DNA from: Holophagaceae bacterium
GTDB taxonomy: Bacteria; Acidobacteriota; Holophagae; Holophagales; Holophagaceae
Direction: 5' to 3'
DNA length: 64,000 nucleotides
Assembly (NCBI GenBank): GCA_025363715.1
Contig: JANYLR010000031.1
Span: 19,380 to 83,379 of the forward strand
In this document: piece after piece, positions 1-64,000 of the stretch
Numbering within the stretch: the stretch's first letter is position 1
Layout of the letters: every line of letters begins with the position of its first letter
The notes under the pieces: model-generated
Seen by the model: only the letters and a program-made list of their open reading frames with translations
Database searches by the model: none
Told to the model about the DNA's origin: nothing
Made by a program: the position numbers and the translations under genes

Positions 1-1
1 C

Positions 2-256
2 GGCGTGAGCGTGGACACGGCCTTCAACCTGCTGCACCGGGCCCGCAGCGAAGCCGACGCGCCGCAGCGGGTGGCCCGGGTGAACGCCGTTTGCGCGGGC
101 ACGACCCTGGCGGGCTTCGGCGGCATGGTCTTCAGCGGCTACCGCGGCCTGCGGGGCCTGGGCCTGGCCTGCCTGGGCGGCGTGGCCCTGGCCCTCCTGC
201 TCACCCAGTGGCTGCTGCCCGTGCTGTTGGAGAAGTGGCCGTTGGAGAAGAAGTGA
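2..256 (+). CDS. C-terminal fragment of an MMPL/RND-type membrane transporter (truncated by window edge)
   Basis: Partial ORF open at left edge; ends in a hydrophobic helix (GLRGLGLACLGGVALALLLTQWLLPVLL) typical of MMPL C-termini. Confidence 0.45.
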   Translation, partial: GVSVDTAFNLLHRARSEADAPQRVARVNAVCAGTTLAGFGGMVFSGYRGLRGLGLACLGGVALALLLTQWLLPVLLEKWPLEKK

Positions 257-301
257 TGCGGTTCTGTCTTCAAGAAGTCAAGAATCACTACAAAAAGAAA
301 A

Positions 302-369
302 ACCACGAAGATGGGAAGACCACGAGGCAATGCCTTCCCTTTTGTTCGTGGTCTTCCCGTCTTCGTGGT
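302..369. terminator. Long intergenic hairpin (24-bp arms, 23/24 matched)
   Basis: ACCACGAAGATGGGAAGACCACGA at 302-325 versus TCGTGGTCTTCCCGTCTTCGTGGT at 346-369. Confidence 0.6.
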
Positions 370-405
370 GAACCTTTTGTTCTCCCGGATTGAACGCGAG
401 CCAGC

Positions 406-1470
406 ATGAATCCACTGAACGACATCCTCCTGACCCGCCTGGCCGATGGCCCCGTCCCCGCCGCCGAGGTGATGGCCCTGGGCCTCTACCATCCGGAACA
501 CGGGTACTACCGCCAGCAGACGAGCCCCTGGGGCTTCGCGGGCAAGGACTACTACACGGCGCTGGATCTGGGGCCCCTGCTGGGCCAGACCCTGGCCCTC
601 CGCCTGGAGGCGGCCTGGGAGCGGCTGGGCCGACCGGCGCGCTTCACGGCCCTGGAGCCCGGCGCGGGTCGCGGATGGCTGGGGCGGGATGTGCTGAACG
701 CCGTATCGGGGGCCTTCGCGGAAGCCCTCGTCTACGTGCACCGCGACGACAACCCGGCGGCGCGACGCGCCGCCGAAGATGCCCTCGCTCCTTTCCTCAC
801 GGAAAACCGCGCGCGGTTTTCCGCCGAGACGGAGCCCCTGGAGCCCTTCACCGGCGCCATCTTCAGCAACGAGCTCTTCGACGCCCTGCCCGCCCAGCCC
901 TGGCGCTGGGATGGGGAGCGGTGGACCCGTGAGGTGCTGGTGGCCAGTGGCCCCGAGTGGCAGGCGGCCGATCCCAGTGAGGCTGGCGCCTGGTTCGCCG
1001 CCCACACCGATGGTCTGGAGCCGAGGGACGGCAGCCTCTGGTGCGAGGCCCTGCCGGGCCTGGTGCAGGAACTCACGGCGCCCCTGGAAGCGGGCCTCTT
1101 CCTCACGGTGGACTACGGCGAATCCGCCGACCGGCTGCTGGCCAAGGGCGCCGACCTGCGCCGCTTCAAGGCCCACGGCGTGGACGGCCGCTGGCACGAG
1201 GACCTGGGCGAAGCCGACCTCACCGCCGACGTGGACTTCACTCGCCTGGCCCACCTGCTCGAAGGCCACCGCTTCACCGACCTGGGCCACATGGAGCTGA
1301 GCAAGTGGATCCGCACCCACGCCCCCCTGGACCAGTGGGGCGCCGCGTGGATGACCCTGCCCGAAGCCGAGCGCAGGTCCCGCACCGACAACCTCATGCA
1401 GCTCACCCTGCCCGGCATGATGGGAGCCCGGTTCAGGGTGCTGGAGGGGTGGAAGGAAACGAAAAGCTAA
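406..1470 (+). CDS. SAM-dependent methyltransferase, MidA/NDUFAF7-like
   Basis: YHPEHGYYRQQTSPWGFAGKDYYTALDLGPLLGQTLA plus ALEPGAGRGWL motif. Confidence 0.75.
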   Translation: MNPLNDILLTRLADGPVPAAEVMALGLYHPEHGYYRQQTSPWGFAGKDYYTALDLGPLLGQTLALRLEAAWERLGRPARFTALEPGAGRGWLGRDVLNAVSGAFAEALVYVHRDDNPAARRAAEDALAPFLTENRARFSAETEPLEPFTGAIFSNELFDALPAQPWRWDGERWTREVLVASGPEWQAADPSEAGAWFAAHTDGLEPRDGSLWCEALPGLVQELTAPLEAGLFLTVDYGESADRLLAKGADLRRFKAHGVDGRWHEDLGEADLTADVDFTRLAHLLEGHRFTDLGHMELSKWIRTHAPLDQWGAAWMTLPEAERRSRTDNLMQLTLPGMMGARFRVLEGWKETKS

Positions 1471-1507
1471 CCACCGATGAACACCGATAAAAGCTGATGA
1501 ACACCGA
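1471..1507. repeat. 37-bp repeat, copy 1 of an inverted pair
   Basis: CCACCGATGAACACCGATAAAAGCTGATGAACACCGA; reverse complement at 2488-2524 (36/37). Confidence 0.85.
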
Positions 1508-1599
1508 AAAATAAATCGACTCTGATGGCCTGATCTTCGAGACGCTGCAAGTCCAGAGAACCCAGTCAAAGTCGGAGCAAAATGGGGCGTTTGAATTCC

Positions 1600-1622
1600 C
1601 TATCCACCCGAGAGACGATGCC
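1600..1622 (+). repeat. 23-bp direct repeat, copy 1
   Basis: CTATCCACCCGAGAGACGATGCC, repeated at 2412-2434. Confidence 0.85.
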
Positions 1623-1787
1623 ATAAGAACCCAGCGGTGCTTTCCTGTCCTCATCCAGACACCACAGCCGAAGCCGGCACGCCGGCGCTTCGGCTCATGT
1701 GAGACCGTTGTGGGATCGTGCTGGTGGTGCCACTAGGCCGGTAGCCACCTAGACCTGAGTGGGCCTAGAAGACATTGACTTGATTGC

Positions 1788-2285
1788 CTACTTCCCTTCC
1801 AGGAGTCTTTTCTTCTGGGCGAGGAATTCCTCCTCGGTGATGATCCCCCGCTTGCGTAGATCGTCGAGCTTGATCAGCTCGGTGTAGATATCATTTTCCT
1901 TGGGAGAAGTGTCCTTCGTTTCTATCTTGTTTTCAGCCTTTATTATAGAGACGGTCGGCATTGGCCCGAGAGTTTGCGGCGTCTTTGCCTCTGGACTGTC
2001 CGGTGACACCAGCCAGAACTGATATTCGAATTTCGCAAACTGCCCGGGGCCCGAACCCATCGGGGTTTCGTGTGTCGAGACCGGAATGGCAACCATCCCC
2101 CGAGCTGCGGCGAAGGCATTCGCATCCCGAATCACTTCGGCCTTGAGCGAGGCGGCGTTCCCGAATATGCCTGCACGATCTGTTCGCGCCAGGAGGTAGA
2201 CGCCATCTGAAAGAGGAACCACCTCAGGGTTGGAACAGCCAAAAAAACCGAGTAGGACCACTGCCGGTGGGATGGCCTTACGCAT
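1788..2285 (-). CDS. SHOCT-domain putative lipoprotein
   Basis: C-terminal IKLDDLRKRGIITEEEFLAQKKRLLEGK (SHOCT); N-terminal lipobox-like VVLLGFFGCS. Confidence 0.7.
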   Translation of the reverse strand: MRKAIPPAVVLLGFFGCSNPEVVPLSDGVYLLARTDRAGIFGNAASLKAEVIRDANAFAAARGMVAIPVSTHETPMGSGPGQFAKFEYQFWLVSPDSPEAKTPQTLGPMPTVSIIKAENKIETKDTSPKENDIYTELIKLDDLRKRGIITEEEFLAQKKRLLEGK

Positions 2286-2411
2286 ACCTACCTCCGGGTG
2301 CTAGGAACAGTGTAGACCCGAACACCGTGCCGCTTGGCTGGGGGCCAGCAGAGCCGCCTATGGTCGCGTGAATCCGGAAGACTATGAACTGAGCCAGTCC
2401 TCCAACCCAGG

Positions 2412-2434
2412 CTATCCACCCGAGAGACGATGCC
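2412..2434 (+). repeat. 23-bp direct repeat, copy 2
   Basis: CTATCCACCCGAGAGACGATGCC, identical to 1600-1622. Confidence 0.85.
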
Positions 2435-2487
2435 TTAAAGGTTCCATATGGCGGGGCGAGCGGCGCCGGCCGGTCCCATCTCTTTGA

Positions 2488-2524
2488 TCGGTGTTCATCA
2501 GCTTTTATCTGTGTTCATCGGTGG
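2488..2524. repeat. 37-bp repeat, inverted copy 2
   Basis: TCGGTGTTCATCAGCTTTTATCTGTGTTCATCGGTGG, reverse complement of 1471-1507 with one mismatch. Confidence 0.85.
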
Positions 2525-4461
2525 TTCATTATTTGCATTTCTGACCACATCCCCACCCCGATCCCACTGGGTCTCGCCGCATCGTGAAACACGGTGTGGG
2601 TGGCCTTCTGGAAATCGGTGGCCCTGGCCTCGTTGATGTTCATGAACACCTGGGGATTGCGGTCCATGAGGGGGAACCAGGTGCTTTGGAGCTGCACCAT
2701 GACCCGGTGGCCCTGCTTGAAGGTGTGGAAGATGTCGTTCATGGTCCAGGCCAGGCGGGTGGGCTGGCCGGGTGCGAAGGGCGCGGGGGTTGTAAGGCTG
2801 TCGCGGAACTTGCCGCGCAGGACTTCGCCGCGCACCAGCTGCTGGTAGCCGCCCATGGGATTGGGCGTCTTGTCCCAGGGCAGGCCGCCCTCCACGAAAT
2901 CTGGGTTCTGGAAGTCATCGGGGTAGACGTCGATGAGCTTCACCACCCAGTCCGCATCGCTGCCCGTGGTGGCCACGAAGAGCTCGGGGCGCAGGGGTCC
3001 GGCCAGGCTCAGGTCCTCCCTCAGGAGCTCCGTCTGGTAGACCAGCACATCCGGGCGCCGCCCGGCGAAGCGCTGATCGGCGGTCATGTACTCCTTGGGC
3101 ATGCCGATGGCCACCTGCTCGATGAAGGGGACGGGCTTCGACGGATCGGAGATGAACGAGTCGGCGCCGCCGTCTGCGGACGGCGGCGAGAAGGAAAGGC
3201 GGCCATTGGGTTGCAGGTACAGTTTCGCGTCCTTGACTTGTTTCGGCGGCCAGGCATCCAGCCTGTGCCAGCGGTTGGCGCCGGTCTCGAAGACGGTGGC
3301 CTTGGGTAGGCCGGGATCCTTGGCGCCCTTCAGATGGTGCCGGAAGAAGGGGAGGAGCACTTCGGCCTGGAACCAGTCCGAGGTATCGGCGCCGAACTGC
3401 ACGGGACCCAGATGGTCGCCCTTGCTGCGCTCCCAGCTCCCGTGGAACCAGGGGCCCATCACCAGCCGGTTGTCTGTGGTTGGGCTTTGGCGCGCCACCG
3501 TCTGGAAGACCTGGAGGGCACCGAACAGGTTCTCCGCATCGAACCAGCCGCCCACCGTGAGCACCGCCGGAGCCACGTTCTTCAGCATGGGCCGCAGGTT
3601 CCGGGCCTGCCAGAAGGCATCGTAGTTCGGATGGTCCAGCAGCTCGTTCCAGAAGGCCACGCCCTTGGTGTACTGGCGGGTGGCAGCGATGGAGCCCAGG
3701 CGCAGAAACCACTCGTAACCATCCGAGGTGCCGTGCGAAAAGAACGCGGGGAAGTCCCGGGTGGGCGCCGGTCGGGGCTGGCCGAAATTCACCATGAAGT
3801 TGAAGGCGTGGGGCAGCCAGAGGGCCCCATTGCGGTGGAAGTCATCCCCCTGGAACCAATCGACGATCGGGGCCTGGGGCGACACGGCTTTCAAGGCAGG
3901 GTGGCCCGCCAGCGCCGCCACGGCGGTGTAGAACCCGGGGTAGCTGATGCCCCACATGCCCACGCGGCCGTTGTTCCCCTGTATCGCCTTGAGCAGCCAC
4001 TCGATGGTGTCGTAGGCGTCCGTGCTTTCGTCCAGGTTGGCCCCGCTCACGGCCCGCTGGGGCCGCATGTTCTCGAAGGTGCCTTCGGACATCATCCGAC
4101 CGCGCACATCCTGGTAGACGAAGATGAAGCCCTCCGCCTGGAAGCGGGGCGACGGGCCCAGCTGGTCGGGGAAGGCCTCCTCCCCGTAGGGCCAGAGGCT
4201 GTACGGGGTGCGCTGCAGAAGGATCGGGTAGGTCCGGCGCGTGTCCTTCGGCGCGTAGATGGCCGTGTAGAGCTTCACGCCATCCCGCATGGGGATCTGG
4301 ACCTCCCGCTTGGTGTAGTGATCGCGGACGGACTGGACCATCTCCGGCGGGTCTGGCGGGACCGGAAGGGCGGGCGGGCCCCAGCCCAGCAGCGCCAGCA
4401 GCAGGGCGGACAGGCACAGGCGCCGAGGAGGGATCACAGAGGCTCCGGAAGGTGGGCCCAT
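2515..4461 (-). CDS. CocE/NonD family hydrolase (X-Pro dipeptidyl-peptidase-like), secreted
   Basis: IPMRDGVKLYTAIYAPKD, QDVRGR, GMWGISYPGFYT nucleophile region; N-terminal signal. Confidence 0.85.
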   Translation of the reverse strand: MGPPSGASVIPPRRLCLSALLLALLGWGPPALPVPPDPPEMVQSVRDHYTKREVQIPMRDGVKLYTAIYAPKDTRRTYPILLQRTPYSLWPYGEEAFPDQLGPSPRFQAEGFIFVYQDVRGRMMSEGTFENMRPQRAVSGANLDESTDAYDTIEWLLKAIQGNNGRVGMWGISYPGFYTAVAALAGHPALKAVSPQAPIVDWFQGDDFHRNGALWLPHAFNFMVNFGQPRPAPTRDFPAFFSHGTSDGYEWFLRLGSIAATRQYTKGVAFWNELLDHPNYDAFWQARNLRPMLKNVAPAVLTVGGWFDAENLFGALQVFQTVARQSPTTDNRLVMGPWFHGSWERSKGDHLGPVQFGADTSDWFQAEVLLPFFRHHLKGAKDPGLPKATVFETGANRWHRLDAWPPKQVKDAKLYLQPNGRLSFSPPSADGGADSFISDPSKPVPFIEQVAIGMPKEYMTADQRFAGRRPDVLVYQTELLREDLSLAGPLRPELFVATTGSDADWVVKLIDVYPDDFQNPDFVEGGLPWDKTPNPMGGYQQLVRGEVLRGKFRDSLTTPAPFAPGQPTRLAWTMNDIFHTFKQGHRVMVQLQSTWFPLMDRNPQVFMNINEARATDFQKATHTVFHDAARPSGIGVGMWSEMQIMNHR

Positions 4462-4590
4462 GATACGCGGCCTCCCTTTTGGGCTCTCCAGCTGTCCGCG
4501 AGCTTATTCCCCTCGACGGGGAGGCCGGGTTTTGCTGAACTGGAGGGTGCGCCCCGCGCCGGGGACCGACGCTTCAGGAACTCAGGCCCC

Positions 4591-5616
4591 ATGTCCCAGC
4601 CCCCCCTCCATCAGCCCGCCGAATGGGAGCGCCATAGCGCCTGCTGGCTGGCTTGGCCCAGCCATGGCCACCTCTGGCAGTCGAACCTGGCCCCGGCCCA
4701 GGCTGAGTTCGCGGCCCTGTGTCAGGCCATCGCCGAGGATGGCGGGGAACCCCTCGAGCTGCTGGTGCAGGATGACTACGCCGAGGCCGAGGCCCGAAGG
4801 GTCCTGACGCCGGTGCTCGGGCAGGTGCGGTTCCACCGGGTACCCGTGGGGGACATCTGGCTGCGGGACACGGCGCCGATCTTTGTGAAAGATGGCGCGG
4901 GCGCCCTCCAGGCCGCCTGCTTCCGCTTCAACGGCTGGGGCGGCAAGTACGAATTGCCCGGCGATGACCAGGTGGCCGGGCGAGTGGCGGCCCTGAGTGG
5001 CCGGCCGAGCCTGGATCACGACTGGATCCTGGAGGGGGGCTCCGTGGAGGCGGATGGCGATGGCACGGTGCTGACCACCCGCCAGTGCCTGCTGAACCCC
5101 AACCGGAACCCGGGCATGGACCAGGCGGGTATCGAAGCCGCCCTGCGCGCAGATCTAGGCGCCGAAAAGGTAATCTGGCTGGACGAAGGCCTCCTCAACG
5201 ATCACACCGATGGCCACATCGATACCCTGGCCCGGTTCGTGGCCCCGGGCGTGGTGGTGTGCATGACGGCCACCGACCCCGCCGATCCCAACGCCGCCAC
5301 GCTGGAGCGCATCGCCGTGGATCTGGCCCGCATGACCGATGCCCGGGGCCGCCAGCTCCAGGTGCTGCGCATCCCTTCCCCCGGCGTGCTGATCGACGAG
5401 GCTGGCGAGCTTCTGCCCGCCAGCTATGTGAACTTCTACATCGGCAACCGGACCGTGGTGGTACCGACCTATGGCAGCGTCAACGACAAGGCCGCCGTGG
5501 CGGCCCTGGCCCCGCTCTTTCCAGGCCGTCGGGTCCTCGGCCGCTCCGCCCGTGCCATCCTCAGCGGGGGGGGTGCCTTCCACTGCATCACCCAGCAGCA
5601 GCCGGAGGTCCGATGA
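4591..5616 (+). CDS. aguA: Agmatine deiminase
   Basis: SQPPLHQPAEWERHSACWLAWPS, VGDIWLRDTAPIFV, FNGWGGKY, LNDHTDGHIDTLARF, GGGAFHCITQQQP. Confidence 0.85.
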   Translation: MSQPPLHQPAEWERHSACWLAWPSHGHLWQSNLAPAQAEFAALCQAIAEDGGEPLELLVQDDYAEAEARRVLTPVLGQVRFHRVPVGDIWLRDTAPIFVKDGAGALQAACFRFNGWGGKYELPGDDQVAGRVAALSGRPSLDHDWILEGGSVEADGDGTVLTTRQCLLNPNRNPGMDQAGIEAALRADLGAEKVIWLDEGLLNDHTDGHIDTLARFVAPGVVVCMTATDPADPNAATLERIAVDLARMTDARGRQLQVLRIPSPGVLIDEAGELLPASYVNFYIGNRTVVVPTYGSVNDKAAVAALAPLFPGRRVLGRSARAILSGGGAFHCITQQQPEVR

Positions 5617-6473
5617 GCGCCCAGTCCCGCATCCTCCGCGTCGCCGCCACCCAGTGCGCCTTCGGCGGCAGTCTCGAGGCGAACGTGGCCCGGGTCGAGG
5701 GCCTGGTGCGGGAGGCTGCCGGGCAGGGCGCCCAGGTGATCCTGCCTTCGGAGCTGTTCGAGGGCCTCTACTTCTGCCGCGAGGAGAAGGATGCCTTCTT
5801 CGATTGGGCGAAACCCGCCCTCGGCCATCCCACCATCGCCCGTTTCCAGGCGCTGGCGAAGGAGCTGGGCGTGGCGATTCCCGTCTCCTTCTTCGAGCGG
5901 GATGGCCACGCCTTCTACAACAGCCTGGCCATGGTGGACGCGGATGGCGCCGTGCTCGGCATCTACCGCAAAAGCCACATCCCGGACGGCCCCGGCTACG
6001 AGGAGAAGTTCTACTTCCGCCCCGGCAACACCGGTTTCAAGGTCTGGGACACGCACTTCGGCCGCTTGGGCGTGGGCATCTGCTGGGACCAGTGGTACCC
6101 CGAATGCGCCCGGGCCATGATGCTCCAGGGAGCGGAGCTCCTGCTCTATCCCACGGCCATCGGCACCGAACCTGAAAACCCGGATCTGGACACCAAGGAC
6201 CTCTGGCAGCGGGCCATGATCGGCCACGCCGTGTCCAACGTGGTGCCCGTGGTGGCTTCCAATCGCATCGGCCTGGAAGGTGACCAGACCTTCTACGGCC
6301 ACTCCTTCATCGCCGATCACCGGGGCGAGAAGGTGGCGGAACTAGGCCGGACGGAGCCCGGCGTCATCCTGGCGGACTTCGATCTGGAGGAGATCCGCCG
6401 CAACCGCGCCTCCTTCGGGTTCTTCCGGGACCGACGGCCGGAGCTCTACGGGCTCATCACCAAGACCGACTGA
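5613..6473 (+). CDS. aguB: N-carbamoylputrescine amidase (nitrilase family)
   Basis: RVAATQCAFGG, LPSELFEGLYFC, YRKSHIPDGPGYEEKFYFRPGNTGF, GVGICWDQWYPE; ATGA overlap with aguA. Confidence 0.88.
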   Translation: MSAQSRILRVAATQCAFGGSLEANVARVEGLVREAAGQGAQVILPSELFEGLYFCREEKDAFFDWAKPALGHPTIARFQALAKELGVAIPVSFFERDGHAFYNSLAMVDADGAVLGIYRKSHIPDGPGYEEKFYFRPGNTGFKVWDTHFGRLGVGICWDQWYPECARAMMLQGAELLLYPTAIGTEPENPDLDTKDLWQRAMIGHAVSNVVPVVASNRIGLEGDQTFYGHSFIADHRGEKVAELGRTEPGVILADFDLEEIRRNRASFGFFRDRRPELYGLITKTD

Positions 6474-6498
6474 TCGTCGCACCTCGGGACAAGCTCTA

Positions 6499-6551
6499 AG
6501 AGTGCCTAACAGAACCCCACGGCGGCGTTGTCGGATTTTGTTAGACACTCT
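6499..6551. terminator. Hairpin between convergent genes; repeat-related sequence
   Basis: AGAGTGCCTAACAGAA (6499-6514) pairs with TTTTGTTAGACACTCT (6536-6551). Confidence 0.65.
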
Positions 6552-7917
6552 AAGACTCGCCGGATTGGAGAGCAGTGGCCACGGCCTCCAGCCGGGCCAG
6601 GCCCTGGACCAGGGTGGCGCGGTCAGGCGCGGCGCCGATGGAAATGCGGATTCCGGTTTCCTGCACGGCCCGGGTGGCGGCGAAGACTTCCGACGGCACG
6701 ACCACCACGCCCGCTTCCAGGGCCCGCCGCGTGAAGCGCTCCGGGCCGCCCGGCGGCGAGGGCAGCCACACATGGGGGCAGTGGGGTTCCCCCCGCCACT
6801 CGAGGCGGCGCAGGCCCTGGCCGCAGAGCCGGTGCCGGGCGGCCAGCTCCTTGCGCTGGGCCACCAGCCGGCGCCAGGCGGTGCCATCCTCCAGCCAGGC
6901 GGTGCCCAGGGCCATGCTCAGGGCCGTGACGTACCAGGTGGTGTGATGCTCAGCCTCCCGGGCCCGGGCCTGCAGCAGGGGCGGCAACAGCAGGTAGCCC
7001 AACCGCAGACCCGGGGCCACGGTCTTGGACAGGCCCGTGACGTACAGCACCCGCTCGGGGGCCAGGGCCGCCAGGGGCGGCGGCGCCACCTCGGGCAGCA
7101 TGCCGTAGACATCCTCCTCGACCAAGAGCAGATCGTGCTTCCGGGCGATGGCCAAGATCTGTTCCCGGCGCCCCAGTCCCATGGTCGCCGTGGTGGGATT
7201 GTTCAGGGTGGGGGACAGCACCGCCACCCGGAGCCCCGCGCGACCGGCGGCTTCCAGGGCCGAGGGCAGCACCCCCTCGGCATCCATGGCCATGGGGTGG
7301 AGGCGGCGCTGGCTGTGGCGGGCCACGGCCTTCAGCCCGGGGTAGACCAGGCTTTCGCAGGCCAGATCCTCGTGTTCGCTGAGCAGACCCAGGGCCGTGT
7401 CGACCGCGTGCTGGGCGCCCGCGCAGATGAGAACCCGGCTGGGCTCGGCCCCCAGGCCGCGCCGTGCCATCCAGGCCACGGCAGCCTCCCGGTGCAGGCG
7501 GGTGTCGCCGGGCCCCGGGTAGTTCAGGAAGCGGCCCCCCTCGCGGCCACCGATGGCGGCGAGGCCTTCGGCCAGGTCACCCTCGGCTAGCCCCACGGGG
7601 GGACGGTTCGTGGAGAGATCGATGACCCCGCCTTCGGGCCGGTTCTGGAAGGCGAAGAGGGCCGCTTCGGAGGCCAGGCCCAGCACATAGGTGCCTCGGC
7701 CCACCTCGCCGCCCACCAGCAGGCGGCGGGCGGCCTCCTGATAGGACCGGGTGATGGTGCTCACATTCACGTCCAGGAGATCCGCCAGGGCCCGGTGGGT
7801 GGGGAGCTGGTCCCCGGGTCGCAGCCGACCCAGGCGCACGGCGGCTCCGATGGCATCGGCCACGGCCAGATAGGTGGGGCGGCCATCGTCGGGAAGCTCG
7901 GGGATCCAGATTGTCAT
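6550..7917 (-). CDS. MocR/PdxR-type transcriptional regulator (GntR HTH plus class I aminotransferase domain)
   Basis: LRPGDQLPTHRALADLLDVNVSTITRSYQEAARRLLVGGEVGRGTYV followed by aminotransferase fold; SKTVAPGLRLGYLL. Confidence 0.85.
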   Translation of the reverse strand: MTIWIPELPDDGRPTYLAVADAIGAAVRLGRLRPGDQLPTHRALADLLDVNVSTITRSYQEAARRLLVGGEVGRGTYVLGLASEAALFAFQNRPEGGVIDLSTNRPPVGLAEGDLAEGLAAIGGREGGRFLNYPGPGDTRLHREAAVAWMARRGLGAEPSRVLICAGAQHAVDTALGLLSEHEDLACESLVYPGLKAVARHSQRRLHPMAMDAEGVLPSALEAAGRAGLRVAVLSPTLNNPTTATMGLGRREQILAIARKHDLLLVEEDVYGMLPEVAPPPLAALAPERVLYVTGLSKTVAPGLRLGYLLLPPLLQARAREAEHHTTWYVTALSMALGTAWLEDGTAWRRLVAQRKELAARHRLCGQGLRRLEWRGEPHCPHVWLPSPPGGPERFTRRALEAGVVVVPSEVFAATRAVQETGIRISIGAAPDRATLVQGLARLEAVATALQSGES

Positions 7918-7994
7918 GCATACAATTCTGGTTTCAAACCACACAAAATCCAGTCCTGGTTTCGAAGGCCGATGGTACGGCTCGGGAGGGATCC

Positions 7995-8315
7995 ATGGGG
8001 GCTCTGGCATTCAACGGACAGACGGTGGCGCTGAACGAGGAAGGCTTCCTGGAAGATCCGACCCTCTGGAACGAGGCGCTGGCCGAGGCCCTGGCGAAGT
8101 CGGAGGAGGGGCTCGAGGCCCTCAGCGAGGATCACTGGACGGTCATCCGGTTCATCCGGGCCACCTATGAGGAGAAGGGCGCGGCGCCCATGGTCCGCGC
8201 CATTTGCAAAACCACGGGACTCAGGCTGCAGCACATCTACGACCTTTTCCCCAGCGGCCCCGCCAAGGGCGCCTGCAAGCTGGCGGGCCTGCCCAAGCCG
8301 GACGGCTGCGTCTAG
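7995..8315 (+). CDS. DsrC/TusE family sulfur-relay protein
   Basis: FNGQTVALNEEGFLEDPTLWNEALAEALA..., C-terminal arm KGACKLAGLPKPDGCV with two Cys separated by 10 residues, as in DsrC. Confidence 0.85.
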   Translation: MGALAFNGQTVALNEEGFLEDPTLWNEALAEALAKSEEGLEALSEDHWTVIRFIRATYEEKGAAPMVRAICKTTGLRLQHIYDLFPSGPAKGACKLAGLPKPDGCV

Positions 8316-8318
8316 GGG

Positions 8319-8939
8319 ATGCCCATGCCCAGTCCGCTGGTCTTCGGAGTCCTCGCGTCGGCCGCATGGGCCGTGACGGGTCTGGCCCTGCTCCGCATCG
8401 AGGCCAGCGCCTACGGGCGGCGAGCGCTGCATGCGGCGCCAGCGGGCGATCCTGCGGCGGGGGTGCGCTACGCCTTCACCGGTGCCATGCGTCCTGGGGC
8501 CAAGGAGAGCGTTCGCGAACACCTGCATTCCTATGTTGCGGGCTTGGCCTACCACGCCGGGATTTTCGCGGCCCTGGGCCTGCTGGTCTGCACCCTGGTC
8601 GGGTGGTCGCCTCCTGGTCTGGTGCGGATGCCGGTCCAGGCATTCCTTGGCCTGGGGGCCCTGAGTGGGTCCAGCCTGCTGCTGAAACGCTTGCTGCAAC
8701 CGGAGTTGCGCGGGCTGTCCCACCCGGACGACTTCGTTTCGAACCTGCTCGCCACGGTCTTCGTGGCTCTGGCCCAAATCGGAGGCACAGTCTGGCTGCT
8801 GAGCGCGATGGCCCTGCTGATCTACGTGCCCCTGGGCAAGCTTCGGCACAGCGTCTTCTTCTTTGTGGCCCGAAAGAATCTCGGGGCCTTCTTCGGCCGC
8901 CGGGGCGTCTTCCCGCCGGGAGGTGCCCATGGCCGTTGA
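8319..8939 (+). CDS. DsrM/TmcC-like membrane cytochrome b subunit (putative)
   Basis: Hydrophobic multi-TM protein with several His, directly upstream of a DsrK-like gene. Confidence 0.55.
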   Translation: MPMPSPLVFGVLASAAWAVTGLALLRIEASAYGRRALHAAPAGDPAAGVRYAFTGAMRPGAKESVREHLHSYVAGLAYHAGIFAALGLLVCTLVGWSPPGLVRMPVQAFLGLGALSGSSLLLKRLLQPELRGLSHPDDFVSNLLATVFVALAQIGGTVWLLSAMALLIYVPLGKLRHSVFFFVARKNLGAFFGRRGVFPPGGAHGR

Positions 8940-10272
8940 TCTCGAGCTGAAGCTGGCAGCCCTCACGGAAGCGACTCTCGCGAAGGGTCTGGCCGTGTTC
9001 CGGCAGCACCTCCAGGGGGCCGAGGTCAGCTACTTGAACGCCTGCGTCCGCTGCGGCCTCTGCGCCGATAGCTGCCATTACCACCGGGCCGAACCGGAGC
9101 TGGAGAATGTGCCGGCCCGAAAGCTGGATCACATCGCCGCCGTCTTCCGCGCCCACTGCACCCCTGCGGGCCGGATGCTGCCGGGGCTGGTGGGGGCCAA
9201 GCGCTGGGACCGGGACATGGTCCGCGCCTGGGTGGACGCGGTCTTTGGCCGCTGCTCGCTCTGCGGTCGCTGCTCGATCAACTGCACCATCGGCATCCCC
9301 ATGCCCAGCCTGTTCCGCGCAGCCCGGCGGGCCCTGGGGGCCATGGGGCTGGTGCCCGACGATCTCCAGGCCACCGTGGAAAACAGCCTTCAGCACGGCA
9401 ATAACATGGCCATCGAGCGGGAGGAGTGGGTCGAGACCCTCGAATGGATCGAAGAAGAGCTGCAGGCGGAGACCGGCGATCCCGGCGCCCGGATTCCCAT
9501 CGATCAGCAGGGCGCCCGCTGCCTTTTCACCGTGAACCCCCGGGAGGCGAAGTTCTTCCCGCTTTCATTGCAGGCCAGCGCCAAGGTCTTCTGGGCCGCT
9601 GGCGAGGACTGGACCCTGGCCAGCGACGCGGGCTGGGACCTCACCAACTACGCCCTGTTCACCTGCGAGGACGACCAGGCCGCCGCCATCGTGAAGAACC
9701 TCACCGACGCCATGACCCGCCTGGGCTGCCAGGTGCTGGTCATCGGGGAATGCGGCCATGGCTACCAGAGTGCCCGCTGGATGGGACCGGAGTGGTTGAA
9801 GCAGGCCTTCCCCTTCCCCGTGGTGAGCATCCTGGAGCTCATGGATGAGTACCTGGAGGAGGGGCGGATCCATGTGGATCCCACGCGGAACCCCCACCCC
9901 GTGACCCTCCATGACCCCTGCAACCTGGTGCGGCATGGCGGCATCTCGGAGCCCCAGCGCCGGGTGCTGAGAAGGTCCGTGAGCAACCTGGTGGAAATGG
10001 CCCCCAAGGGCCTTGAAAACTACTGCTGTGGCGGCGGTGGCGGCCAGCTGGCCATGGGCCAGTACCGGCACCGGCGCCTGAAGGCTGGCGGGATCAAGGC
10101 CAACCAGATCAGGGCCACGGGCGCCAGGATTGTGGCTGCCCCCTGCCACAACTGCATCGATCAACTGGGCGAGCTGAACAAGGAATACCAACTGAAGGTC
10201 CAGATCAAGACCGTGGCAGAACTCGTCGCGGCCGCCCTTGTCACGCCCTTGCTCGCAGAGGTCCAGCCATGA
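8929..10272 (+). CDS. DsrK/TmcB/HdrD-like iron-sulfur protein with CCG domain
   Basis: CVRCGLCADSCHYH and CSLCGRCSINCTIGIPM [4Fe-4S] motifs; HDPCNLVRHGG and NYCCGGGGGQLAM CCG motifs. Confidence 0.8.
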   Translation: MAVDLELKLAALTEATLAKGLAVFRQHLQGAEVSYLNACVRCGLCADSCHYHRAEPELENVPARKLDHIAAVFRAHCTPAGRMLPGLVGAKRWDRDMVRAWVDAVFGRCSLCGRCSINCTIGIPMPSLFRAARRALGAMGLVPDDLQATVENSLQHGNNMAIEREEWVETLEWIEEELQAETGDPGARIPIDQQGARCLFTVNPREAKFFPLSLQASAKVFWAAGEDWTLASDAGWDLTNYALFTCEDDQAAAIVKNLTDAMTRLGCQVLVIGECGHGYQSARWMGPEWLKQAFPFPVVSILELMDEYLEEGRIHVDPTRNPHPVTLHDPCNLVRHGGISEPQRRVLRRSVSNLVEMAPKGLENYCCGGGGGQLAMGQYRHRRLKAGGIKANQIRATGARIVAAPCHNCIDQLGELNKEYQLKVQIKTVAELVAAALVTPLLAEVQP

Positions 10273-11498
10273 GTCTGCTCAATCTTCCCATCCCACCCGA
10301 AGTGAAGCTGATCTACCTCGATAACGGAGCCACCTCCTTCCCGAAACCGCAGGCAGTCTACGAGCGCATGGACACTTTCTACCGCTCGGCCGGCGTGAAC
10401 CCGGGTCGCAGCGGCTTCGACCTCTGCCTGGAGGCCGGAGCCCTGGTGGACGATACGCGGCACCTGCTTTGCGATTTCTTCGGGGGCACGAACCCCAACC
10501 GCCTGGTGTTCGGCTACAACTCCACCGATGCGCTGAACCTGGCCATTTGGGGCAGCCTACGGCCCGGGGACCACATCGTCACCACCCACCTGGAGCACAA
10601 CGCCACCCTGCGACCCCTCTGGAAGCTGGAGCAGGAGGGCAGCCCCGTGGACTGGGTGGACTTCGATGACACGGGATACGTGGACCCTGCAGCGGTCATC
10701 GCGCGCTTCCAGTCCGAGACCAAGGCCTGCGTCATGAATCACGCCTCGAACGTGCTCGGCACCGTGCAGGACGTGGCCTCCATCGGCGCCGCGTGCCGGG
10801 AGCGGGGCATCCGCTTCATCCTGGACGTGAGCCAGAGCGCGGGCATGGTGCCCGTCAAGCTGGACGAGCTGAACGCCGACATCGTGTGCTTCACGGGCCA
10901 CAAGAGCCTCATGGGCCCCATGGGCATCGGGGGCATGTACGTCCGCGAGGGTGTTGAGCTCCGGCGCACCCGGGCCGGCGGCACCGGCGTCAAGAGCGCC
11001 CAGCGGGAGCATCTGGACGAGTACCCCTACCGCATGGAGTACGGCACCCCGAACCTTCCGGGCATCGCTGGCCTCAACGCCGGTGTGACCTGGGTGAACC
11101 AGCTAGGCCTGGCCACCATCCACCACCATGAGATGGCCCTCTGGACCCGGTTGCGGGATGGTCTCCGCGAGATCGATGGCGTGACCCTCTACTGTGCGGA
11201 GGACATCCCCGGTCGCGAGCGGATCAGCGTCCTGTCCTTCAATGTGGACGGGCTGGAAGCCATGGATGTGGGCACCATGCTGGACGTGGACCACAACATT
11301 GCCTGCCGCACGGGCCTGCACTGCACGCCCATGGTGCACGAGCACCTGGGCACGGTCGCGATCCACGGCGCCGTGCGCTTCGGCATCGGCGCCTTCAACC
11401 ACGAGGCGCACATCGAGGCGGCCATCGAGGGCGTGCGGGAGATCGCCGCCGGGAGGAGGCGCCGGGGCCGAGGCGTGGCGAGCCTGGTCCACGGCTGA
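10269..11498 (+). CDS. Aminotransferase class V / cysteine desulfurase-like
   Basis: IYLDNGATSFPKPQAVYERM, NSTDALNLAIWG, FTGHKSLMGPMGIGGMYV, ACRTGLHCTPMVH. Confidence 0.82.
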   Translation: MSLLNLPIPPEVKLIYLDNGATSFPKPQAVYERMDTFYRSAGVNPGRSGFDLCLEAGALVDDTRHLLCDFFGGTNPNRLVFGYNSTDALNLAIWGSLRPGDHIVTTHLEHNATLRPLWKLEQEGSPVDWVDFDDTGYVDPAAVIARFQSETKACVMNHASNVLGTVQDVASIGAACRERGIRFILDVSQSAGMVPVKLDELNADIVCFTGHKSLMGPMGIGGMYVREGVELRRTRAGGTGVKSAQREHLDEYPYRMEYGTPNLPGIAGLNAGVTWVNQLGLATIHHHEMALWTRLRDGLREIDGVTLYCAEDIPGRERISVLSFNVDGLEAMDVGTMLDVDHNIACRTGLHCTPMVHEHLGTVAIHGAVRFGIGAFNHEAHIEAAIEGVREIAAGRRRRGRGVASLVHG

Positions 11499-11546
11499 GG
11501 CAGCCTAGACCTCAGGGCCCGGGTGATCCAGAGAGGGTCCTGAGCA

Positions 11547-12722
11547 TCAGGCGAAGAGCTTCAGGGTCTGATCCAGGGTCCGGATGACGCTCAGGATCTG
11601 GAAGGGCTCGACGATGAGAAAATCGACGGCCCCGGCTGCCACGGCGCGGTTCCGCTTGAGGTCGGCTTCGTCTGCGGTACCCGCCATGAGGATGGGAATC
11701 GGGCAGGCCTCTTCCTGGCTCAAGCGCTTGCAGCGCTCCAGGGCCGTTCCGGAACGGACGTGGTGGTAGATCAGCACCAGGCCGATGCGACCCCACCCCT
11801 CCTCGTTGACGCCAAGTTCACCCAGGGTGGGCCGCAGGGGGCCTGGCCCCGGATCCAGTACGACCACCCCGAACTTGCGGCCCACGGCCTCCGCCAGCCG
11901 GGCGGGGAAGGTTTCGCCCTCGGCCAGCACCAGGATCAGGGGATCGCGGTCCACCAGAATCCTTGGGTGGGCGGTCACGGGCTTGGCCGGCTCCCGGCGG
12001 CCCGCGAGCCGGGTCGACTCAAGTCCGCCGGGGTTGAATCGGGAGCGATCGCGGTTGGCCTGCTGGTGGCGTGCCTCCAGCAGCCATTGGCGGTAGCGGC
12101 CCATCGTGACCCGATCGGCAGAATCCGCGAAGCGCATGCCCCAGATCTTCTCCCCGAAGTAGGCCACCCGCACGGGCAGGACCAAGCTCTCCCCGGTGGC
12201 GGCCCGCAGCTCCACCGTGGAGGTGGCATTGAGCCTGAGCATGTCGCTCAGGACCCGGGTCCCTCCGGGCGGGGCCAGCTCCAGGCCGTCCTCCCCGAAG
12301 GCCATGGCTTGGCCGTCCTTCACGTCGTTGTGCTGATCCGAGAAGGGGCAGGGCACGGGCCGGTCGGGCACGAAGTCCGCCAGACGGTGGGTATCCAGGG
12401 CCCGCAGGAGCCGGGGCATGGCCAAATGGCAGGCTTCGACCCCGTGGAGTTTCCCGTGGCCCTGGAAATCCACCACGGCTTCATAGGGCAGGCCCCGGTC
12501 CACCAGCTTCAGCGTGAGCCGGGCGCCCGGCTTCAGCCGCCATTGGCCCCGCTCGAGATCCGAGATGCCGAGGATGATCCGGTCGGGGGTCTCGGCCAGC
12601 ATTTTGAATTCCCCGTGGAGGTTGCCGAAGGCCACCTGGACCCGTTCCTCGCCCTCGCACAGGCGCTGGAAGACCATGCGAATCGCTTCAATATGTTCCT
12701 TGTTGAGGTTGCGGGCCGCCAT
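11547..12722 (-). CDS. PilZ/flagellar-brake-like protein with receiver-like C-terminus (putative)
   Basis: Weak N-terminal PilZ-like pattern; C-terminus VLIYHHVRSGTALERCKRLSQEEACPIPILMAGTADEADLKRNRAVAAGAVDFLIVEPF resembles a response-regulator domain. Confidence 0.45.
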   Translation of the reverse strand: MAARNLNKEHIEAIRMVFQRLCEGEERVQVAFGNLHGEFKMLAETPDRIILGISDLERGQWRLKPGARLTLKLVDRGLPYEAVVDFQGHGKLHGVEACHLAMPRLLRALDTHRLADFVPDRPVPCPFSDQHNDVKDGQAMAFGEDGLELAPPGGTRVLSDMLRLNATSTVELRAATGESLVLPVRVAYFGEKIWGMRFADSADRVTMGRYRQWLLEARHQQANRDRSRFNPGGLESTRLAGRREPAKPVTAHPRILVDRDPLILVLAEGETFPARLAEAVGRKFGVVVLDPGPGPLRPTLGELGVNEEGWGRIGLVLIYHHVRSGTALERCKRLSQEEACPIPILMAGTADEADLKRNRAVAAGAVDFLIVEPFQILSVIRTLDQTLKLFA

Positions 12723-12751
12723 GGTGACCTATCGGGTGGATGGGCCGGGAC

Positions 12752-13690
12752 TCAAACTTCGCCCAGAATCTCTATCACGGCCGAATAGGGATCCAGGGCC
12801 CGATCAGCGATGCCCTGGATGGCCCTTTCCAGCCGGGCGGGTCCCGCCAGGGCCTTGGCCCGCCGCAGGGCCGCCTCCGCCAGGAGGGACTCGAAGCGCA
12901 GCCGGGCCCGCTCCCGGGCTTTCCGGGCCAGCCTCCCATGGTCCCGGAGCCACCGGCCATGGCTGCGGACCTGGGCCAGGAGACCGGCGACCCCCTCCCC
13001 CTGCTGGGCAATGGTGCGGACGATGGGGGGGTCCCAGCCCTGGGGCATGGCCAGGGACTTCACGGCTTCCAGTTCCCGCTCGACCTGATCGGCGCCCTCG
13101 CGGTCGGCCTTGTTGATGATGAAGAGATCGGCCACTTCCATGATGCCGGCCTTGATGGCCTGGATCTCGTCGCCCATGCCGGGCACCAGCACCACGCAGC
13201 AGGTCTGGACGCAGCTCACCACGTCCACCTCGTCCTGGCCCACGCCCACGGTCTCCACGATCACCGTATCGAAGCCCGCGGCGTCCAGCAGGTCGATGGC
13301 ATCCTGGGTGGCCCGGGCCAGACCCCCCAGGGCCCCCCGGGTGGCCATGCTCCGGATGAAGATGCCGGGATCCGCGGCGATGCGCTGCATGCGGATGCGA
13401 TCACCCAGAATGGCGCCCCCACTGAAGGGCGAGGTCGGATCCACCGCTAGAATCCCCACCCGCTGGCCCTCGGCGCGCAGGACCCGGGCCAGCTGATCCG
13501 TGAGGGTGCTCTTGCCGGCCCCGGGGGAACCCGTGATGCCGATCACGGCTGCTCGTCCTAGGTGAGGCCAGACCCGCGCCATCAGGTCACGGGCGCCGGG
13601 ATGGCCATTTTCCATCCAGGAGATGGCCCGGCCCAGGGCCCGGTGGTCCCCGCGACGCAGGGGCTCCAGGAGGTCAGGGGAAACAGCCAT
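12752..13690 (-). CDS. meaB: MeaB/ArgK-family GTPase (methylmalonyl-CoA mutase chaperone)
   Basis: GITGSPGAGKSTLTDQLARVLRAEGQRVGILAVDPTSPFSGGAILGDRIRM, VETVGVGQDEVDV, INKADREGAD. Confidence 0.92.
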   Translation of the reverse strand: MAVSPDLLEPLRRGDHRALGRAISWMENGHPGARDLMARVWPHLGRAAVIGITGSPGAGKSTLTDQLARVLRAEGQRVGILAVDPTSPFSGGAILGDRIRMQRIAADPGIFIRSMATRGALGGLARATQDAIDLLDAAGFDTVIVETVGVGQDEVDVVSCVQTCCVVLVPGMGDEIQAIKAGIMEVADLFIINKADREGADQVERELEAVKSLAMPQGWDPPIVRTIAQQGEGVAGLLAQVRSHGRWLRDHGRLARKARERARLRFESLLAEAALRRAKALAGPARLERAIQGIADRALDPYSAVIEILGEV

Positions 13691-13790
13691 GCGCCCAGCA
13701 TGGCATCACCCCGCCGGGACCGGAACTCGCGGCCCCGGGCCGGATGGGGTACTCTGATCCTTCGGCTCCGGCCGCACTGGATACCTGTCG

Positions 13791-14195
13791 ATGAAAAAAG
13801 GACCCAAAGCTGCGAACAATCCGCTTTCGGGGGATGGGGTTCAGGATCTGGCCTCGAAGCCCACCCCGGTCCTGCTGACCAAGCGGGCCGCCGTGGTTCC
13901 GCCGGATCCCAAGGCCCCCCGGGAGAAGATTTGCGCCGAGTGCGGGATCCACTTCAAGGTCGAATCCGGCCAGAAGTTCTATCTCTGCCCGGACTGCTAC
14001 CGTCGCTCCTTCGTCTACAAGCGGAAGGGAGGCCAGGAGGCCGCCCGGATCCTCACCCACATCACTTGCGCCACCTGTGGGGCCCAGGAATACCTGCCCT
14101 TCATCCCGGATGAGCCGGCCAAGGCCCTCTGCCGGGCCTGCTTCGCCAAGGAGCGCCCGGAACCAAAGTCCCCCCCCAGACACACTCATCGTTAG
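13791..14195 (+). CDS. Zinc-ribbon protein of unknown function
   Basis: Three CxxC pairs (CAEC, CPDC, CATC) plus CRAC. Confidence 0.6.
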   Translation: MKKGPKAANNPLSGDGVQDLASKPTPVLLTKRAAVVPPDPKAPREKICAECGIHFKVESGQKFYLCPDCYRRSFVYKRKGGQEAARILTHITCATCGAQEYLPFIPDEPAKALCRACFAKERPEPKSPPRHTHR

Positions 14196-14211
14196 TCACT
14201 GAGGTTTGCCC

Positions 14212-15360
14212 ATGCGTCTTCCCGTCCTTCCCGTCCTTCCCTTCCTGCTCATCGCCAGCCTTCTGCCGGCCCAGACCGCCGCCAAGACCCAAAAACCTGC
14301 CTCGGCGAAGCCCGCCGCCAAGGTCGCCTCCGCCAAGCCCACGCCGGAAACCGAGGCCGCTCGCGCGGCCCTGCGCCAGACCCTGGAGGCGGTGGATGCC
14401 GGCTGGTTCGGCCAGCCCTACCAGGGCATTTCCTCTGTGGATTTGCAGGGCACCCTGGGCATCGCCCTCAGTGGCGCCGCTGTGAATCAGAGGGTGGATA
14501 GCCTCAGCGAGGGGCAGGTAAAGGGCAATAGCCAAGGCGGCCAGGCCAACCTGCGAGTCAAGAGCACCTATTTCGCCAACGGCGACTTCAAGACGGACCT
14601 GGCCGGCGACTTCGGCACCCTACTCTACACTCGCCGGGGCGACCGGGGCTTCCTCTACAGCAAGGATCAGAACGCCTACACCACCAAGGTGGATCGGCCC
14701 CCCAGCGACGCGCCCGCCACCTTCATGTCCTGGTTCCGCCAGACCCTGAATGACATCAAGGCCGTCTACATCGATGCCCCCACCTTCAAGGCCAGCCTGG
14801 GGGCCGAGGAAAGCATGGAAGGCCGCGCCGTCCAGCGCCTGGTCTTCAACGCCCCCACCGGCCCCTGGGACGCCAAGAAGCGGGAGCAGAGCATGGCCCA
14901 GAGCCTGGGATTCTGGAAACGCGGCAAGCTCGAAGTCATGGTGGATAAGAACACCAAGCAGCCTCTGCGTCTTGAATTCCGTAACGAGGAGCAGGGCGTG
15001 CAGACCCGCATGGACTTCACCTACGGGGGCAACAGCCGCCTCCAGTCCGTGAACATCAGCAACAGCAGCCGCGGCTTTGAAGGCCCGGGCTGGCTGCGGG
15101 TCGGCTACGGTGGTGACGGCCGCATGTCCAATATCGCCGGGGAGCTGGCCAGCCAGGACAAGAAGGTATCCTTCGCCATGGACCTGGCCTGGTCCAAGAC
15201 CCGCACCGCCGCTGATATCGCCGCCATCCCACCCGCCGGTGCCACCAAGCGGGGCCCTGTGGAAATGGAGACCCAGCTCCTGGTTGGTCTCGCCTCCAAG
15301 ATCTTCGACCTCCAGCGCGCTGGCCTCAACCTCCGCGCCGTCGCCGTCGGCGGCAAGTAG
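14212..15360 (+). CDS. Secreted hypothetical protein (possible LolA-like fold)
   Basis: Signal peptide MRLPVLPVLPFLLIASLLPAQTAAK; no recognised catalytic motif. Confidence 0.6.
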   Translation: MRLPVLPVLPFLLIASLLPAQTAAKTQKPASAKPAAKVASAKPTPETEAARAALRQTLEAVDAGWFGQPYQGISSVDLQGTLGIALSGAAVNQRVDSLSEGQVKGNSQGGQANLRVKSTYFANGDFKTDLAGDFGTLLYTRRGDRGFLYSKDQNAYTTKVDRPPSDAPATFMSWFRQTLNDIKAVYIDAPTFKASLGAEESMEGRAVQRLVFNAPTGPWDAKKREQSMAQSLGFWKRGKLEVMVDKNTKQPLRLEFRNEEQGVQTRMDFTYGGNSRLQSVNISNSSRGFEGPGWLRVGYGGDGRMSNIAGELASQDKKVSFAMDLAWSKTRTAADIAAIPPAGATKRGPVEMETQLLVGLASKIFDLQRAGLNLRAVAVGGK

Positions 15361-15363
15361 CGC

Positions 15364-15638
15364 TAGGAGCCTATCCAAGTATTCGAGCGCCCCGCGATGG
15401 GTCCAGGCGAGATGCACCGCAAGGAAGGGCCCGCAGGGCGATGTGGTGGCATCGTTCAAGGGCCCTGACGCCGCGGGGCGCCTGCCTGGGCCCATCCCGG
15501 TGGGCGAGTGGCGGCGCGCGTCGCCATGCGGCGTCAGGCTCGGATCGCGTAGTACCCGCTACGCTCACCTCGCCTTCCATGCCTGCCTCGCGCGGCGCCA
15601 CTCGCGCGGGGCATTCCAATTACTTGGATAGGCTCCTA
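15364..15638. repeat. 275-bp MITE-like element with perfect 18-bp terminal inverted repeats
   Basis: TAGGAGCCTATCCAAGTA at 15364-15381 and TACTTGGATAGGCTCCTA at 15621-15638; no convincing CDS inside. Confidence 0.75.
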
Positions 15639-15650
15639 GACTGATCCCAT

Positions 15651-15727
15651 CGGAGCGTGGCGCAGCCTGGTAGCGCACCTGCTTTGGGAGCAGGGGGTCA
15701 AGAGTTCGAATCTCTTCGCTCCGACCA
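15651..15727 (+). tRNA. tRNA-Pro (TGG)
   Basis: CGGAGCG/CGCTCCG acceptor stem, anticodon loop TTTGGGA, T-arm AAGAGTTCGAATCTCTT, encoded CCA. Confidence 0.95.
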
Positions 15728-15766
15728 ATGACAAAAGGGGGGTGCAACGCACCCCCCTTTTGTCAT
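15728..15766. terminator. Perfect 18-bp hairpin immediately after tRNA-Pro
   Basis: ATGACAAAAGGGGGGTGC AAC GCACCCCCCTTTTGTCAT. Confidence 0.85.
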
Positions 15767-15771
15767 TGATA

Positions 15772-16065
15772 GAAAGGAGATTCGAACTCTTGAGTGGGAT
15801 CGTGGAGGCGCCACTCTCCACCTGACGCACCCTGCCCCGCAGGGTGCTCCCGCTCGCCAGCTCGCGGAGGTGGAGCCTCTGTGGCGCCGGAACGAGACCG
15901 GGGACGGCGCAGCCGGCCCAGTTCGAATCTCCGCTCCGGTGCGTCGGCGCGGAAGACGGAGAACCGCCCACTTCCGCGCGGCCCAGTTCGAATCTCCATC
16001 CAGATGGATCGAGACCAAATCATGTGAGCAACCCACGCTTGACTTGAGTGGGATGGCGGAGATCT
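15772..16065 (+). repeat. tRNA-associated repeat element downstream of tRNA-Pro (T-arm copies around a conserved core)
   Basis: Inverted T-arm copy GAGATTCGAACTCTT, core GAGTGGGATCGTGGAGGCGC, then two AGTTCGAATCTCC direct copies; core shared with the tRNA-Arg locus. Confidence 0.75.
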
Positions 16066-16069
16066 GCCC

Positions 16070-18490
16070 TCAAGCCCGTCCGAGATGAGTCTTCAGCCCC
16101 TCGACGACGGCGGCCAGGAGCGCCTCAAACCTTCTCAGCAGGGGAAAAACGGATTCAGGAGGCCCATCCTGAATGGCGTTCTGTAAGTCCCTGGAGAGGT
16201 TGGAGAGCTGTGTGGCGCCGATGGTTCCGGCCACGGCGATCATGGAGTGGGCATGTCTCGAGGCCGTTTCCATTTCGCCCAGAGCCAGAGCGCTCCGGAT
16301 CTCCTCGGCGGTCTCTGGCTTGAGGATCAGGAAGCGGCCTAGCATCTTTTCATAGAGGGCCACGTTGCCTGAAAAGGAAGCCAGACCGGCTTCCCAGGAA
16401 AGAACCATCGGATGCACGGCCGGATTCCCTGCGCCCGGAACCGGAAAGGCGGCCTCGGTCGGGGGACCCCCCCCGTGGATCCATTTCGCCAGGGTGCCGA
16501 ACAGCTCGTCGGGATTGATGGGCTTGGTGATGTAATCGTTCATGCCCAGGGCCAGGCAGCGCTCCCGCTCCGGTAGCATGGCGTGGGCGGTCATCGCCAG
16601 GATGGGCAGGTTGGCGAAGGCGGCCTCGCCGCGGAGTTGCCGGGTGGCCTCGTAGCCATCCATGACGGGCATCTGAAGATCCATCAACACCACATCAAAG
16701 GCTTCCGCATGCACTTTTTCGATGGCCTCACGCCCATCCATGGCGAGGATGACTTCCATGCCCATGAGGGCCAGGAGCTCCATCGCCACCTCCTGGTTGA
16801 AATCGTTGTCCTCCACCAGCAGGATCCTCGCACCCTTCAGTCGAGCAAGATCTTCAGGGGTCACCGCCGGACTGGAGGGGGCTAAATGGGCAGGCGTCCT
16901 GCTCCCGAAGGCGTTGGTGATGGCATCGAACAGCGAGGAAGGCGAAATGGGTTTGGTGAGGTAGCCGTCCAGTTGTTCTTCCTCCACCCGTCGGGCCACC
17001 TCCTCATCCCCATAGGCGGTCACCATGATGATCCTGGGAATGGCGTGCGCATTCGGTTCCGCTCGGATCCGACGAGCGGCCTCGAACCCATCCTCATCGC
17101 CCAGGTGCCAATCCAGGAGCACCAGATCGAATGACGCCTCCTGCAACGCCACGAAGGCCTCCTCGGCGGAAGCCACCATGGTGGTGGGATAGCCGAGGCC
17201 GGTGGCCAGTCCATGCAGGATCAAGCGGGCGATGGGACTGTCATCCACGACCAGGATGCGAAGCCCCGCGAGGTCTTGCGTTGGGACATCCCGTGGCGCA
17301 GGCACCAGGTGCCCAAGCCCGAAGATGGCCGTGAAGAAGAATTCACTGCCGCGGCCCAGGGCGCTTTCCACCCATAGCTCGCCCCCCATCATGCCGACCA
17401 GGTGTTTGCTGATGGCCAGCCCCAAACCCGTGCCCGTGAACTTTCGGGTGCTGGAACTATCCACCTGGCTGAACGGCTGGAACAGCAGGCGGGTCTGGTC
17501 GGGCGACATGCCAATGCCAGTGTCCCGCACCGAAAACTTGAGCGTCACGCGGCCCTCCCCAGCCTGGATCTTGGTGACGGTGACCACGATCTCCCCGGTT
17601 TCGGTGAACTTCACGGAGTTGCTGCACAGATTGGTGAGCACCTGTCCGAGCCGCATAGGATCACCATCCAGACAAGGTGGTACGTCAGGAGCGATGTCTA
17701 GCAGGAATTCCAGGTTTTTCTTCGCGGATCGCATGCCCACCAGCTGCGTGACCTTCTCGAATTCCTCCTCCAGAAAGAATTCCTTGGTGTCCATCTGAAG
17801 TTTCCCGGCCTCGATCTTGGAGAAGTCCAGGATGTCGTTGATGATCCCCAGCAAGGAGTCCGCGGCTACCTTGGACTTCACCAAGTACTGCCGCTGCTTG
17901 TCCGTGAGGTCCGTCTGGAGGGCCAGGTGGGTGAGCACGGTGACCGCGTTCATGGGCGTCCGGATTTCATGGCTCATATTCGCCAGGAAGGAGCTCTTCA
18001 TGCGGTTGGCCGCCTCGGCCGCTTCCTTGGCGCGCACCAGGTCCGCATTCGACAAATGGAGCTCCTCGGAACGAAGGGTGACCAGCTCCTCCAACCGGGC
18101 CTGATAGAGGGTGAGCTCCGAAAGGGCCCGTTCCCGGTCTGCCTCCAGACGGGAGCGGCGGTCCAGTTCATTCCGCAGCTCCAGGGTGCGCTTCTGCACT
18201 ACCCGTCGCAGGGACCAGGACCAGAGCGCCAGTCCTGTCAGAAGGATGATCCCGAGGATGGGCAGTCCCGCCAGGAGGACGCGCTGGAGGAGCTTCGAGT
18301 TGGTGGCCACGGCAAGCGGCTGCTGGGGCGGGTCCGCCCAGAGAGTCAAGGCGCATCCGACCAAAGCCAAAATCCGCAGCATGGCGAGCCCTGCTGATTT
18401 CGCATCAGGCCAACCCTGCCGAGCAGGACCATCTTGCCTGGGGATGGCATCGGTCGGTGGAGGGATGGTCACATCATTAGCCTTGCGCAC
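16070..18490 (-). CDS. Hybrid sensor histidine kinase (TM, HisKA, HATPase, two receivers, HPt)
   Basis: SFLANMSHEIRTPMNAV, FSVRDTGIGMS, GTGLGLAISKHLVGMMGGEL, receivers LVLLDWHLGDEDG and VVLMDLQMPVMDG, HPt ASRHAHSMIAVAGTIGA. Confidence 0.95.
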   Translation of the reverse strand: MRKANDVTIPPPTDAIPRQDGPARQGWPDAKSAGLAMLRILALVGCALTLWADPPQQPLAVATNSKLLQRVLLAGLPILGIILLTGLALWSWSLRRVVQKRTLELRNELDRRSRLEADRERALSELTLYQARLEELVTLRSEELHLSNADLVRAKEAAEAANRMKSSFLANMSHEIRTPMNAVTVLTHLALQTDLTDKQRQYLVKSKVAADSLLGIINDILDFSKIEAGKLQMDTKEFFLEEEFEKVTQLVGMRSAKKNLEFLLDIAPDVPPCLDGDPMRLGQVLTNLCSNSVKFTETGEIVVTVTKIQAGEGRVTLKFSVRDTGIGMSPDQTRLLFQPFSQVDSSSTRKFTGTGLGLAISKHLVGMMGGELWVESALGRGSEFFFTAIFGLGHLVPAPRDVPTQDLAGLRILVVDDSPIARLILHGLATGLGYPTTMVASAEEAFVALQEASFDLVLLDWHLGDEDGFEAARRIRAEPNAHAIPRIIMVTAYGDEEVARRVEEEQLDGYLTKPISPSSLFDAITNAFGSRTPAHLAPSSPAVTPEDLARLKGARILLVEDNDFNQEVAMELLALMGMEVILAMDGREAIEKVHAEAFDVVLMDLQMPVMDGYEATRQLRGEAAFANLPILAMTAHAMLPERERCLALGMNDYITKPINPDELFGTLAKWIHGGGPPTEAAFPVPGAGNPAVHPMVLSWEAGLASFSGNVALYEKMLGRFLILKPETAEEIRSALALGEMETASRHAHSMIAVAGTIGATQLSNLSRDLQNAIQDGPPESVFPLLRRFEALLAAVVEGLKTHLGRA

Positions 18491-18652
18491 AGTCTCTTAT
18501 CGGATATTCAGCGGGGAGTCTGAATCCGGGCTGTTGCGGCCTCTGGCCCAGGCCAGAGCTGTTTCCCTGACCCTGTTGCGGGCGATTCTTGCCGTGGCCG
18601 CCCAGGGAAGGCTGGCACGGGCTTTGACAGGACTCCTCTTTCGCCCAGTAGG

Positions 18653-18841
18653 ATGGGGACGCCCCACCCGTGGAGCCCTATGTCTGCCGATCTGATCCCC
18701 CATGCGAAACTGATGGCCCTCTTGAGGCGCTTCATGATGGAGCATGCCAAATCCTCCACCCGGTCCATCTGCTTCTGCCCGATCTGTGTAGACGCGCGGA
18801 AGCTGATCGACAAGGCCCTGGGCGAAAAACCACTGGGCTGA
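18653..18841 (+). CDS. Small hypothetical protein
   Basis: Short ORF with CPIC motif; start uncertain (alternative ATG near 18680). Confidence 0.35.
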   Translation: MGTPHPWSPMSADLIPHAKLMALLRRFMMEHAKSSTRSICFCPICVDARKLIDKALGEKPLG

Positions 18842-18896
18842 GAGCGCCTGACAAAACCCCACGATGCCCCGCGAGGGGCACGAGGCGAGGTGGGAT

Positions 18897-19136
18897 CTAC
18901 TTGCTTCGGATCTGTCCCTCGGCATAGAAGCACTGCGGGTACCTGGCATACCTGCGCTCGAAGTTCTCCCAGGCCACCCGTTCCTCCCGTGCGAACTCCA
19001 CCAGCAGGGGGTCTGGGCCAGGTTCGAACCGGCCTTCGGTGGCCCAAGCGCTGGGCAGGACAGGGTGTGAGGTGTTCCAGAGCAGGTATCCGAGCAGGAA
19101 GAGGGTGAGGATGATTGCACTCGCGAGCAGCCACAT
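18897..19136 (-). CDS. Small membrane-anchored hypothetical protein
   Basis: N-terminal TM helix MWLLASAIILTLFLLGYLLW, hydrophilic C-terminus. Confidence 0.5.
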   Translation of the reverse strand: MWLLASAIILTLFLLGYLLWNTSHPVLPSAWATEGRFEPGPDPLLVEFAREERVAWENFERRYARYPQCFYAEGQIRSK

Positions 19137-19302
19137 CGGAACCCCCTCACAGAAATCTTTGGCGGACAGGTGTCAGGGAGACCGGTACCGGCAGCCCTCG
19201 GGTGGCTTAGCGGTTTCCGGGAATGAATTCTTGAGATTCAGGGCGCCCAAGGCTTCGCTTTTCGGAATGACACACGCAGCAGGGGGCTGGTTTGAGGGGG
19301 CC

Positions 19303-20763
19303 CTACTTCTGTCCCTCCAGGGAGACTTCCTTGGCGGTGAGGGCGGGGTCTGCGAAGGCGGCGGCATCCTTACCCCGGGCCTTGACGACGGTCTCCCCGA
19401 TGACGATGGCCGCGAAGAACTCGTCCACCGACATAGCTGGCCCATCCACGCCCGAAACATCCGATTTGCCCATGGCGCTGGCCGTGGCCATTCCGATGGA
19501 CTTGCCGAGGATGGTGAGCGTGTGGGCTCCCGAGTCCTTGGCGGTGACCACGCCCTGAAGGATGGGCCTCGCGTCATTGGTGGATTCCATGCGGGTGGCC
19601 ACCATGGAGATTCCATCCCGACCCAGCGTCCCCCGGACCTGCACCAACTGCCCGGCGGTGAGAGCAGCCAAGGTCACCCGCTGATCGGTCAGGGCATCCA
19701 CCTTGATCAGGACGCCGTTGACCTTGAAGCTTCCGGTTCCACCGGCGCCCACCACGGGTCCTGAGACGGCCCCCTGGAGGCGAATGTTGGCCCGGAAGGA
19801 GACCTTGCTGGCGGCCAGCGCGCCACTGACCCCGAGCACGCCCTCCACTTCCACCTTCACGCCCGCGACGAGATCATCGGGGACGCCCCCGCTCCAGGTG
19901 GTGCTGGGGCTGGTGGTCACGGAGATGCCGGCGACGATGAACTGGGTGGAACCGGTCGCCGAGGTGACGATGCCCTCAACCTCGGCTTCGCTCTGGGGCA
20001 AGCCCGGCAGCCGATCCTCGATGGAAATACTGGCGGCTTCGATGACGTTCCCGGCCTGGACGGGCTTCAGGGAGCGGACCTCCACGAAGGAACCATTCGC
20101 GAGCCCAATCGGAAGGGTCGCGCCCCCCAGCAGGTTCACGGTGTAGGTGTCCGAGGGACCCGCATCGGGCGAAAGCTTGAGGGTGAAACCCGTGGCGCCC
20201 AGTGCCGAGACCATCCCCTTGAGCTCGAAGTCATCGGCCACGCCGGCCTGGTTCTTCTCGATGCGCGTGGCTCTGAGTCCGCCCCGATCATCGGGGACGC
20301 CAGACACGCGCACCCGGTCATTCCCATGGATGGAGTCAAGCCGCGTGGTGTTGTCCTCGAACTCGGTGCTGTCATCCACGCGCACGGTCTGGCCACCCAC
20401 CGACAGGGTGGAAGTGCCCACGGATCCGACCTTCCCTTTGACCGCATCCTCGAACTCGATCTCGAGGGCCTCCCCGGTGTGGCCGTTGTGATGAGCCTTG
20501 ACCTTCACCACCATGCCCGGTTTCAACTCCGTTTCGGTTTTCTGCGCCTTTTCGACGAGGATGGTGGCCCCGACCGTCGACAGGGTGAGGTTGTTGACCT
20601 GGATCGACCCGGCCGCTTGGGCTGTGATGGCTCCGGTGGTGAACTTGACGGGAGCCGGGGGAGTCGGGGTCGGAGTGGACGAGCTGCTCCCGGAAGAGGA
20701 ACCCCCGCAGGCCGTCAGAACGAGGATGGCGAGGGCAGCGGTGAGTTGGACAGGTGCTTTCAT
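19303..20763 (-). CDS. DUF5666-like lipoprotein
   Basis: Lipobox ALAILVLTACGG; repeated short beta modules (VEVEGVLGVSGALAASKV, VQVRGTLGRDGISMVATRME). Confidence 0.7.
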   Translation of the reverse strand: MKAPVQLTAALAILVLTACGGSSSGSSSSTPTPTPPAPVKFTTGAITAQAAGSIQVNNLTLSTVGATILVEKAQKTETELKPGMVVKVKAHHNGHTGEALEIEFEDAVKGKVGSVGTSTLSVGGQTVRVDDSTEFEDNTTRLDSIHGNDRVRVSGVPDDRGGLRATRIEKNQAGVADDFELKGMVSALGATGFTLKLSPDAGPSDTYTVNLLGGATLPIGLANGSFVEVRSLKPVQAGNVIEAASISIEDRLPGLPQSEAEVEGIVTSATGSTQFIVAGISVTTSPSTTWSGGVPDDLVAGVKVEVEGVLGVSGALAASKVSFRANIRLQGAVSGPVVGAGGTGSFKVNGVLIKVDALTDQRVTLAALTAGQLVQVRGTLGRDGISMVATRMESTNDARPILQGVVTAKDSGAHTLTILGKSIGMATASAMGKSDVSGVDGPAMSVDEFFAAIVIGETVVKARGKDAAAFADPALTAKEVSLEGQK

Positions 20764-20975
20764 AGGGCCTCCTTGGCCGATAACCAACATGGATGTGGCG
20801 TGCTATCCAGGGTGGCTATCGCCAAGGTCTGGACCAGATCCGAAAATGAAAAGCCCGACCATCCGGTTCCCATGCATGGCGGTTCTGGTTAGCAGATTCG
20901 AAAATGCCAGGCCGATGGCGATAGGGGACCGATCGCCCATCCCTTAGTCCGCAGACCCGCTAAACTGAACCCCGC

Positions 20976-21052
20976 GCGCCCATAGCTCAGGTGGATAGAG
21001 CAGCAGCCTTCTAAGCTGCAGGTCGCTGGTTCGAGTCCAGCTGGGCGCACCA
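20976..21052 (+). tRNA. tRNA-Arg (TCT)
   Basis: GCGCCCA/TGGGCGC acceptor stem, anticodon loop CTTCTAA, T-arm CTGGTTCGAGTCCAG, encoded CCA. Confidence 0.95.
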
Positions 21053-21240
21053 GCCGTGGATCGACGCTCGTTCTGGACTCGAACCAGCGAGTGGGATTGT
21101 GGAGGCGCGACACAAAGTCGCGCCGGAGCAAGACCGGCAGGTGGTGAAGCCAGATGTTGTTCGAGTCCAACTGGGCGCACCAACCTTGGGTCGATGCTCG
21201 TTCTGGACTCGAACCAGCGAGTGGATGGCAGAGCAAGGAG
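21053..21240 (+). repeat. tRNA-associated repeat element downstream of tRNA-Arg
   Basis: Two inverted T-arm copies CTGGACTCGAACCAGCG, core GAGTGGGATTGTGGAGGCGC, and a second tRNA 3' end GTTCGAGTCCAACTGGGCGCACCA. Confidence 0.8.
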
Positions 21241-21654
21241 TACTGTCAGCTCGATGGAGGAGCTGGACCTATGAACCTTGGTCAAACCATTTCTCTGAAC
21301 GTTGGCCCGTGAAACCGTCACAAGTTGCCATCTCGAAGCGCTGTCCCCCCAGGCGAGGGAAAAATATTCCGGTTCGGACATCTATCTGTGAAACAGGAGT
21401 TTGTGCATCCTGTTGGTCATTAGACTAGTTCATATGGACTAATCAACTTGAGAATACAGAACAATTAGGTAGATTGGGGGCGCTTGCGCTCCCATGGGAG
21501 TTGCGTATGCTCTCAACTTACTTCGCAGAAAAATCTCGTTGGCAGCAAGAAGAATCACAAAGAAGGCCCACGGGATCAGGCGTGCCTGAACCCGCATTGT
21601 GAGGCTCGCCATCGAGGGTTCCGCGGCTCGCCCCAGATCGTTCCACTTTGAAGG

Positions 21655-24600
21655 ATGTGCCACATGAGGGACCTGAAGACTAGGTGGTATCCGGGCCTGC
21701 TCGGGATGGTCTTCGGCCTCTTGGCCCTATTGGGATGTGGGGGCAGCAAGGGCTCCTCCGGCGTCAATCAGTACTATGGGAATTACCATCCAACGGGTTG
21801 GATGACGATCCATGGCGGACAGGCGGTCGCAGGCGTGGACGCCTGCAAGAAGTGCCACGAAATCTCCCTGATCAAGGTGGGCGCGGGCGTTCCGACCTGC
21901 ATGACCACGGGGTGCCATCACCAGGGCACGCCGGGGTACGCGGACGCGGCCATCCACGGCCCGCTGGCCAAGTCGGCCAGGACCTCCCCGTCCGGTGGAG
22001 GACTGATCTCCTGCCAGATCTGTCATGGTGATGACTTCACCGGCGGCGCTTCCGTCAAGGCCTGCGCCGCCTGCCATGGCGTGAGTGCCCCGCATCCGCA
22101 CAAGCCCTGGCGCATCGCAGTCGGTTCCACCTGGACCCACGTCAACACCGACCCTTCCAATGCCGCCGCCTGTGCGCAGTGCCATTACCCCGGTTCGCCC
22201 AACAACCCGGCCCTGCATCCACTCACACCCGCCCCTGCGGGAACCCAGCCGGGCTGCTTCAACCTGACCCTCTGCCACGGTGCCAATGCGGCTCCGCATC
22301 CCGTGCCGTTCTTGGCCGGCATGACCGATTCCAAGCTGAACGGCCACTTCACGGTCACCGCCTCGGCCTTCGCCTCGGACTGCGCGACCTGTCACGCCTA
22401 CACCGGGGTCTCACCGACCACCTCCGCGCCCCTTTGCGAGGTCTGCCATCAATTGGCTGATCCCACGCTGCCCGGCACCCTTGCCGGAACCTGCCTCTCC
22501 TGTCATGCCGGAACCAGTGGTCTGCCGAAGGGGCCTGGTGGGACGGGCTTCCCCAGCATCGCCGGAGCCCATGCCAAGCACATGTCCCTGGCGACGGGGC
22601 TGACCTGCAATACCTGCCACGCCGGCAGCGGCAGCGGCACCGCCACCCACTATGACAATGCGAATGCCCGGATCTACGATCTCGCCGGTCCCGGCAGCGT
22701 GTCCGTGGATGCCCTGTACAAAGCGAAGACTGGCGGAACCCCGGCCTTCAACCTGTCCGCCCTGACCTGCTCCAACATCAGCTGCCACGGCGGCCAGGTG
22801 ACGCCCAGCTGGGAATTCGGCACGATCAACAGCAGCACCCAGTGCACGGCCTGCCACGCTGTGGCCAGCACGGCGGGAACGAGTACCCAGTACAACGATG
22901 CCTTTGGTCGCCACAGCCTCGGCTCGCACGATGCTACGAATTCCACGAATAATATCGCCTGCACCACCTGCCACAACATGGGCAACGGCTCACCCGGGGC
23001 CCTGGCCCACTTCAAGTACCTGAACACCACCGCCGTGGATGGCGCCGCGACGGGGACCCCCGTGGATCAGATGCCCAGCGGCACCATCGCCTTCAACCCA
23101 GCCATCGTCACGGGTGGCACCTATACGGTGACGAGCGCCTCCCAGGGTAGCGGCACCTGCGCCCTGACCTGCCACACCCACGTCCATACCAATGCCGTGA
23201 ACGATTGGACCTCCATCGGCGTGCCCCACCCCATCCCGTTCCTTACGGGTCAGCTGGACACCCAGGGCAATGGCCATCTGATCGCCACGGCCGCCATTTT
23301 CGCGGCGGACTGCAGCACTTGCCACGCCTATTCGGGAACCTCGCCGAACCCGGCGTCCCCCCTCTGCTCGGTCTGTCATCTCCTCGCCAATCCCACCGTG
23401 GTCGCCACGGGGACCGGGACCTGCCTGTCCTGCCATGTGGGTCCATCCGGTCTGCCGAAAGGACCTGCGGGTACCGTGTTCCCCAGCATCCCCGGGTCCC
23501 ACGCCAAGCACCTGAACCTGCCCACGACCTTGACCTGTAATACCTGCCATGCCGGCAGCGGCACGGGCACGGCCACCCATTACACGAATGCCAACACCCG
23601 GCTCGGGTCCATCTCGGGACCTGCCACCGTATCGATGGATGTTCTGTACAAGGCCAAGACTGGAGCCAATCCCACCTTCACCAGTGCCTCGCTCACCTGC
23701 TCCAACGTCAGCTGCCACGGCGGCCAGGCCACCCCCGGCTGGCAGGTCGGCACCCTCAATAGCGCCACCCAGTGCACAGCCTGCCACGGAGTGGCGAGCT
23801 CGGCTGGAACGAGCACCCAGTACAACGACGCCTTCGGCCGCCATAGCATCGGCACGCACAACGCTACGAACGCTGCCAATGCCATCGCCTGCACCACCTG
23901 CCACAACATGGCCAATGGTTCGGCGGGGGCCCTGGCCCACTTCAAGTACCTGAACACATCGGCCGTGGATGCGGTCGCCACGGGCCTGCCGGCGGACCAG
24001 ATGCCCAGCGGCACCATCGCCTTCAATCCGGCCATCGTCACGGGTGGCACCTACACGGTCACCAGCGCCACCCAGGGCAACGGTGGCTGTGCCCTGACCT
24101 GCCACACCCACATCCATGTCGCCACGGTGGAGACCTGGACCGCCAGCGGCGCGCCGCATGCCATACCGTTTCTATCGGGCCAGACAGACACCCAGGGCAA
24201 TGGCCACCTGAACGCCACCGCGGCCATCCTCACCGCCGACTGTGGCATCTGCCACGCCTACTCGGGCACCTCCCCCATGGCCGCGGCGCCGCTCTGCAAC
24301 GTCTGCCACAAGCTGGCCGACCCCACCGTCGCCGGTACCAATACGGGAACCTGCCTCTCCTGCCATGCCGGCACCAGTGGCATGCCGAAGGGACCGGGGG
24401 GGACGGCCTTCCCCAGCCTGGCGGGCGCTCACCTGAAGCACATGAACCTGGGCACCGTCCTGACCTGCGATACCTGCCACGCGGGCAGCGGCACCGGGAC
24501 CAACACCCACTACACCAATGCCAACGCGCGGATTGGAATCCCCCCGGGGCCAGCCCCCGTGGTGATCAGTGCCACCTTCAATGCCAAGAGCGGCAGCGCA

Positions 24601-27600
24601 ACCTTCACACCGGCCTCCCTGACCTGCTCCAGTGTGAGCTGCCATGGCGGCCAGGCGGCCCCCAGCTGGCAGACCGGCACCATCGCCAGCGCCACCCAGT
24701 GCACGGCCTGCCATGGCGTAGTCGCATCCGCCGCCACCACCACCCAGTTCAATGACGCCTTCGGCCGCCACAGCCTCGGCACTCACAACGCCACCAATGC
24801 GGCCAACGCTATCGCCTGCACCACCTGCCACAATATGGGTAATGGCTCACCCGGCGCCCTGGCCCACTTCAAGTACCTGAATACCCCGGCCGTGGATGCG
24901 GTTGCCACGGGCCTGCCCGCGGACCAGCTGCCCAGCGGCACCATCGCCTTCAACCCGGCCATCGTGACGGGGGCGGGGACCTATACGGTGACCAGCGCCA
25001 CCCAGGGCAACGGCGGCTGTGCCCTGACCTGCCATACCCACATCCACACCGCGGCCGTGAACGACTGGACCTCCATCGGCGTGCCCCATCCCATCCCCTT
25101 CCTGACCGGCCAGACCGACACCCAGGGCAACGGGCACCTGAACATCACGGCCGCCAAGTTCACCGCGGACTGCGCCAACTGCCACGCCTACTCAGGCGCG
25201 TCTCCCATCGCTTCGGCCCCCCTCTGCTCCGCCTGCCATGCCCTGGCCAACCCCACGGTGGTCGCGACAGGCACGGGCACCTGCCTGTCCTGCCATGCGG
25301 GTCCTTCCGGCCTGCCCAAGGGACCCACCGGTACCGTTTTCCCGAACATCGCCGGTTCCCACGCGAAGCACATGAACCTGGCCACGGCCACGACCTGCGA
25401 CGCCTGCCATGCCGGCAGCGGCAGCGGCACCGCCACCCACTACTCGAACGCCAATGCCCGGATCGGAACCCCAGTGGGGCCGGCCTCCGTCTCCATCGAC
25501 TTCCAGTACAAGGCCAAGACCGGCGGCAACCCCACCTTCACAGACGCCACGCTCACCTGCTCGAACGTGAGCTGTCACGGCGGCCAGGCGACCCCCGGCT
25601 GGCAGGTGGGCACCCTCAACAGCGCGACCCAGTGCACGGCCTGCCACGGGGTGGGCGCCTCGGCGGCGACTACCGCGCAATATAACGATGCCTTCGGCCG
25701 GCACAGCCTCGGGACGCACAACGCCACGAATGCCGCCAACGCCATCGCCTGCACCACCTGCCACAACATGGCCAATGGTTCACCGGGCGCCCTGGCCCAC
25801 TTCAAGTACCTCAATACCAGCGCCGTGGATGGCGTGTCCTCGGGCCTGCCCGCCGACCAAATGCCCAGCGGCACCATCGCTTTCAATCCCGCCATCGTCA
25901 CCGCCGGGACCTACACCGTGACGAGCGTGACCCAGGGCAACGGCGGCTGTGCCCTCACCTGCCACACCCATATCCACGTCGCCACCATTGATACCTGGAC
26001 AGCCTCTGGCGCGCCCCATCCCATCCCCTTCTACGCCGGCCAGACCGATACCCAGGGCAATGGCCACCTGACCGCCACCGCGGCCACCTTCAGCGCCGCC
26101 TGCACCACCTGTCATGCCTACACCGGGACGTCTCCGCTCATCACGGCGCCCCTCTGCTCTGTCTGCCACACCCTGGCCAACCCCACCCTGGTCGCCACGG
26201 GTGTCGGCACCTGCCTGTCCTGCCATGTGGGGGCCTCCGGTCTGCCGGCGGGACCCACGGGAGCCAGCTTCCCAAGCATCGCTGGGGCCCACCCTGTCCA
26301 CATGGGCCTGCCCACCACCCTGACCTGCAATAGCTGCCATGCCAACGTCGGCACGGGCACCACCACCCACTACAACAGTGCCAATGCCCGGGTCACCCCG
26401 CCGACGGGGCCCGTGGCCATGAGCATCGATGCGGCTTTCCAGGCCCAGAGCGGGAATCCGGTCGGCTTCAATGGCTCCTCCCTCACCTGCTCCAGTACCA
26501 GCTGCCACGGCGGCCTGGTCACCCCCAACTGGCAGACCGGCACCATCGCCGCCACCACGCAATGCACCCTCTGCCATGCCATCAACAACGGGACCACGCC
26601 TTCCCAGTACAACGACGCCATCGGGCGCCATGCCTGGGGCACCCACTCCACGGCGGGCAGCCTGGACTGCACCTTCTGCCATGACATGACACTGGCCACC
26701 GCCGGTGCCCAGAAGCACTTCGCAGAGCTGAATACCACGGCCGTCAGCAGCACCAACAAGCTGCCCAGCACCACCATCAAGTTCAAGCTCGGCAATGCCA
26801 CTTATCCCATCACCGGGGCCGCCACCTACACCATCAATGCGACCTTCCCCGAAGGGGATGGTGGCTGCGCCCTCACCTGCCACAGCCAGGTCCACACGGA
26901 CGCCAACAACCACTGGAACATGCCCAAGGGCTCCGGAGTGGCGCACCCGGTGCCGTTCTTGACTACGGACCTCAGCACCGGAGGGAATACCCACCAGACC
27001 CTCACCCTCGCCCAGTTCAATGGCGAATGCGCCACCTGTCACGACCTTGGCGGCGTCTCCAGCAAGACCGGTCCCACCTGCAACGTCTGCCACACCCTGG
27101 CGGATCCCACGGCCGTCACCACCGGGGCTGGCACCTGCCTGTCCTGCCATGTGGGCGCCGCCTTCAAGACCCAGGGTCCCACGGGTTCCGCATGGCCGAA
27201 CCTGCAGGGCGCCCACCCGACGCACCTCTCCCTGCTGACCTTCACCCGGGCCACGCCGCCTCTGCCGGCCACGATGACCGCTTCGGTATGCGAGGCCTGC
27301 CACGTGGGCTCGGTGCCCGGGGACTCGGCCAATACCCACTACAGCAATGCCAATAAGCGCCTGGCCAGTCCCAAACTGTCCGGCCCCGGCACAGTGTCTA
27401 TCGTTCCCACGTTCAATGCCCAGTCTGGAACGGCGGGAACCACGGTGAGCGCCTCCGCCTTCACCTGCTCCAACATCTCCTGCCATGGCGGACAGACCAC
27501 CCCCGGTTGGCAGAGCGGAACTCTCACACCGAATGCCACCACCTACTGCATCGCCTGCCACAAGATCGCTACGACGGCCACCCAGTACAACGACGCCACG

Positions 27601-27882
27601 GGCCGCCACAACAATCCGGGCGCCCACAACACCACCTGCGACTACTGCCACGACATGACCCAGGCCAAGCAGGGCGCCATCGATCACTGGAAGTACCTGG
27701 ATACCTCAGCCGTCCGCATCACCCCGGACCAGCTGTCCAGCGATACCATCAAGTTCGGTGGAGGCGCCCAGCCCGCGACCGGAGCACTCACTTACACCGT
27801 GAACGTCACCATCGGCCGAGGTGGCTGTGCCCTCAGTTGCCACGGGCAAGGCCATACTGCCAGTGGCAATATCTGGAATTGA
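21655..27882 (+). CDS. Very large multiheme c-type cytochrome lipoprotein (CxxCH/CxxxxCH repeat family)
   Basis: Lipobox-like GLLALLGCGG; by hand count about 40 CX2CH, 7 CX4CH, 6 CX3CH and 1 CX5CH motifs; six ~310-aa repeats. Confidence 0.93.
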   Translation: MCHMRDLKTRWYPGLLGMVFGLLALLGCGGSKGSSGVNQYYGNYHPTGWMTIHGGQAVAGVDACKKCHEISLIKVGAGVPTCMTTGCHHQGTPGYADAAIHGPLAKSARTSPSGGGLISCQICHGDDFTGGASVKACAACHGVSAPHPHKPWRIAVGSTWTHVNTDPSNAAACAQCHYPGSPNNPALHPLTPAPAGTQPGCFNLTLCHGANAAPHPVPFLAGMTDSKLNGHFTVTASAFASDCATCHAYTGVSPTTSAPLCEVCHQLADPTLPGTLAGTCLSCHAGTSGLPKGPGGTGFPSIAGAHAKHMSLATGLTCNTCHAGSGSGTATHYDNANARIYDLAGPGSVSVDALYKAKTGGTPAFNLSALTCSNISCHGGQVTPSWEFGTINSSTQCTACHAVASTAGTSTQYNDAFGRHSLGSHDATNSTNNIACTTCHNMGNGSPGALAHFKYLNTTAVDGAATGTPVDQMPSGTIAFNPAIVTGGTYTVTSASQGSGTCALTCHTHVHTNAVNDWTSIGVPHPIPFLTGQLDTQGNGHLIATAAIFAADCSTCHAYSGTSPNPASPLCSVCHLLANPTVVATGTGTCLSCHVGPSGLPKGPAGTVFPSIPGSHAKHLNLPTTLTCNTCHAGSGTGTATHYTNANTRLGSISGPATVSMDVLYKAKTGANPTFTSASLTCSNVSCHGGQATPGWQVGTLNSATQCTACHGVASSAGTSTQYNDAFGRHSIGTHNATNAANAIACTTCHNMANGSAGALAHFKYLNTSAVDAVATGLPADQMPSGTIAFNPAIVTGGTYTVTSATQGNGGCALTCHTHIHVATVETWTASGAPHAIPFLSGQTDTQGNGHLNATAAILTADCGICHAYSGTSPMAAAPLCNVCHKLADPTVAGTNTGTCLSCHAGTSGMPKGPGGTAFPSLAGAHLKHMNLGTVLTCDTCHAGSGTGTNTHYTNANARIGIPPGPAPVVISATFNAKSGSATFTPASLTCSSVSCHGGQAAPSWQTGTIASATQCTACHGVVASAATTTQFNDAFGRHSLGTHNATNAANAIACTTCHNMGNGSPGALAHFKYLNTPAVDAVATGLPADQLPSGTIAFNPAIVTGAGTYTVTSATQGNGGCALTCHTHIHTAAVNDWTSIGVPHPIPFLTGQTDTQGNGHLNITAAKFTADCANCHAYSGASPIASAPLCSACHALANPTVVATGTGTCLSCHAGPSGLPKGPTGTVFPNIAGSHAKHMNLATATTCDACHAGSGSGTATHYSNANARIGTPVGPASVSIDFQYKAKTGGNPTFTDATLTCSNVSCHGGQATPGWQVGTLNSATQCTACHGVGASAATTAQYNDAFGRHSLGTHNATNAANAIACTTCHNMANGSPGALAHFKYLNTSAVDGVSSGLPADQMPSGTIAFNPAIVTAGTYTVTSVTQGNGGCALTCHTHIHVATIDTWTASGAPHPIPFYAGQTDTQGNGHLTATAATFSAACTTCHAYTGTSPLITAPLCSVCHTLANPTLVATGVGTCLSCHVGASGLPAGPTGASFPSIAGAHPVHMGLPTTLTCNSCHANVGTGTTTHYNSANARVTPPTGPVAMSIDAAFQAQSGNPVGFNGSSLTCSSTSCHGGLVTPNWQTGTIAATTQCTLCHAINNGTTPSQYNDAIGRHAWGTHSTAGSLDCTFCHDMTLATAGAQKHFAELNTTAVSSTNKLPSTTIKFKLGNATYPITGAATYTINATFPEGDGGCALTCHSQVHTDANNHWNMPKGSGVAHPVPFLTTDLSTGGNTHQTLTLAQFNGECATCHDLGGVSSKTGPTCNVCHTLADPTAVTTGAGTCLSCHVGAAFKTQGPTGSAWPNLQGAHPTHLSLLTFTRATPPLPATMTASVCEACHVGSVPGDSANTHYSNANKRLASPKLSGPGTVSIVPTFNAQSGTAGTTVSASAFTCSNISCHGGQTTPGWQSGTLTPNATTYCIACHKIATTATQYNDATGRHNNPGAHNTTCDYCHDMTQAKQGAIDHWKYLDTSAVRITPDQLSSDTIKFGGGAQPATGALTYTVNVTIGRGGCALSCHGQGHTASGNIWN

Positions 27883-27916
27883 ACCAGTTCAATCATGACG
27901 ACCAACTGAATGGGTT

Positions 27917-27946
27917 GGCTGGCGAACCCAGGCGGGTTCGCTAGCC
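27917..27946. terminator. Hairpin after the cytochrome gene
   Basis: GGCTGGCGAACCC / GGGTTCGCTAGCC around AGGC; no obvious T-tract. Confidence 0.4.
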
Positions 27947-28031
27947 TGGGTAACGGGTCTGAGAGGCTCACTCGCTGCTATTCCTTGTGGAGAAGGTCAT
28001 GGGCACTCCTGCAGGTGCTGAATCCATGAAT

Positions 28032-28685
28032 TCAGTGGCACCCGCATCCACCCGAGAAATTGGGATCAAGCGCGGCGCGTATGCTCGAAACCCCTTCCTT
28101 GGCGATGAAGGCTGAAAGTCCCAAGGCGGCCACCGCGTCCGCCCACCACAGGGAAGGCGCGAGCAGGAAGACGAGGCTTCCGGCGAGCAGAACTGCGGAG
28201 AGCTGGATGCAGGCCAGACTGCAAGCCGCATCCCCCCTCAGTGTCCGGCTATCGAGGGCGCTGGCCGTTTGGCGTTTGGCCCGCCAGAGCCAGAACATGA
28301 AGCCAAGGCTGAGGGATGGAATGATGAGACCTGGAAGGGTCGTCACGGGGTGACGATGGCTGCCGAGTTGGAGGGCTGCGCCGATGGAGGCGCCAAGTGG
28401 CAGCCAAACGAACAGGATTCCGATGCTTAAGGTGGCCATTCGTTCTCGTCCCAGGCGGTTGGTGGCGCATTCGCCCGTGTCGCGCAAGCGCCACAGCACG
28501 ACCAGGGCAGATCCCACTTCGATGAAGCTGTCAGCACCAAATCCGAATAGTGCTATCGAGCCATCTGAAAGCCCGTACCCCATGGAGGCGAAGCCTTCTA
28601 CCAGGTTGTAGCCGATGGTGAAGTAGGCCAGGAATCGTGCATAGGCCAACCATTGGGATGGAGGAGCACCGGCTTCGGGCTTCAT
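28032..28685 (-). CDS. Cation efflux-like membrane transporter
   Basis: Multi-TM; YNLVEGFASMGYGLSDGSIALFGFGADSFIEVGSALVVLWR; C-terminal CGCH. Confidence 0.7.
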   Translation of the reverse strand: MKPEAGAPPSQWLAYARFLAYFTIGYNLVEGFASMGYGLSDGSIALFGFGADSFIEVGSALVVLWRLRDTGECATNRLGRERMATLSIGILFVWLPLGASIGAALQLGSHRHPVTTLPGLIIPSLSLGFMFWLWRAKRQTASALDSRTLRGDAACSLACIQLSAVLLAGSLVFLLAPSLWWADAVAALGLSAFIAKEGVSSIRAALDPNFSGGCGCH

Positions 28686-28687
28686 TT

Positions 28688-28921
28688 TTAAGCCTTCAAC
28701 AGACTGAGGATCTCGTCCGAGCTGGCCACCTTGCCCTGGAACTTGAGGTGGCCATCCAAGGCGAGCGCAGGGGTGCTGAGGATGCCCCGGGCGACCATGA
28801 CCGCATAATCCGATACCTTCACCATCTGGTGGTCTCCGCCGGACTGCTCTGCCGCAGGTTTTGCATGCTTTTCCAGGGTCTGACACTTAGCGCAACCGGG
28901 ACCGAAGACTTCGATGAGCAT
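28688..28921 (-). CDS. Thioredoxin-like small redox protein
   Basis: MLIEVFGPGCAKCQTLEKHAK ... GILSTPALALDG. Confidence 0.85.
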   Translation of the reverse strand: MLIEVFGPGCAKCQTLEKHAKPAAEQSGGDHQMVKVSDYAVMVARGILSTPALALDGHLKFQGKVASSDEILSLLKA

Positions 28922-28929
28922 GGGATCTC

Positions 28930-29904
28930 CTAGAGGATGGCGTTGAAGAGATAGCCCACCAGCAGGATGCCGGTGGCCACGACGCCGACGAACATGGCGA
29001 TGAGCCGGGGGCGCATCACCTTGCTGAGGATGATGGTTTCAGGCAGCGACAGCCCGATGACGGCCATCATGAAGGCCAGGGTGGAGCCCAGGGCCGCACC
29101 CTTGCCGAGCAGGGCTTCCACGATGGGCATGACCCCCGCCGCGTTCGAATAGAGCGGCACGCCGATCAGCACCGCCAGGGGCACGCTGTACCAATGGTTT
29201 TTGCCGAGCAGACTCGCCATGAAGCGCTCAGGCACATAGCCATGGATGAGGGCGCCCACGGCGATGCCCGCCAGGATACAGGGCCACACCTTGCCGACGA
29301 TTTCTTTCACGCCTTGAACGGCCAGATCAAAACGGGCGGGAAGGGTGCTTTGTTCCTCCTCGACTTCACCGAGGGCAGGGGCGGTCAGAGCGCCCTGGAC
29401 CCAGTTCTCCAGATAGCGCTCCATGTGGAGACGCCCCAGGATGAGCCCAGAGGTACAGGCGATGGCCACGCCGGTGCCGGCATACAGGAGGGCGATCTTC
29501 CAGCCGAACATGGCGAAGAGCATCCCCAGGGCGATCTCGTTGACCATGGGCGTGGCCACCAGGAAGCTGAAGGTCACGCCCAGGGGCACGCCCGCCCGCA
29601 GGAAGCCGAGGAACAACGGCACCGCTGAGCAGGAGCAGAAGGGCGTGATGATCCCGAAGAGGGACGCCAGGGCGTTGCCGAGGCCGGGGCGCCGTTTGGA
29701 GAGGGCATCCCGGACCCTGGTGGGGTTCACGAAAGTCTGGAGGAAGGTGACGATGAAGACCACCAGCGTCAGAAGCAGCAACACCTTGGGCGTGTCGAAG
29801 AAGAGGAAGGCCACCGCCTCGCCCAGGTAGGACTTGGGGATGAGCTCTAGGAAGCGGAAGGCGATCCATTCCGACATCGAGTGGTTCACGGCATAGAGGA
29901 ACAC
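28930..29904 (-). CDS. DUF318/ArsP-like permease
   Basis: ASLFGIITPFCSCSAVPLFLGFLRAGVPLGVTFSFLVATPMVNEIAL. Confidence 0.85.
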   Translation of the reverse strand: MFLYAVNHSMSEWIAFRFLELIPKSYLGEAVAFLFFDTPKVLLLLTLVVFIVTFLQTFVNPTRVRDALSKRRPGLGNALASLFGIITPFCSCSAVPLFLGFLRAGVPLGVTFSFLVATPMVNEIALGMLFAMFGWKIALLYAGTGVAIACTSGLILGRLHMERYLENWVQGALTAPALGEVEEEQSTLPARFDLAVQGVKEIVGKVWPCILAGIAVGALIHGYVPERFMASLLGKNHWYSVPLAVLIGVPLYSNAAGVMPIVEALLGKGAALGSTLAFMMAVIGLSLPETIILSKVMRPRLIAMFVGVVATGILLVGYLFNAIL

Positions 29905-29967
29905 CCACAGGGGCAGGGCAGCAGCAGCCAGCCACCGCGGCGAAGCCAGCTTGGTTGTATGGCCACG

Positions 29968-30369
29968 TCAGACACGAGAAACCGCCCGGTCCGCAGGTGA
30001 GGACTTCTGGACCTTGGAGCACACGACCGGGATGGATAGGGCCTTCACCTCCAGGGCGCGGTCTTCAAGCACTTCCAGCAGCCTTCCTGCGTCAGCCAGG
30101 ATGCCCTTGAGGAGTGGTGATGCCTGCTTCTTGGGCACGACGGACGCGAAGACCCACCGGCCATCTTTCCGCTCCACGACGAAGCCCGCTCGGCGCAATT
30201 CCCTGAGCGCCTCGGATACCGAGGATTGGGGTACCTGTAGGGTTTCGGCGATCTGACAGACGCACAACTCGCCAGGTTCCAGCAGCGCGAGGACCCGCAT
30301 CCGCAGCGGATGAGACACCGCCTTCACCTGCTCCACCAAGGCCTTCAGGTCGTCCGAAACAGGGGTCAC
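29968..30369 (-). CDS. ArsR family transcriptional regulator
   Basis: VSHPLRMRVLALLEPGELCVCQIAETLQVPQSSVSEALRELRRAGFVVERKDGRWVFAS. Confidence 0.88.
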   Translation of the reverse strand: MTPVSDDLKALVEQVKAVSHPLRMRVLALLEPGELCVCQIAETLQVPQSSVSEALRELRRAGFVVERKDGRWVFASVVPKKQASPLLKGILADAGRLLEVLEDRALEVKALSIPVVCSKVQKSSPADRAVSRV

Positions 30370-30506
30370 CTCTCAACGCGTGGCTCCAGGTCCAGGTGCT
30401 ACCGGCCGGGAGCCTCAGGGAGAGATTACTTCATGCCATATCGGAAAATATCGAAATATATACTCACTCGCCCGCATCCCATCGGACCGGCATTCCAGCG
30501 ACACCA

Positions 30507-31346
30507 TCACATTCGGTGGGGGTGGATTGAATGGGTGGGATCGTTCGATTTCGATTCAGTGATCAGCCTCGATTCCAAGTCGACCAGGGCGTCTTCCAGA
30601 GGCTTCAGAGACACATCCTCTGAGGACCCACTCTCGTAGTACCCAAAGGGGTTGTCCAGATCCCTGATCAGGAACATGAGGAAGAGCAACAGATAACTGA
30701 CCACCACAACGAAGAAGAGCGATTCATAGAAGGGTTCGATCCGCGCCAGTGCGAGCCCAAACACCAAGAGAATGGTGGTCGTACTGGCGATGAAGTAGCC
30801 CGATGAAATGAAGTCGGTTTCCCGGATGGTGTGGATTCGGATGATGATCTTTCGCAGGGCGCTTTGCTCCTGTTTCAGCCGGGCGATGAAATTGGCCTGG
30901 GTGAGTGGTTCCAGGGCCAGGAAATGATCGTTCAAGCCGGTAATCAGGGTCATGACGGTCGAGCTTCGTTCCTGCTTGTGCAGCCATCGGTGAATGGTCG
31001 AACCGAGCAAGCGGATGTGTTTCAGTGCGGCCAAGGCAAGCGGAGAACGGGAGCGTCGATGGATGCTTTGCATCTCATCCGCCAGCGTGGCAAGGATCGC
31101 TGACAGTTCTCCGGGAATGCGCTCGCTTTCCTTGTAATCCGAAAGCACCCCGCTCAGCAGGAAGCCCATCAGGAAGACGTTGGCGCCAATGAGCCCCGAG
31201 AAGATGGCGTTGATGGAAAGCACTTCAAGATTGAAACGGTGCAGGACCAATTTGACCAGGACCAGGAGGGCGACGAATGGGAGGACCCGAAAGAATATGC
31301 GGTACTCCTTCCGGATGCGAAGAGCGCGGATTGAAACCATGGGCAA
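30507..31346 (-). CDS. Hypothetical membrane protein (DUF4239/bestrophin-like layout)
   Basis: N- and C-terminal TM pairs with soluble helical middle. Confidence 0.5.
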   Translation of the reverse strand: MPMVSIRALRIRKEYRIFFRVLPFVALLVLVKLVLHRFNLEVLSINAIFSGLIGANVFLMGFLLSGVLSDYKESERIPGELSAILATLADEMQSIHRRSRSPLALAALKHIRLLGSTIHRWLHKQERSSTVMTLITGLNDHFLALEPLTQANFIARLKQEQSALRKIIIRIHTIRETDFISSGYFIASTTTILLVFGLALARIEPFYESLFFVVVVSYLLLFLMFLIRDLDNPFGYYESGSSEDVSLKPLEDALVDLESRLITESKSNDPTHSIHPHRM

Positions 31347-31385
31347 GGTACCTTCAAAGAGGGTTGCGGCAACGAGGTGGCATCC

Positions 31386-31793
31386 CTAAAGCACGACGGG
31401 CTCGGTTTCAATGTCTTCGGATGGAGGGCTCGCCGCCTTGGGCTGGCCGAGGGATCTTGCGTTGTGGCGGGACTTCGGGTTGCGGGTTCGACCCTCATCC
31501 AAGGCATCTCCAAGGGACCGCTCCATGCGACGGGATGCCAGGTTGATCGCGCTATACAGGTCGGTGTGGCGACCTTCGGTGTTGATGGAGGGGTGGCTGT
31601 CGGTTCGCGCTCGCAGGTGACAAACCTTGTCTTCACCTCCCTTTGGACCATTGACATCCGTCAGGTGGACCGCAAGTGACCGGACACGATCACCGGATCG
31701 GGATTCAAGGTGTTGTACGCGATCTTGAATGTGACCTGCCAAGGCTTTGGAGACGGGCCAGCGAGGTGAGGTGATTTCAGTCTGCATCGTCAT
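31386..31793 (-). CDS. HPF/RaiA-like ribosome hibernation family protein
   Basis: Layout RVQHLESRSGDRVRSLAVHLTDVNGPKGGEDKVCHLRA...DLYSAINLASRRMERSL. Confidence 0.65.
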   Translation of the reverse strand: MTMQTEITSPRWPVSKALAGHIQDRVQHLESRSGDRVRSLAVHLTDVNGPKGGEDKVCHLRARTDSHPSINTEGRHTDLYSAINLASRRMERSLGDALDEGRTRNPKSRHNARSLGQPKAASPPSEDIETEPVVL

Positions 31794-31941
31794 GTCCGGA
31801 TCCTTGTGGATGAATGCATAGGACAGCTCCTCCTCGTGGCCTTGTCTGGCCACGGGTGCTGCAAATAAGGGCTCGACAGCTCGGATCGGCGGAACTGGCT
31901 TCCTCACCCGGATGGCTTTCGCCATCTGGGGAGGCGGGGCC

Positions 31942-32247
31942 TTATCCCCTCTTTGGAGGGGGAGATTCCGGGTCCAAGTGCGGGTCGCTCAATCGCTCAG
32001 CTGGCGGACATGCGAAGGTGGTTTTGGATTCTGCAAGAAAGATGGCCTTGATTGAATCCTGCGCTGGCATCCGTTCCTGCTCATCCAGCTCGCACATTAC
32101 CTGGACTTCCTCCACCCCGGAGTCGCAAGAGCATTCGGATCGATGGGTGTTCGAGGGCAACGCCATCAATACCACAGCCAGGAACACCAGCATCCAGAGG
32201 AGGAAGCGGGGAACGGCTCGGGGGCTTGGGTTGCCGGATTGGGACAT
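31942..32247 (-). CDS. Small hypothetical membrane-anchored protein
   Basis: N-terminal TM helix FLLWMLVFLAVVLMAL, Cys-containing tail. Confidence 0.35.
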   Translation of the reverse strand: MSQSGNPSPRAVPRFLLWMLVFLAVVLMALPSNTHRSECSCDSGVEEVQVMCELDEQERMPAQDSIKAIFLAESKTTFACPPAERLSDPHLDPESPPPKRG

Positions 32248-32345
32248 TCACTTCCTTGGCGAAACAGGTTCATGCCTTGCAGGTCGGGTCTCGAATATTT
32301 CAGGCTTCAGCCTCCGACAAGCTTGTATGCCAACCATACTGGGCC

Positions 32346-32534
32346 ATGATTCAGATTGTAGCTACTGGCAGTGCAACCTCCCGAACAGTGAAGGCAAAGC
32401 CTCGTGTGGAGCCAAGGAGATCGCCGATTCAGCGTCGTTCCAAGACGATCGTGGAGGCTGTCCTGACCGCCGCTGCTCAGGTTTTCGAGGAGCGAGGTCA
32501 TACCGGTGTGTTTGACCGGCCCACCCAGGCGTAA
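32346..32534 (+). pseudogene. Truncated TetR-family regulator (N-terminal fragment)
   Basis: RRSPIQRRSKTIVEAVLTAAAQVFEERG matches a TetR HTH start, then loses similarity at the junction with the RND fragment. Confidence 0.6.
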
Positions 32535-33090
32535 AAGCTAGGGAGGGCCAGCAGCGTGAAGAGCGTGCTGGTCACAAGACCACCCACCATGGCGATGGCC
32601 AGGGGCCGCTCCAATTCGGACCCTCCGAACCCGAACAGCATCGGCATCAGGCCGAGAATGGCGGCTCCGGCAGTCATCAGCTTGGGGCGCACGCGGCCCA
32701 GACTGGCTTCCCGCAGGGCGGCCTCGAAGGGGAGGCCCTTGGCCATCAGGTCCTTGGCCTGGGTGATGAGGACCAGGCTGTTCTGCACCGCCACGCCGAA
32801 GAGGCCGATCATCCCCACGATGGAGCTGATGTTCCAGGTCTCCCCGGCCAACCACAAAGCGAAGAGCGCGCCTGCGAAGGCGTCAGGCAGGGTGGCGAGC
32901 ACCACCAGCACCTCCCGCCAAGTCTTCAACGCAATGTAAAGCAGACCTACCACTAGCGTCAGGGCGGCCAGAATGGCGAGGCCCAAGCGACGCTGGGTCT
33001 CCCTGGCCTCCTCGATCTTCCCGCCCAGCTTGAGGAAGGCCCCTTCGGGGAGCCTCGGGGACGCCGAGGTGGCCATCCAGGGGGACTGAC
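32498..33090 (-). pseudogene. C-terminal fragment of CusA/CzcA-type RND efflux pump
   Basis: LPEGAFLKLGGKIEEARETQRRLGLAILAALTLVVGLLYIALKTWREVLVVL...VRPKLMTAGAAILGLMPMLF; most of a full-length ~1000-aa pump is missing. Confidence 0.8.
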
Positions 33091-33276
33091 GGGGGGTGGC
33101 ACCAGCCTGTCCGTCCACGTCTGAGCCCAGTCCTGGAGCACCACCCCAGGTGGCGTGCGTCCCGGAACCGCCCCACAAATACACCACAACGGGCGGGTCT
33201 CGGGGGTCAAACAAAGAACTTACGAGCACCCAGGAGCACCGAAATGCACCCAGTTGCACTCGTGGTTCTGAATATG

Positions 33277-33309
33277 AAAAAGCCCCGGAGACTGAGCATC
33301 TACGGGGCT
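33277..33309 (-). terminator. Terminator hairpin after tRNA-His
   Basis: On minus strand: AAGCCCCG ... CGGGGCTTTTT. Confidence 0.7.
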
Positions 33310-33316
33310 TCTGTTC

Positions 33317-33394
33317 TGGGGCGGCTGATGGGGCTCGAACCCACGACATCTGGAATCACAATCCAGTACTCTAACCAACTGAGCTACAGCCGCC
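33317..33394 (-). tRNA. tRNA-His (GTG)
   Basis: Minus strand GGCGGCTGTAGCTCAGTTGGTTAGAGTACTGGATTGTGATTCCAGATGTCGTGGGTTCGAGCCCCATCAGCCGCCCCA. Confidence 0.95.
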
Positions 33395-33501
33395 GTCGGA
33401 CCATTCAGACTATCCTGGGCGGCCCAGGAAGGCCAGCGGGAACCTTCTAGGGACTGCAATCATCGAAGTCATGCCGGACAGCCGGTCGAGTGAGGGGTTT
33501 C

Positions 33502-35007
33502 ATGAATCGTCAGGTCAAACAGGTTCTGGGGTTGTCGGCCTTCGCGGCCGGGTGCATGGCTCTTGGGATGGGGCTGAGCCACGGGTGGCAGGCGGCGGCC
33601 CAGGAGGAAAAGCCGGTGGTGGTGGAGGCCAAGGGGCTGGATCGGCTGCCGCCCATCGCAGAGGTGGCCGAAAAGCTGAATCCCACGGTGGTATCCATCA
33701 CGAACACCAGCTTCGTGAAGAACCGCCGGGGCTTCGAGCATCCCCAGGTGGGTGGCCAGGACTTTTTCGACTTCTTCTTCGGCCCTGGCGGGCCCCAGCA
33801 GCGCCGGAGCCCACGGGGTGGCGAGGATGAGCAGCGGGCCGTGTCCGGTGGCTCGGGCGTGATCATCTCCCCCAATGGTGAGATCCTCACGAACTACCAC
33901 GTCATCGCCAGCATGGGCGGGTCTGACAATGCCCTGGAGGTGAAGACCACCGATGGGAAGACCTTCAAGGCCACCGTGCTGGGCAAGGACAAGGAGCTGG
34001 ACATCGCGCTCATCAAGATCGACGCGAGCCACATGCCTCACGCCAAGCTGGGCGATTCAGATTCCCTGCGCATCGGTGAGTGGGTGGTGGCCATCGGCAA
34101 CCCTCTGGGCCTGGAGCACACGGTCACCCAGGGCATCATCAGCGCCAAGGGCCGCAAGCTCGATACAGGGGTCAGCTCGTTCCTCCAGACGGATGCCGCC
34201 ATCAACCGAGGCAACTCTGGCGGACCGCTGCTGAATCTGCGGGGCGAGGTGGTGGGCATCAACACCGCCATCAATCCCGCCGGGCAGAACATCGGCTTCG
34301 CCGTGCCCATCAGCCAGGTGAACCGCATCCTCAAGGATCTGCGCAGCGGCAAGCCCGTGAGCCGCGGCTACCTGGGCATCGGCCCCGCGGAGCTGGACCA
34401 GGCCTACCAGGACGCCCTGGGCGTCAAGGCGGGCGTGGTGGTCAGCACCGTGGAGAAAGGGCAGGCCGCCGAGAAGGCCGGCCTGCAGCGACTGGATGTC
34501 ATCACGGCCCTGGACGGACAGCCCGTGAAGAGCCCCGACGAGGTGGTGGCGGTGGTGTCCAGCCGACGCGCCGGGGACACCCTGAAGCTGACCGTCTTCC
34601 GGGATGGCAAGACCCTCAACCTCACCGCCACCCTGGGGGATCGCAAGGCCCTCGAGGCCCAGCGTCGCCGCGAAGCCGGTGAAGAGCCCGAGGATGAGCC
34701 CGCCCAAAAGCCCCAGGGCGATCAGAAGAGCCTCAACCTCGAAAAGACCTATGGCTTCACCGTGGAGCCCGCGGATGCCAAGAACCGTCTCAAGGGCGTG
34801 GTGGTGACTTCGGTGGATCCCCGCTCCCCTGCCGCGGATCGGGGCCTGGCCCCAGGCATGGTTATCACCGAGGTGGGCCGCCAGCCGGTGAACAACCTGG
34901 CCGAGTTCAGCGCCCAGGTGAAGAAGGCCGGGGGTCGCACCCTCCTGCTTTACATCCAATCGCCCAACGGCAGTCAGAAGATCACCCTGCCCGTCCCGCC
35001 CCGGTAA
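33502..35007 (+). CDS. Do-family serine protease (DegP/HtrA-like), two PDZ domains
   Basis: GSGVIISPNGEILTNYHVI, LDIALIKIDA, TDAAINRGNSGGPLLNLRGEVVGINTAI; PDZ repeats. Confidence 0.93.
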   Translation: MNRQVKQVLGLSAFAAGCMALGMGLSHGWQAAAQEEKPVVVEAKGLDRLPPIAEVAEKLNPTVVSITNTSFVKNRRGFEHPQVGGQDFFDFFFGPGGPQQRRSPRGGEDEQRAVSGGSGVIISPNGEILTNYHVIASMGGSDNALEVKTTDGKTFKATVLGKDKELDIALIKIDASHMPHAKLGDSDSLRIGEWVVAIGNPLGLEHTVTQGIISAKGRKLDTGVSSFLQTDAAINRGNSGGPLLNLRGEVVGINTAINPAGQNIGFAVPISQVNRILKDLRSGKPVSRGYLGIGPAELDQAYQDALGVKAGVVVSTVEKGQAAEKAGLQRLDVITALDGQPVKSPDEVVAVVSSRRAGDTLKLTVFRDGKTLNLTATLGDRKALEAQRRREAGEEPEDEPAQKPQGDQKSLNLEKTYGFTVEPADAKNRLKGVVVTSVDPRSPAADRGLAPGMVITEVGRQPVNNLAEFSAQVKKAGGRTLLLYIQSPNGSQKITLPVPPR

Positions 35008-35034
35008 AGGTCACCCTGGACGGAGCCGATGCAC

Positions 35035-35070
35035 ATGGAGGGAGCCCCGGTAATCCAGGGCTCCCTCCAT
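35035..35070. terminator. Hairpin terminator
   Basis: ATGGAGGGAGCCC / GGGCTCCCTCCAT. Confidence 0.7.
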
Positions 35071-35087
35071 ACCGTTCAGCGGCGAAA

Positions 35088-35126
35088 TAGGCGCAGGCAT
35101 TCCAATTAGCCCGGCAGGCTCCTAGA
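35088..35126. repeat. Solo end related to the 15364-15638 element
   Basis: GCATTCCAATTAGCCCGGCAGGCTCCTAGACT versus GCATTCCAATTACTTGGATAGGCTCCTAGACT at 15611-15642. Confidence 0.6.
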
Positions 35127-35158
35127 CTCGAAGATTCAACCTAGGCTAAGGATCAACC

Positions 35159-36913
35159 ATGGGCCAACGCCTCCTCCTCGTGGACAGCGACCGGAGCTTC
35201 CTGAAGGAGCATCAGGTCAGCCTCGAAGCGGCCTTTGATCTCGAGGTGGTTGGGTCGCCGGAAGGGGTGATCGCCAGACTGGAAAGTGGAGCCTTTGCCG
35301 CAGTCTTCATTTCCGTGGAGGTGGCTGACAACAAGGGCTATGCCCTCTGTTCCACCATCCGGAAGAATTCGAAGCTGGACGCGGTGAAGATCGTGCTCAT
35401 CAGCGCCAAGGCCACGGAGGAAGAGTACCGGCGCCACAGGAGCCTGAAGGGCAAGGCTGACCTCTACCTCCACAAGCCCATCGCCCCCAGCGCCCTGGTG
35501 GCCGGGCTCACGCCCCTGGTGCCGGTGCGGGTCCTGGATCCCGACAACCCCCTTGGCGAACTGGTGGATACGGAACTGGGTGACGACTGGCTGGACAACC
35601 TCAAGGGCGCCCTGGACGGCCCCGCCGCGAGTGGTCCCATGACCGCCGCACAGATGTTCGGAACGCCCCCCCCCTCGCCAGTCCAAACCACTAACCTGGA
35701 TGCCACGGTGGATCGGAGCGCCGATGTGCCCCACGATTCCCGGCACGTGCGGCTCCTGGAGGACCAGGTCGCGACCCTGCATGAGGAACTGCGGGTCCGG
35801 GACCAGCGCCTGGCGGCTGCGGAGCAACGCATCCAGGCGGCCGAATCCGAAGCGCTGCAGGTCCAACGGCAAATGAATTCCGTGACTCTGAATCTGGACG
35901 AACTCGAGCGGAGCAATCGCGAATCGGAAACCCTCAAGGCGCGCCTCGCCGAGACCGAGGCGGCCCTGCGCAGCCTGGAGGAAAGCCGCGGCCGCGATGG
36001 CGAAACGGTCGAGTCCATGAAGGCCCAACTGAAGGAGGCTCTCACCGAGCGCACAGACCTCATCCAGCAGGTAGAGACCCTGAACCAGCAGGTCGGCGAC
36101 AAAGCCCAGCGGGCCATCGAGCTCCTCAAGGACCGGGACCGGCTCATGCGCGAACTGATGGACCTGGAGCCGTTCAAGGCCAAAGCCCAGGACCTGGAGA
36201 GCGCCCTGGCCGCGAAAACCGACGCCCTGGCGGCCAAGCAGGAAGAACTGGAGACCGTGCTCGTCGGGAAGTTGGAAGTCCTGACCACCAAGCAGCAGGA
36301 GCTGGAAGATTCCCAGCGGGCCCAGGCTCAGCTGAACGCCACCCTCGAAAGCCTGGTGGAGCAGCACACCAGCCTGGAAGGCATCCATCAGGTGGCCCTC
36401 TTGGAAGTGGCCGGGTTCAAGGAGAGGGCCCATACCTATCAGCTGGAGATCGCGGGGCTGGAAGCCACCATGCGCGGCCAGGGCCGGGATCTGGCGGAGC
36501 TGGGCACCCAGCTGCGCCAGCGCGAAGGCGAGCTGGAAGCTTGCCAGACGCAGATCCTTGAGCGGGACCAGCAGCTGCTGGCCAAGCAGGAAATCATCCA
36601 GCAGCATGAGGAAGAACTCACCCATCTGATGGTCCAGTTCACCACCATCCAGCAGGATCTGGACGCGGCCAAGATCCAGCACGAAGGCGAACGGCTCGAG
36701 CTGATGAATGGCCTGGATCAGAAGGATTCGGAGATCATGCGCCTGAACCGCACCCTGGCCGACCACCAGGAAGCCCACAGCCTGCTGGAGCGGGAAAAGC
36801 AGGCCGTCCACGGCCAGCTCTCCGAACACCGGGACCGGCTGCAGAACCTCGACGGCCTCCTGAAGGAGATCCAGGACAAGCTCCGCCGCGGCTCTGACCT
36901 AGCCCGAGGTTAG
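35159..36913 (+). CDS. FrzS/AglZ-like protein: N-terminal pseudo-receiver plus long coiled coil
   Basis: Receiver-like LLLVDSDRSFLKEHQ...AAVFISVEVADNKGYALCSTIRKNSKLDAVKIVLISAK...HRSLKGKADLYLHKPI; phospho-Asp position appears to be Ser; ~400-aa coiled coil. Confidence 0.75.
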   Translation: MGQRLLLVDSDRSFLKEHQVSLEAAFDLEVVGSPEGVIARLESGAFAAVFISVEVADNKGYALCSTIRKNSKLDAVKIVLISAKATEEEYRRHRSLKGKADLYLHKPIAPSALVAGLTPLVPVRVLDPDNPLGELVDTELGDDWLDNLKGALDGPAASGPMTAAQMFGTPPPSPVQTTNLDATVDRSADVPHDSRHVRLLEDQVATLHEELRVRDQRLAAAEQRIQAAESEALQVQRQMNSVTLNLDELERSNRESETLKARLAETEAALRSLEESRGRDGETVESMKAQLKEALTERTDLIQQVETLNQQVGDKAQRAIELLKDRDRLMRELMDLEPFKAKAQDLESALAAKTDALAAKQEELETVLVGKLEVLTTKQQELEDSQRAQAQLNATLESLVEQHTSLEGIHQVALLEVAGFKERAHTYQLEIAGLEATMRGQGRDLAELGTQLRQREGELEACQTQILERDQQLLAKQEIIQQHEEELTHLMVQFTTIQQDLDAAKIQHEGERLELMNGLDQKDSEIMRLNRTLADHQEAHSLLEREKQAVHGQLSEHRDRLQNLDGLLKEIQDKLRRGSDLARG

Positions 36914-36918
36914 CCCCC

Positions 36919-38238
36919 GTGACACTCGCCGCGGCCCTCATCTGCGCCGCCCTCATCTTCCTCAGCGCCTTTTTCGTGTTGGCCGAATTCGCCGCGGTGC
37001 GGGTCCGGGAAACCCAGCTGGAGGCGCTGGTCGAAGGGGATCCCCGCGCCCGCCGGGCCATCGAGGTTCATCGCGGTCTCTCCCATCACCTGTCGGCCAT
37101 CCAGGCGGGCATCGTGCTCTGCGCCCTGGCCCTGGGCGCCGTGGGCGAGGAGATGTTCAGCCACGCCTTCCGGGGCTTCTTCGGCCACCTGCCCTGGCCC
37201 GCCCTGGTCATTCCTCTCAGCACCGGCCTGGCCCTCCTGGTGATGACGACCTTGCATGTGGTGCTGGCTGAGCTGGTGCCTCGGAGCCTGGCCATCCGTT
37301 CCGCCCAGGTCTGGGCGCTGCGCACGGCCACGCCCCTGCTGGCCTGGTCCCGCTTGGTGCGGCCCCTCACCTGGGGCCTCACCCAGCTGAGCCACCTGGT
37401 GCTGCGGATCTTCGGCGTGCATCCCGAGGCGGACGCGGAGGACCTGCTGCCTTCCGAAGCGGAGTTCCGCCGGATGCTGGAGCGGAGCCAAGCCCAGGGC
37501 CACCTGGAGTTGGACCGGAAAGAGCTCATCGAGAACCTCTTCGATTTCAGCCGGCGGATGGTGAAGGAGATCGCCGTGCCCCGGGCCCAGGTGGTCTGCT
37601 TCGACCTGACCCGCAGCCTAGCAGACAACCTTCAGCTGGCCCGCACCACCCCCCACACCCGCATCCCCCTGGTGGAGGGCGATCTCGACCGGGTGGTGGG
37701 CGTCATTCACCTCAAGGAGCTGCTCTGGGCCATGCAGGACCAGGAGGGTCCGGTGGATCTGCGCGGGTTGGCCCGGCCCGCCTTCTTCGTGCCCGAAATG
37801 AAGCCCATTCAGGGCCTCCTGCTCGAATTCCAGCAGCGTAAGCAGCACCTCGCTTTGGTGGTGAATGAGCACGGTGGGGTGGATGGGCTAGTGACCCTGG
37901 AGGACGTGCTGGAAGAGCTGGTAGGCGAGATCCAGGACGAGTTCGACCGGGAGGCCATCCAGCTGCGGCGCACCCGCGGTGGCGCCTGGCTGGCCCAGGG
38001 CGACGTCATGCTCGAGCAGCTGGTGGATCACTTGGCCTTGAATCTGGAGACCGAAGCCGGTTCCGTCAGCCTCGGCGGATTCTTCCAGGAACAGCTGGGC
38101 CGGGTCCTCCGCCCTGGCGACGAGCTGCGCCTCCAGGGCTGGCGCATCCGCGTGCTATCCATGCGCGGCCTGGCCCCGGGGCAGTTCCTGCTCAAGCCCC
38201 TGCCGCCCCCGGCGGAACCGGACGAGGTCCGTGGCTGA
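36919..38238 (+). CDS. CNNM/CorC (DUF21-CBS-CorC_HlyC) membrane protein
   Basis: LSAFFVLAEFAAVRVRETQLEAL...CBS: ALVVNEHGGVDGLVTLEDVLEELVGEIQDEFD. Confidence 0.9.
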   Translation: MTLAAALICAALIFLSAFFVLAEFAAVRVRETQLEALVEGDPRARRAIEVHRGLSHHLSAIQAGIVLCALALGAVGEEMFSHAFRGFFGHLPWPALVIPLSTGLALLVMTTLHVVLAELVPRSLAIRSAQVWALRTATPLLAWSRLVRPLTWGLTQLSHLVLRIFGVHPEADAEDLLPSEAEFRRMLERSQAQGHLELDRKELIENLFDFSRRMVKEIAVPRAQVVCFDLTRSLADNLQLARTTPHTRIPLVEGDLDRVVGVIHLKELLWAMQDQEGPVDLRGLARPAFFVPEMKPIQGLLLEFQQRKQHLALVVNEHGGVDGLVTLEDVLEELVGEIQDEFDREAIQLRRTRGGAWLAQGDVMLEQLVDHLALNLETEAGSVSLGGFFQEQLGRVLRPGDELRLQGWRIRVLSMRGLAPGQFLLKPLPPPAEPDEVRG

Positions 38239-39061
38239 GCCTCTGGAGGGATTCCTGCTCGCCGCGGGCCTGGGCCTGCGCATGGGGTCCCTGAGCCAGT
38301 GCCTGCCCAAGCCTGCCTGGACCCTCCGGGGGCGGCCCCTCCTGCAGTGGGGGGCCGAGGCCCTGCTGGCCCACGGCATCCATGGCATCGGCTGCAACGC
38401 CCATCTGCTGCCGGAGCGGCTCCGCGCCGTGGCGGGCGGACTCGAGGTCTTCGAAGAGCCCCGACTGCTGGGCAGCGCGGGGGGGGTGCTCCATGCCCGG
38501 GGCCGGGTGACGTCGGAGCTGCTCACCTGGAACGCGGACGTCTGGGCCGAGGCCGTGCCCTTCGATCGTCTGAGGACGGCCCACCGGCTGGCTCGGGCCA
38601 CCCTGAGCTGGCTGCTCATCCCCCATCCCGGGGGTGACTGGAATCCCGTGTGGATGGATGGGCAGGACCATGTGCTGCCCAAGGGGGTGGCGGGGCCGCA
38701 GGGACCCTTCCATTTCACCGGCGCCGCCGCCTGGTCCCCGGAGGCCCTGGACCTGCTGCCCGAGGGGCCCAGCGAGGTGAACGAGCTGCGGCCGCGGTTG
38801 CCGTTCCATATGGGCGTGGTGGTGGAGCCCTTCCTCTGGCGGGAGGTGGGTAGCGCCGACGCCCTCATCCAGGTCGCCGCCGAGCTGGCGCCGGAGGAGG
38901 AAGGGCGCGTTCCCGGCTGCTATGTTCATCCCACCACCCGGCCCGGAGGCAGGTTCACCCGCTGCGTCCTGGGCCCAGGAGCCGCGCCTCCGCCCGCCGT
39001 CACCGATGCCGACGCGCTGTGGTTCGAGGAACGGGGCAACCAGGTGCGGCTGGGCCTGTAG
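38231..39061 (+). CDS. Nucleotidyltransferase (MurU-like sugar-1-phosphate nucleotidyltransferase)
   Basis: EGFLLAAGLGLRMGSLSQCLPKPAWTLRGRPLLQWGAEALL...NADVW. Confidence 0.8.
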   Translation: MAEPLEGFLLAAGLGLRMGSLSQCLPKPAWTLRGRPLLQWGAEALLAHGIHGIGCNAHLLPERLRAVAGGLEVFEEPRLLGSAGGVLHARGRVTSELLTWNADVWAEAVPFDRLRTAHRLARATLSWLLIPHPGGDWNPVWMDGQDHVLPKGVAGPQGPFHFTGAAAWSPEALDLLPEGPSEVNELRPRLPFHMGVVVEPFLWREVGSADALIQVAAELAPEEEGRVPGCYVHPTTRPGGRFTRCVLGPGAAPPPAVTDADALWFEERGNQVRLGL

Positions 39062-39304
39062 TCGGGATTTAAGGACATGCAGCCGGAAATGAATGGAGAT
39101 GGGCGGAGATGGGGCCGTTCAGGTGTGAGCATGGGCTCTATCCAGGGGGCACCTTTGCGGCGCTTTCGGGGCGCTGCTGCGGTGGGCCCATGCGGATACG
39201 GCCTCACCCTGCTTTATCCCCGTTCATCTCCGTCCATCTCCGGCCAAAAGGCGGTTCCCAGGTTCCTCCATGGCTCAACACCCTTCCGGGAGTACCCTGG
39301 TCGG

Positions 39305-40285
39305 ATGGACCCCCGTCTCGCGCGCGCCCTGGAGCGCTGGCAAGTGTCGGAGCCCCGCGCTCTGGCGGGGGACGCCGGGGCCCGCGAGTACTTCCGGGTG
39401 GGCCATCCCCAGCTGGGCACGGCCCTAGTGGTGCTGCATCCCCTGGACACACCCGAGAAGACCGACGACAGCTACTTCGAGTTCCGGGCCATCCAGGCCT
39501 ACCTGGATCCCCTGTTGCGGGTGCCCACCATCATCCAAAGCGATGACGAGGACCGCTGCCTGCTGGTGGAGGACTTGGGGGACACCACCCTGGAACGTCG
39601 CCTAGTGGAGCATCCCGAGGAGGAGCTGGCCTGGGCCCAGCGGGCCGGCTGGCTGCTGACCACCCTCGCCGGACCCCTGACCTTGGGCGCGCCAGGCCAC
39701 ACGTTCTTCATGAGTCGCGCCTTCGACCTGCCCAAGTTCGAGTTCGAGTGGGCGTACTGCCGCACCAATTTCTTCGAAGATTTCCTGCAGAAGGAACCCC
39801 CGCGCTGGCTGGATCGGATGATGGGGGAAGTCCACGCCAGCCTGGAGACCCGGGCCCACTTCTTCGTCCACCGCGACTTCCATGTGCGCAACCTCATGGT
39901 GCACGGCGACCGCCTGGTGGCCATCGACTTCCAGGACGCCCGCCGAGGCGCTGCCACCTACGACCTGGCCAGCCTGCTCTACGACGCCTACTGGGACTGG
40001 TCCAGGGAGGCCGGTCGCGCCCTGCTGGCGCCCCTCCAGGCCGAGCTGGGCTGGAACCATGAGGCCCTGCTCGAAGAGCTGAACCTCAGCGCCCTGCAGC
40101 GCAGCCTCAAGGCCCTGGGCACCTTCGGCTTCCAGCTCGTGCACCGCCGCAAGGCCCACTTCGCCCCCGCCGTGCCTAGAACCCTGCGCCACCTCCGCAG
40201 CCACTTCCAGCGCATGAACCACCAGGATGGAGTACTTGCCAGTGAGCACCTGCTGAGGCTCGCGGAGGATCGCCTGCTGAAGTAG
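39305..40285 (+). CDS. Aminoglycoside phosphotransferase-fold kinase (AmgK-like)
   Basis: DAGAREYFRV, LLVEDLGDTTL, HFFVHRDFHVRNLMV, LVAIDFQDARRGAATYDLASLLYDAY. Confidence 0.8.
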   Translation: MDPRLARALERWQVSEPRALAGDAGAREYFRVGHPQLGTALVVLHPLDTPEKTDDSYFEFRAIQAYLDPLLRVPTIIQSDDEDRCLLVEDLGDTTLERRLVEHPEEELAWAQRAGWLLTTLAGPLTLGAPGHTFFMSRAFDLPKFEFEWAYCRTNFFEDFLQKEPPRWLDRMMGEVHASLETRAHFFVHRDFHVRNLMVHGDRLVAIDFQDARRGAATYDLASLLYDAYWDWSREAGRALLAPLQAELGWNHEALLEELNLSALQRSLKALGTFGFQLVHRRKAHFAPAVPRTLRHLRSHFQRMNHQDGVLASEHLLRLAEDRLLK

Positions 40286-40425
40286 GGGGCCTGGGCGCGG
40301 TCGGCCGAGATTGATGAAACGAGATCGGGAGTAGGATGGGCGAATTCAGTTTTACCCGGTGAACCGAGATGTCATAAATCAGTTCGCCTGAACAATGGTC
40401 AGGCAGGCAACTTTTCGGAGTCAGA

Positions 40426-40986
40426 ATGCAAGCGCACTCGTCCGAAACTCTCGATGTCACCTTGAAACTCTGGGCTGTTGCTGGCCCCCTGTTGACGGCC
40501 GGTATTAGCACTTGGTGGGCGAGACGCAATCAAGTGAATGATCGAGATTTTATAAAGTCATCCGAGAACGAACAACAGATCCTCAAAAAAGCAGAGAAGG
40601 CTGAGGAACAGCGACAACAACTGAATAGGGAGAAATACACAGAACTGAAAATGGCAATAGCAACCTTTATGGGTGCCACCTATGAATATGTTCGTCGGCA
40701 GACAGATCTCCATAATGATCCCAAACACGGGACCCTTGAGGCTGCAGCGAATGCCAATGATAAATTCATCTACAGTTGTCAGTTGGTGGTAGTGCTAGGC
40801 GACGAAAGCCTTGCTGATGCTGCGCTCTTGCTCTGGGATGCTTCCCTGAAAATTCCTCGTCCAGTCGCCGAAGCAAACTCACCGCAACACCAAGAAGATA
40901 TGAAAAATTATCGGCTAGCTAGGACAAATTTTAATAAGATCGCACGTGAACACCTCATTTCCTTAGAAGCGGCGAGCCATGCCTAA
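40426..40986 (+). CDS. Hypothetical protein, N-terminal TM segment, low-GC gene
   Basis: ORF of lower GC than surroundings; stop codon lies inside a GCCTAAC motif. Confidence 0.6.
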   Translation: MQAHSSETLDVTLKLWAVAGPLLTAGISTWWARRNQVNDRDFIKSSENEQQILKKAEKAEEQRQQLNREKYTELKMAIATFMGATYEYVRRQTDLHNDPKHGTLEAAANANDKFIYSCQLVVVLGDESLADAALLLWDASLKIPRPVAEANSPQHQEDMKNYRLARTNFNKIAREHLISLEAASHA

Positions 40987-41080
40987 CCCTCCACTCAAGT
41001 TCGACCCCACCTGCATTGCCTACCGTTTTTCTCAACTTCTCGCTATCTCGGCTCCGCCCATCGCCTCGGTGTAGGCGTGG
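40981..41080 (+). repeat. attC-half-like repeat, copy A
   Basis: GCCTAACCCTCCACTCAAG...CCCCACCTGCATTGCCTACCGTT...CTCGGCTCC, paralogous to copy B at 41638. Confidence 0.6.
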
Positions 41081-41144
41081 CCGCTTTGCTTCATTCGCTC
41101 GGCTGTGGCTGAAGGGCCCTGACCCGAAACCAAAGGAGTTGCAC

Positions 41145-41582
41145 ATGAAGATCTATTCCGTCACTGCTTCTATCCTTGCAAGTGCGATCTCTGCCTCAGC
41201 ACAAACCTATACCCCACCGAATGGGTCGAAGTATTTAGTTAATGTGCAGGTCACCAGGACGGACACAGGAGACGAGGTTCATCTCAAGGTGACTCTCTCA
41301 GCCCCACCAGTTTCCGAATCTCTTCCGGTATGTAACCAGGCCTTTTTCTATGGTTGGATTGCTACAAACAAACAGAGGCTCACGATAACTCAAACCAAGG
41401 ACGAAGATTCTCCATATGGATTCAAGGCTGTGCGCCAAACTTTTTCGGCAGGGGAGAAAATTACGCTTGAGACTGATTTACCAAAGGCCTTTGTAGATGC
41501 TGTCGGTTCTCATTTGCATGCCGGCGTCGGTCTCGTCGGGGGCGCTTACTACCCGACCCAAAATTTGTTGGTTAAAAAATAA
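41145..41582 (+). CDS. Secreted hypothetical protein, low-GC gene
   Basis: Signal peptide MKIYSVTASILASAISASAQ; AAAGGAG RBS upstream. Confidence 0.6.
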   Translation: MKIYSVTASILASAISASAQTYTPPNGSKYLVNVQVTRTDTGDEVHLKVTLSAPPVSESLPVCNQAFFYGWIATNKQRLTITQTKDEDSPYGFKAVRQTFSAGEKITLETDLPKAFVDAVGSHLHAGVGLVGGAYYPTQNLLVKK

Positions 41583-41637
41583 ATCTCATTTTTGGCTCGA
41601 ATCGGCGACGAAAAACCTTTTCCCAAGGCGCCGCTGG

Positions 41638-41740
41638 GCCTAACCCCCCGCTCAACTCAGGCCCCGCCTGCACTGCCTTCCGTTCTCTCTCGACATTCCG
41701 CTCCCTCGGCTTCTCTTAGCGCCCCGGCGCAGATAAGGCC
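41638..41740 (+). repeat. attC-half-like repeat, copy B
   Basis: GCCTAACCCCCCGCTCAAC...CCCCGCCTGCACTGCCTTCCGTT...CTCGGCTTC. Confidence 0.6.
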
Positions 41741-41805
41741 GATGAGCCTCGTTCGATGACCCCTCCATTTCAATCCCACAGCACTCCCATGTCCGGAGTC
41801 CCGCC

Positions 41806-42282
41806 ATGCCCTCTCCCTTGCGCCGGATGGCTGTGCCATTACTCTCGGCGGCGATGCTGGTTTTCGCCTTCCTGTCATTAGCCTGCGGGCCCCAGTCGGC
41901 CGGGTCGGACAGTGCCCTTGCGGCCATGCTGAAGTCCCAGGCGGAGGCCTGGGACCAGGCGATCATCCGCAGGGACGCGAAGGCGATCGCCGACAACATG
42001 AGCGCGGATTTCCGGCATATTGGCAAGTCGGGTGACATGGCCGATCGGGCCGCCTTCCTGCGGGACCTGATGTCGCCGGACCTGGTGATCCACCCCTACA
42101 CGGTCGAGGATTTCGATGTGCGCATCTACGGTGACTGCGCCCTGCTCTGCGGCCGCACGCGCATGACCGGGACCTACCAGGGCAAACCCTTCCGATCGCA
42201 CTACCGCTACATCGATACCTACGTCCGTCAGGACGGACGGTGGCGGGTCTGCAGTGTGCAGATCACGGCCCTTCCCGAGTAG
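41806..42282 (+). CDS. NTF2-like / DUF4440 lipoprotein
   Basis: AWDQAIIRRDAKAIADNMSADFRHIG...YRYIDTYVRQDGRWRVCSVQIT; lipobox FLSLACG. Confidence 0.8.
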   Translation: MPSPLRRMAVPLLSAAMLVFAFLSLACGPQSAGSDSALAAMLKSQAEAWDQAIIRRDAKAIADNMSADFRHIGKSGDMADRAAFLRDLMSPDLVIHPYTVEDFDVRIYGDCALLCGRTRMTGTYQGKPFRSHYRYIDTYVRQDGRWRVCSVQITALPE

Positions 42283-42291
42283 GCCGGGCCG

Positions 42292-43008
42292 CTAACCACC
42301 CAGCAGCCCGTCCACGAAGGCCGGCACCAGCTCGGTGGCCTTGCCGGTGCGGGCTTCCTGGAAGGCACTGGCCACCAGGCTGGGCTCCAGGTTCAATTCC
42401 AGGGTGCGGGCGCCAGGGCTCACGGCCTCGATGAAGCCCGCGGCCGGATAGACATGGCCGCTGGTGCCGATGGCCACAAAGAGATCGCAGGCTTCCAGGG
42501 CCTCGTAGATGCGCTCCATCTCCAGGGGCAGCTCGCCGAACCACACGATGTGCGGGCGCACGGGGCCGCGACCGCAGGCGTGGCAGCAGCTTGCGTGGTC
42601 CAGGTCGCCTGGCCAGGCCTGGACGCGGCCGCAGGCGAGGCAGCGGCCTTTCAGCAGCTCGCCGTGCATGTGGAGCAGGTGCTTCGATCCGGCGCGATCA
42701 TGCAGATCATCCACGTTTTGGGTCACCAGCAGGAAGTCGCCCGGCCATTCGCGCTCCAGCCGGGCCAGGGCCAGGTGGGCGGCATTGGGCTGCACGGTGG
42801 CGAGGCTGCGCCGCCGCTCGTTGTAGAAGCGGTAGACCAGCTCCGGATCCCGGCGAAAGGCCTCGGGCGTGGCCACCTCCTGCACCCGGTGGTTCTCCCA
42901 GAGGCCGTCCGCCGCGCGGAAGGTGCGCAGCCCGCTTTCCGCAGAGATGCCAGCGCCGGTGAGGATGACGATGCGGGCGGCGCGGGTGGAGGGCATGGCG
43001 AGTTCCAT
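42292..43008 (-). CDS. NAD-dependent protein deacylase (Sir2 family)
   Basis: [54 protein letters not shown]. Confidence 0.92.
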
Positions 43009-43043
43009 GGAAGAGGTGGCTCGAGTTTCAAGGACAACTGATT

Positions 43044-43110
43044 ACCGCCAAGGCGCCAAGAACTGCAGCGGCAGACAAACGATCCAGAGTTTTCTTGGCG
43101 TCTTGGCCGT
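43044..43110. repeat. Intergenic inverted repeat
   Basis: ACCGCCAAGGCGCCAAGAA ... TTCTTGGCGTCTTGGCCGT. Confidence 0.6.
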
Positions 43111-43167
43111 GAATCTTTTGACCTGGATTGGCGCAAACGCCTCGGCTGCCTTCGTGCCCTTAGGTTC

Positions 43168-44820
43168 TTACTTCGTGCTCTTCGTGGAAATCTTTTCCCC
43201 CAGGTCCAAGGCCTTGCCATCCACGGCGCCCGGCTTGATCCCCAGTTCATGCGCCAATGTGGGAGCCAGGTCCACGGTGCGCACGGGCTCGGGGCGCTGA
43301 CCGGCCTTCCAGGGGCCCCAGAAGATCAAGGGGACGCGGCGATCGTAGGCGTTGGGCGTGCCGTGGCCCGTCGCGTATTCCGTAGGGGGCGTGCCGAAGA
43401 CCACGAGCGGCTTCACGGCCATGAGGAGATCGCCGCTGCGCTCGGGGTGGAAGCTGCGGCGCAGAAGGACCCGCAGGCTGCTGTCCCGGGGGCTGCCGGT
43501 GGCCGCCGGGTCCGTGGCCTGCAGTTCCGCGGCGGTATACGCGTCGGCCACTTCCGGCCGGCTTCGCAGCCAGACCTGGGCCCGCTTCAGGACCTCCGCG
43601 CGATCCAGGTTCACGGCCTGTACGGCGGCTTCGTCAAGGTAGAGGGTATTGGGTTCCGCCGAGGGCTTCAGCAGGTTGCGATCCACCTTGAAGGTGGTTT
43701 TGAGATCGGCCTGTAGGGCTGCCAGGAAGGGTTCGGCGAGCAGGCGCCGCGCCGGGAAGCCCGATTCCGCGAGGGCCTCGGGGATATCCACCCCCCCATG
43801 GTCGGCACACAGCACCACCCAGGCGCCCGGATGCTGGCGGCGCAGGCGGTTCAGGAGCCGGTCCAGCAGGTGGTCCAGGCGGTGGATTTGGTCGCGCATC
43901 TCGGTGCCGAGGGTGCCATAGCCGTGGCCGATGTAGTCCGTGGCTGAGAAGCTGATGGCCAGCAGATCCGTGCCGGGGCCCTTCCCCAGCCGCTCGCCGG
44001 CCAGCAGGGCTTCGGCCGCGTCCAGGGTCACCGCGTCCAGAAAGGGGGAGCGCCGGAAGCGGCCTTCGAAGCCCTTGTCCAGGGGCATGCCCGCGCCCTG
44101 GATGAGGCGGGGCAGGGCACCGTTGCGAACGGTCTGGGGGCCGAAGGTCCAGGACCCGGAGCGTCCTTCTGGGGTGGCGGGATCCTTCGACCAGAGCCAG
44201 CTGTCGCCGGTGATGCGGCCTGAAAGACCACGGTCATAGCTCAACAGCCATTCGGGCAGGCGGTCGGCGTAGATGGTGGAGCTGGTGAATCCCGCCGGGC
44301 CGGTGAACCAGTAGACGCCCGTGGGCTTCCGTCCAGCCATGAGGATGGCGGCGCGGTCCTTCCCGGATACCGCGAAGACCCGGCTCCCGGGCACCTGGGC
44401 CTGCAGCCAGTCGCCCAGGGTATCGCCGAGGAAGCGGGCATTCGAGGAACTGGGCTGGCCCGGCGCATGCAGGGCCTTGGCGGCGGGATCCTCCACGCAG
44501 TAGACGAGCTTGTCCGTGGCGCGATCGTGCCAGCGGTTTTCCACGATGCCGGTATTGGCCGGGAAGCGTCCGCTGAGCAGGACCGAATGGCCGGGGCCCG
44601 TCTCGGTGAAGCCGTGGTCGTGATAGGCCTCGGTAAAGAAAACGCCTTCTTGGCGCAGCCGGGCGAAGCCGCCTTTCAGCTCCGGACCGTAGGTCTGCAT
44701 CAACTCCGTGGACAGCTGATCCACAGAAATCACGATCAGGAGTTTCGGGCGCGGCCTGGCCGCCGGTGCGGCGACCAGGGCCGGGACGAGGAGGAGGGGA
44801 ACGAGGACGAGAGAACGCAT
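43168..44820 (-). CDS. Alkaline phosphatase/nucleotide pyrophosphatase superfamily protein, secreted
   Basis: LLIVISVDQLSTELMQTYGPELKGGFARL, HDHGFTETGPGHSVLLSGRFPANTGIVENRW, LCADHGGVDIPE, YATGHGTPNAYDRRVPLIFWG. Confidence 0.88.
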   Translation of the reverse strand: MRSLVLVPLLLVPALVAAPAARPRPKLLIVISVDQLSTELMQTYGPELKGGFARLRQEGVFFTEAYHDHGFTETGPGHSVLLSGRFPANTGIVENRWHDRATDKLVYCVEDPAAKALHAPGQPSSSNARFLGDTLGDWLQAQVPGSRVFAVSGKDRAAILMAGRKPTGVYWFTGPAGFTSSTIYADRLPEWLLSYDRGLSGRITGDSWLWSKDPATPEGRSGSWTFGPQTVRNGALPRLIQGAGMPLDKGFEGRFRRSPFLDAVTLDAAEALLAGERLGKGPGTDLLAISFSATDYIGHGYGTLGTEMRDQIHRLDHLLDRLLNRLRRQHPGAWVVLCADHGGVDIPEALAESGFPARRLLAEPFLAALQADLKTTFKVDRNLLKPSAEPNTLYLDEAAVQAVNLDRAEVLKRAQVWLRSRPEVADAYTAAELQATDPAATGSPRDSSLRVLLRRSFHPERSGDLLMAVKPLVVFGTPPTEYATGHGTPNAYDRRVPLIFWGPWKAGQRPEPVRTVDLAPTLAHELGIKPGAVDGKALDLGEKISTKSTK

Positions 44821-45461
44821 CAGAAGGCCACCCCCACCCCGAAGGTCCACAGCCGCTCGAACTCTTGCCCGCTGCCCTGGGCCGTGAAGTAGGTGGCCAG
44901 ATCCGAGGCGCTGCTGAGCTTCACCGGCCGGTCCCTGCTGACCGGCTGCTGGTAGCTGGCCGCCAGATAGGGATGGACCACCACGGAGGGGATGCGCCAG
45001 CGGGTGCCCACCCGCAACCAGGTGCGGCTGAGGTTCTGGGCGTTCGAAGCCCCGGTGGTGTCGAAGGTGTAGCGCTGGAACCGCTGGATCAGGCCGATCT
45101 CGCCGGCGATCCCCACGAAGGGCACCCAGATCTGCGCGTTCAGGCCCACACCGGCTCCCTGCTGCTTGAGCTTCGTGGCCTGGGACACGGTGTTCAGGGC
45201 CAAGCTGCCATCCGCCGAGAACTGCGAGTATTCCAAGCCAGCCTCCAGCTTCAGGAGGGGCCCCACCTGGAAGAGCCGACGGTTCACGGAGGCGATGTAG
45301 CCCTTGCCGGTGTCGAACTCCTTGGACGCCAGCTGCACGCTGCCTGAGATCAGGGTCTGGGGCAGGTTCTGGCCGGAAGCCCGCGGCAGCTCCAGGCGCA
45401 GGTCCCACTGGGCGCAAAGCGGCAGGGCCGCGAGGCAAATCGGAAGGACGGCAAGACGCAT
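44820..45461 (-). CDS. Outer-membrane beta-barrel-like protein
   Basis: Signal peptide; alternating hydrophobic strands; C-terminal aromatic GVGVAF; overlaps the phosphatase gene. Confidence 0.6.
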   Translation of the reverse strand: MRLAVLPICLAALPLCAQWDLRLELPRASGQNLPQTLISGSVQLASKEFDTGKGYIASVNRRLFQVGPLLKLEAGLEYSQFSADGSLALNTVSQATKLKQQGAGVGLNAQIWVPFVGIAGEIGLIQRFQRYTFDTTGASNAQNLSRTWLRVGTRWRIPSVVVHPYLAASYQQPVSRDRPVKLSSASDLATYFTAQGSGQEFERLWTFGVGVAF

Positions 45462-45507
45462 CGGAGCTCCGGCAGGATCTCCGATCATACCGCCTGACTG
45501 GACGCGT

Positions 45508-46095
45508 CTACTTCCACTTGATGGAACAGCCCCGGCTCGCGGGTTGTTCGGCTGGCACAGGCTTACCGGCCAGCAGGGCCTCGGTGGCGACCTCAAGATC
45601 GCGCACCGTCACCTTGGCGGGATCGCGCCAGCTGTCATCCATGCGCCCGCGGTAGACCAGTTTTCGAGAGGCATCGAACAAGAAGAAATCCGGCGTGCAG
45701 ACGGCGCCGAAGGCGCGGGTCACCGCCTGGGGCTCGTCCTTGAGGTAGGGGAAGACGAAGCCCTGCCCCTTGGCCTGGGCCCGCATGTCCGCCAGGGATT
45801 CCTTGGCATGGGAATCCACATCGTTGGCATTGATGCCGAGGACCGCGATCCGGCCCGTGTACCTTGTCGCGTAGGCATGGATACGGGCCTGGGTGGCCAG
45901 CACGTAGGGACACTCGGTGCTGAGGAACACCACCATCAGGGGGATGGAGGATCCGGACCCATGCACCTTTCCGTCCGTGCCGGGAAGGCTGAAAGCGGGG
46001 CAGGGATCGCCCAGCTTCAGGCCAGCGGGCGCCTGGGCCACCAGGGCTGAGACCAGGAAAAGCGAGAGCAGGAGACGCCTCACCGGGACCGCCAC
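45508..46095 (-). CDS. Redoxin/AhpC-TSA-like secreted protein
   Basis: LGDPCPAFSLPGTDGKVHG...TECPYVLATQARIHAYA...VCTPDFFLFDASRKLVYRGRMDDSW. Confidence 0.82.
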   Translation of the reverse strand: MAVPVRRLLLSLFLVSALVAQAPAGLKLGDPCPAFSLPGTDGKVHGSGSSIPLMVVFLSTECPYVLATQARIHAYATRYTGRIAVLGINANDVDSHAKESLADMRAQAKGQGFVFPYLKDEPQAVTRAFGAVCTPDFFLFDASRKLVYRGRMDDSWRDPAKVTVRDLEVATEALLAGKPVPAEQPASRGCSIKWK

Positions 46096-46628
46096 TTGAT
46101 GCTGCAGCCCATGCTGGGATGCTGCACCACCATGGGTTCGTTCCCCGCCAGCACGCCTTCGATGGCCTCTCTCAGATCCTGGTGGGTGACGTGAGCGGCG
46201 TCCTTCCAGTTATCGTCCAGGCGGCCCCGGTAGCACAGGCGGCGATGGCTGTCGTAGAGGAAGAAATCCGGCGTGCAGGCGGCGCCCAGATCCCGGGCGA
46301 AGGTCTGCTCCTCGTCCCACAGGTAGGGAAAGACGAAGCCCTTGGCCTGGGTCCGCCTGCGCATGGCCTCGAAGCTATCATCGGGGTAGGTCACGGCGTC
46401 GTTGGCGTTGATGCCCACCGCGGCGCAGCGCCCGGCGTAGGCCTTGGCCAGGGCATTGAGGCGTTCATCCACAGCCTGCACGTAGGGGCAGTGATTGCAC
46501 ATGACCACCACCAGCAGGGCGGGGGTGTGGAAATCGTGAAGGGACCAGAGTCGACCATCCACTCCCGGCAGGGTGAAGTCCGGGCAGGCGGTGCCAAGGG
46601 GAACCATGGTGGATTCCAGGAGTGCCAT
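46080..46628 (-). CDS. Redoxin/AhpC-TSA-like protein (cytoplasmic paralogue)
   Basis: GTACPDFTLPGVDGRLWS...MCNHCPYVQAVDERL...ACTPDFFLYDSHRRLCYRGRLDDNW. Confidence 0.85.
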   Translation of the reverse strand: MALLESTMVPLGTACPDFTLPGVDGRLWSLHDFHTPALLVVVMCNHCPYVQAVDERLNALAKAYAGRCAAVGINANDAVTYPDDSFEAMRRRTQAKGFVFPYLWDEEQTFARDLGAACTPDFFLYDSHRRLCYRGRLDDNWKDAAHVTHQDLREAIEGVLAGNEPMVVQHPSMGCSIKWRSR

Positions 46629-46752
46629 GGGAACCTCCAGAGTGTTTCTCTTCTTATCGTAGGCCGTGGGGCAAGCGATGATCAGCACTCTGTCATTTTT
46701 TTGACTTGACCCTTCGACCCTTGCATCTAGGCTAATTTCAAGCAAGGAGCCC

Positions 46753-48189
46753 ATGACCCAACTGCCCCGCCTTCACTGGTCCACCCTCGGGGACGATACC
46801 GGGGGGCTGGAGCATCGGTGGGCGGCCCTGTGGGACGTGTCCGTGGATCGCGGCACCTCGCCGGCCCTGGCGCCGAAGGATGTGGACCTCTGGGTGATCA
46901 GCGCCAAGGGCGCCTGGCCACCGCCGGAGCTCAACCGCATGATGGCCGAAGTGGCGGCCCTGCCCATCCTGCTGGGGCTCCAGCCCGAGGCGCCGCCCCT
47001 GGATTCCAAGACTCTGTCGGAATGGGGCTCGCTGGGTTCCGTGCGGTGGGGCGTGCTGGGTCCCGAGCCACCCATGCCGGGCCTGCGTCCCCGGTCCGGC
47101 ACCACCACCCAGCTGAGCGCCTCCCAGGCCCTGGCCTTCGGCCTGGTGGGCACCAGCGCCGCCATGCAGGACGTGCTGGCCCGCGCCCGCAGCGCTGCCG
47201 CCACCCGCGCCACGGTGCTGCTGCTGGGGGAGAGTGGCACGGGCAAGGAAGTCATCGCCCGGGCCATCCACCGCATGAGTGCCGACCAGGCCCAGCCCTT
47301 CGTGGCCGTGCACTGTGGGGCCATCCCCGACAACCTGCTGGAATCGGAGCTCTTCGGCTACAACAAGGGCGCCTTCACGGATGCCCGGAAGGATACGCCG
47401 GGCAAGTTCCGCGAAGCCCACGGCGGCACGATCTTCCTGGATGAAGTGGGCACCATGCCCCTGGGCGCGCAGGTGCGCCTGCTGCGGGTGGTGCAGGAGC
47501 GGGAGGTCCAGCCTCTGGGCGGCGGCGCTCCCGTGAAGGTGGATGTCCGCGTGGTGACCGCCTCCAATGTTGATCTGTGGAAAAAGGTCCAGGACGGCAG
47601 CTTCCGGGAGGACCTGTTCTACCGGCTGGAGGTCGTGCCCATCACCATGCCGCCCCTGCGGGCCCGGCGAGAGGAAGTGCCCTTCCTGGCCCAGCATTTC
47701 CTCAACCGGAAGGCCCGGGAGCATGGCCTGTATCCCAAGGCCTTGCACCCCAGCGTCGATCCCCTGCTCATGTCCCTGCCCTGGCCTGGCAATGTGCGTC
47801 AGCTGGAAAACGCCATCGAGCGGGCCATCGTGCTTTCGGGCAAGCGCCCTGTGCTGACCCGGGAGGATTTCGCCTTTCTGGCCGAGCGCATGAGCGAGCT
47901 CCCTGCCGAGTCCACCCCCAAGGCTGGTTGGACCCCCCTCCCCGCCGATGCCTTCACCTCCCAGTCCGCGGCCGCTTTCGGCATGGACCTGCCCGCGGAG
48001 GGGTTGGACCTGAACCAGGTGGTCTCAGACATGGAGAAGACCCTCATGCTCCAGAGCCTGGCCATCACCCGGGGCAACAAGAAGCGGGCCGCCGACCTGC
48101 TGGGCCTGAAGCGCACCACCTTCCTGGAAAAGATGAAGCGGCTGGACCTGGAAGATCCGGAAACGGCCGAGGCCACCGATCCGGCCTGA
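46753..48189 (+). CDS. Sigma-54-type AAA+ transcriptional activator with Fis-type HTH
   Basis: [71 protein letters not shown]-type C-terminus. Confidence 0.92.
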
Positions 48190-48230
48190 TGCACGGACCA
48201 GCTTGAAAGAGGTAACCCAAATGGAATAAA

Positions 48231-48256
48231 CACGGGGGAGCCCCTGCTCCCCCGTG
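48231..48256. terminator. Hairpin after the sigma-54 activator gene
   Basis: CACGGGGGAG CCCCTG CTCCCCCGTG. Confidence 0.65.
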
Positions 48257-48449
48257 CCATTTCCCCCCAACGGTTCACTCACCGCGACCATCTGGCCGGT
48301 CGCACTTCATAGATGCAGTTTCAAGCGAATTGGTTCCCGGAAGCCCCCTGCTAACCTTGGCCTATGAGCATGGAGCAGGAGCGGAGTGCCACTTTGGCGA
48401 AGTCGAAGCCCGGAGGGCGCGGCACTGGAGGTGCCGCGTGACGAACGCG

Positions 48450-49307
48450 ATGCATTTGAGGTGGAAACTTGAGGTTCCAGACGCTCAGGAAGAGGGTCTG
48501 TGCGCCTGGCTGGAAGCCGAGGGCTCCTCCGCCTTCTACCGCGAAGCCGATCCACCCAGGGCCTGCTACGCCTACTTTCCGCCGAACCAGCCACCGCCGG
48601 AGCCCACGGGCCTGGGGGCTTTCCCCGGGGTGCGGCTCCAGGAGGCCGAGGCCTTTGGCGACGAGGACTGGTTGGCCAAGAGCCGGGAGGGCTTCGGCGC
48701 CTTCGATGTGGGCACCCGGTTCCATGTACGGCCCCTTTGGGATCTGGTCCCTGGTCCCGCGAATCGCATCGATCTGGTCGTTAATCCGGGGCTGGCTTTT
48801 GGCACGGGTGGCCACGAGACCACCCGGCTTTGCATGGAACTGCTGGAGCAGCTATCCTTGGCCGATCGACTTCAGGGTCCCATCCTGGATATCGGTGCGG
48901 GTACGGGCATCCTGTCTCTCGCAGCCTATCTGTTGGGGGGACGGAACCTGGCGGCTTTCGACATCGACCCGGATTGTGGGCCGGCCATGGCTGAGCTCAT
49001 GGAACTGAATGCCCACCTGCTGCGAGGGGCGAGGCCCTACGAAAGCTTCGTGGGCACCCTGGATCACCCAAGGGTCCAGGGCCCCTATCAAGGGCTGCTG
49101 GCCAACATCCTGCTGGAAACCATCCAGGAGCTGCTACCCGGCATGGCCGAGGTGGCTGCCCCGGGTGGCTGGCTCGTGGCCAGCGGGATCCTGGCGGAGC
49201 GCACCGATGAGGCCCTGGTGAGCCTGGTCTCCCACGGATTCAAGCCTGAAAAGGTACTGGCCGAGGGCGAGTGGATCGCGATCTTGGCCGTACGGGAGGT
49301 GGCATGA
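48450..49307 (+). CDS. prmA: Ribosomal protein L11 methyltransferase
   Basis: LVVNPGLAFGTGGHETTRLCMELLE, ILDIGAGTGILSLAA, LLANILLETIQELLP. Confidence 0.9.
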   Translation: MHLRWKLEVPDAQEEGLCAWLEAEGSSAFYREADPPRACYAYFPPNQPPPEPTGLGAFPGVRLQEAEAFGDEDWLAKSREGFGAFDVGTRFHVRPLWDLVPGPANRIDLVVNPGLAFGTGGHETTRLCMELLEQLSLADRLQGPILDIGAGTGILSLAAYLLGGRNLAAFDIDPDCGPAMAELMELNAHLLRGARPYESFVGTLDHPRVQGPYQGLLANILLETIQELLPGMAEVAAPGGWLVASGILAERTDEALVSLVSHGFKPEKVLAEGEWIAILAVREVA

Positions 49308-50095
49308 ACCGCGCGGATCGTCCCATCGGTGTCTTCGATTCGGGCATCGGCGGGCTCACCGTCATCCACGCCCTGCGCCAACTGCTGCCCCAGGAAGACC
49401 TGATCTATCTGGGGGATACGGCCCGGCTGCCTTACGGCACCAAGAGCCATCGCACCATCGAGCGCTACACTTTGCAGATGGGCGAGCTGCTCCAGCGCCA
49501 CGATCCCAAGCTCGTGGTCATCGCCTGCAACACCGCCAGCGCCCACGGCCTGACGGCTCTTCAGGCCGTGAGCCCCTGCCCGGTGATCGGAGTGATCGAG
49601 CCCGGCTCCGAGGCCGCTGCGGAGATCCCGGGTCCGGTGGGCATCATTGGAACGTTGGCCACCATCAGCAGCGCGGCCTACGAGTCCGCCATCCTCCGGC
49701 GCGACCCCGGCAAGATCATCCATAGCGTGGCCTGTCCATTGCTGGTACCCCTTGCAGAAGAGGGCTGGTTCGATGATCCCGTCACGGACAGCATCTGCCG
49801 CCGCTACCTGAACCAGCTGCCCTTCGAGGCCAAGACCGTGGTCCTGGGCTGCACCCACTACCCGACCCTTCTAAGCAGCCTGGAACGCACCCGCCCCGGC
49901 ACTCGCTGGATCGACAGCGGCCGGGTCACGGCCAAGGCGGTGGATCGCCTGCTCCAGGGTAGCCTGGGCTATCGTACCGCCAGCGCCCGCGGCGGGTTCC
50001 GAGTACAACTGACGGACGCCAGCACCCGTCTTCAGGAAGTCGGCAGCCGCTTCCTCGAAGAACCGCTGGGAGATGTCGAAGTGGTGGAAATCTAG
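49304..50095 (+). CDS. murI: Glutamate racemase
   Basis: IGVFDSGIGGLTVIHALRQLLPQEDLIYLGDTARLPYGTKS, VIACNTASAH, VVLGCTHYPTL. Confidence 0.95.
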   Translation: MNRADRPIGVFDSGIGGLTVIHALRQLLPQEDLIYLGDTARLPYGTKSHRTIERYTLQMGELLQRHDPKLVVIACNTASAHGLTALQAVSPCPVIGVIEPGSEAAAEIPGPVGIIGTLATISSAAYESAILRRDPGKIIHSVACPLLVPLAEEGWFDDPVTDSICRRYLNQLPFEAKTVVLGCTHYPTLLSSLERTRPGTRWIDSGRVTAKAVDRLLQGSLGYRTASARGGFRVQLTDASTRLQEVGSRFLEEPLGDVEVVEI

Positions 50096-50129
50096 CTGGA
50101 AAGTAGAGCCTGCGCCGGGTAAGCGCCGG

Positions 50130-50594
50130 TCAATCCTTTTCCTTATAAACGCCACTGCCGATGATCATTCCTTCATAATATTCCATATAGGATGTCTTTG
50201 CATCGAGTGCGTTTGTGGTCGGATTGGGGTATTTATAGTCCACCCAGCCCTTGCCCCTGCCCTTGGCGATCTTGATCAGTTCCTGGATGATCATCACGCC
50301 ATCGGGATCTCTCAGGTCGATCCGGTTCTTGCCGACCAATGCCGCCGTGTTGTAGCCAATGGCCTTCACGGTGCCCCGTTCATCGTAAATGAAGATGTAG
50401 AGCTCACCGCCCGTGGCCACATGGAACTTGCCATTCGGCGCGTTCGTTTCCTCGATGAGCTTGGCACCACCATGCTTTTTGGCATAGGCCACGGCAGATT
50501 TCACCAGGGCTACCGCCTCGGTGGAGGTCGGGTTCTGGGCGTAGCAGACCAGGCAGGGTAGCGCGGTGGCAAGGAGGCATTTGGTGAAGCTCAT
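50130..50594 (-). CDS. Secreted single-cache-domain protein
   Basis: Signal peptide; GGELYIFIYDERGTVKAIGYNTAALVGKNRIDLRDPDGVMIIQELIKIAK..GWVDYKYPNP. Confidence 0.75.
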   Translation of the reverse strand: MSFTKCLLATALPCLVCYAQNPTSTEAVALVKSAVAYAKKHGGAKLIEETNAPNGKFHVATGGELYIFIYDERGTVKAIGYNTAALVGKNRIDLRDPDGVMIIQELIKIAKGRGKGWVDYKYPNPTTNALDAKTSYMEYYEGMIIGSGVYKEKD

Positions 50595-50707
50595 GGGGTT
50601 CTCCATCGAATTGAGGAGGCGATTATCTTGATGTTCAGGGTGCGTACCGATTCCACTTGTTTGGTTTTGTCCTCCGGAACCGGCGATACCGGTCCTGGCT
50701 CAGGGGA

Positions 50708-51637
50708 TTAATTTTCCAGGCGCTTCCGATTCATGACCAGCACGTCCTGGGGCAGGGGCACGAAGCCCATGGGCGCAAGCTGCTTCTGCCCTTTCGACGA
50801 AATGACAAATTGCAGGAATTTCAGCACGGATGGTTCAATGGGCCGGTTGGGTGCGCGATTGAAATAGAGATATACCACCCGGGTGAGAGGGTATTCGCCA
50901 CTGGCCACGGACTCGTAGGAAGGCTCCACGGCGATCTTGCCGCCGGGAGGGATGAGGGGCACGGTCCGGAGGTTGTTGAACACCTCGCCCAGGCCTCCGT
51001 AGCCGATGGCAGCCTGGTTGGACACCAATTCTTCGATGAGAGTCATGGCATCGGAGCTCTGGTGATTGGTCTCCTTGTTTCGGCCACCCTTGGTGATGTT
51101 CTGCTTGAAGTACTCCCGGAGGCCATCGCCCTCAGGCCGGTCCACGCATACGATGGGGCGGTTCGCCCAGTTGCCGGTGAGCAGGCCCAGATCACCCCAG
51201 GTGGAGATGTCCTTGGGGTGGCCACTCAACCGGCTGGTGGTCCAGATCGCGTCAAACTGATCGACCCGAAGTTCTTTGAGGGGATTATTCTTCTGGACCA
51301 GGACGACGAGGGCATCTACGCCGACGGCGATGCGGGTCGGCGGATAACCCCACTTGGCGTTGAACGTGGCGATCTCATCCTGCTTGAACTCGCGATTGAT
51401 GGGGGCCAGCTGGGATCTTCCTTCGATCAAGGCCTTGGCTACCTCGGTCGCGGAGTTGGGCCGGACATCGAGCTTGAAGTTCGCATCCCCCGTTTTCAGC
51501 ATGTCCTGCCAGAGCAGGACCAGCGGTTCCATGTCATAGGAGCAGACGGTGACGGGACCCGTCGCCTTGGTGCTTTCCTGGGCCTGCAGGCAGGAGCCAA
51601 GCAGGAGGGCCGTGGTCAGAATCGGACGAAAGCGCAT
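50708..51637 (-). CDS. PstS-like phosphate ABC-type substrate-binding protein
   Basis: Signal peptide; IAVGVDALVVLVQKNNPLKELRVDQFDAIWT; YPLTRVVYLYFNRAPN; FLQFVISSKGQK. Confidence 0.78.
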   Translation of the reverse strand: MRFRPILTTALLLGSCLQAQESTKATGPVTVCSYDMEPLVLLWQDMLKTGDANFKLDVRPNSATEVAKALIEGRSQLAPINREFKQDEIATFNAKWGYPPTRIAVGVDALVVLVQKNNPLKELRVDQFDAIWTTSRLSGHPKDISTWGDLGLLTGNWANRPIVCVDRPEGDGLREYFKQNITKGGRNKETNHQSSDAMTLIEELVSNQAAIGYGGLGEVFNNLRTVPLIPPGGKIAVEPSYESVASGEYPLTRVVYLYFNRAPNRPIEPSVLKFLQFVISSKGQKQLAPMGFVPLPQDVLVMNRKRLEN

Positions 51638-52124
51638 GGGACGCTCCAGAAGGTTTGACAAATTCGACTTCAGTGGAAGGGGCGAGGACACGGGGTGGTC
51701 CTGAGTTCCGGGATGGACCGCAGCCCTAGAAGGAACCCGGTGACCGGCCGGAGCTGGCGCGCGGTTTTCCGACAAAGGCCCTAGGCATTAGCCAAGGCCA
51801 TGCCAGTAACTGGTGACCAAGGAACTGTTTGTGTGCGTGCGGGCAGCTCCATCGGGAGAGGATGGGCCCCTTGTTCACCGCCTGGCCCCGCATCACGAAC
51901 ACCATGAATTCCCCAAGAACACCTTTAATTGTTTGAACGTCCGTATGAGCTAAGGTGGGTAAGCAGACTACCATAGGGTAGGTTTCGGGAAAGGGGGAGA
52001 GTGTATTAATTTTGCTAGGAATATTCGCAGGATTAATAGAAACGTAGAATTCGCAGTGCTGTCGAGTGAGACTCGATTTCGCCTGCAGCATCAGTCGATT
52101 TGATTCCTGGCTCAGGGTGTGAAG

Positions 52125-53750
52125 CTAGGCCGATACTTGGCCAGGCAGGGTAAATATCACCGTCGTCCCCCGGCCTTCCATGCTTTCGATGCGGATTTCG
52201 CCACCATGACCCCGCACGATCTCCCGGCAGATGCTCAGGCCCAAGCCGGTGCCCTTGCCCTCGGGCTTGGTGGTGAACATGGGGCGGAAGACCTGGCCCA
52301 GTAGTTCGAAAGGAATGCCCTGGCCCGAATCGTGGAACCGCAGCTCCCACCAGAGTCCGCCCGGGGTGCTTTCCTCGGAAACCAGGGCGGTGAGGCGCAC
52401 GGTGCCCCCTGAGGGCATGGCGTCCACGGCGTTGTTCATGAGGTTCAGGAACAGCTGCTCCATCTGTTTGCGATCCACGTTCAGGCAGCAGCCCGGTGGG
52501 GCCTGGGCTTCCACCGTGATGCCATGGGCGGCCAGGGTCGGCGTCCACAGCTGCTGCAAGTCAGAGAGCAGGTCCTCGAAGGGCTGGGGTTCTTTATGCA
52601 GTTGGGGCCGGCGGGTGAGGTCCAGCAATCGGCGCACGATGTCACCCACGCGCTGGATCTGGGCATGGATGACGTTCAGGCGCTCGCGCGTCTTGTCCGG
52701 CAGATCCGTCTGGGCATCTAGCAGCTGAAGGTGCCCCGTGACGAGATTGAGGGGGGTGCCCACTTCGTGGGCGAAGGTGGCCGTCAGCTGGCCAGCGACG
52801 GCCAGGCGTTCCTGGGCGCCCAACTCTTCCCGCAGCAGCGCGTTGCGCTCCACCATGGCGGCGAGCTCGTCGTTCTTGGCCTGCAGCTCGGACAGAGCAG
52901 CGTCGATACGATCCTGCAGGTTGGCGTTGAGGCCCCTGATTTCACGGATCAGGGCCTCGCGTTCTTGGCCAGCGCGCTCGAGCTGCACGGCCATGTCGTT
53001 GAAGCGGGCTGCGATGAGGCCCAGCTCGTCACTGCGACGCACCGGGGCGCGGGCACTGGCCTCGCCCAGTTCCAGTCGCTGCATGGTGAGCACCATGGCT
53101 TCGATGGGATCGCTGATGAGCACACGGAGGATCAGCCAGAGCAGAATGAATTCGCCCAATAGCACGCCGGGAAGGGTGCGAAGGGTCCGCTTGAGATTGT
53201 TGTCCCAGACCACTTCCCAGCGCTCGAGGTCGCAGTAGGCACGGATGAGGCCGATGGGCGGCTGGCCGAGCTTGTGGGTGCGGATGGGCAGGTAGACCTT
53301 CCAGGCTTGGCGGCCGGTATTGAGGTCAACGAGCTCGGCCTGAGCCTTGGGCAGGGCCATGAACGAGCCAATCTCGGGGCCCCAGTCCACCAGAGTCTCA
53401 TCGCCGGAGGAACGCACCAGCTCGACTTCATTGCCCTTGCCCACGCGCTTGAAGACATCAATCTGGAAGATGCTGCGGTCGGGACCGGCGATGCTCGCCA
53501 GCAGCTGGTCCAGCTTGTCGGGGTCCTTGAAGCCGGGATCCCGCTCGACAATATCCGTTTCCACCGTTCCAGCGGCTTCGATCACGAGGTTGCGCGAGTA
53601 GGTTTCAAGCTCGCGGCGGCTGTTGCGGACGATGGAGTAGGCCACGGCCACGGTGAGCACGCTGGTGACGAGCCCCAGGAGCAGGAAGAGCTTGGCGTGC
53701 AGGCTGCGCAGCCAGGCCAGGGGGCGGATCCGGACTTGCCAGAAGCTCAT
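52125..53750 (-). CDS. Sensor histidine kinase (HAMP, HisKA, HATPase)
   Basis: TATFAHEVGTPLNLVTGHLQLL, FLNLMNNAVDAMPSGG, GKGTGLGLSICREIVRGHGGEIRIES. Confidence 0.92.
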   Translation of the reverse strand: MSFWQVRIRPLAWLRSLHAKLFLLLGLVTSVLTVAVAYSIVRNSRRELETYSRNLVIEAAGTVETDIVERDPGFKDPDKLDQLLASIAGPDRSIFQIDVFKRVGKGNEVELVRSSGDETLVDWGPEIGSFMALPKAQAELVDLNTGRQAWKVYLPIRTHKLGQPPIGLIRAYCDLERWEVVWDNNLKRTLRTLPGVLLGEFILLWLILRVLISDPIEAMVLTMQRLELGEASARAPVRRSDELGLIAARFNDMAVQLERAGQEREALIREIRGLNANLQDRIDAALSELQAKNDELAAMVERNALLREELGAQERLAVAGQLTATFAHEVGTPLNLVTGHLQLLDAQTDLPDKTRERLNVIHAQIQRVGDIVRRLLDLTRRPQLHKEPQPFEDLLSDLQQLWTPTLAAHGITVEAQAPPGCCLNVDRKQMEQLFLNLMNNAVDAMPSGGTVRLTALVSEESTPGGLWWELRFHDSGQGIPFELLGQVFRPMFTTKPEGKGTGLGLSICREIVRGHGGEIRIESMEGRGTTVIFTLPGQVSA

Positions 53751-54658
53751 GGCAAGGCACCGCTGGTGGGAGGAAGACCAAGGGCCGGGCGCAGAAGGCG
53801 GGCGAGGGAGGCGGGATCCTGTTCTGGGACCAGGGCCACGAAGCGATCGAAAGCGGTCCGACGGGCCTCGGCCACATCCCCGAGGAGGTCGAGCAGTCCC
53901 GCGCCAAGGGTGGGCCGCTCCCGGGCGCGGAGCTGGGCTTCGGTCTCCCAGAGCAGGGCCTCCAGGGCAGACAGATCGTGGTGATCGCCAAGGGTGGTCT
54001 GGAGGGCTCGCATACCCTTGAGTACCGTTTCCGGGGGATCGGAAAAGGCTCCTTCCAGGGCCTCAATGGCATATCGCAGTTTCTTGATCCTGACCCGGGC
54101 CCGGTGCATGGCCGACGGGTCCTCATGGGCGGCCAGGGAGGGAAGGTCGCTCAGGGCTAGGCCGAGGCGGGAATCTAAGCAGGCCCAGGCGGCCTCCTGG
54201 AGGGAGGTGGATTGGAAGGGATCTGGCAGGGTGGGTACCCGCAGGAGGCGGTCGAGATCCGGCAGGCGCAGGCGATCGAGCTCCTTGGCCATGGTGCGGC
54301 GGGCCTTGGCGCGGCCACGATCCACCAGTTCCAGAAGGTATTCAAGGACCGCCGCCTGGGTGGGGCTTTCAGCGGATCGGTGGTAGGCCTGCAGGTGTCC
54401 GGCGTGCACGTCGAGCTCGCGGGTCAGCCCAAGCAGGTCGACCAGGCCCTTCAGGGCGCGGCGCTGACCCTTGTGGCCCGGATAAACTTCGGCATCCACC
54501 AGATCGAGCACGGCACCGAGGCGCCTGGCAGCCACCCGGACCTGGTGGAGCTGCTCCATATCATCGGACCAGTACTCTTTCCCAACCAGTTCCTGGAACC
54601 TGGCCAATCGGACCTCAAGGGCACGGTGGAGCAGGATCGCCAGTTCAGCTGGATGCAT
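53747..54658 (-). CDS. CHAD domain-containing protein
   Basis: EQLHQVRVAARRLGAVLDLV, AMHRARVRIKKLRYAIEAL, LQTTLGDHHDLSALEALL. Confidence 0.88.
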   Translation of the reverse strand: MHPAELAILLHRALEVRLARFQELVGKEYWSDDMEQLHQVRVAARRLGAVLDLVDAEVYPGHKGQRRALKGLVDLLGLTRELDVHAGHLQAYHRSAESPTQAAVLEYLLELVDRGRAKARRTMAKELDRLRLPDLDRLLRVPTLPDPFQSTSLQEAAWACLDSRLGLALSDLPSLAAHEDPSAMHRARVRIKKLRYAIEALEGAFSDPPETVLKGMRALQTTLGDHHDLSALEALLWETEAQLRARERPTLGAGLLDLLGDVAEARRTAFDRFVALVPEQDPASLARLLRPALGLPPTSGALP

Positions 54659-54715
54659 CCCATGAGTTTAGACACATTTCGTAAAAGCGAAAAATAGGCG
54701 TAAGCTTGGAGACCT

Positions 54716-57547
<2,832 letters not shown>

Positions 57548-57741
57548 AGCTAACCCTGGAGGTCCACCCGCCCACCTAGGCCATTGTTCTGGTCCAGGAT
57601 CCTAATCAGTTGGGCGCCCAACTCCGCATCCAGTTCCAGGCTCTTCTTCAGCACGCCCAGGGCAACTCCGTCCTGAACCACGGACTGATTCATCGCGACT
57701 GCACCGGCAGGGGAGATGTTCACTGGGACCTCGACAGTGCC

Positions 57742-57993
57742 CTATCGGTCCTTGGGGCTGGAACCTTGAGCCGCCCGGAGCAGGGCCGCCGCATCCTGAA
57801 TGCTAACTTTGGCTTCAGTGGCGGCCTTGTTCTCGGCAGCGATGGCTTCGAAAACTTCACGCCGATGAACTTGGACGCTTCTTGGGGCCTTGATGCCCAG
57901 TCGGACGCCATCCTTGGTGATGCCGAGGACGATGACCTCGACCTCACCCCCGATGACGATGGACTGCTCAGGCTTCCTGGTTATGACGAGCAT
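57742..57993 (-). CDS. csrA: Carbon storage regulator CsrA
   Basis: MLVITRKPEQSIVIGGEVEVIVLGITKDGVRLGIKAPRSVQVHRREVFEAI. Confidence 0.97.
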   Translation of the reverse strand: MLVITRKPEQSIVIGGEVEVIVLGITKDGVRLGIKAPRSVQVHRREVFEAIAAENKAATEAKVSIQDAAALLRAAQGSSPKDR

Positions 57994-58015
57994 CTAAGCA
58001 GGCTAACAGAGCCCA

Positions 58016-58471
58016 TCAGCTCTGGACGATGATCGGGAAGCGCAGGGGGTACTTATCTGAATTCAGCACGATCTGGAAGCCGGTCCGGGTCTTGATGTTG
58101 AGAACCAGGGGCCCCGCCAGGTTGGTGGTCATCTGCCGGGCATCCTCGGGAATCACCACCAGCGTGAGCACCATGGCCTCTTCCGGCGATTCCAGGTGGA
58201 GCGCTTCCGCCTCCTCCTCACCCAGGGGCACCTCATAGTCCTTCTTGATGCAGGCGGGATCGACGCAAACAAAGGAAACCTCCTGCGACTCGGTCGACTG
58301 GAGGAACTTCAGGGGATAGGCATCCTTGGGTTCAAAGAGGCGAAATAGCTTGAGGTTCGGGAAACCCACCAGCCCCTTTGGGAAGGTCAGGAGGGTGCCA
58401 TCGTCGGGGTCCGTAGTTGGGACCGGGGTCGTCAGGGGGTCGGGAGTCATGGCCGTCCAGGGTTGTTCCAA
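58016..58471 (-). CDS. fliW: Flagellar assembly factor FliW
   Basis: TLLTFPKGLVGFPNLKLFRLF, VTLVVIPEDARQMTTNLAGPLVLNIKTRTGFQIVLNSDKYPLRFPI; adjacent to csrA. Confidence 0.92.
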   Translation of the reverse strand: MEQPWTAMTPDPLTTPVPTTDPDDGTLLTFPKGLVGFPNLKLFRLFEPKDAYPLKFLQSTESQEVSFVCVDPACIKKDYEVPLGEEEAEALHLESPEEAMVLTLVVIPEDARQMTTNLAGPLVLNIKTRTGFQIVLNSDKYPLRFPIIVQS

Positions 58472-59394
58472 ATCAACCCATCGGACGATTCCGGGTCTTC
58501 CTTAGTTTCAAGCGCTCCGGCGCTGAAGACTTCCCAGAGGGCATCCCCCCTCTTCCGGCGGAACCGGGGGTTCGGGATGGTCCGCTCCAGGTCCTCCTTG
58601 CTGCGGGGCGGGTGGGTCAGGCGGGCCATGAGCCAGCGGTTGCCCATCTCCATCACGGCACCGACATCGCCCTCGTTGCCCCAAGCCCAGCGCAGGGCTG
58701 TCAGCTTCAGGGCCTGTTCTATCGCGACCTCGCCCAGGTGCTTGACCTTGTCCACCACGGGGTCGTGCCTGGGGGGGGAATAAGCACGGATGCGCTTCAG
58801 CAGGTGCCGCATCTCCTTGGGCAGGCTGGCCAGGCGGGGGCCGATCTCCGGATGGTCCCGGTGGGCATCGCACTCGTCGGCCAGGATCCTGAGCAGGGGC
58901 AGCAGCAGGGCAGCGTCGCGGCTGGCATAGCTGATCTGGGCCTCGCGCAGGGGGCGAATCATCCAGTTGGAGTCCTGCTCCTCCTTGGGGATGTCCAGCC
59001 CCAGCTTGAGCTTGGCCATGGTCTTGAGGCCGGGCTGGGGGTAGCCCAGGGCCCGGGAGAGCAGCATGGTATCGAAGATGCTCTCGGGCACCACGTCGTA
59101 GAGCCGCTTGAAGACGATGCCATCCCCGGAGAAATCGTGGACGATCCAGGGCACCTGGGCCATGGCCTGCAGGGCGGGCCGCATCAGCTCCTGCAGGGGC
59201 AGGGGGTCCACCAGCCAGGCCTGGTCGTGGGTGGCCACCTGCATGAGCGCCAGCACGCAGTGGTGCATGCCGGTGAGGCTGCATTCGATGTCCACGGACA
59301 GCACACCAGCCTTGTGCCAGAGCGGCAGCGCCTCCTGCAGCTTTTCAGGGGTATCCACGAAGGTGGTGGGAAGGTCGAAGTGGTCAAGCACCAT
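58447..59394 (-). CDS. Ribonuclease D-like 3'-5' exonuclease
   Basis: VLSVDIECSLTGMHHCVLALMQVATHDQAWLVDPL, VHDFSGDGIVFKRLYDV, YASRDAALLLPLL. Confidence 0.88.
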   Translation of the reverse strand: MVLDHFDLPTTFVDTPEKLQEALPLWHKAGVLSVDIECSLTGMHHCVLALMQVATHDQAWLVDPLPLQELMRPALQAMAQVPWIVHDFSGDGIVFKRLYDVVPESIFDTMLLSRALGYPQPGLKTMAKLKLGLDIPKEEQDSNWMIRPLREAQISYASRDAALLLPLLRILADECDAHRDHPEIGPRLASLPKEMRHLLKRIRAYSPPRHDPVVDKVKHLGEVAIEQALKLTALRWAWGNEGDVGAVMEMGNRWLMARLTHPPRSKEDLERTIPNPRFRRKRGDALWEVFSAGALETKEDPESSDGLIWNNPGRP

Positions 59395-59461
59395 TTGATC
59401 AGTGTGCCGCAAGAGGGGCTCCGGTACTCTGGTGTGTCCGTCACGATTTTTGGGGATCGCC

Positions 59462-59731
59462 ATGAACCGCTCACTCTTCTGGACTACCTTCGGAACCGTC
59501 TTCCTGGCGGAAGTCGGCGACAAGACCCAGCTCGCGGCCATGACGGCCACCGTGCGCAGCGGACAGATCTGGACGGTATTCCTCGCCGCCAGTGCGGCCC
59601 TGGTCTGCGCCACGGCCATTGGCGTGGCCCTGGGCGGCGTGCTGTTCAAGTACATCCCCGAGGCCGCCATCAAGTGGACCGCGGGGGTGGCCTTCATTGC
59701 GGTGGGGCTGTGGGTGTTGATCAAGGGCTGA
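59462..59731 (+). CDS. TMEM165/GDT1 (UPF0016) family half-size protein
   Basis: FGTVFLAEVGDKTQLAAMTATVR, single ExGDKT motif in 90 aa. Confidence 0.88.
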   Translation: MNRSLFWTTFGTVFLAEVGDKTQLAAMTATVRSGQIWTVFLAASAALVCATAIGVALGGVLFKYIPEAAIKWTAGVAFIAVGLWVLIKG

Positions 59732-60111
59732 CGCGTCTCTTCTATGACGCCGGTTGCGGTCTCTGCCAGGGGGCCGTGCGCTTCGCGTCCCGACGGGACC
59801 GCTCCGGCGGGATCCGCTTCGCGCCGCTCGGAGGGCGTACCTTCGAGCACTTGATTCCGGCGGCTTTGAAGGCCGGACTTCCGGACAGCCTCCTGGTCCT
59901 GACGCCCCGGGGGGAACTGTTGGGCCGATCCCAGGCCGTCATCCATCTGTTAGGTCGGATGGGTCCGGGCTGGCGCATGGTTGGCCACCTGCTGGCCTGG
60001 ATTCCCCAGGGCCTGGGCGACTCTGTCTACGATCTGGTGGCTCGGCTGAGGCCCCGGAGAAGAGCCTGCGACCGGTCCATTCAAACGGCTGATGGTCGCT
60101 TCGAACCATAG
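59710..60111 (+). CDS. DCC family thiol-disulfide oxidoreductase (DUF393)
   Basis: LFYDAGCGLCQGAVRFASRRDRSGGIRFAPL; start codon approximate. Confidence 0.75.
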   Translation: MGVDQGLTRLFYDAGCGLCQGAVRFASRRDRSGGIRFAPLGGRTFEHLIPAALKAGLPDSLLVLTPRGELLGRSQAVIHLLGRMGPGWRMVGHLLAWIPQGLGDSVYDLVARLRPRRRACDRSIQTADGRFEP

Positions 60112-60265
60112 AAATAAAAAAATGTCACAATAGCTCAGGGTGCCGCACCGAAAAGGTTAACAACAGCACCCTGGTTCTACCCGGGCTGTCCGGGCCGATC
60201 TAGTCCTGTTCCACCACGGGGCCGCCATGCGGCTCCTGTTGCGGCCCTGGCCGCACGGAGGATTC

Positions 60266-60628
60266 ATGTTCACGAAACTCATCGGTGCCGCCACCCTCTT
60301 CGCGGCGGGGTCGCTCATGGCGGGAAGCTCGACGACTCTGGGCGTTACGCCCATCGAGTCCTTCACTGCGGAATCTGCCTTCACGCAGGCTGGGGAATGC
60401 TCCGCCAAAGAGGGCAAAGAGGAGGGCAAGGCCCCCGCCAAGGGGAAGGAAGGCAAGGCCAAGGACGGCTCCTGCGGCAAGGGCTCCTGCGGGAGCAAGG
60501 ACAAGAAGGCCAAGAAGGACGGCTCCTGCGGCAAGGACAAGAAGGAAGGTTCTTGCGGCAAGGACAAGAAGGAAGGTTCATGCGGCAAAGACAAGAAGGA
60601 AGGTTCTTGCGGCAAAGACAAGCAGTAA
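60266..60628 (+). CDS. Putative MNIO-type RiPP precursor (HvfA/bufferin-like): signal peptide plus Cys-rich repeat tail
   Basis: MFTKLIGAATLFAAGSLMAGSS signal; tail with six GSCG motifs plus one ECSAKEG; directly upstream of DUF692. Confidence 0.85.
   Translation: MFTKLIGAATLFAAGSLMAGSSTTLGVTPIESFTAESAFTQAGECSAKEGKEEGKAPAKGKEGKAKDGSCGKGSCGSKDKKAKKDGSCGKDKKEGSCGKDKKEGSCGKDKKEGSCGKDKQ
60518..60625 (+). repeat. Four tandem 27-bp units encoding [D/E]GSCGKDK(K/Q)
   Basis: GACGGCTCCTGCGGCAAGGACAAGAAG, then three near-identical GAAGGTTC[T/A]TGCGGCAA[G/A]GACAAG[A/C]AG units. Confidence 0.97.
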
Positions 60629-60644
60629 GCGGCCGGGAGCGGCC

Positions 60645-64000: not shown

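Follow-up and report, generated by a model that had tools for sequence, protein, structure and literature searches.

A tRNA-Arg(tct) gene is found at positions 20976-21052 (+ strand; ARAGORN; Rfam RF00005, 71.1 bits) of the 64,000-nt stretch of DNA analysed here (the window), and it is followed by a series of partial copies of its own T-arm. The T-arm segment TCGCTGGTTCGAGTCCAG (21023-21040, +; tRNA positions 47-64) is the source of two exact 18-nt inverted copies, located at 21073-21090 and 21203-21220 (+). The trailer that separates the CCA end from the first of them (21053-21072, +) contains no terminator and resembles the spacer after a second tRNA-Arg 3' end, which extends from the T-loop to the CCA at 21159-21182 (+). 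An RNA element, which we call class A, spans 21073-21168 (+; covariance model, 76.8 bits, E 3e-18; minimum free energy (MFE) fold) and comprises four helices, P1-P4. P1 is made of nucleotides 21075-21084 of the inverted copy, as the 5' strand, and of the initial 10 nt of the second tRNA 3' end, as the 3' strand; P2 (UUGU, 21097-21100, and GCAA, 21128-21131) encloses P3 (21104-21111 and 21117-21124) within 21097-21131 (+), and P4 is a hairpin at 21136-21158 (+), as indicated by both covariation and the MFE fold. Behind the second inverted copy the core has decayed (13.4 bits, not significant). Overall, the locus contains a 66-nt direct repeat (92% identity), the two copies of which start at 21029 and 21159, 130 nt apart, with each block spanning T-loop, CCA, trailer and inverted arm. 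Thus, the initial annotation, which described a tRNA-Arg with inverted and direct copies of its own arm around a core, was correct in both layout and coordinates.

The same annotation reported that the core recurs behind a tRNA-Pro and, indeed, GAGTGGGATYGTGGAGGCGC is present with 0 mismatches at 21089 (Arg) and at 15792, the chance expectation being 0.02 for the window. The host of this second element is tRNA-Pro(tgg) (15651-15727, +; ARAGORN); a perfect 20-bp palindrome with a T-run, resembling a terminator (15726-15768, +), separates it from the class A element at 15776-15930 (+; 72.9 bits, E 4e-17), the P3 of which has an additional branched hairpin at about 15816-15876. The inverted arm (15777-15793, +; 17 nt, exact) is distinct from that of the Arg locus and mirrors the T-arm of tRNA-Pro(tgg) itself, including its unusual AAGAG stem. 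A direct copy of the T-loop/T-stem provides the 3' strand of P1 (15920-15931, +) and is found again at 15985-15996, while the start of a decayed second core, CTTGAGTGGGATGGCGGAG, lies at 16043-16061 (+). When the search was extended to the whole genome (3.43 Mb, 84% complete), one more near-exact copy of the core, the third, was found after tRNA-Pro(ggg), with an inverted arm that likewise matches the T-arm of tRNA-Pro(ggg). At the two Pro loci the element is preceded by a distinct, perfect terminator palindrome.

In the window (15816-15876) and at L044, L051, L055 and L107, the loop of P3 contains another branched palindromic repeat, CTCCRCCTGACGC...GCGGAGGYGGAG, which is apparently an independent repeat family.

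Both window copies, when folded alone, yield P1-P4 as the MFE structure. P1 pairs the inverted with the direct arm, P2 corresponds to UYGY/RCRA and is flanked by G-A/A-G oppositions (GGGAUCGC / GCGAGACC), and P3 has been repeatedly rewritten with full complementarity (GCGCCAC, ACAGCGC, GCCCTCC and GCAGGAC, among others). For P1, P2 and P4 of 49 class A copies, 90.4% of the cells were paired, to be compared with 85.8% in shuffled and 27-38% in slid controls. A larger alignment was obtained from 126 matches to the covariance model, 120 of which are distinct: two-sided changes were found in 23 of the 28 pairs, 94.7% of the cells were paired, cells with two-sided changes numbered 551 as opposed to 174 in the shuffles, and the covariation score was 0.44 versus 0.17, counts that are not independent, the alignment having been fitted to the structure and the tandem copies being related, but with slid controls (31-40% paired) that stay far below. 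On the + strand the oppositions are G:U in 63 and A:C in 19 cases, so that the folded strand is the tRNA strand, a result that applies equally to RNA and to single-stranded DNA. From these alignments, the class A core is taken to be a conserved four-helix structured RNA on the tRNA strand. The initial annotation would have been refuted by a core absent from other tRNA flanks and devoid of covariation; the core is found at many such flanks and its covariation is strong.

The coupling of the element to its host tRNA is documented by the inverted arm. At 69 of the 105 loci with an inverted arm, the best fit was with the tRNA that precedes it over all 42 other tRNA types, and most of the remaining loci gave ties with one or two other types, as expected since isoacceptors share the arm. 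Deviations from perfect complementarity are mainly of the wobble-keeping type (73 versus 9 wobble-breaking transitions; sign-test p about 1e-13, a value that is overstated because the loci are related). For orthologous tRNA-Arg(tct) genes that differ at one base of the T-stem or acceptor, the letter found in the arm is the one that fits its own gene in 14 of 15 cases. The arm starts directly after the CCA at several Arg loci and continues through the acceptor strand (28 nt at L287), so that the tRNA 3' half and its copy form one long palindrome; some loci, such as L295, contain the inverted arm alone, with no core. In joint folds of tRNA and element, pairing of the inverted arm with the T-arm is predicted to gain 13 kcal/mol at both window loci. 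Thus, the antisense arm would be able to pair with either the T-arm of the tRNA or its own 3' strand in P1.

The genome-wide extent of the pattern, the existence of further core classes behind other tRNAs and the lack of an element at tRNA-His had been overlooked in the initial annotation. All tRNA 3' flanks were scanned in the source genome, in G033 (same genus, complete) and in G066 (another Holophagaceae genus, complete), and inverted copies of the own arm were found after about 9 of 28, 9 of 46 and 4 of 45 tRNAs, respectively, the 3' end of the tRNA being copied in direct orientation further downstream. The tRNA-His of the 64,000-nt window has no such element behind it; that of G033 has one. 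Besides class A, which is the core at the Arg and Pro loci of the window, several other classes exist. The class B core (GAGAAGCAGYGGCGGCCCG...) is found behind Val and Met, and behind Arg in other genomes, the class X core (GTGGCAGCCGCCCGATGAGCGCC...) behind fMet, and classes C and D, with half or full inverted arm, multi-hairpin cores and a direct copy reaching the CCA, behind Phe, Gln, Ser, Asn and Pro.

Geothrix, a soil and sediment bacterium, is where most class A elements were found. Pattern GAGTGGGATYGYGGAG is present in 32 of 78 Holophagaceae genomes, belonging to two genera (reversed-pattern control, 0), and a stricter core pattern retrieved 33 stretches from the named GTDB collection, all from Geothrix or from Holophagaceae/Acidobacteria metagenome-assembled genomes. 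With the class A covariance model R1, matches were obtained in 27 of 396 sampled Acidobacteriota genomes, namely 25 of the 26 Geothrix genomes and two genomes from other Holophagaceae, each of a different genus, and class A was absent from the remaining Acidobacteriota of this sample. A deeper search in nine genomes gave 1-14 copies per genome where the element is present. All inspected class A matches, matches at contig edges (L047/L096, L053, L054, L061) having been left out, are preceded either by a displaced tRNA 3' fragment, for example of Thr(cgt), Arg(ccg), Pro(tgg) or Pro(ggg), or by a complete tRNA of the same orientation. Four matches to the covariance model that seemed to have no tRNA upstream actually follow displaced tRNA 3' fragments. 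In G054 one class A copy lies within a tRNA cluster, between tRNA-Pro and tRNA-Gly. The core pattern also gave 32 single matches in viral contigs, none of which is supported by the covariance model as a real element. A scan of the window with Rfam and a permissive scan of six related loci returned only tRNAs and chance matches, and a literature search on tRNA-flanking repeats of this type found nothing beyond mentions of RtT. At the end of a contig of the source assembly (L012 / G000:C57), tRNA-Asp(gtc) is doubled head to head in a 63-nt inverted repeat, which is probably an assembly artefact.

Insertion of the units at the T-arm is documented by comparing tRNA-fMet loci. In G032 (L160) the tRNA is followed by two units, and the old trailer is found at +357 to +444, directly behind the last displaced 3' end; at the emptier locus L161 the same trailer (77 of 92 positions identical) lies at +3 to +94 of tRNA-fMet. 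The same displacement can be recognized, more weakly, in G006 (L164). Thus, the units were inserted between the T-arm and the old trailer, bringing with them a restored 3' end and a new, terminator-bearing trailer. As expected of a tRNA-targeting element, the tRNA was restored and its 3' end and trailer were displaced. The ‘emptier’ fMet loci contain a decayed inverted arm further down, and are therefore layers rather than pristine empty sites. No integrase or transposase was found inside the units, the approximately 120-250 bp of which leave no room for a gene. Tandem arrays are common (class A period, 122-158 bp) and units that are once present gain and lose copies in tandem.

Larger mobile elements have been encountered at the same places. 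At L354 (G033:C1:3090300-3107400) a Mu-like transposable prophage of approximately 16 kb lies inside a class A core behind tRNA-Pro(ggg); it encodes a MuA-like protein (rve and Mu-transpos_C), a TniB-like ATPase, a CI-like S24 repressor and a tail protein. In both G033 and G054, class A cores that follow tRNA-Pro(cgg) are broken by near-identical prophage left ends (TGTGGGGAG...; L115, L111), as if class A elements were preferred landing sites of this Mu-like prophage. A genus-wide search also revealed tRNA-fMet fragments, corresponding to positions 28-77 or 33-77, scattered through many Geothrix genomes, which point to islands integrating in the anticodon region.

RtT RNA is a long-standing oddity of E. 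coli, the role of which has been unclear for decades. The initial annotation cited E. coli tyrT as a loose precedent: the precedent is appropriate, but ‘loose’ understates it, since the same layout of inverted arm, core and direct 3' end is found there, also in a Pro-matched form at tRNA-Pro. The tyrT/tyrV loci contain 3-4 RtT units with the order GGGGAAGGAT (inverted) ... core ... AATCCTTCCCCCACCACCA (direct), and the stem formed by these inverted and direct arms is part of the Rfam RtT consensus (RF00391). RtT also occurs behind a tRNA-Pro (proK) in other E. coli strains, with Pro-matched ends, GAGGATGAGAACCTCCG ... GGAGGTTCGA-core-AATCCTCTATCACCGACCA, in 0, 1 or 2 units of 168 bp depending on the strain. 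Thus, the ends of E. coli RtT match Tyr at tyrT and Pro at proK, and the rule of a host-matched closing stem holds for RtT as well. Both RtT (rttR, tyrT operon) and the elements described here lie 3' of tRNA genes on the same strand, are organized in tandem units that end in the host tRNA 3' end with its CCA (in the Geothrix-type units the copy reaches the CCA in some cases and is only about 10 nt long in others) and have a closing stem derived from inverted and direct host-tRNA arm. However, core sequence and helix layout of RtT differ from those of class A, E. coli RtT keeps a direct left half of the T-arm ahead of the core, and the Geothrix elements fall into many core classes and use a much larger set of host tRNAs. 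With the RtT model (RF00391, cut-off 45 bits) nothing scored above the cut-off in the window or in 94 genomes of the class (best score, 29.5 bits) and, conversely, model R1 gave no match up to E=1 in the E. coli RtT loci L270, L281, L282 and L315. By taking into account that position, 3'-end copies and stem are shared while model score and core homology are not, the elements are best described as an RtT-like variant rather than as RtT.

Weak matches resembling the RtT core (at best E 0.0015, 29.5 bits) are found in Geothrix, but they lie where nuoD ends and are not associated with a tRNA (L271-L273, L276). At L271, a 13-nt inverted copy of the upstream part of the nuoD end, a core and a 25-nt direct copy of the nuoD end follow each other, which is the tRNA-type layout at a protein gene.

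RtT relatives have been observed by Northern blot in Actinobacillus (PMC4986893) and are listed as expressed in Thioalkalivibrio (PMC8092127), while RtT-like sequences in enterobacterial BIMEs have been proposed to be attenuators (PMC2965389). According to the accounts given in these papers, the tyrT transcript gives rise to a released rtT RNA, which has been linked to the stringent response (Bosl and Kersten 1991, via PMC4986893/PMC8092127/PMC2965389). With REP/BIME sequences class A elements share the fact that they are short, non-coding, palindromic, multi-copy and intergenic, but class A occurs only at the 3' ends of tRNAs, matches the gene that it follows and has a four-helix RNA fold. 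At proK of E. coli O157:H7 FWSEC0004 (L314), a locus with no RtT, a BIME/REP directly follows the inverted arm and left half; this BIME, in the place of the RtT core, is a separate insertion. Islands and satellites that integrate in tRNA genes (attL/attR) also insert at the tRNA 3' end, restore the tRNA and displace its 3' end, whereas class A units are approximately 120-250 bp long, gene-free, provided with inverted arm and structured core, and placed at the T-arm rather than at the anticodon position. Integron attC sites (GTTRRRY / RYYYAAC) do not correspond to the GTTCGAA/GTTCAAA of the units, in which the fourth place is C.

Overall, the elements are probably RtT-like tRNA-trailer RNAs, made by run-on transcription from the tRNA, with an antisense arm that can pair in two ways, semi-selfish, and perhaps tuning tRNA maturation. 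The strongest competitor, although clearly the less probable, is a purely selfish tRNA-targeting repeat, the RNA or single-stranded DNA of which would be the substrate of a transposition or reverse-transcription system, with the T-arm copies as by-products of insertion and no role for the host. The variable presence among Geothrix genomes, the occurrence of several core classes at the same tRNA, the tandem arrays, the T-arm insertion with restored 3' end and the variable unit number (0/1/2) at E. coli proK would all be accounted for, but the units contain no gene, and the way in which the arm tracks substitutions of the host tRNA at orthologous loci fits lasting pairing better than one-time copying. 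Two of the initial guesses, namely a processed small RNA and a tRNA-targeting repeat, are each supported in part. A terminator or decay device, the third guess, is conceivable, but a separate perfect terminator already precedes the element at both Pro loci. In its more general form, namely a terminator, attenuator or tRNA-level switch in which the arm pairs with the nascent T-arm and the long hairpin stops or destabilizes the transcript to limit tRNA output, this explanation is unlikely. At several Arg loci a near-perfect hairpin of up to 28 bp, formed by the tRNA 3' half and its copy, is present with no other terminator, the joint fold is predicted to favour the arm:T-arm hairpin by 13 kcal/mol, and an attenuator role has been proposed for enterobacterial RtT-like sequences (PMC2965389); however, the conserved P2-P4 core and the direct copies would be left unexplained, a terminator is already found ahead of the element at many loci, and arm:T-arm pairing would ruin an essential tRNA.

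It is highly improbable that the elements are neutral palindromes arising from replication template switching at the T-arm and tandem duplication with no selection on the RNA: T-arms are near-palindromic, unit number varies and some loci have the inverted arm only (L295), but compensatory changes are found in P2, P3 and P4, which are unrelated to the tRNA sequence, so that covariation disfavours this reading, as does the 73:9 wobble bias in the arm. Just as hard to sustain is their origin as att-site scars left by genomic islands that tyrosine integrases have inserted into tRNA genes. A restored tRNA with a displaced 3' end does look like attR/attL and islands do use these tRNAs, as seen from displaced fMet (28-77, 33-77), Thr, Arg and Pro fragments; yet the cut made by these islands is in the anticodon region, and the element is carried off intact with the displaced 3' half (L342, L334, L322, L316), the units contain no integrase and the same structured core is found at unrelated tRNAs.

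In the preferred reading of an RtT-like trailer RNA, a unit inserts into the T-arm of a tRNA, bringing a restored 3' end, a new trailer or terminator, the antisense arm and the core, and units then multiply in tandem behind the tRNA. P1 consists of the antisense T-arm copy, as the 5' strand, and of the displaced or duplicated sense copy, as the 3' strand. The RNA would be produced by transcription running on from the tRNA and freed during processing of the tRNA and of the second 3' end with its CCA, in the manner of E. coli rtT RNA. Co-transcription is likely where no terminator intervenes, as at the Arg locus, and in the tRNA-Pro/tRNA-Gly cluster, but the terminator-like palindromes that separate tRNA and element at Pro and fMet loci imply that read-through or a promoter of its own must be assumed there. 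The predicted 13 kcal/mol preference for pairing of inverted arm and T-arm also implies that the pre-tRNA must escape this pairing kinetically. The obvious escape is for the arm to pair with the sense copy further down, P1 formation then sequestering the antisense arm from the tRNA, and this would account for the joint retention of the two copies. The element would function as a tRNA-trailer RNA, carried along by tRNA genes in a semi-selfish way and perhaps also tuning tRNA maturation. A more daring version, which we regard as doubtful, sees the elements as host-programmed switch RNAs, with some RNA-templated rewriting of the arm at new tRNAs: the arm would stay complementary to the preceding tRNA, and the pre-tRNA would fold either as a cloverleaf with a P1-closed element or as a misfold that pairs arm and T-arm. 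If so, tRNA maturation, or the resistance of tRNA genes to invading elements, would depend on a trailer RNA.

The presence in a distant phylum of about 3-14 copies per genome and several core classes turns RtT from an E. coli oddity into a general and testable phenomenon, with a clear rule across cases, by which the 3' end of the host tRNA itself supplies the closing stem. It also raises the questions of how such a module can pass from one tRNA gene to another with its ends rewritten, and of whether an antisense T-arm in the trailer affects tRNA maturation.

Downstream of the Arg locus, starting 435 nt past the second inverted arm, the window encodes a secreted-looking protein of 2075 residues rich in CxxCH (21655-27882, +), which by eye is a very large multiheme cytochrome with internal repeats.

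Follow-up and report, generated by a model that had tools for sequence, protein, structure and literature searches.

The known cytochrome filaments are built from small subunits with 4 to 8 hemes each. Single-polypeptide cytochromes larger than the one described here are already known, and so is domain-based change of heme number between relatives. Desulfuromonas soudanensis encodes DSOUD_0664, a single predicted extracellular polypeptide with 69 hemes (PMC4914508), and the S-layer multiheme cytochromes of ANME archaea are giant extracellular proteins with up to 86 hemes, the number reached in ANME-2c (PMC9012536). Among the 24- and 49-heme cytochromes of Burkholderiales and the large cytochromes of Chloroflexi, the number of hemes varies between close relatives through insertion or deletion of CxxCH domains, and these proteins were read as molecular wires or capacitors (PMC7399161). 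Descriptions of such giant cytochromes usually stop at the number of heme motifs. In the gene analysed here, the count resolves into 6 + n x 8.

The window (the whole stretch of DNA that was analysed, 64,000 nt) contains, at positions 21655 to 27882 of the forward strand, a single stop-free ORF of 2,075 aa with 40 CX2CH, 6 CX3CH, 7 CX4CH and 1 CX5CH motifs, 54 in total. An earlier sequence-only reading had counted the motifs by hand (about 40 CX2CH, 7 CX4CH, 6 CX3CH and 1 CX5CH, 54 altogether) and was reproduced exactly by the computed count; its single 2,075-aa polypeptide was also confirmed, the frame being open throughout. When the protein was shuffled 1,000 times as a chance control, the mean number of motifs was 1.4 and the maximum 7. 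The protein has 110 Cys, of which 108 lie within motifs, the other two being the lipobox Cys28 and Cys2. The ATG at 21664 has a GAAGG 9 nt upstream and the listed ATG at 21655 abuts this GAAGG; the former is likely the more plausible start. Cys2 lies upstream of it, and an unprocessed product that begins at this ATG would have 2,072 aa. The gene is also crossed by long antisense ORFs (e.g. 25780-27687), which are regarded as by-products of GC-rich third positions and not as genes, and a promoter and terminator scan gave nothing informative.

The 54-heme protein resembles DSOUD_0664, to which it is likened by description, in having dozens of hemes on one polypeptide, although DSOUD_0664 has more. 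The ANME S-layer cytochromes are archaeal and bear S-layer domains and a transmembrane helix, whereas the 54-heme protein has neither; no S-layer domain was matched in it by Pfam. After maturation, the polypeptide should weigh about 205 kDa, or about 238 kDa when its hemes are included. It has 38 residues per heme, compared with 22-23 in the Burkholderiales and Chloroflexi proteins. The Burkholderiales cytochromes also adjoin a porin, and whole-octaheme steps are specific to the Holophagaceae series described below. The sequence-only reading had placed the heme count at the very high end, which is fair, but it is no record, given the 69 hemes in D. soudanensis, 86 in ANME-2c and 71 in another Geothrix genome (G289).

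A lipoprotein signal peptide, a head with six hemes and six octaheme units make up the protein, all encoded on the forward strand. The motif-spacing code is 242225 + (22224223)x6, so that 6 + 6x8 = 54. The signal peptide (21664-21738) leads to the lipobox LLGC, in which Cys28 is followed by Gly at +2 and +3 and not by the inner-membrane retention Asp. Together, the signal peptide, the lipobox Cys and the lack of a retention Asp are what would be expected of an outer-membrane lipoprotein. The lipobox-like N-terminus of the earlier reading was borne out. Cys28 is invariant in 24 homologous heads, which also share at least six extra conserved His. The head (21739-22278, motif order 2-4-2-2-2-5) is followed by units A1 (22279-23175), A2 (23176-24105), A3 (24106-25035) and A4 (25036-25965), which were delimited by the DNA repeat, the motif order and the unit tree. 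A2, A3 and A4 are amplified type-A copies, A4 being 83% identical to A2 at the amino acid level. According to the unit tree, units B (25966-26883) and C (26884-27843) are orthologs of units 2 and 3 of a 30-heme form, and the ORF ends 12 codons past unit C. The units are 299-320 aa long (about 310 aa) and the DNA repeat period is 930 nt. The earlier reading had described neither this 930-nt repeat structure nor the 6 + 6x8 modular order.

When 68 units from about 20 proteins were aligned, no Cys or His of a heme motif was found to vary. Each unit has in addition eight conserved His (seven at 100% and one at 99%), and a ninth site is conserved at 72%. Eight extra His for eight hemes match the requirement of bis-His coordination, which suggests one candidate axial ligand per heme. 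The NCBIfam model TIGR01904 (GSu_C4xC__C2xCH, named from Geobacter) scored 103.4 bits against a curated cut-off of 27 and matched six stretches, each spanning the CX4CH-CX2CH pair of one unit. It covers about 60 of the 310 residues per unit and leaves the octaheme module and the head undescribed. Pfam domains of the cytochrome c3/c7 type and the MtrC/MtrF II-IV domains (PF22113, 107.7 bits) were also matched, and the model of the OmcA/MtrC family decaheme cytochromes (TIGR03507) found no match in this protein in the NCBIfam scan.

Relatives of graded size occur within one bacterial family, the Holophagaceae, with 14, 30 and 54 hemes as the series and 41, 49 and 71 as variants; from one relative to another, the number of hemes differs mostly by entire octaheme units. 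The 30-heme form of close relatives has a head and three units, with the codes 242225 + (22224223)x3. The unit tree had three well-supported clades. Clade A joined units 1 to 4 of the 54-heme protein with the first unit of the 30-heme form, clade B joined unit 5 with the second, and clade C joined unit 6 with the third. The order in the 54-heme form is therefore head-A-A-A-A-B-C, and by this tree the first unit of the three-unit form has become four in the window lineage. This amplification is old, since A2 and A4 differ from each other about as much as each differs from its counterpart in another species. The 14-heme form (G029) has a head and one unit. Proteins with 41 and 49 hemes in two other genera of the family consist of a head, one 11-heme unit and three or four units, and the 71-heme protein of G289 consists of a head, a unit, a second head, an 11-heme unit and five units. 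Outside this grammar of heads and units fell a 17-heme protein in G009, 31-heme proteins in G009 and G033, and a 20-heme paralog in the host genome itself, encoded in its DUF5777 operon (contig C37). The Geothrix 30-heme paralog of the DUF5777 locus (G. limicola L061 and others) shares the head code 242225 and the unit code 22224223 with the 54-heme protein, and the corresponding units (A with A, B with B, C with C) are about 67-79% identical, but it has three units instead of six. Its operon includes a small cytochrome c, a DUF5777 beta-barrel and a DUF2231-like membrane protein, with a two-component sensor opposite. The octaheme module was present in 41 of 78 Holophagaceae genomes (E<=1e-40), and among 247 sampled genomes of Acidobacteriota no other family had it. 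A deltaproteobacterial match (L070) showed 25% identity. Two contigs of G027 (C102 and C244) that were considered as parts of one longer gene had no end overlap, and their joining is not claimed.

The host assembly is a draft of 121 contigs that is 84% complete, and the gene is repetitive, so the suspicion of an assembly or annotation artefact, or of a decaying pseudogene, was warranted; several of the related long forms also break at contig ends. However, the longest exact repeat inside the gene is only 41 bp, the A units are 73-82% identical at the DNA level, and at silent sites the A units differ widely from one another (dS 0.67-0.97). The dN/dS ratio (NG86) was 0.15-0.26 in all unit comparisons made, which shows that purifying selection acts on every unit. 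Moreover, the single-contig Geothrix genome G243 carries an intact ORF (locus L138) with the same 54-heme code, 80.8% identical over 2,075 aligned residues and with conserved unit order. The earlier reading had named a split of the ORF in an independent assembly as evidence that would count against it; the G243 genome provides this check in effect, and the ORF passed it. As this intact, co-linear ortholog rules out an assembly artefact, the artefact or pseudogene explanation is for practical purposes refuted, and its probability is next to nil.

The 54-heme gene has no partner at its own locus. No porin was found among its ten scanned neighbours, and no other gene with two or more heme motifs among the called genes of the window, so the earlier statement that neither a porin nor a second cytochrome gene lies nearby holds for the window. 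The gene adjacency that characterizes a porin-cytochrome complex (an outer-membrane porin gene with a periplasmic multiheme gene beside it) does not occur here, and no porin of the MtrB/PioB family was found in the host genome. The local statement does not extend to the rest of the genome, where, besides the paralog in the DUF5777 operon and an OmcA/MtrC decaheme, there is a cluster on contig C17 for a barrel-like protein of 455 aa and two lipoproteins, one with 5 hemes and one with 6. The 455-aa protein, which no Pfam or NCBIfam model matched, is probably an outer-membrane barrel, judging from its sequence and gene company; of 24 other Geothrix genomes searched, 21 have it, whereas all 16 outgroups of the same class lack it. 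The 6-heme lipoprotein is homologous to the head of the 54-heme protein (38% identical). C17 breaks off in the first part of a further gene, and the relative of that gene on contig C38 encodes an OmcA/MtrC-family decaheme cytochrome (TIGR03507, 458 bits). In G009, the barrel-like protein and the 5-heme protein are followed by the 31-heme protein, which starts with the same head, and this order implies that a head of this kind replaces a subunit of the conduit cluster. For the inner membrane, the genome offers two kinds of candidate: cytochrome b561-multiheme fusions on C90 and a NapC/NrfH-type protein on C8.

Taken together, these features make it fairly probable that the 54-heme protein conducts electrons for extracellular respiration, being anchored in the outer membrane and probably exposed at the cell surface. 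The lipid-modified head would hold the protein at the outer side of the outer membrane; a lipobox by itself does not tell the leaflet, so that outer-leaflet location and surface exposure are presumed. A trans-outer-membrane conduit whose genes lie elsewhere in the genome may pass electrons to the head, a pairing in trans suggested by the homology of the head. The low-spin bis-His hemes of the octaheme units would then follow one another without a gap and lead away from the membrane. Such a protein would do as a covalent monomer what cytochrome nanowires do as polymers, with oxides of Fe(III) or Mn(IV), humics, electrodes or partner cells as candidate end acceptors. Known nanowires extend by about 0.8 nm per heme, and nanowire-like packing would by analogy cap the length of the 54-heme chain at about 40 nm, as an upper bound. 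AlphaFold2 gave no usable models (pLDDT 37.5 for one unit with a 42-row alignment and 34.2 for two tandem units with 29 rows). The sequence-only reading had proposed a role in EET in a Geobacter/Geothrix-type organism. The host is indeed a Geothrix, and the role is partly supported, as it fits the lipobox, the 1:1 ratio of extra His to hemes, the conduit-type head and a genome equipped for EET. The 54-heme protein is a candidate component of the EET machinery in Geothrix, an acidobacterium that reduces iron.

Other roles can be envisaged for so many hemes. The protein could be a capacitor or redox buffer, in the periplasm or at the surface, that stores dozens of electrons when acceptors are intermittent and does not conduct over long distances. 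Such storage would suit a single chain that bears 54 hemes and has no conduit gene next to it, amplification of whole units raises capacity as well as length, and the capacitor idea has been raised for the 49-heme proteins (PMC7399161). Nevertheless, a conserved linear module order and a conduit-type head would not be needed for mere storage, and we regard this role as unlikely in its pure form, conduction and storage not being mutually exclusive. A bis-His chain needs an additional His for each heme. The tandem modules supply it and would also be compatible with a nanowire subunit that polymerises head to tail like OmcS, OmcE or OmcZ. Those filaments are polymers of small subunits, and the proposed linear bis-His conduction is common to both. 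However, a 42-unit profile had no match at E<=0.1 in the PDB, OmcS/OmcE/OmcZ-type nanowires included, and the lipid-anchor Cys is kept in all 24 heads, which, with the small size of the known filament subunits, makes a filament very improbable. Finally, some large multiheme proteins are enzymes, and pieces of related proteins weakly resemble NrfH/NapC-type profiles, far below the family cut-offs. A reductase or oxidase (e.g. of metals or nitrogen compounds) would have dedicated catalytic hemes, but an invariant candidate distal His is available for every heme of the unit, all Cys are taken by ordinary CXnCH motifs and the lipobox, and no catalytic domain was found in the Pfam and NCBIfam scans. 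We give hardly any credence to an enzymatic role.

If the 54-heme protein is an anchored conductor, the number of units would set its reach, which would evolve by duplication of type-A units behind the head. More tentatively, and with somewhat less than an even chance, the relatives may form a family of covalent, length-graded wires composed of a docking head and n octaheme conductors (n = 1, 3, 6 and more; 14-71 hemes), in which reach is tuned by whole-module duplication and not by subunit polymerisation. Homologs of graded length would allow tests of the long-standing question of conduction over distance along cytochrome chains, and of how rate varies with length, apart from the controversy over what the filaments are. 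The open-access papers searched contained no account of this protein. Relative to that literature and as far as found, the octaheme grammar with its 1:1 supply of His, the conduit-type head and the graded Holophagaceae series are new.

The 54-heme gene stands alone between tRNA-Arg(tct) (20976-21052, forward strand) and tRNA-His(gtg) (33317-33393, reverse strand), the latter beside a conserved HtrA-like protease gene (33490-35007). The right-hand flank is common to the window and to the long forms of G016, G023, G003 and G035, and the G243 gene has a matching flank at its HtrA/tRNA-His end. The 71-heme gene of G289 also lies between tRNA-His and tRNA-Arg. In most other Geothrix genomes examined, tRNA-His and HtrA adjoin different genes, and the locus between the two tRNA genes is variable. 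Since the 54-heme gene is missing at this locus in most Geothrix genomes, it is accessory and not essential for EET in the genus. No match to plasmids was found. To the right of the 54-heme gene, region 28032-33349 carries metal/arsenic-type genes and a 3' remnant of an RND pump gene, and G243 has RND-type genes at the corresponding place.

The gene for a 71-heme relative of the window's 54-heme cytochrome (2,664 aa; L143:6939-14933, minus strand) is located on contig C16 of the Geothrix genome G289, where tRNA-His and tRNA-Arg flank it as they do the window's gene. Its motif order (digits giving CXnCH spacings), 242225+22224223+242225+22222224223+5x22224223, has a second head (242225) embedded in it. 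An open frame in a Deltaproteobacteria MAG (L070, VAUL01000082.1), 25% identical and 2,034 aa long, also includes the octaheme-unit order 22224223 among its 23 heme motifs, and the module may predate Holophagaceae.

In the window, genes for a CDF-type transporter, a thioredoxin-like protein, an ArsP-type permease and an ArsR-like regulator (28032-30369, minus strand) probably form a metal/arsenic cassette inserted between the cytochrome gene and tRNA-His. Of a gene for an RND pump (AcrB/CzcA-type), only a 3' remnant is left (32498-33349, minus strand), which covers profile positions 839-1020; at the same locus, genome G020 has a full-length homolog, 84% identical across the remnant, and Geothrix G243 has RND-type genes. 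A lipoprotein with four DUF5666 domains (19303-20790, minus strand) may be linked to the long cytochrome, because its 70% identical homolog in the relative G035 (L042:6518-7969) also adjoins one.

An operon encoding a large multiheme protein, a small cytochrome c, a DUF5777 beta-barrel and a DUF2231-like protein with a single CXXCH is conserved at L046 (contig C37 of the window's genome), L045, L061 (G. limicola) and L145, and is possibly an undescribed conduit type. In several of these loci, a Reg_prop/Y_Y_Y sensor kinase and a response regulator lie opposite. The outer-membrane conduit of the window's genome is probably formed by a barrel-like protein/5-heme/6-heme lipoprotein cluster (L050, C17:8000-17554), which stops at the contig edge, together with a decaheme lipoprotein of the OmcA/MtrC family encoded at the end of another contig, C38 (L123), where its gene follows a second 6-heme gene. 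The barrel-like protein had no Pfam or NCBIfam match. Two adjacent genes on C90 (L124, 28000-46000), in which 11 heme motifs are fused to a cytochrome b561-type membrane domain, resemble CbcL in build.
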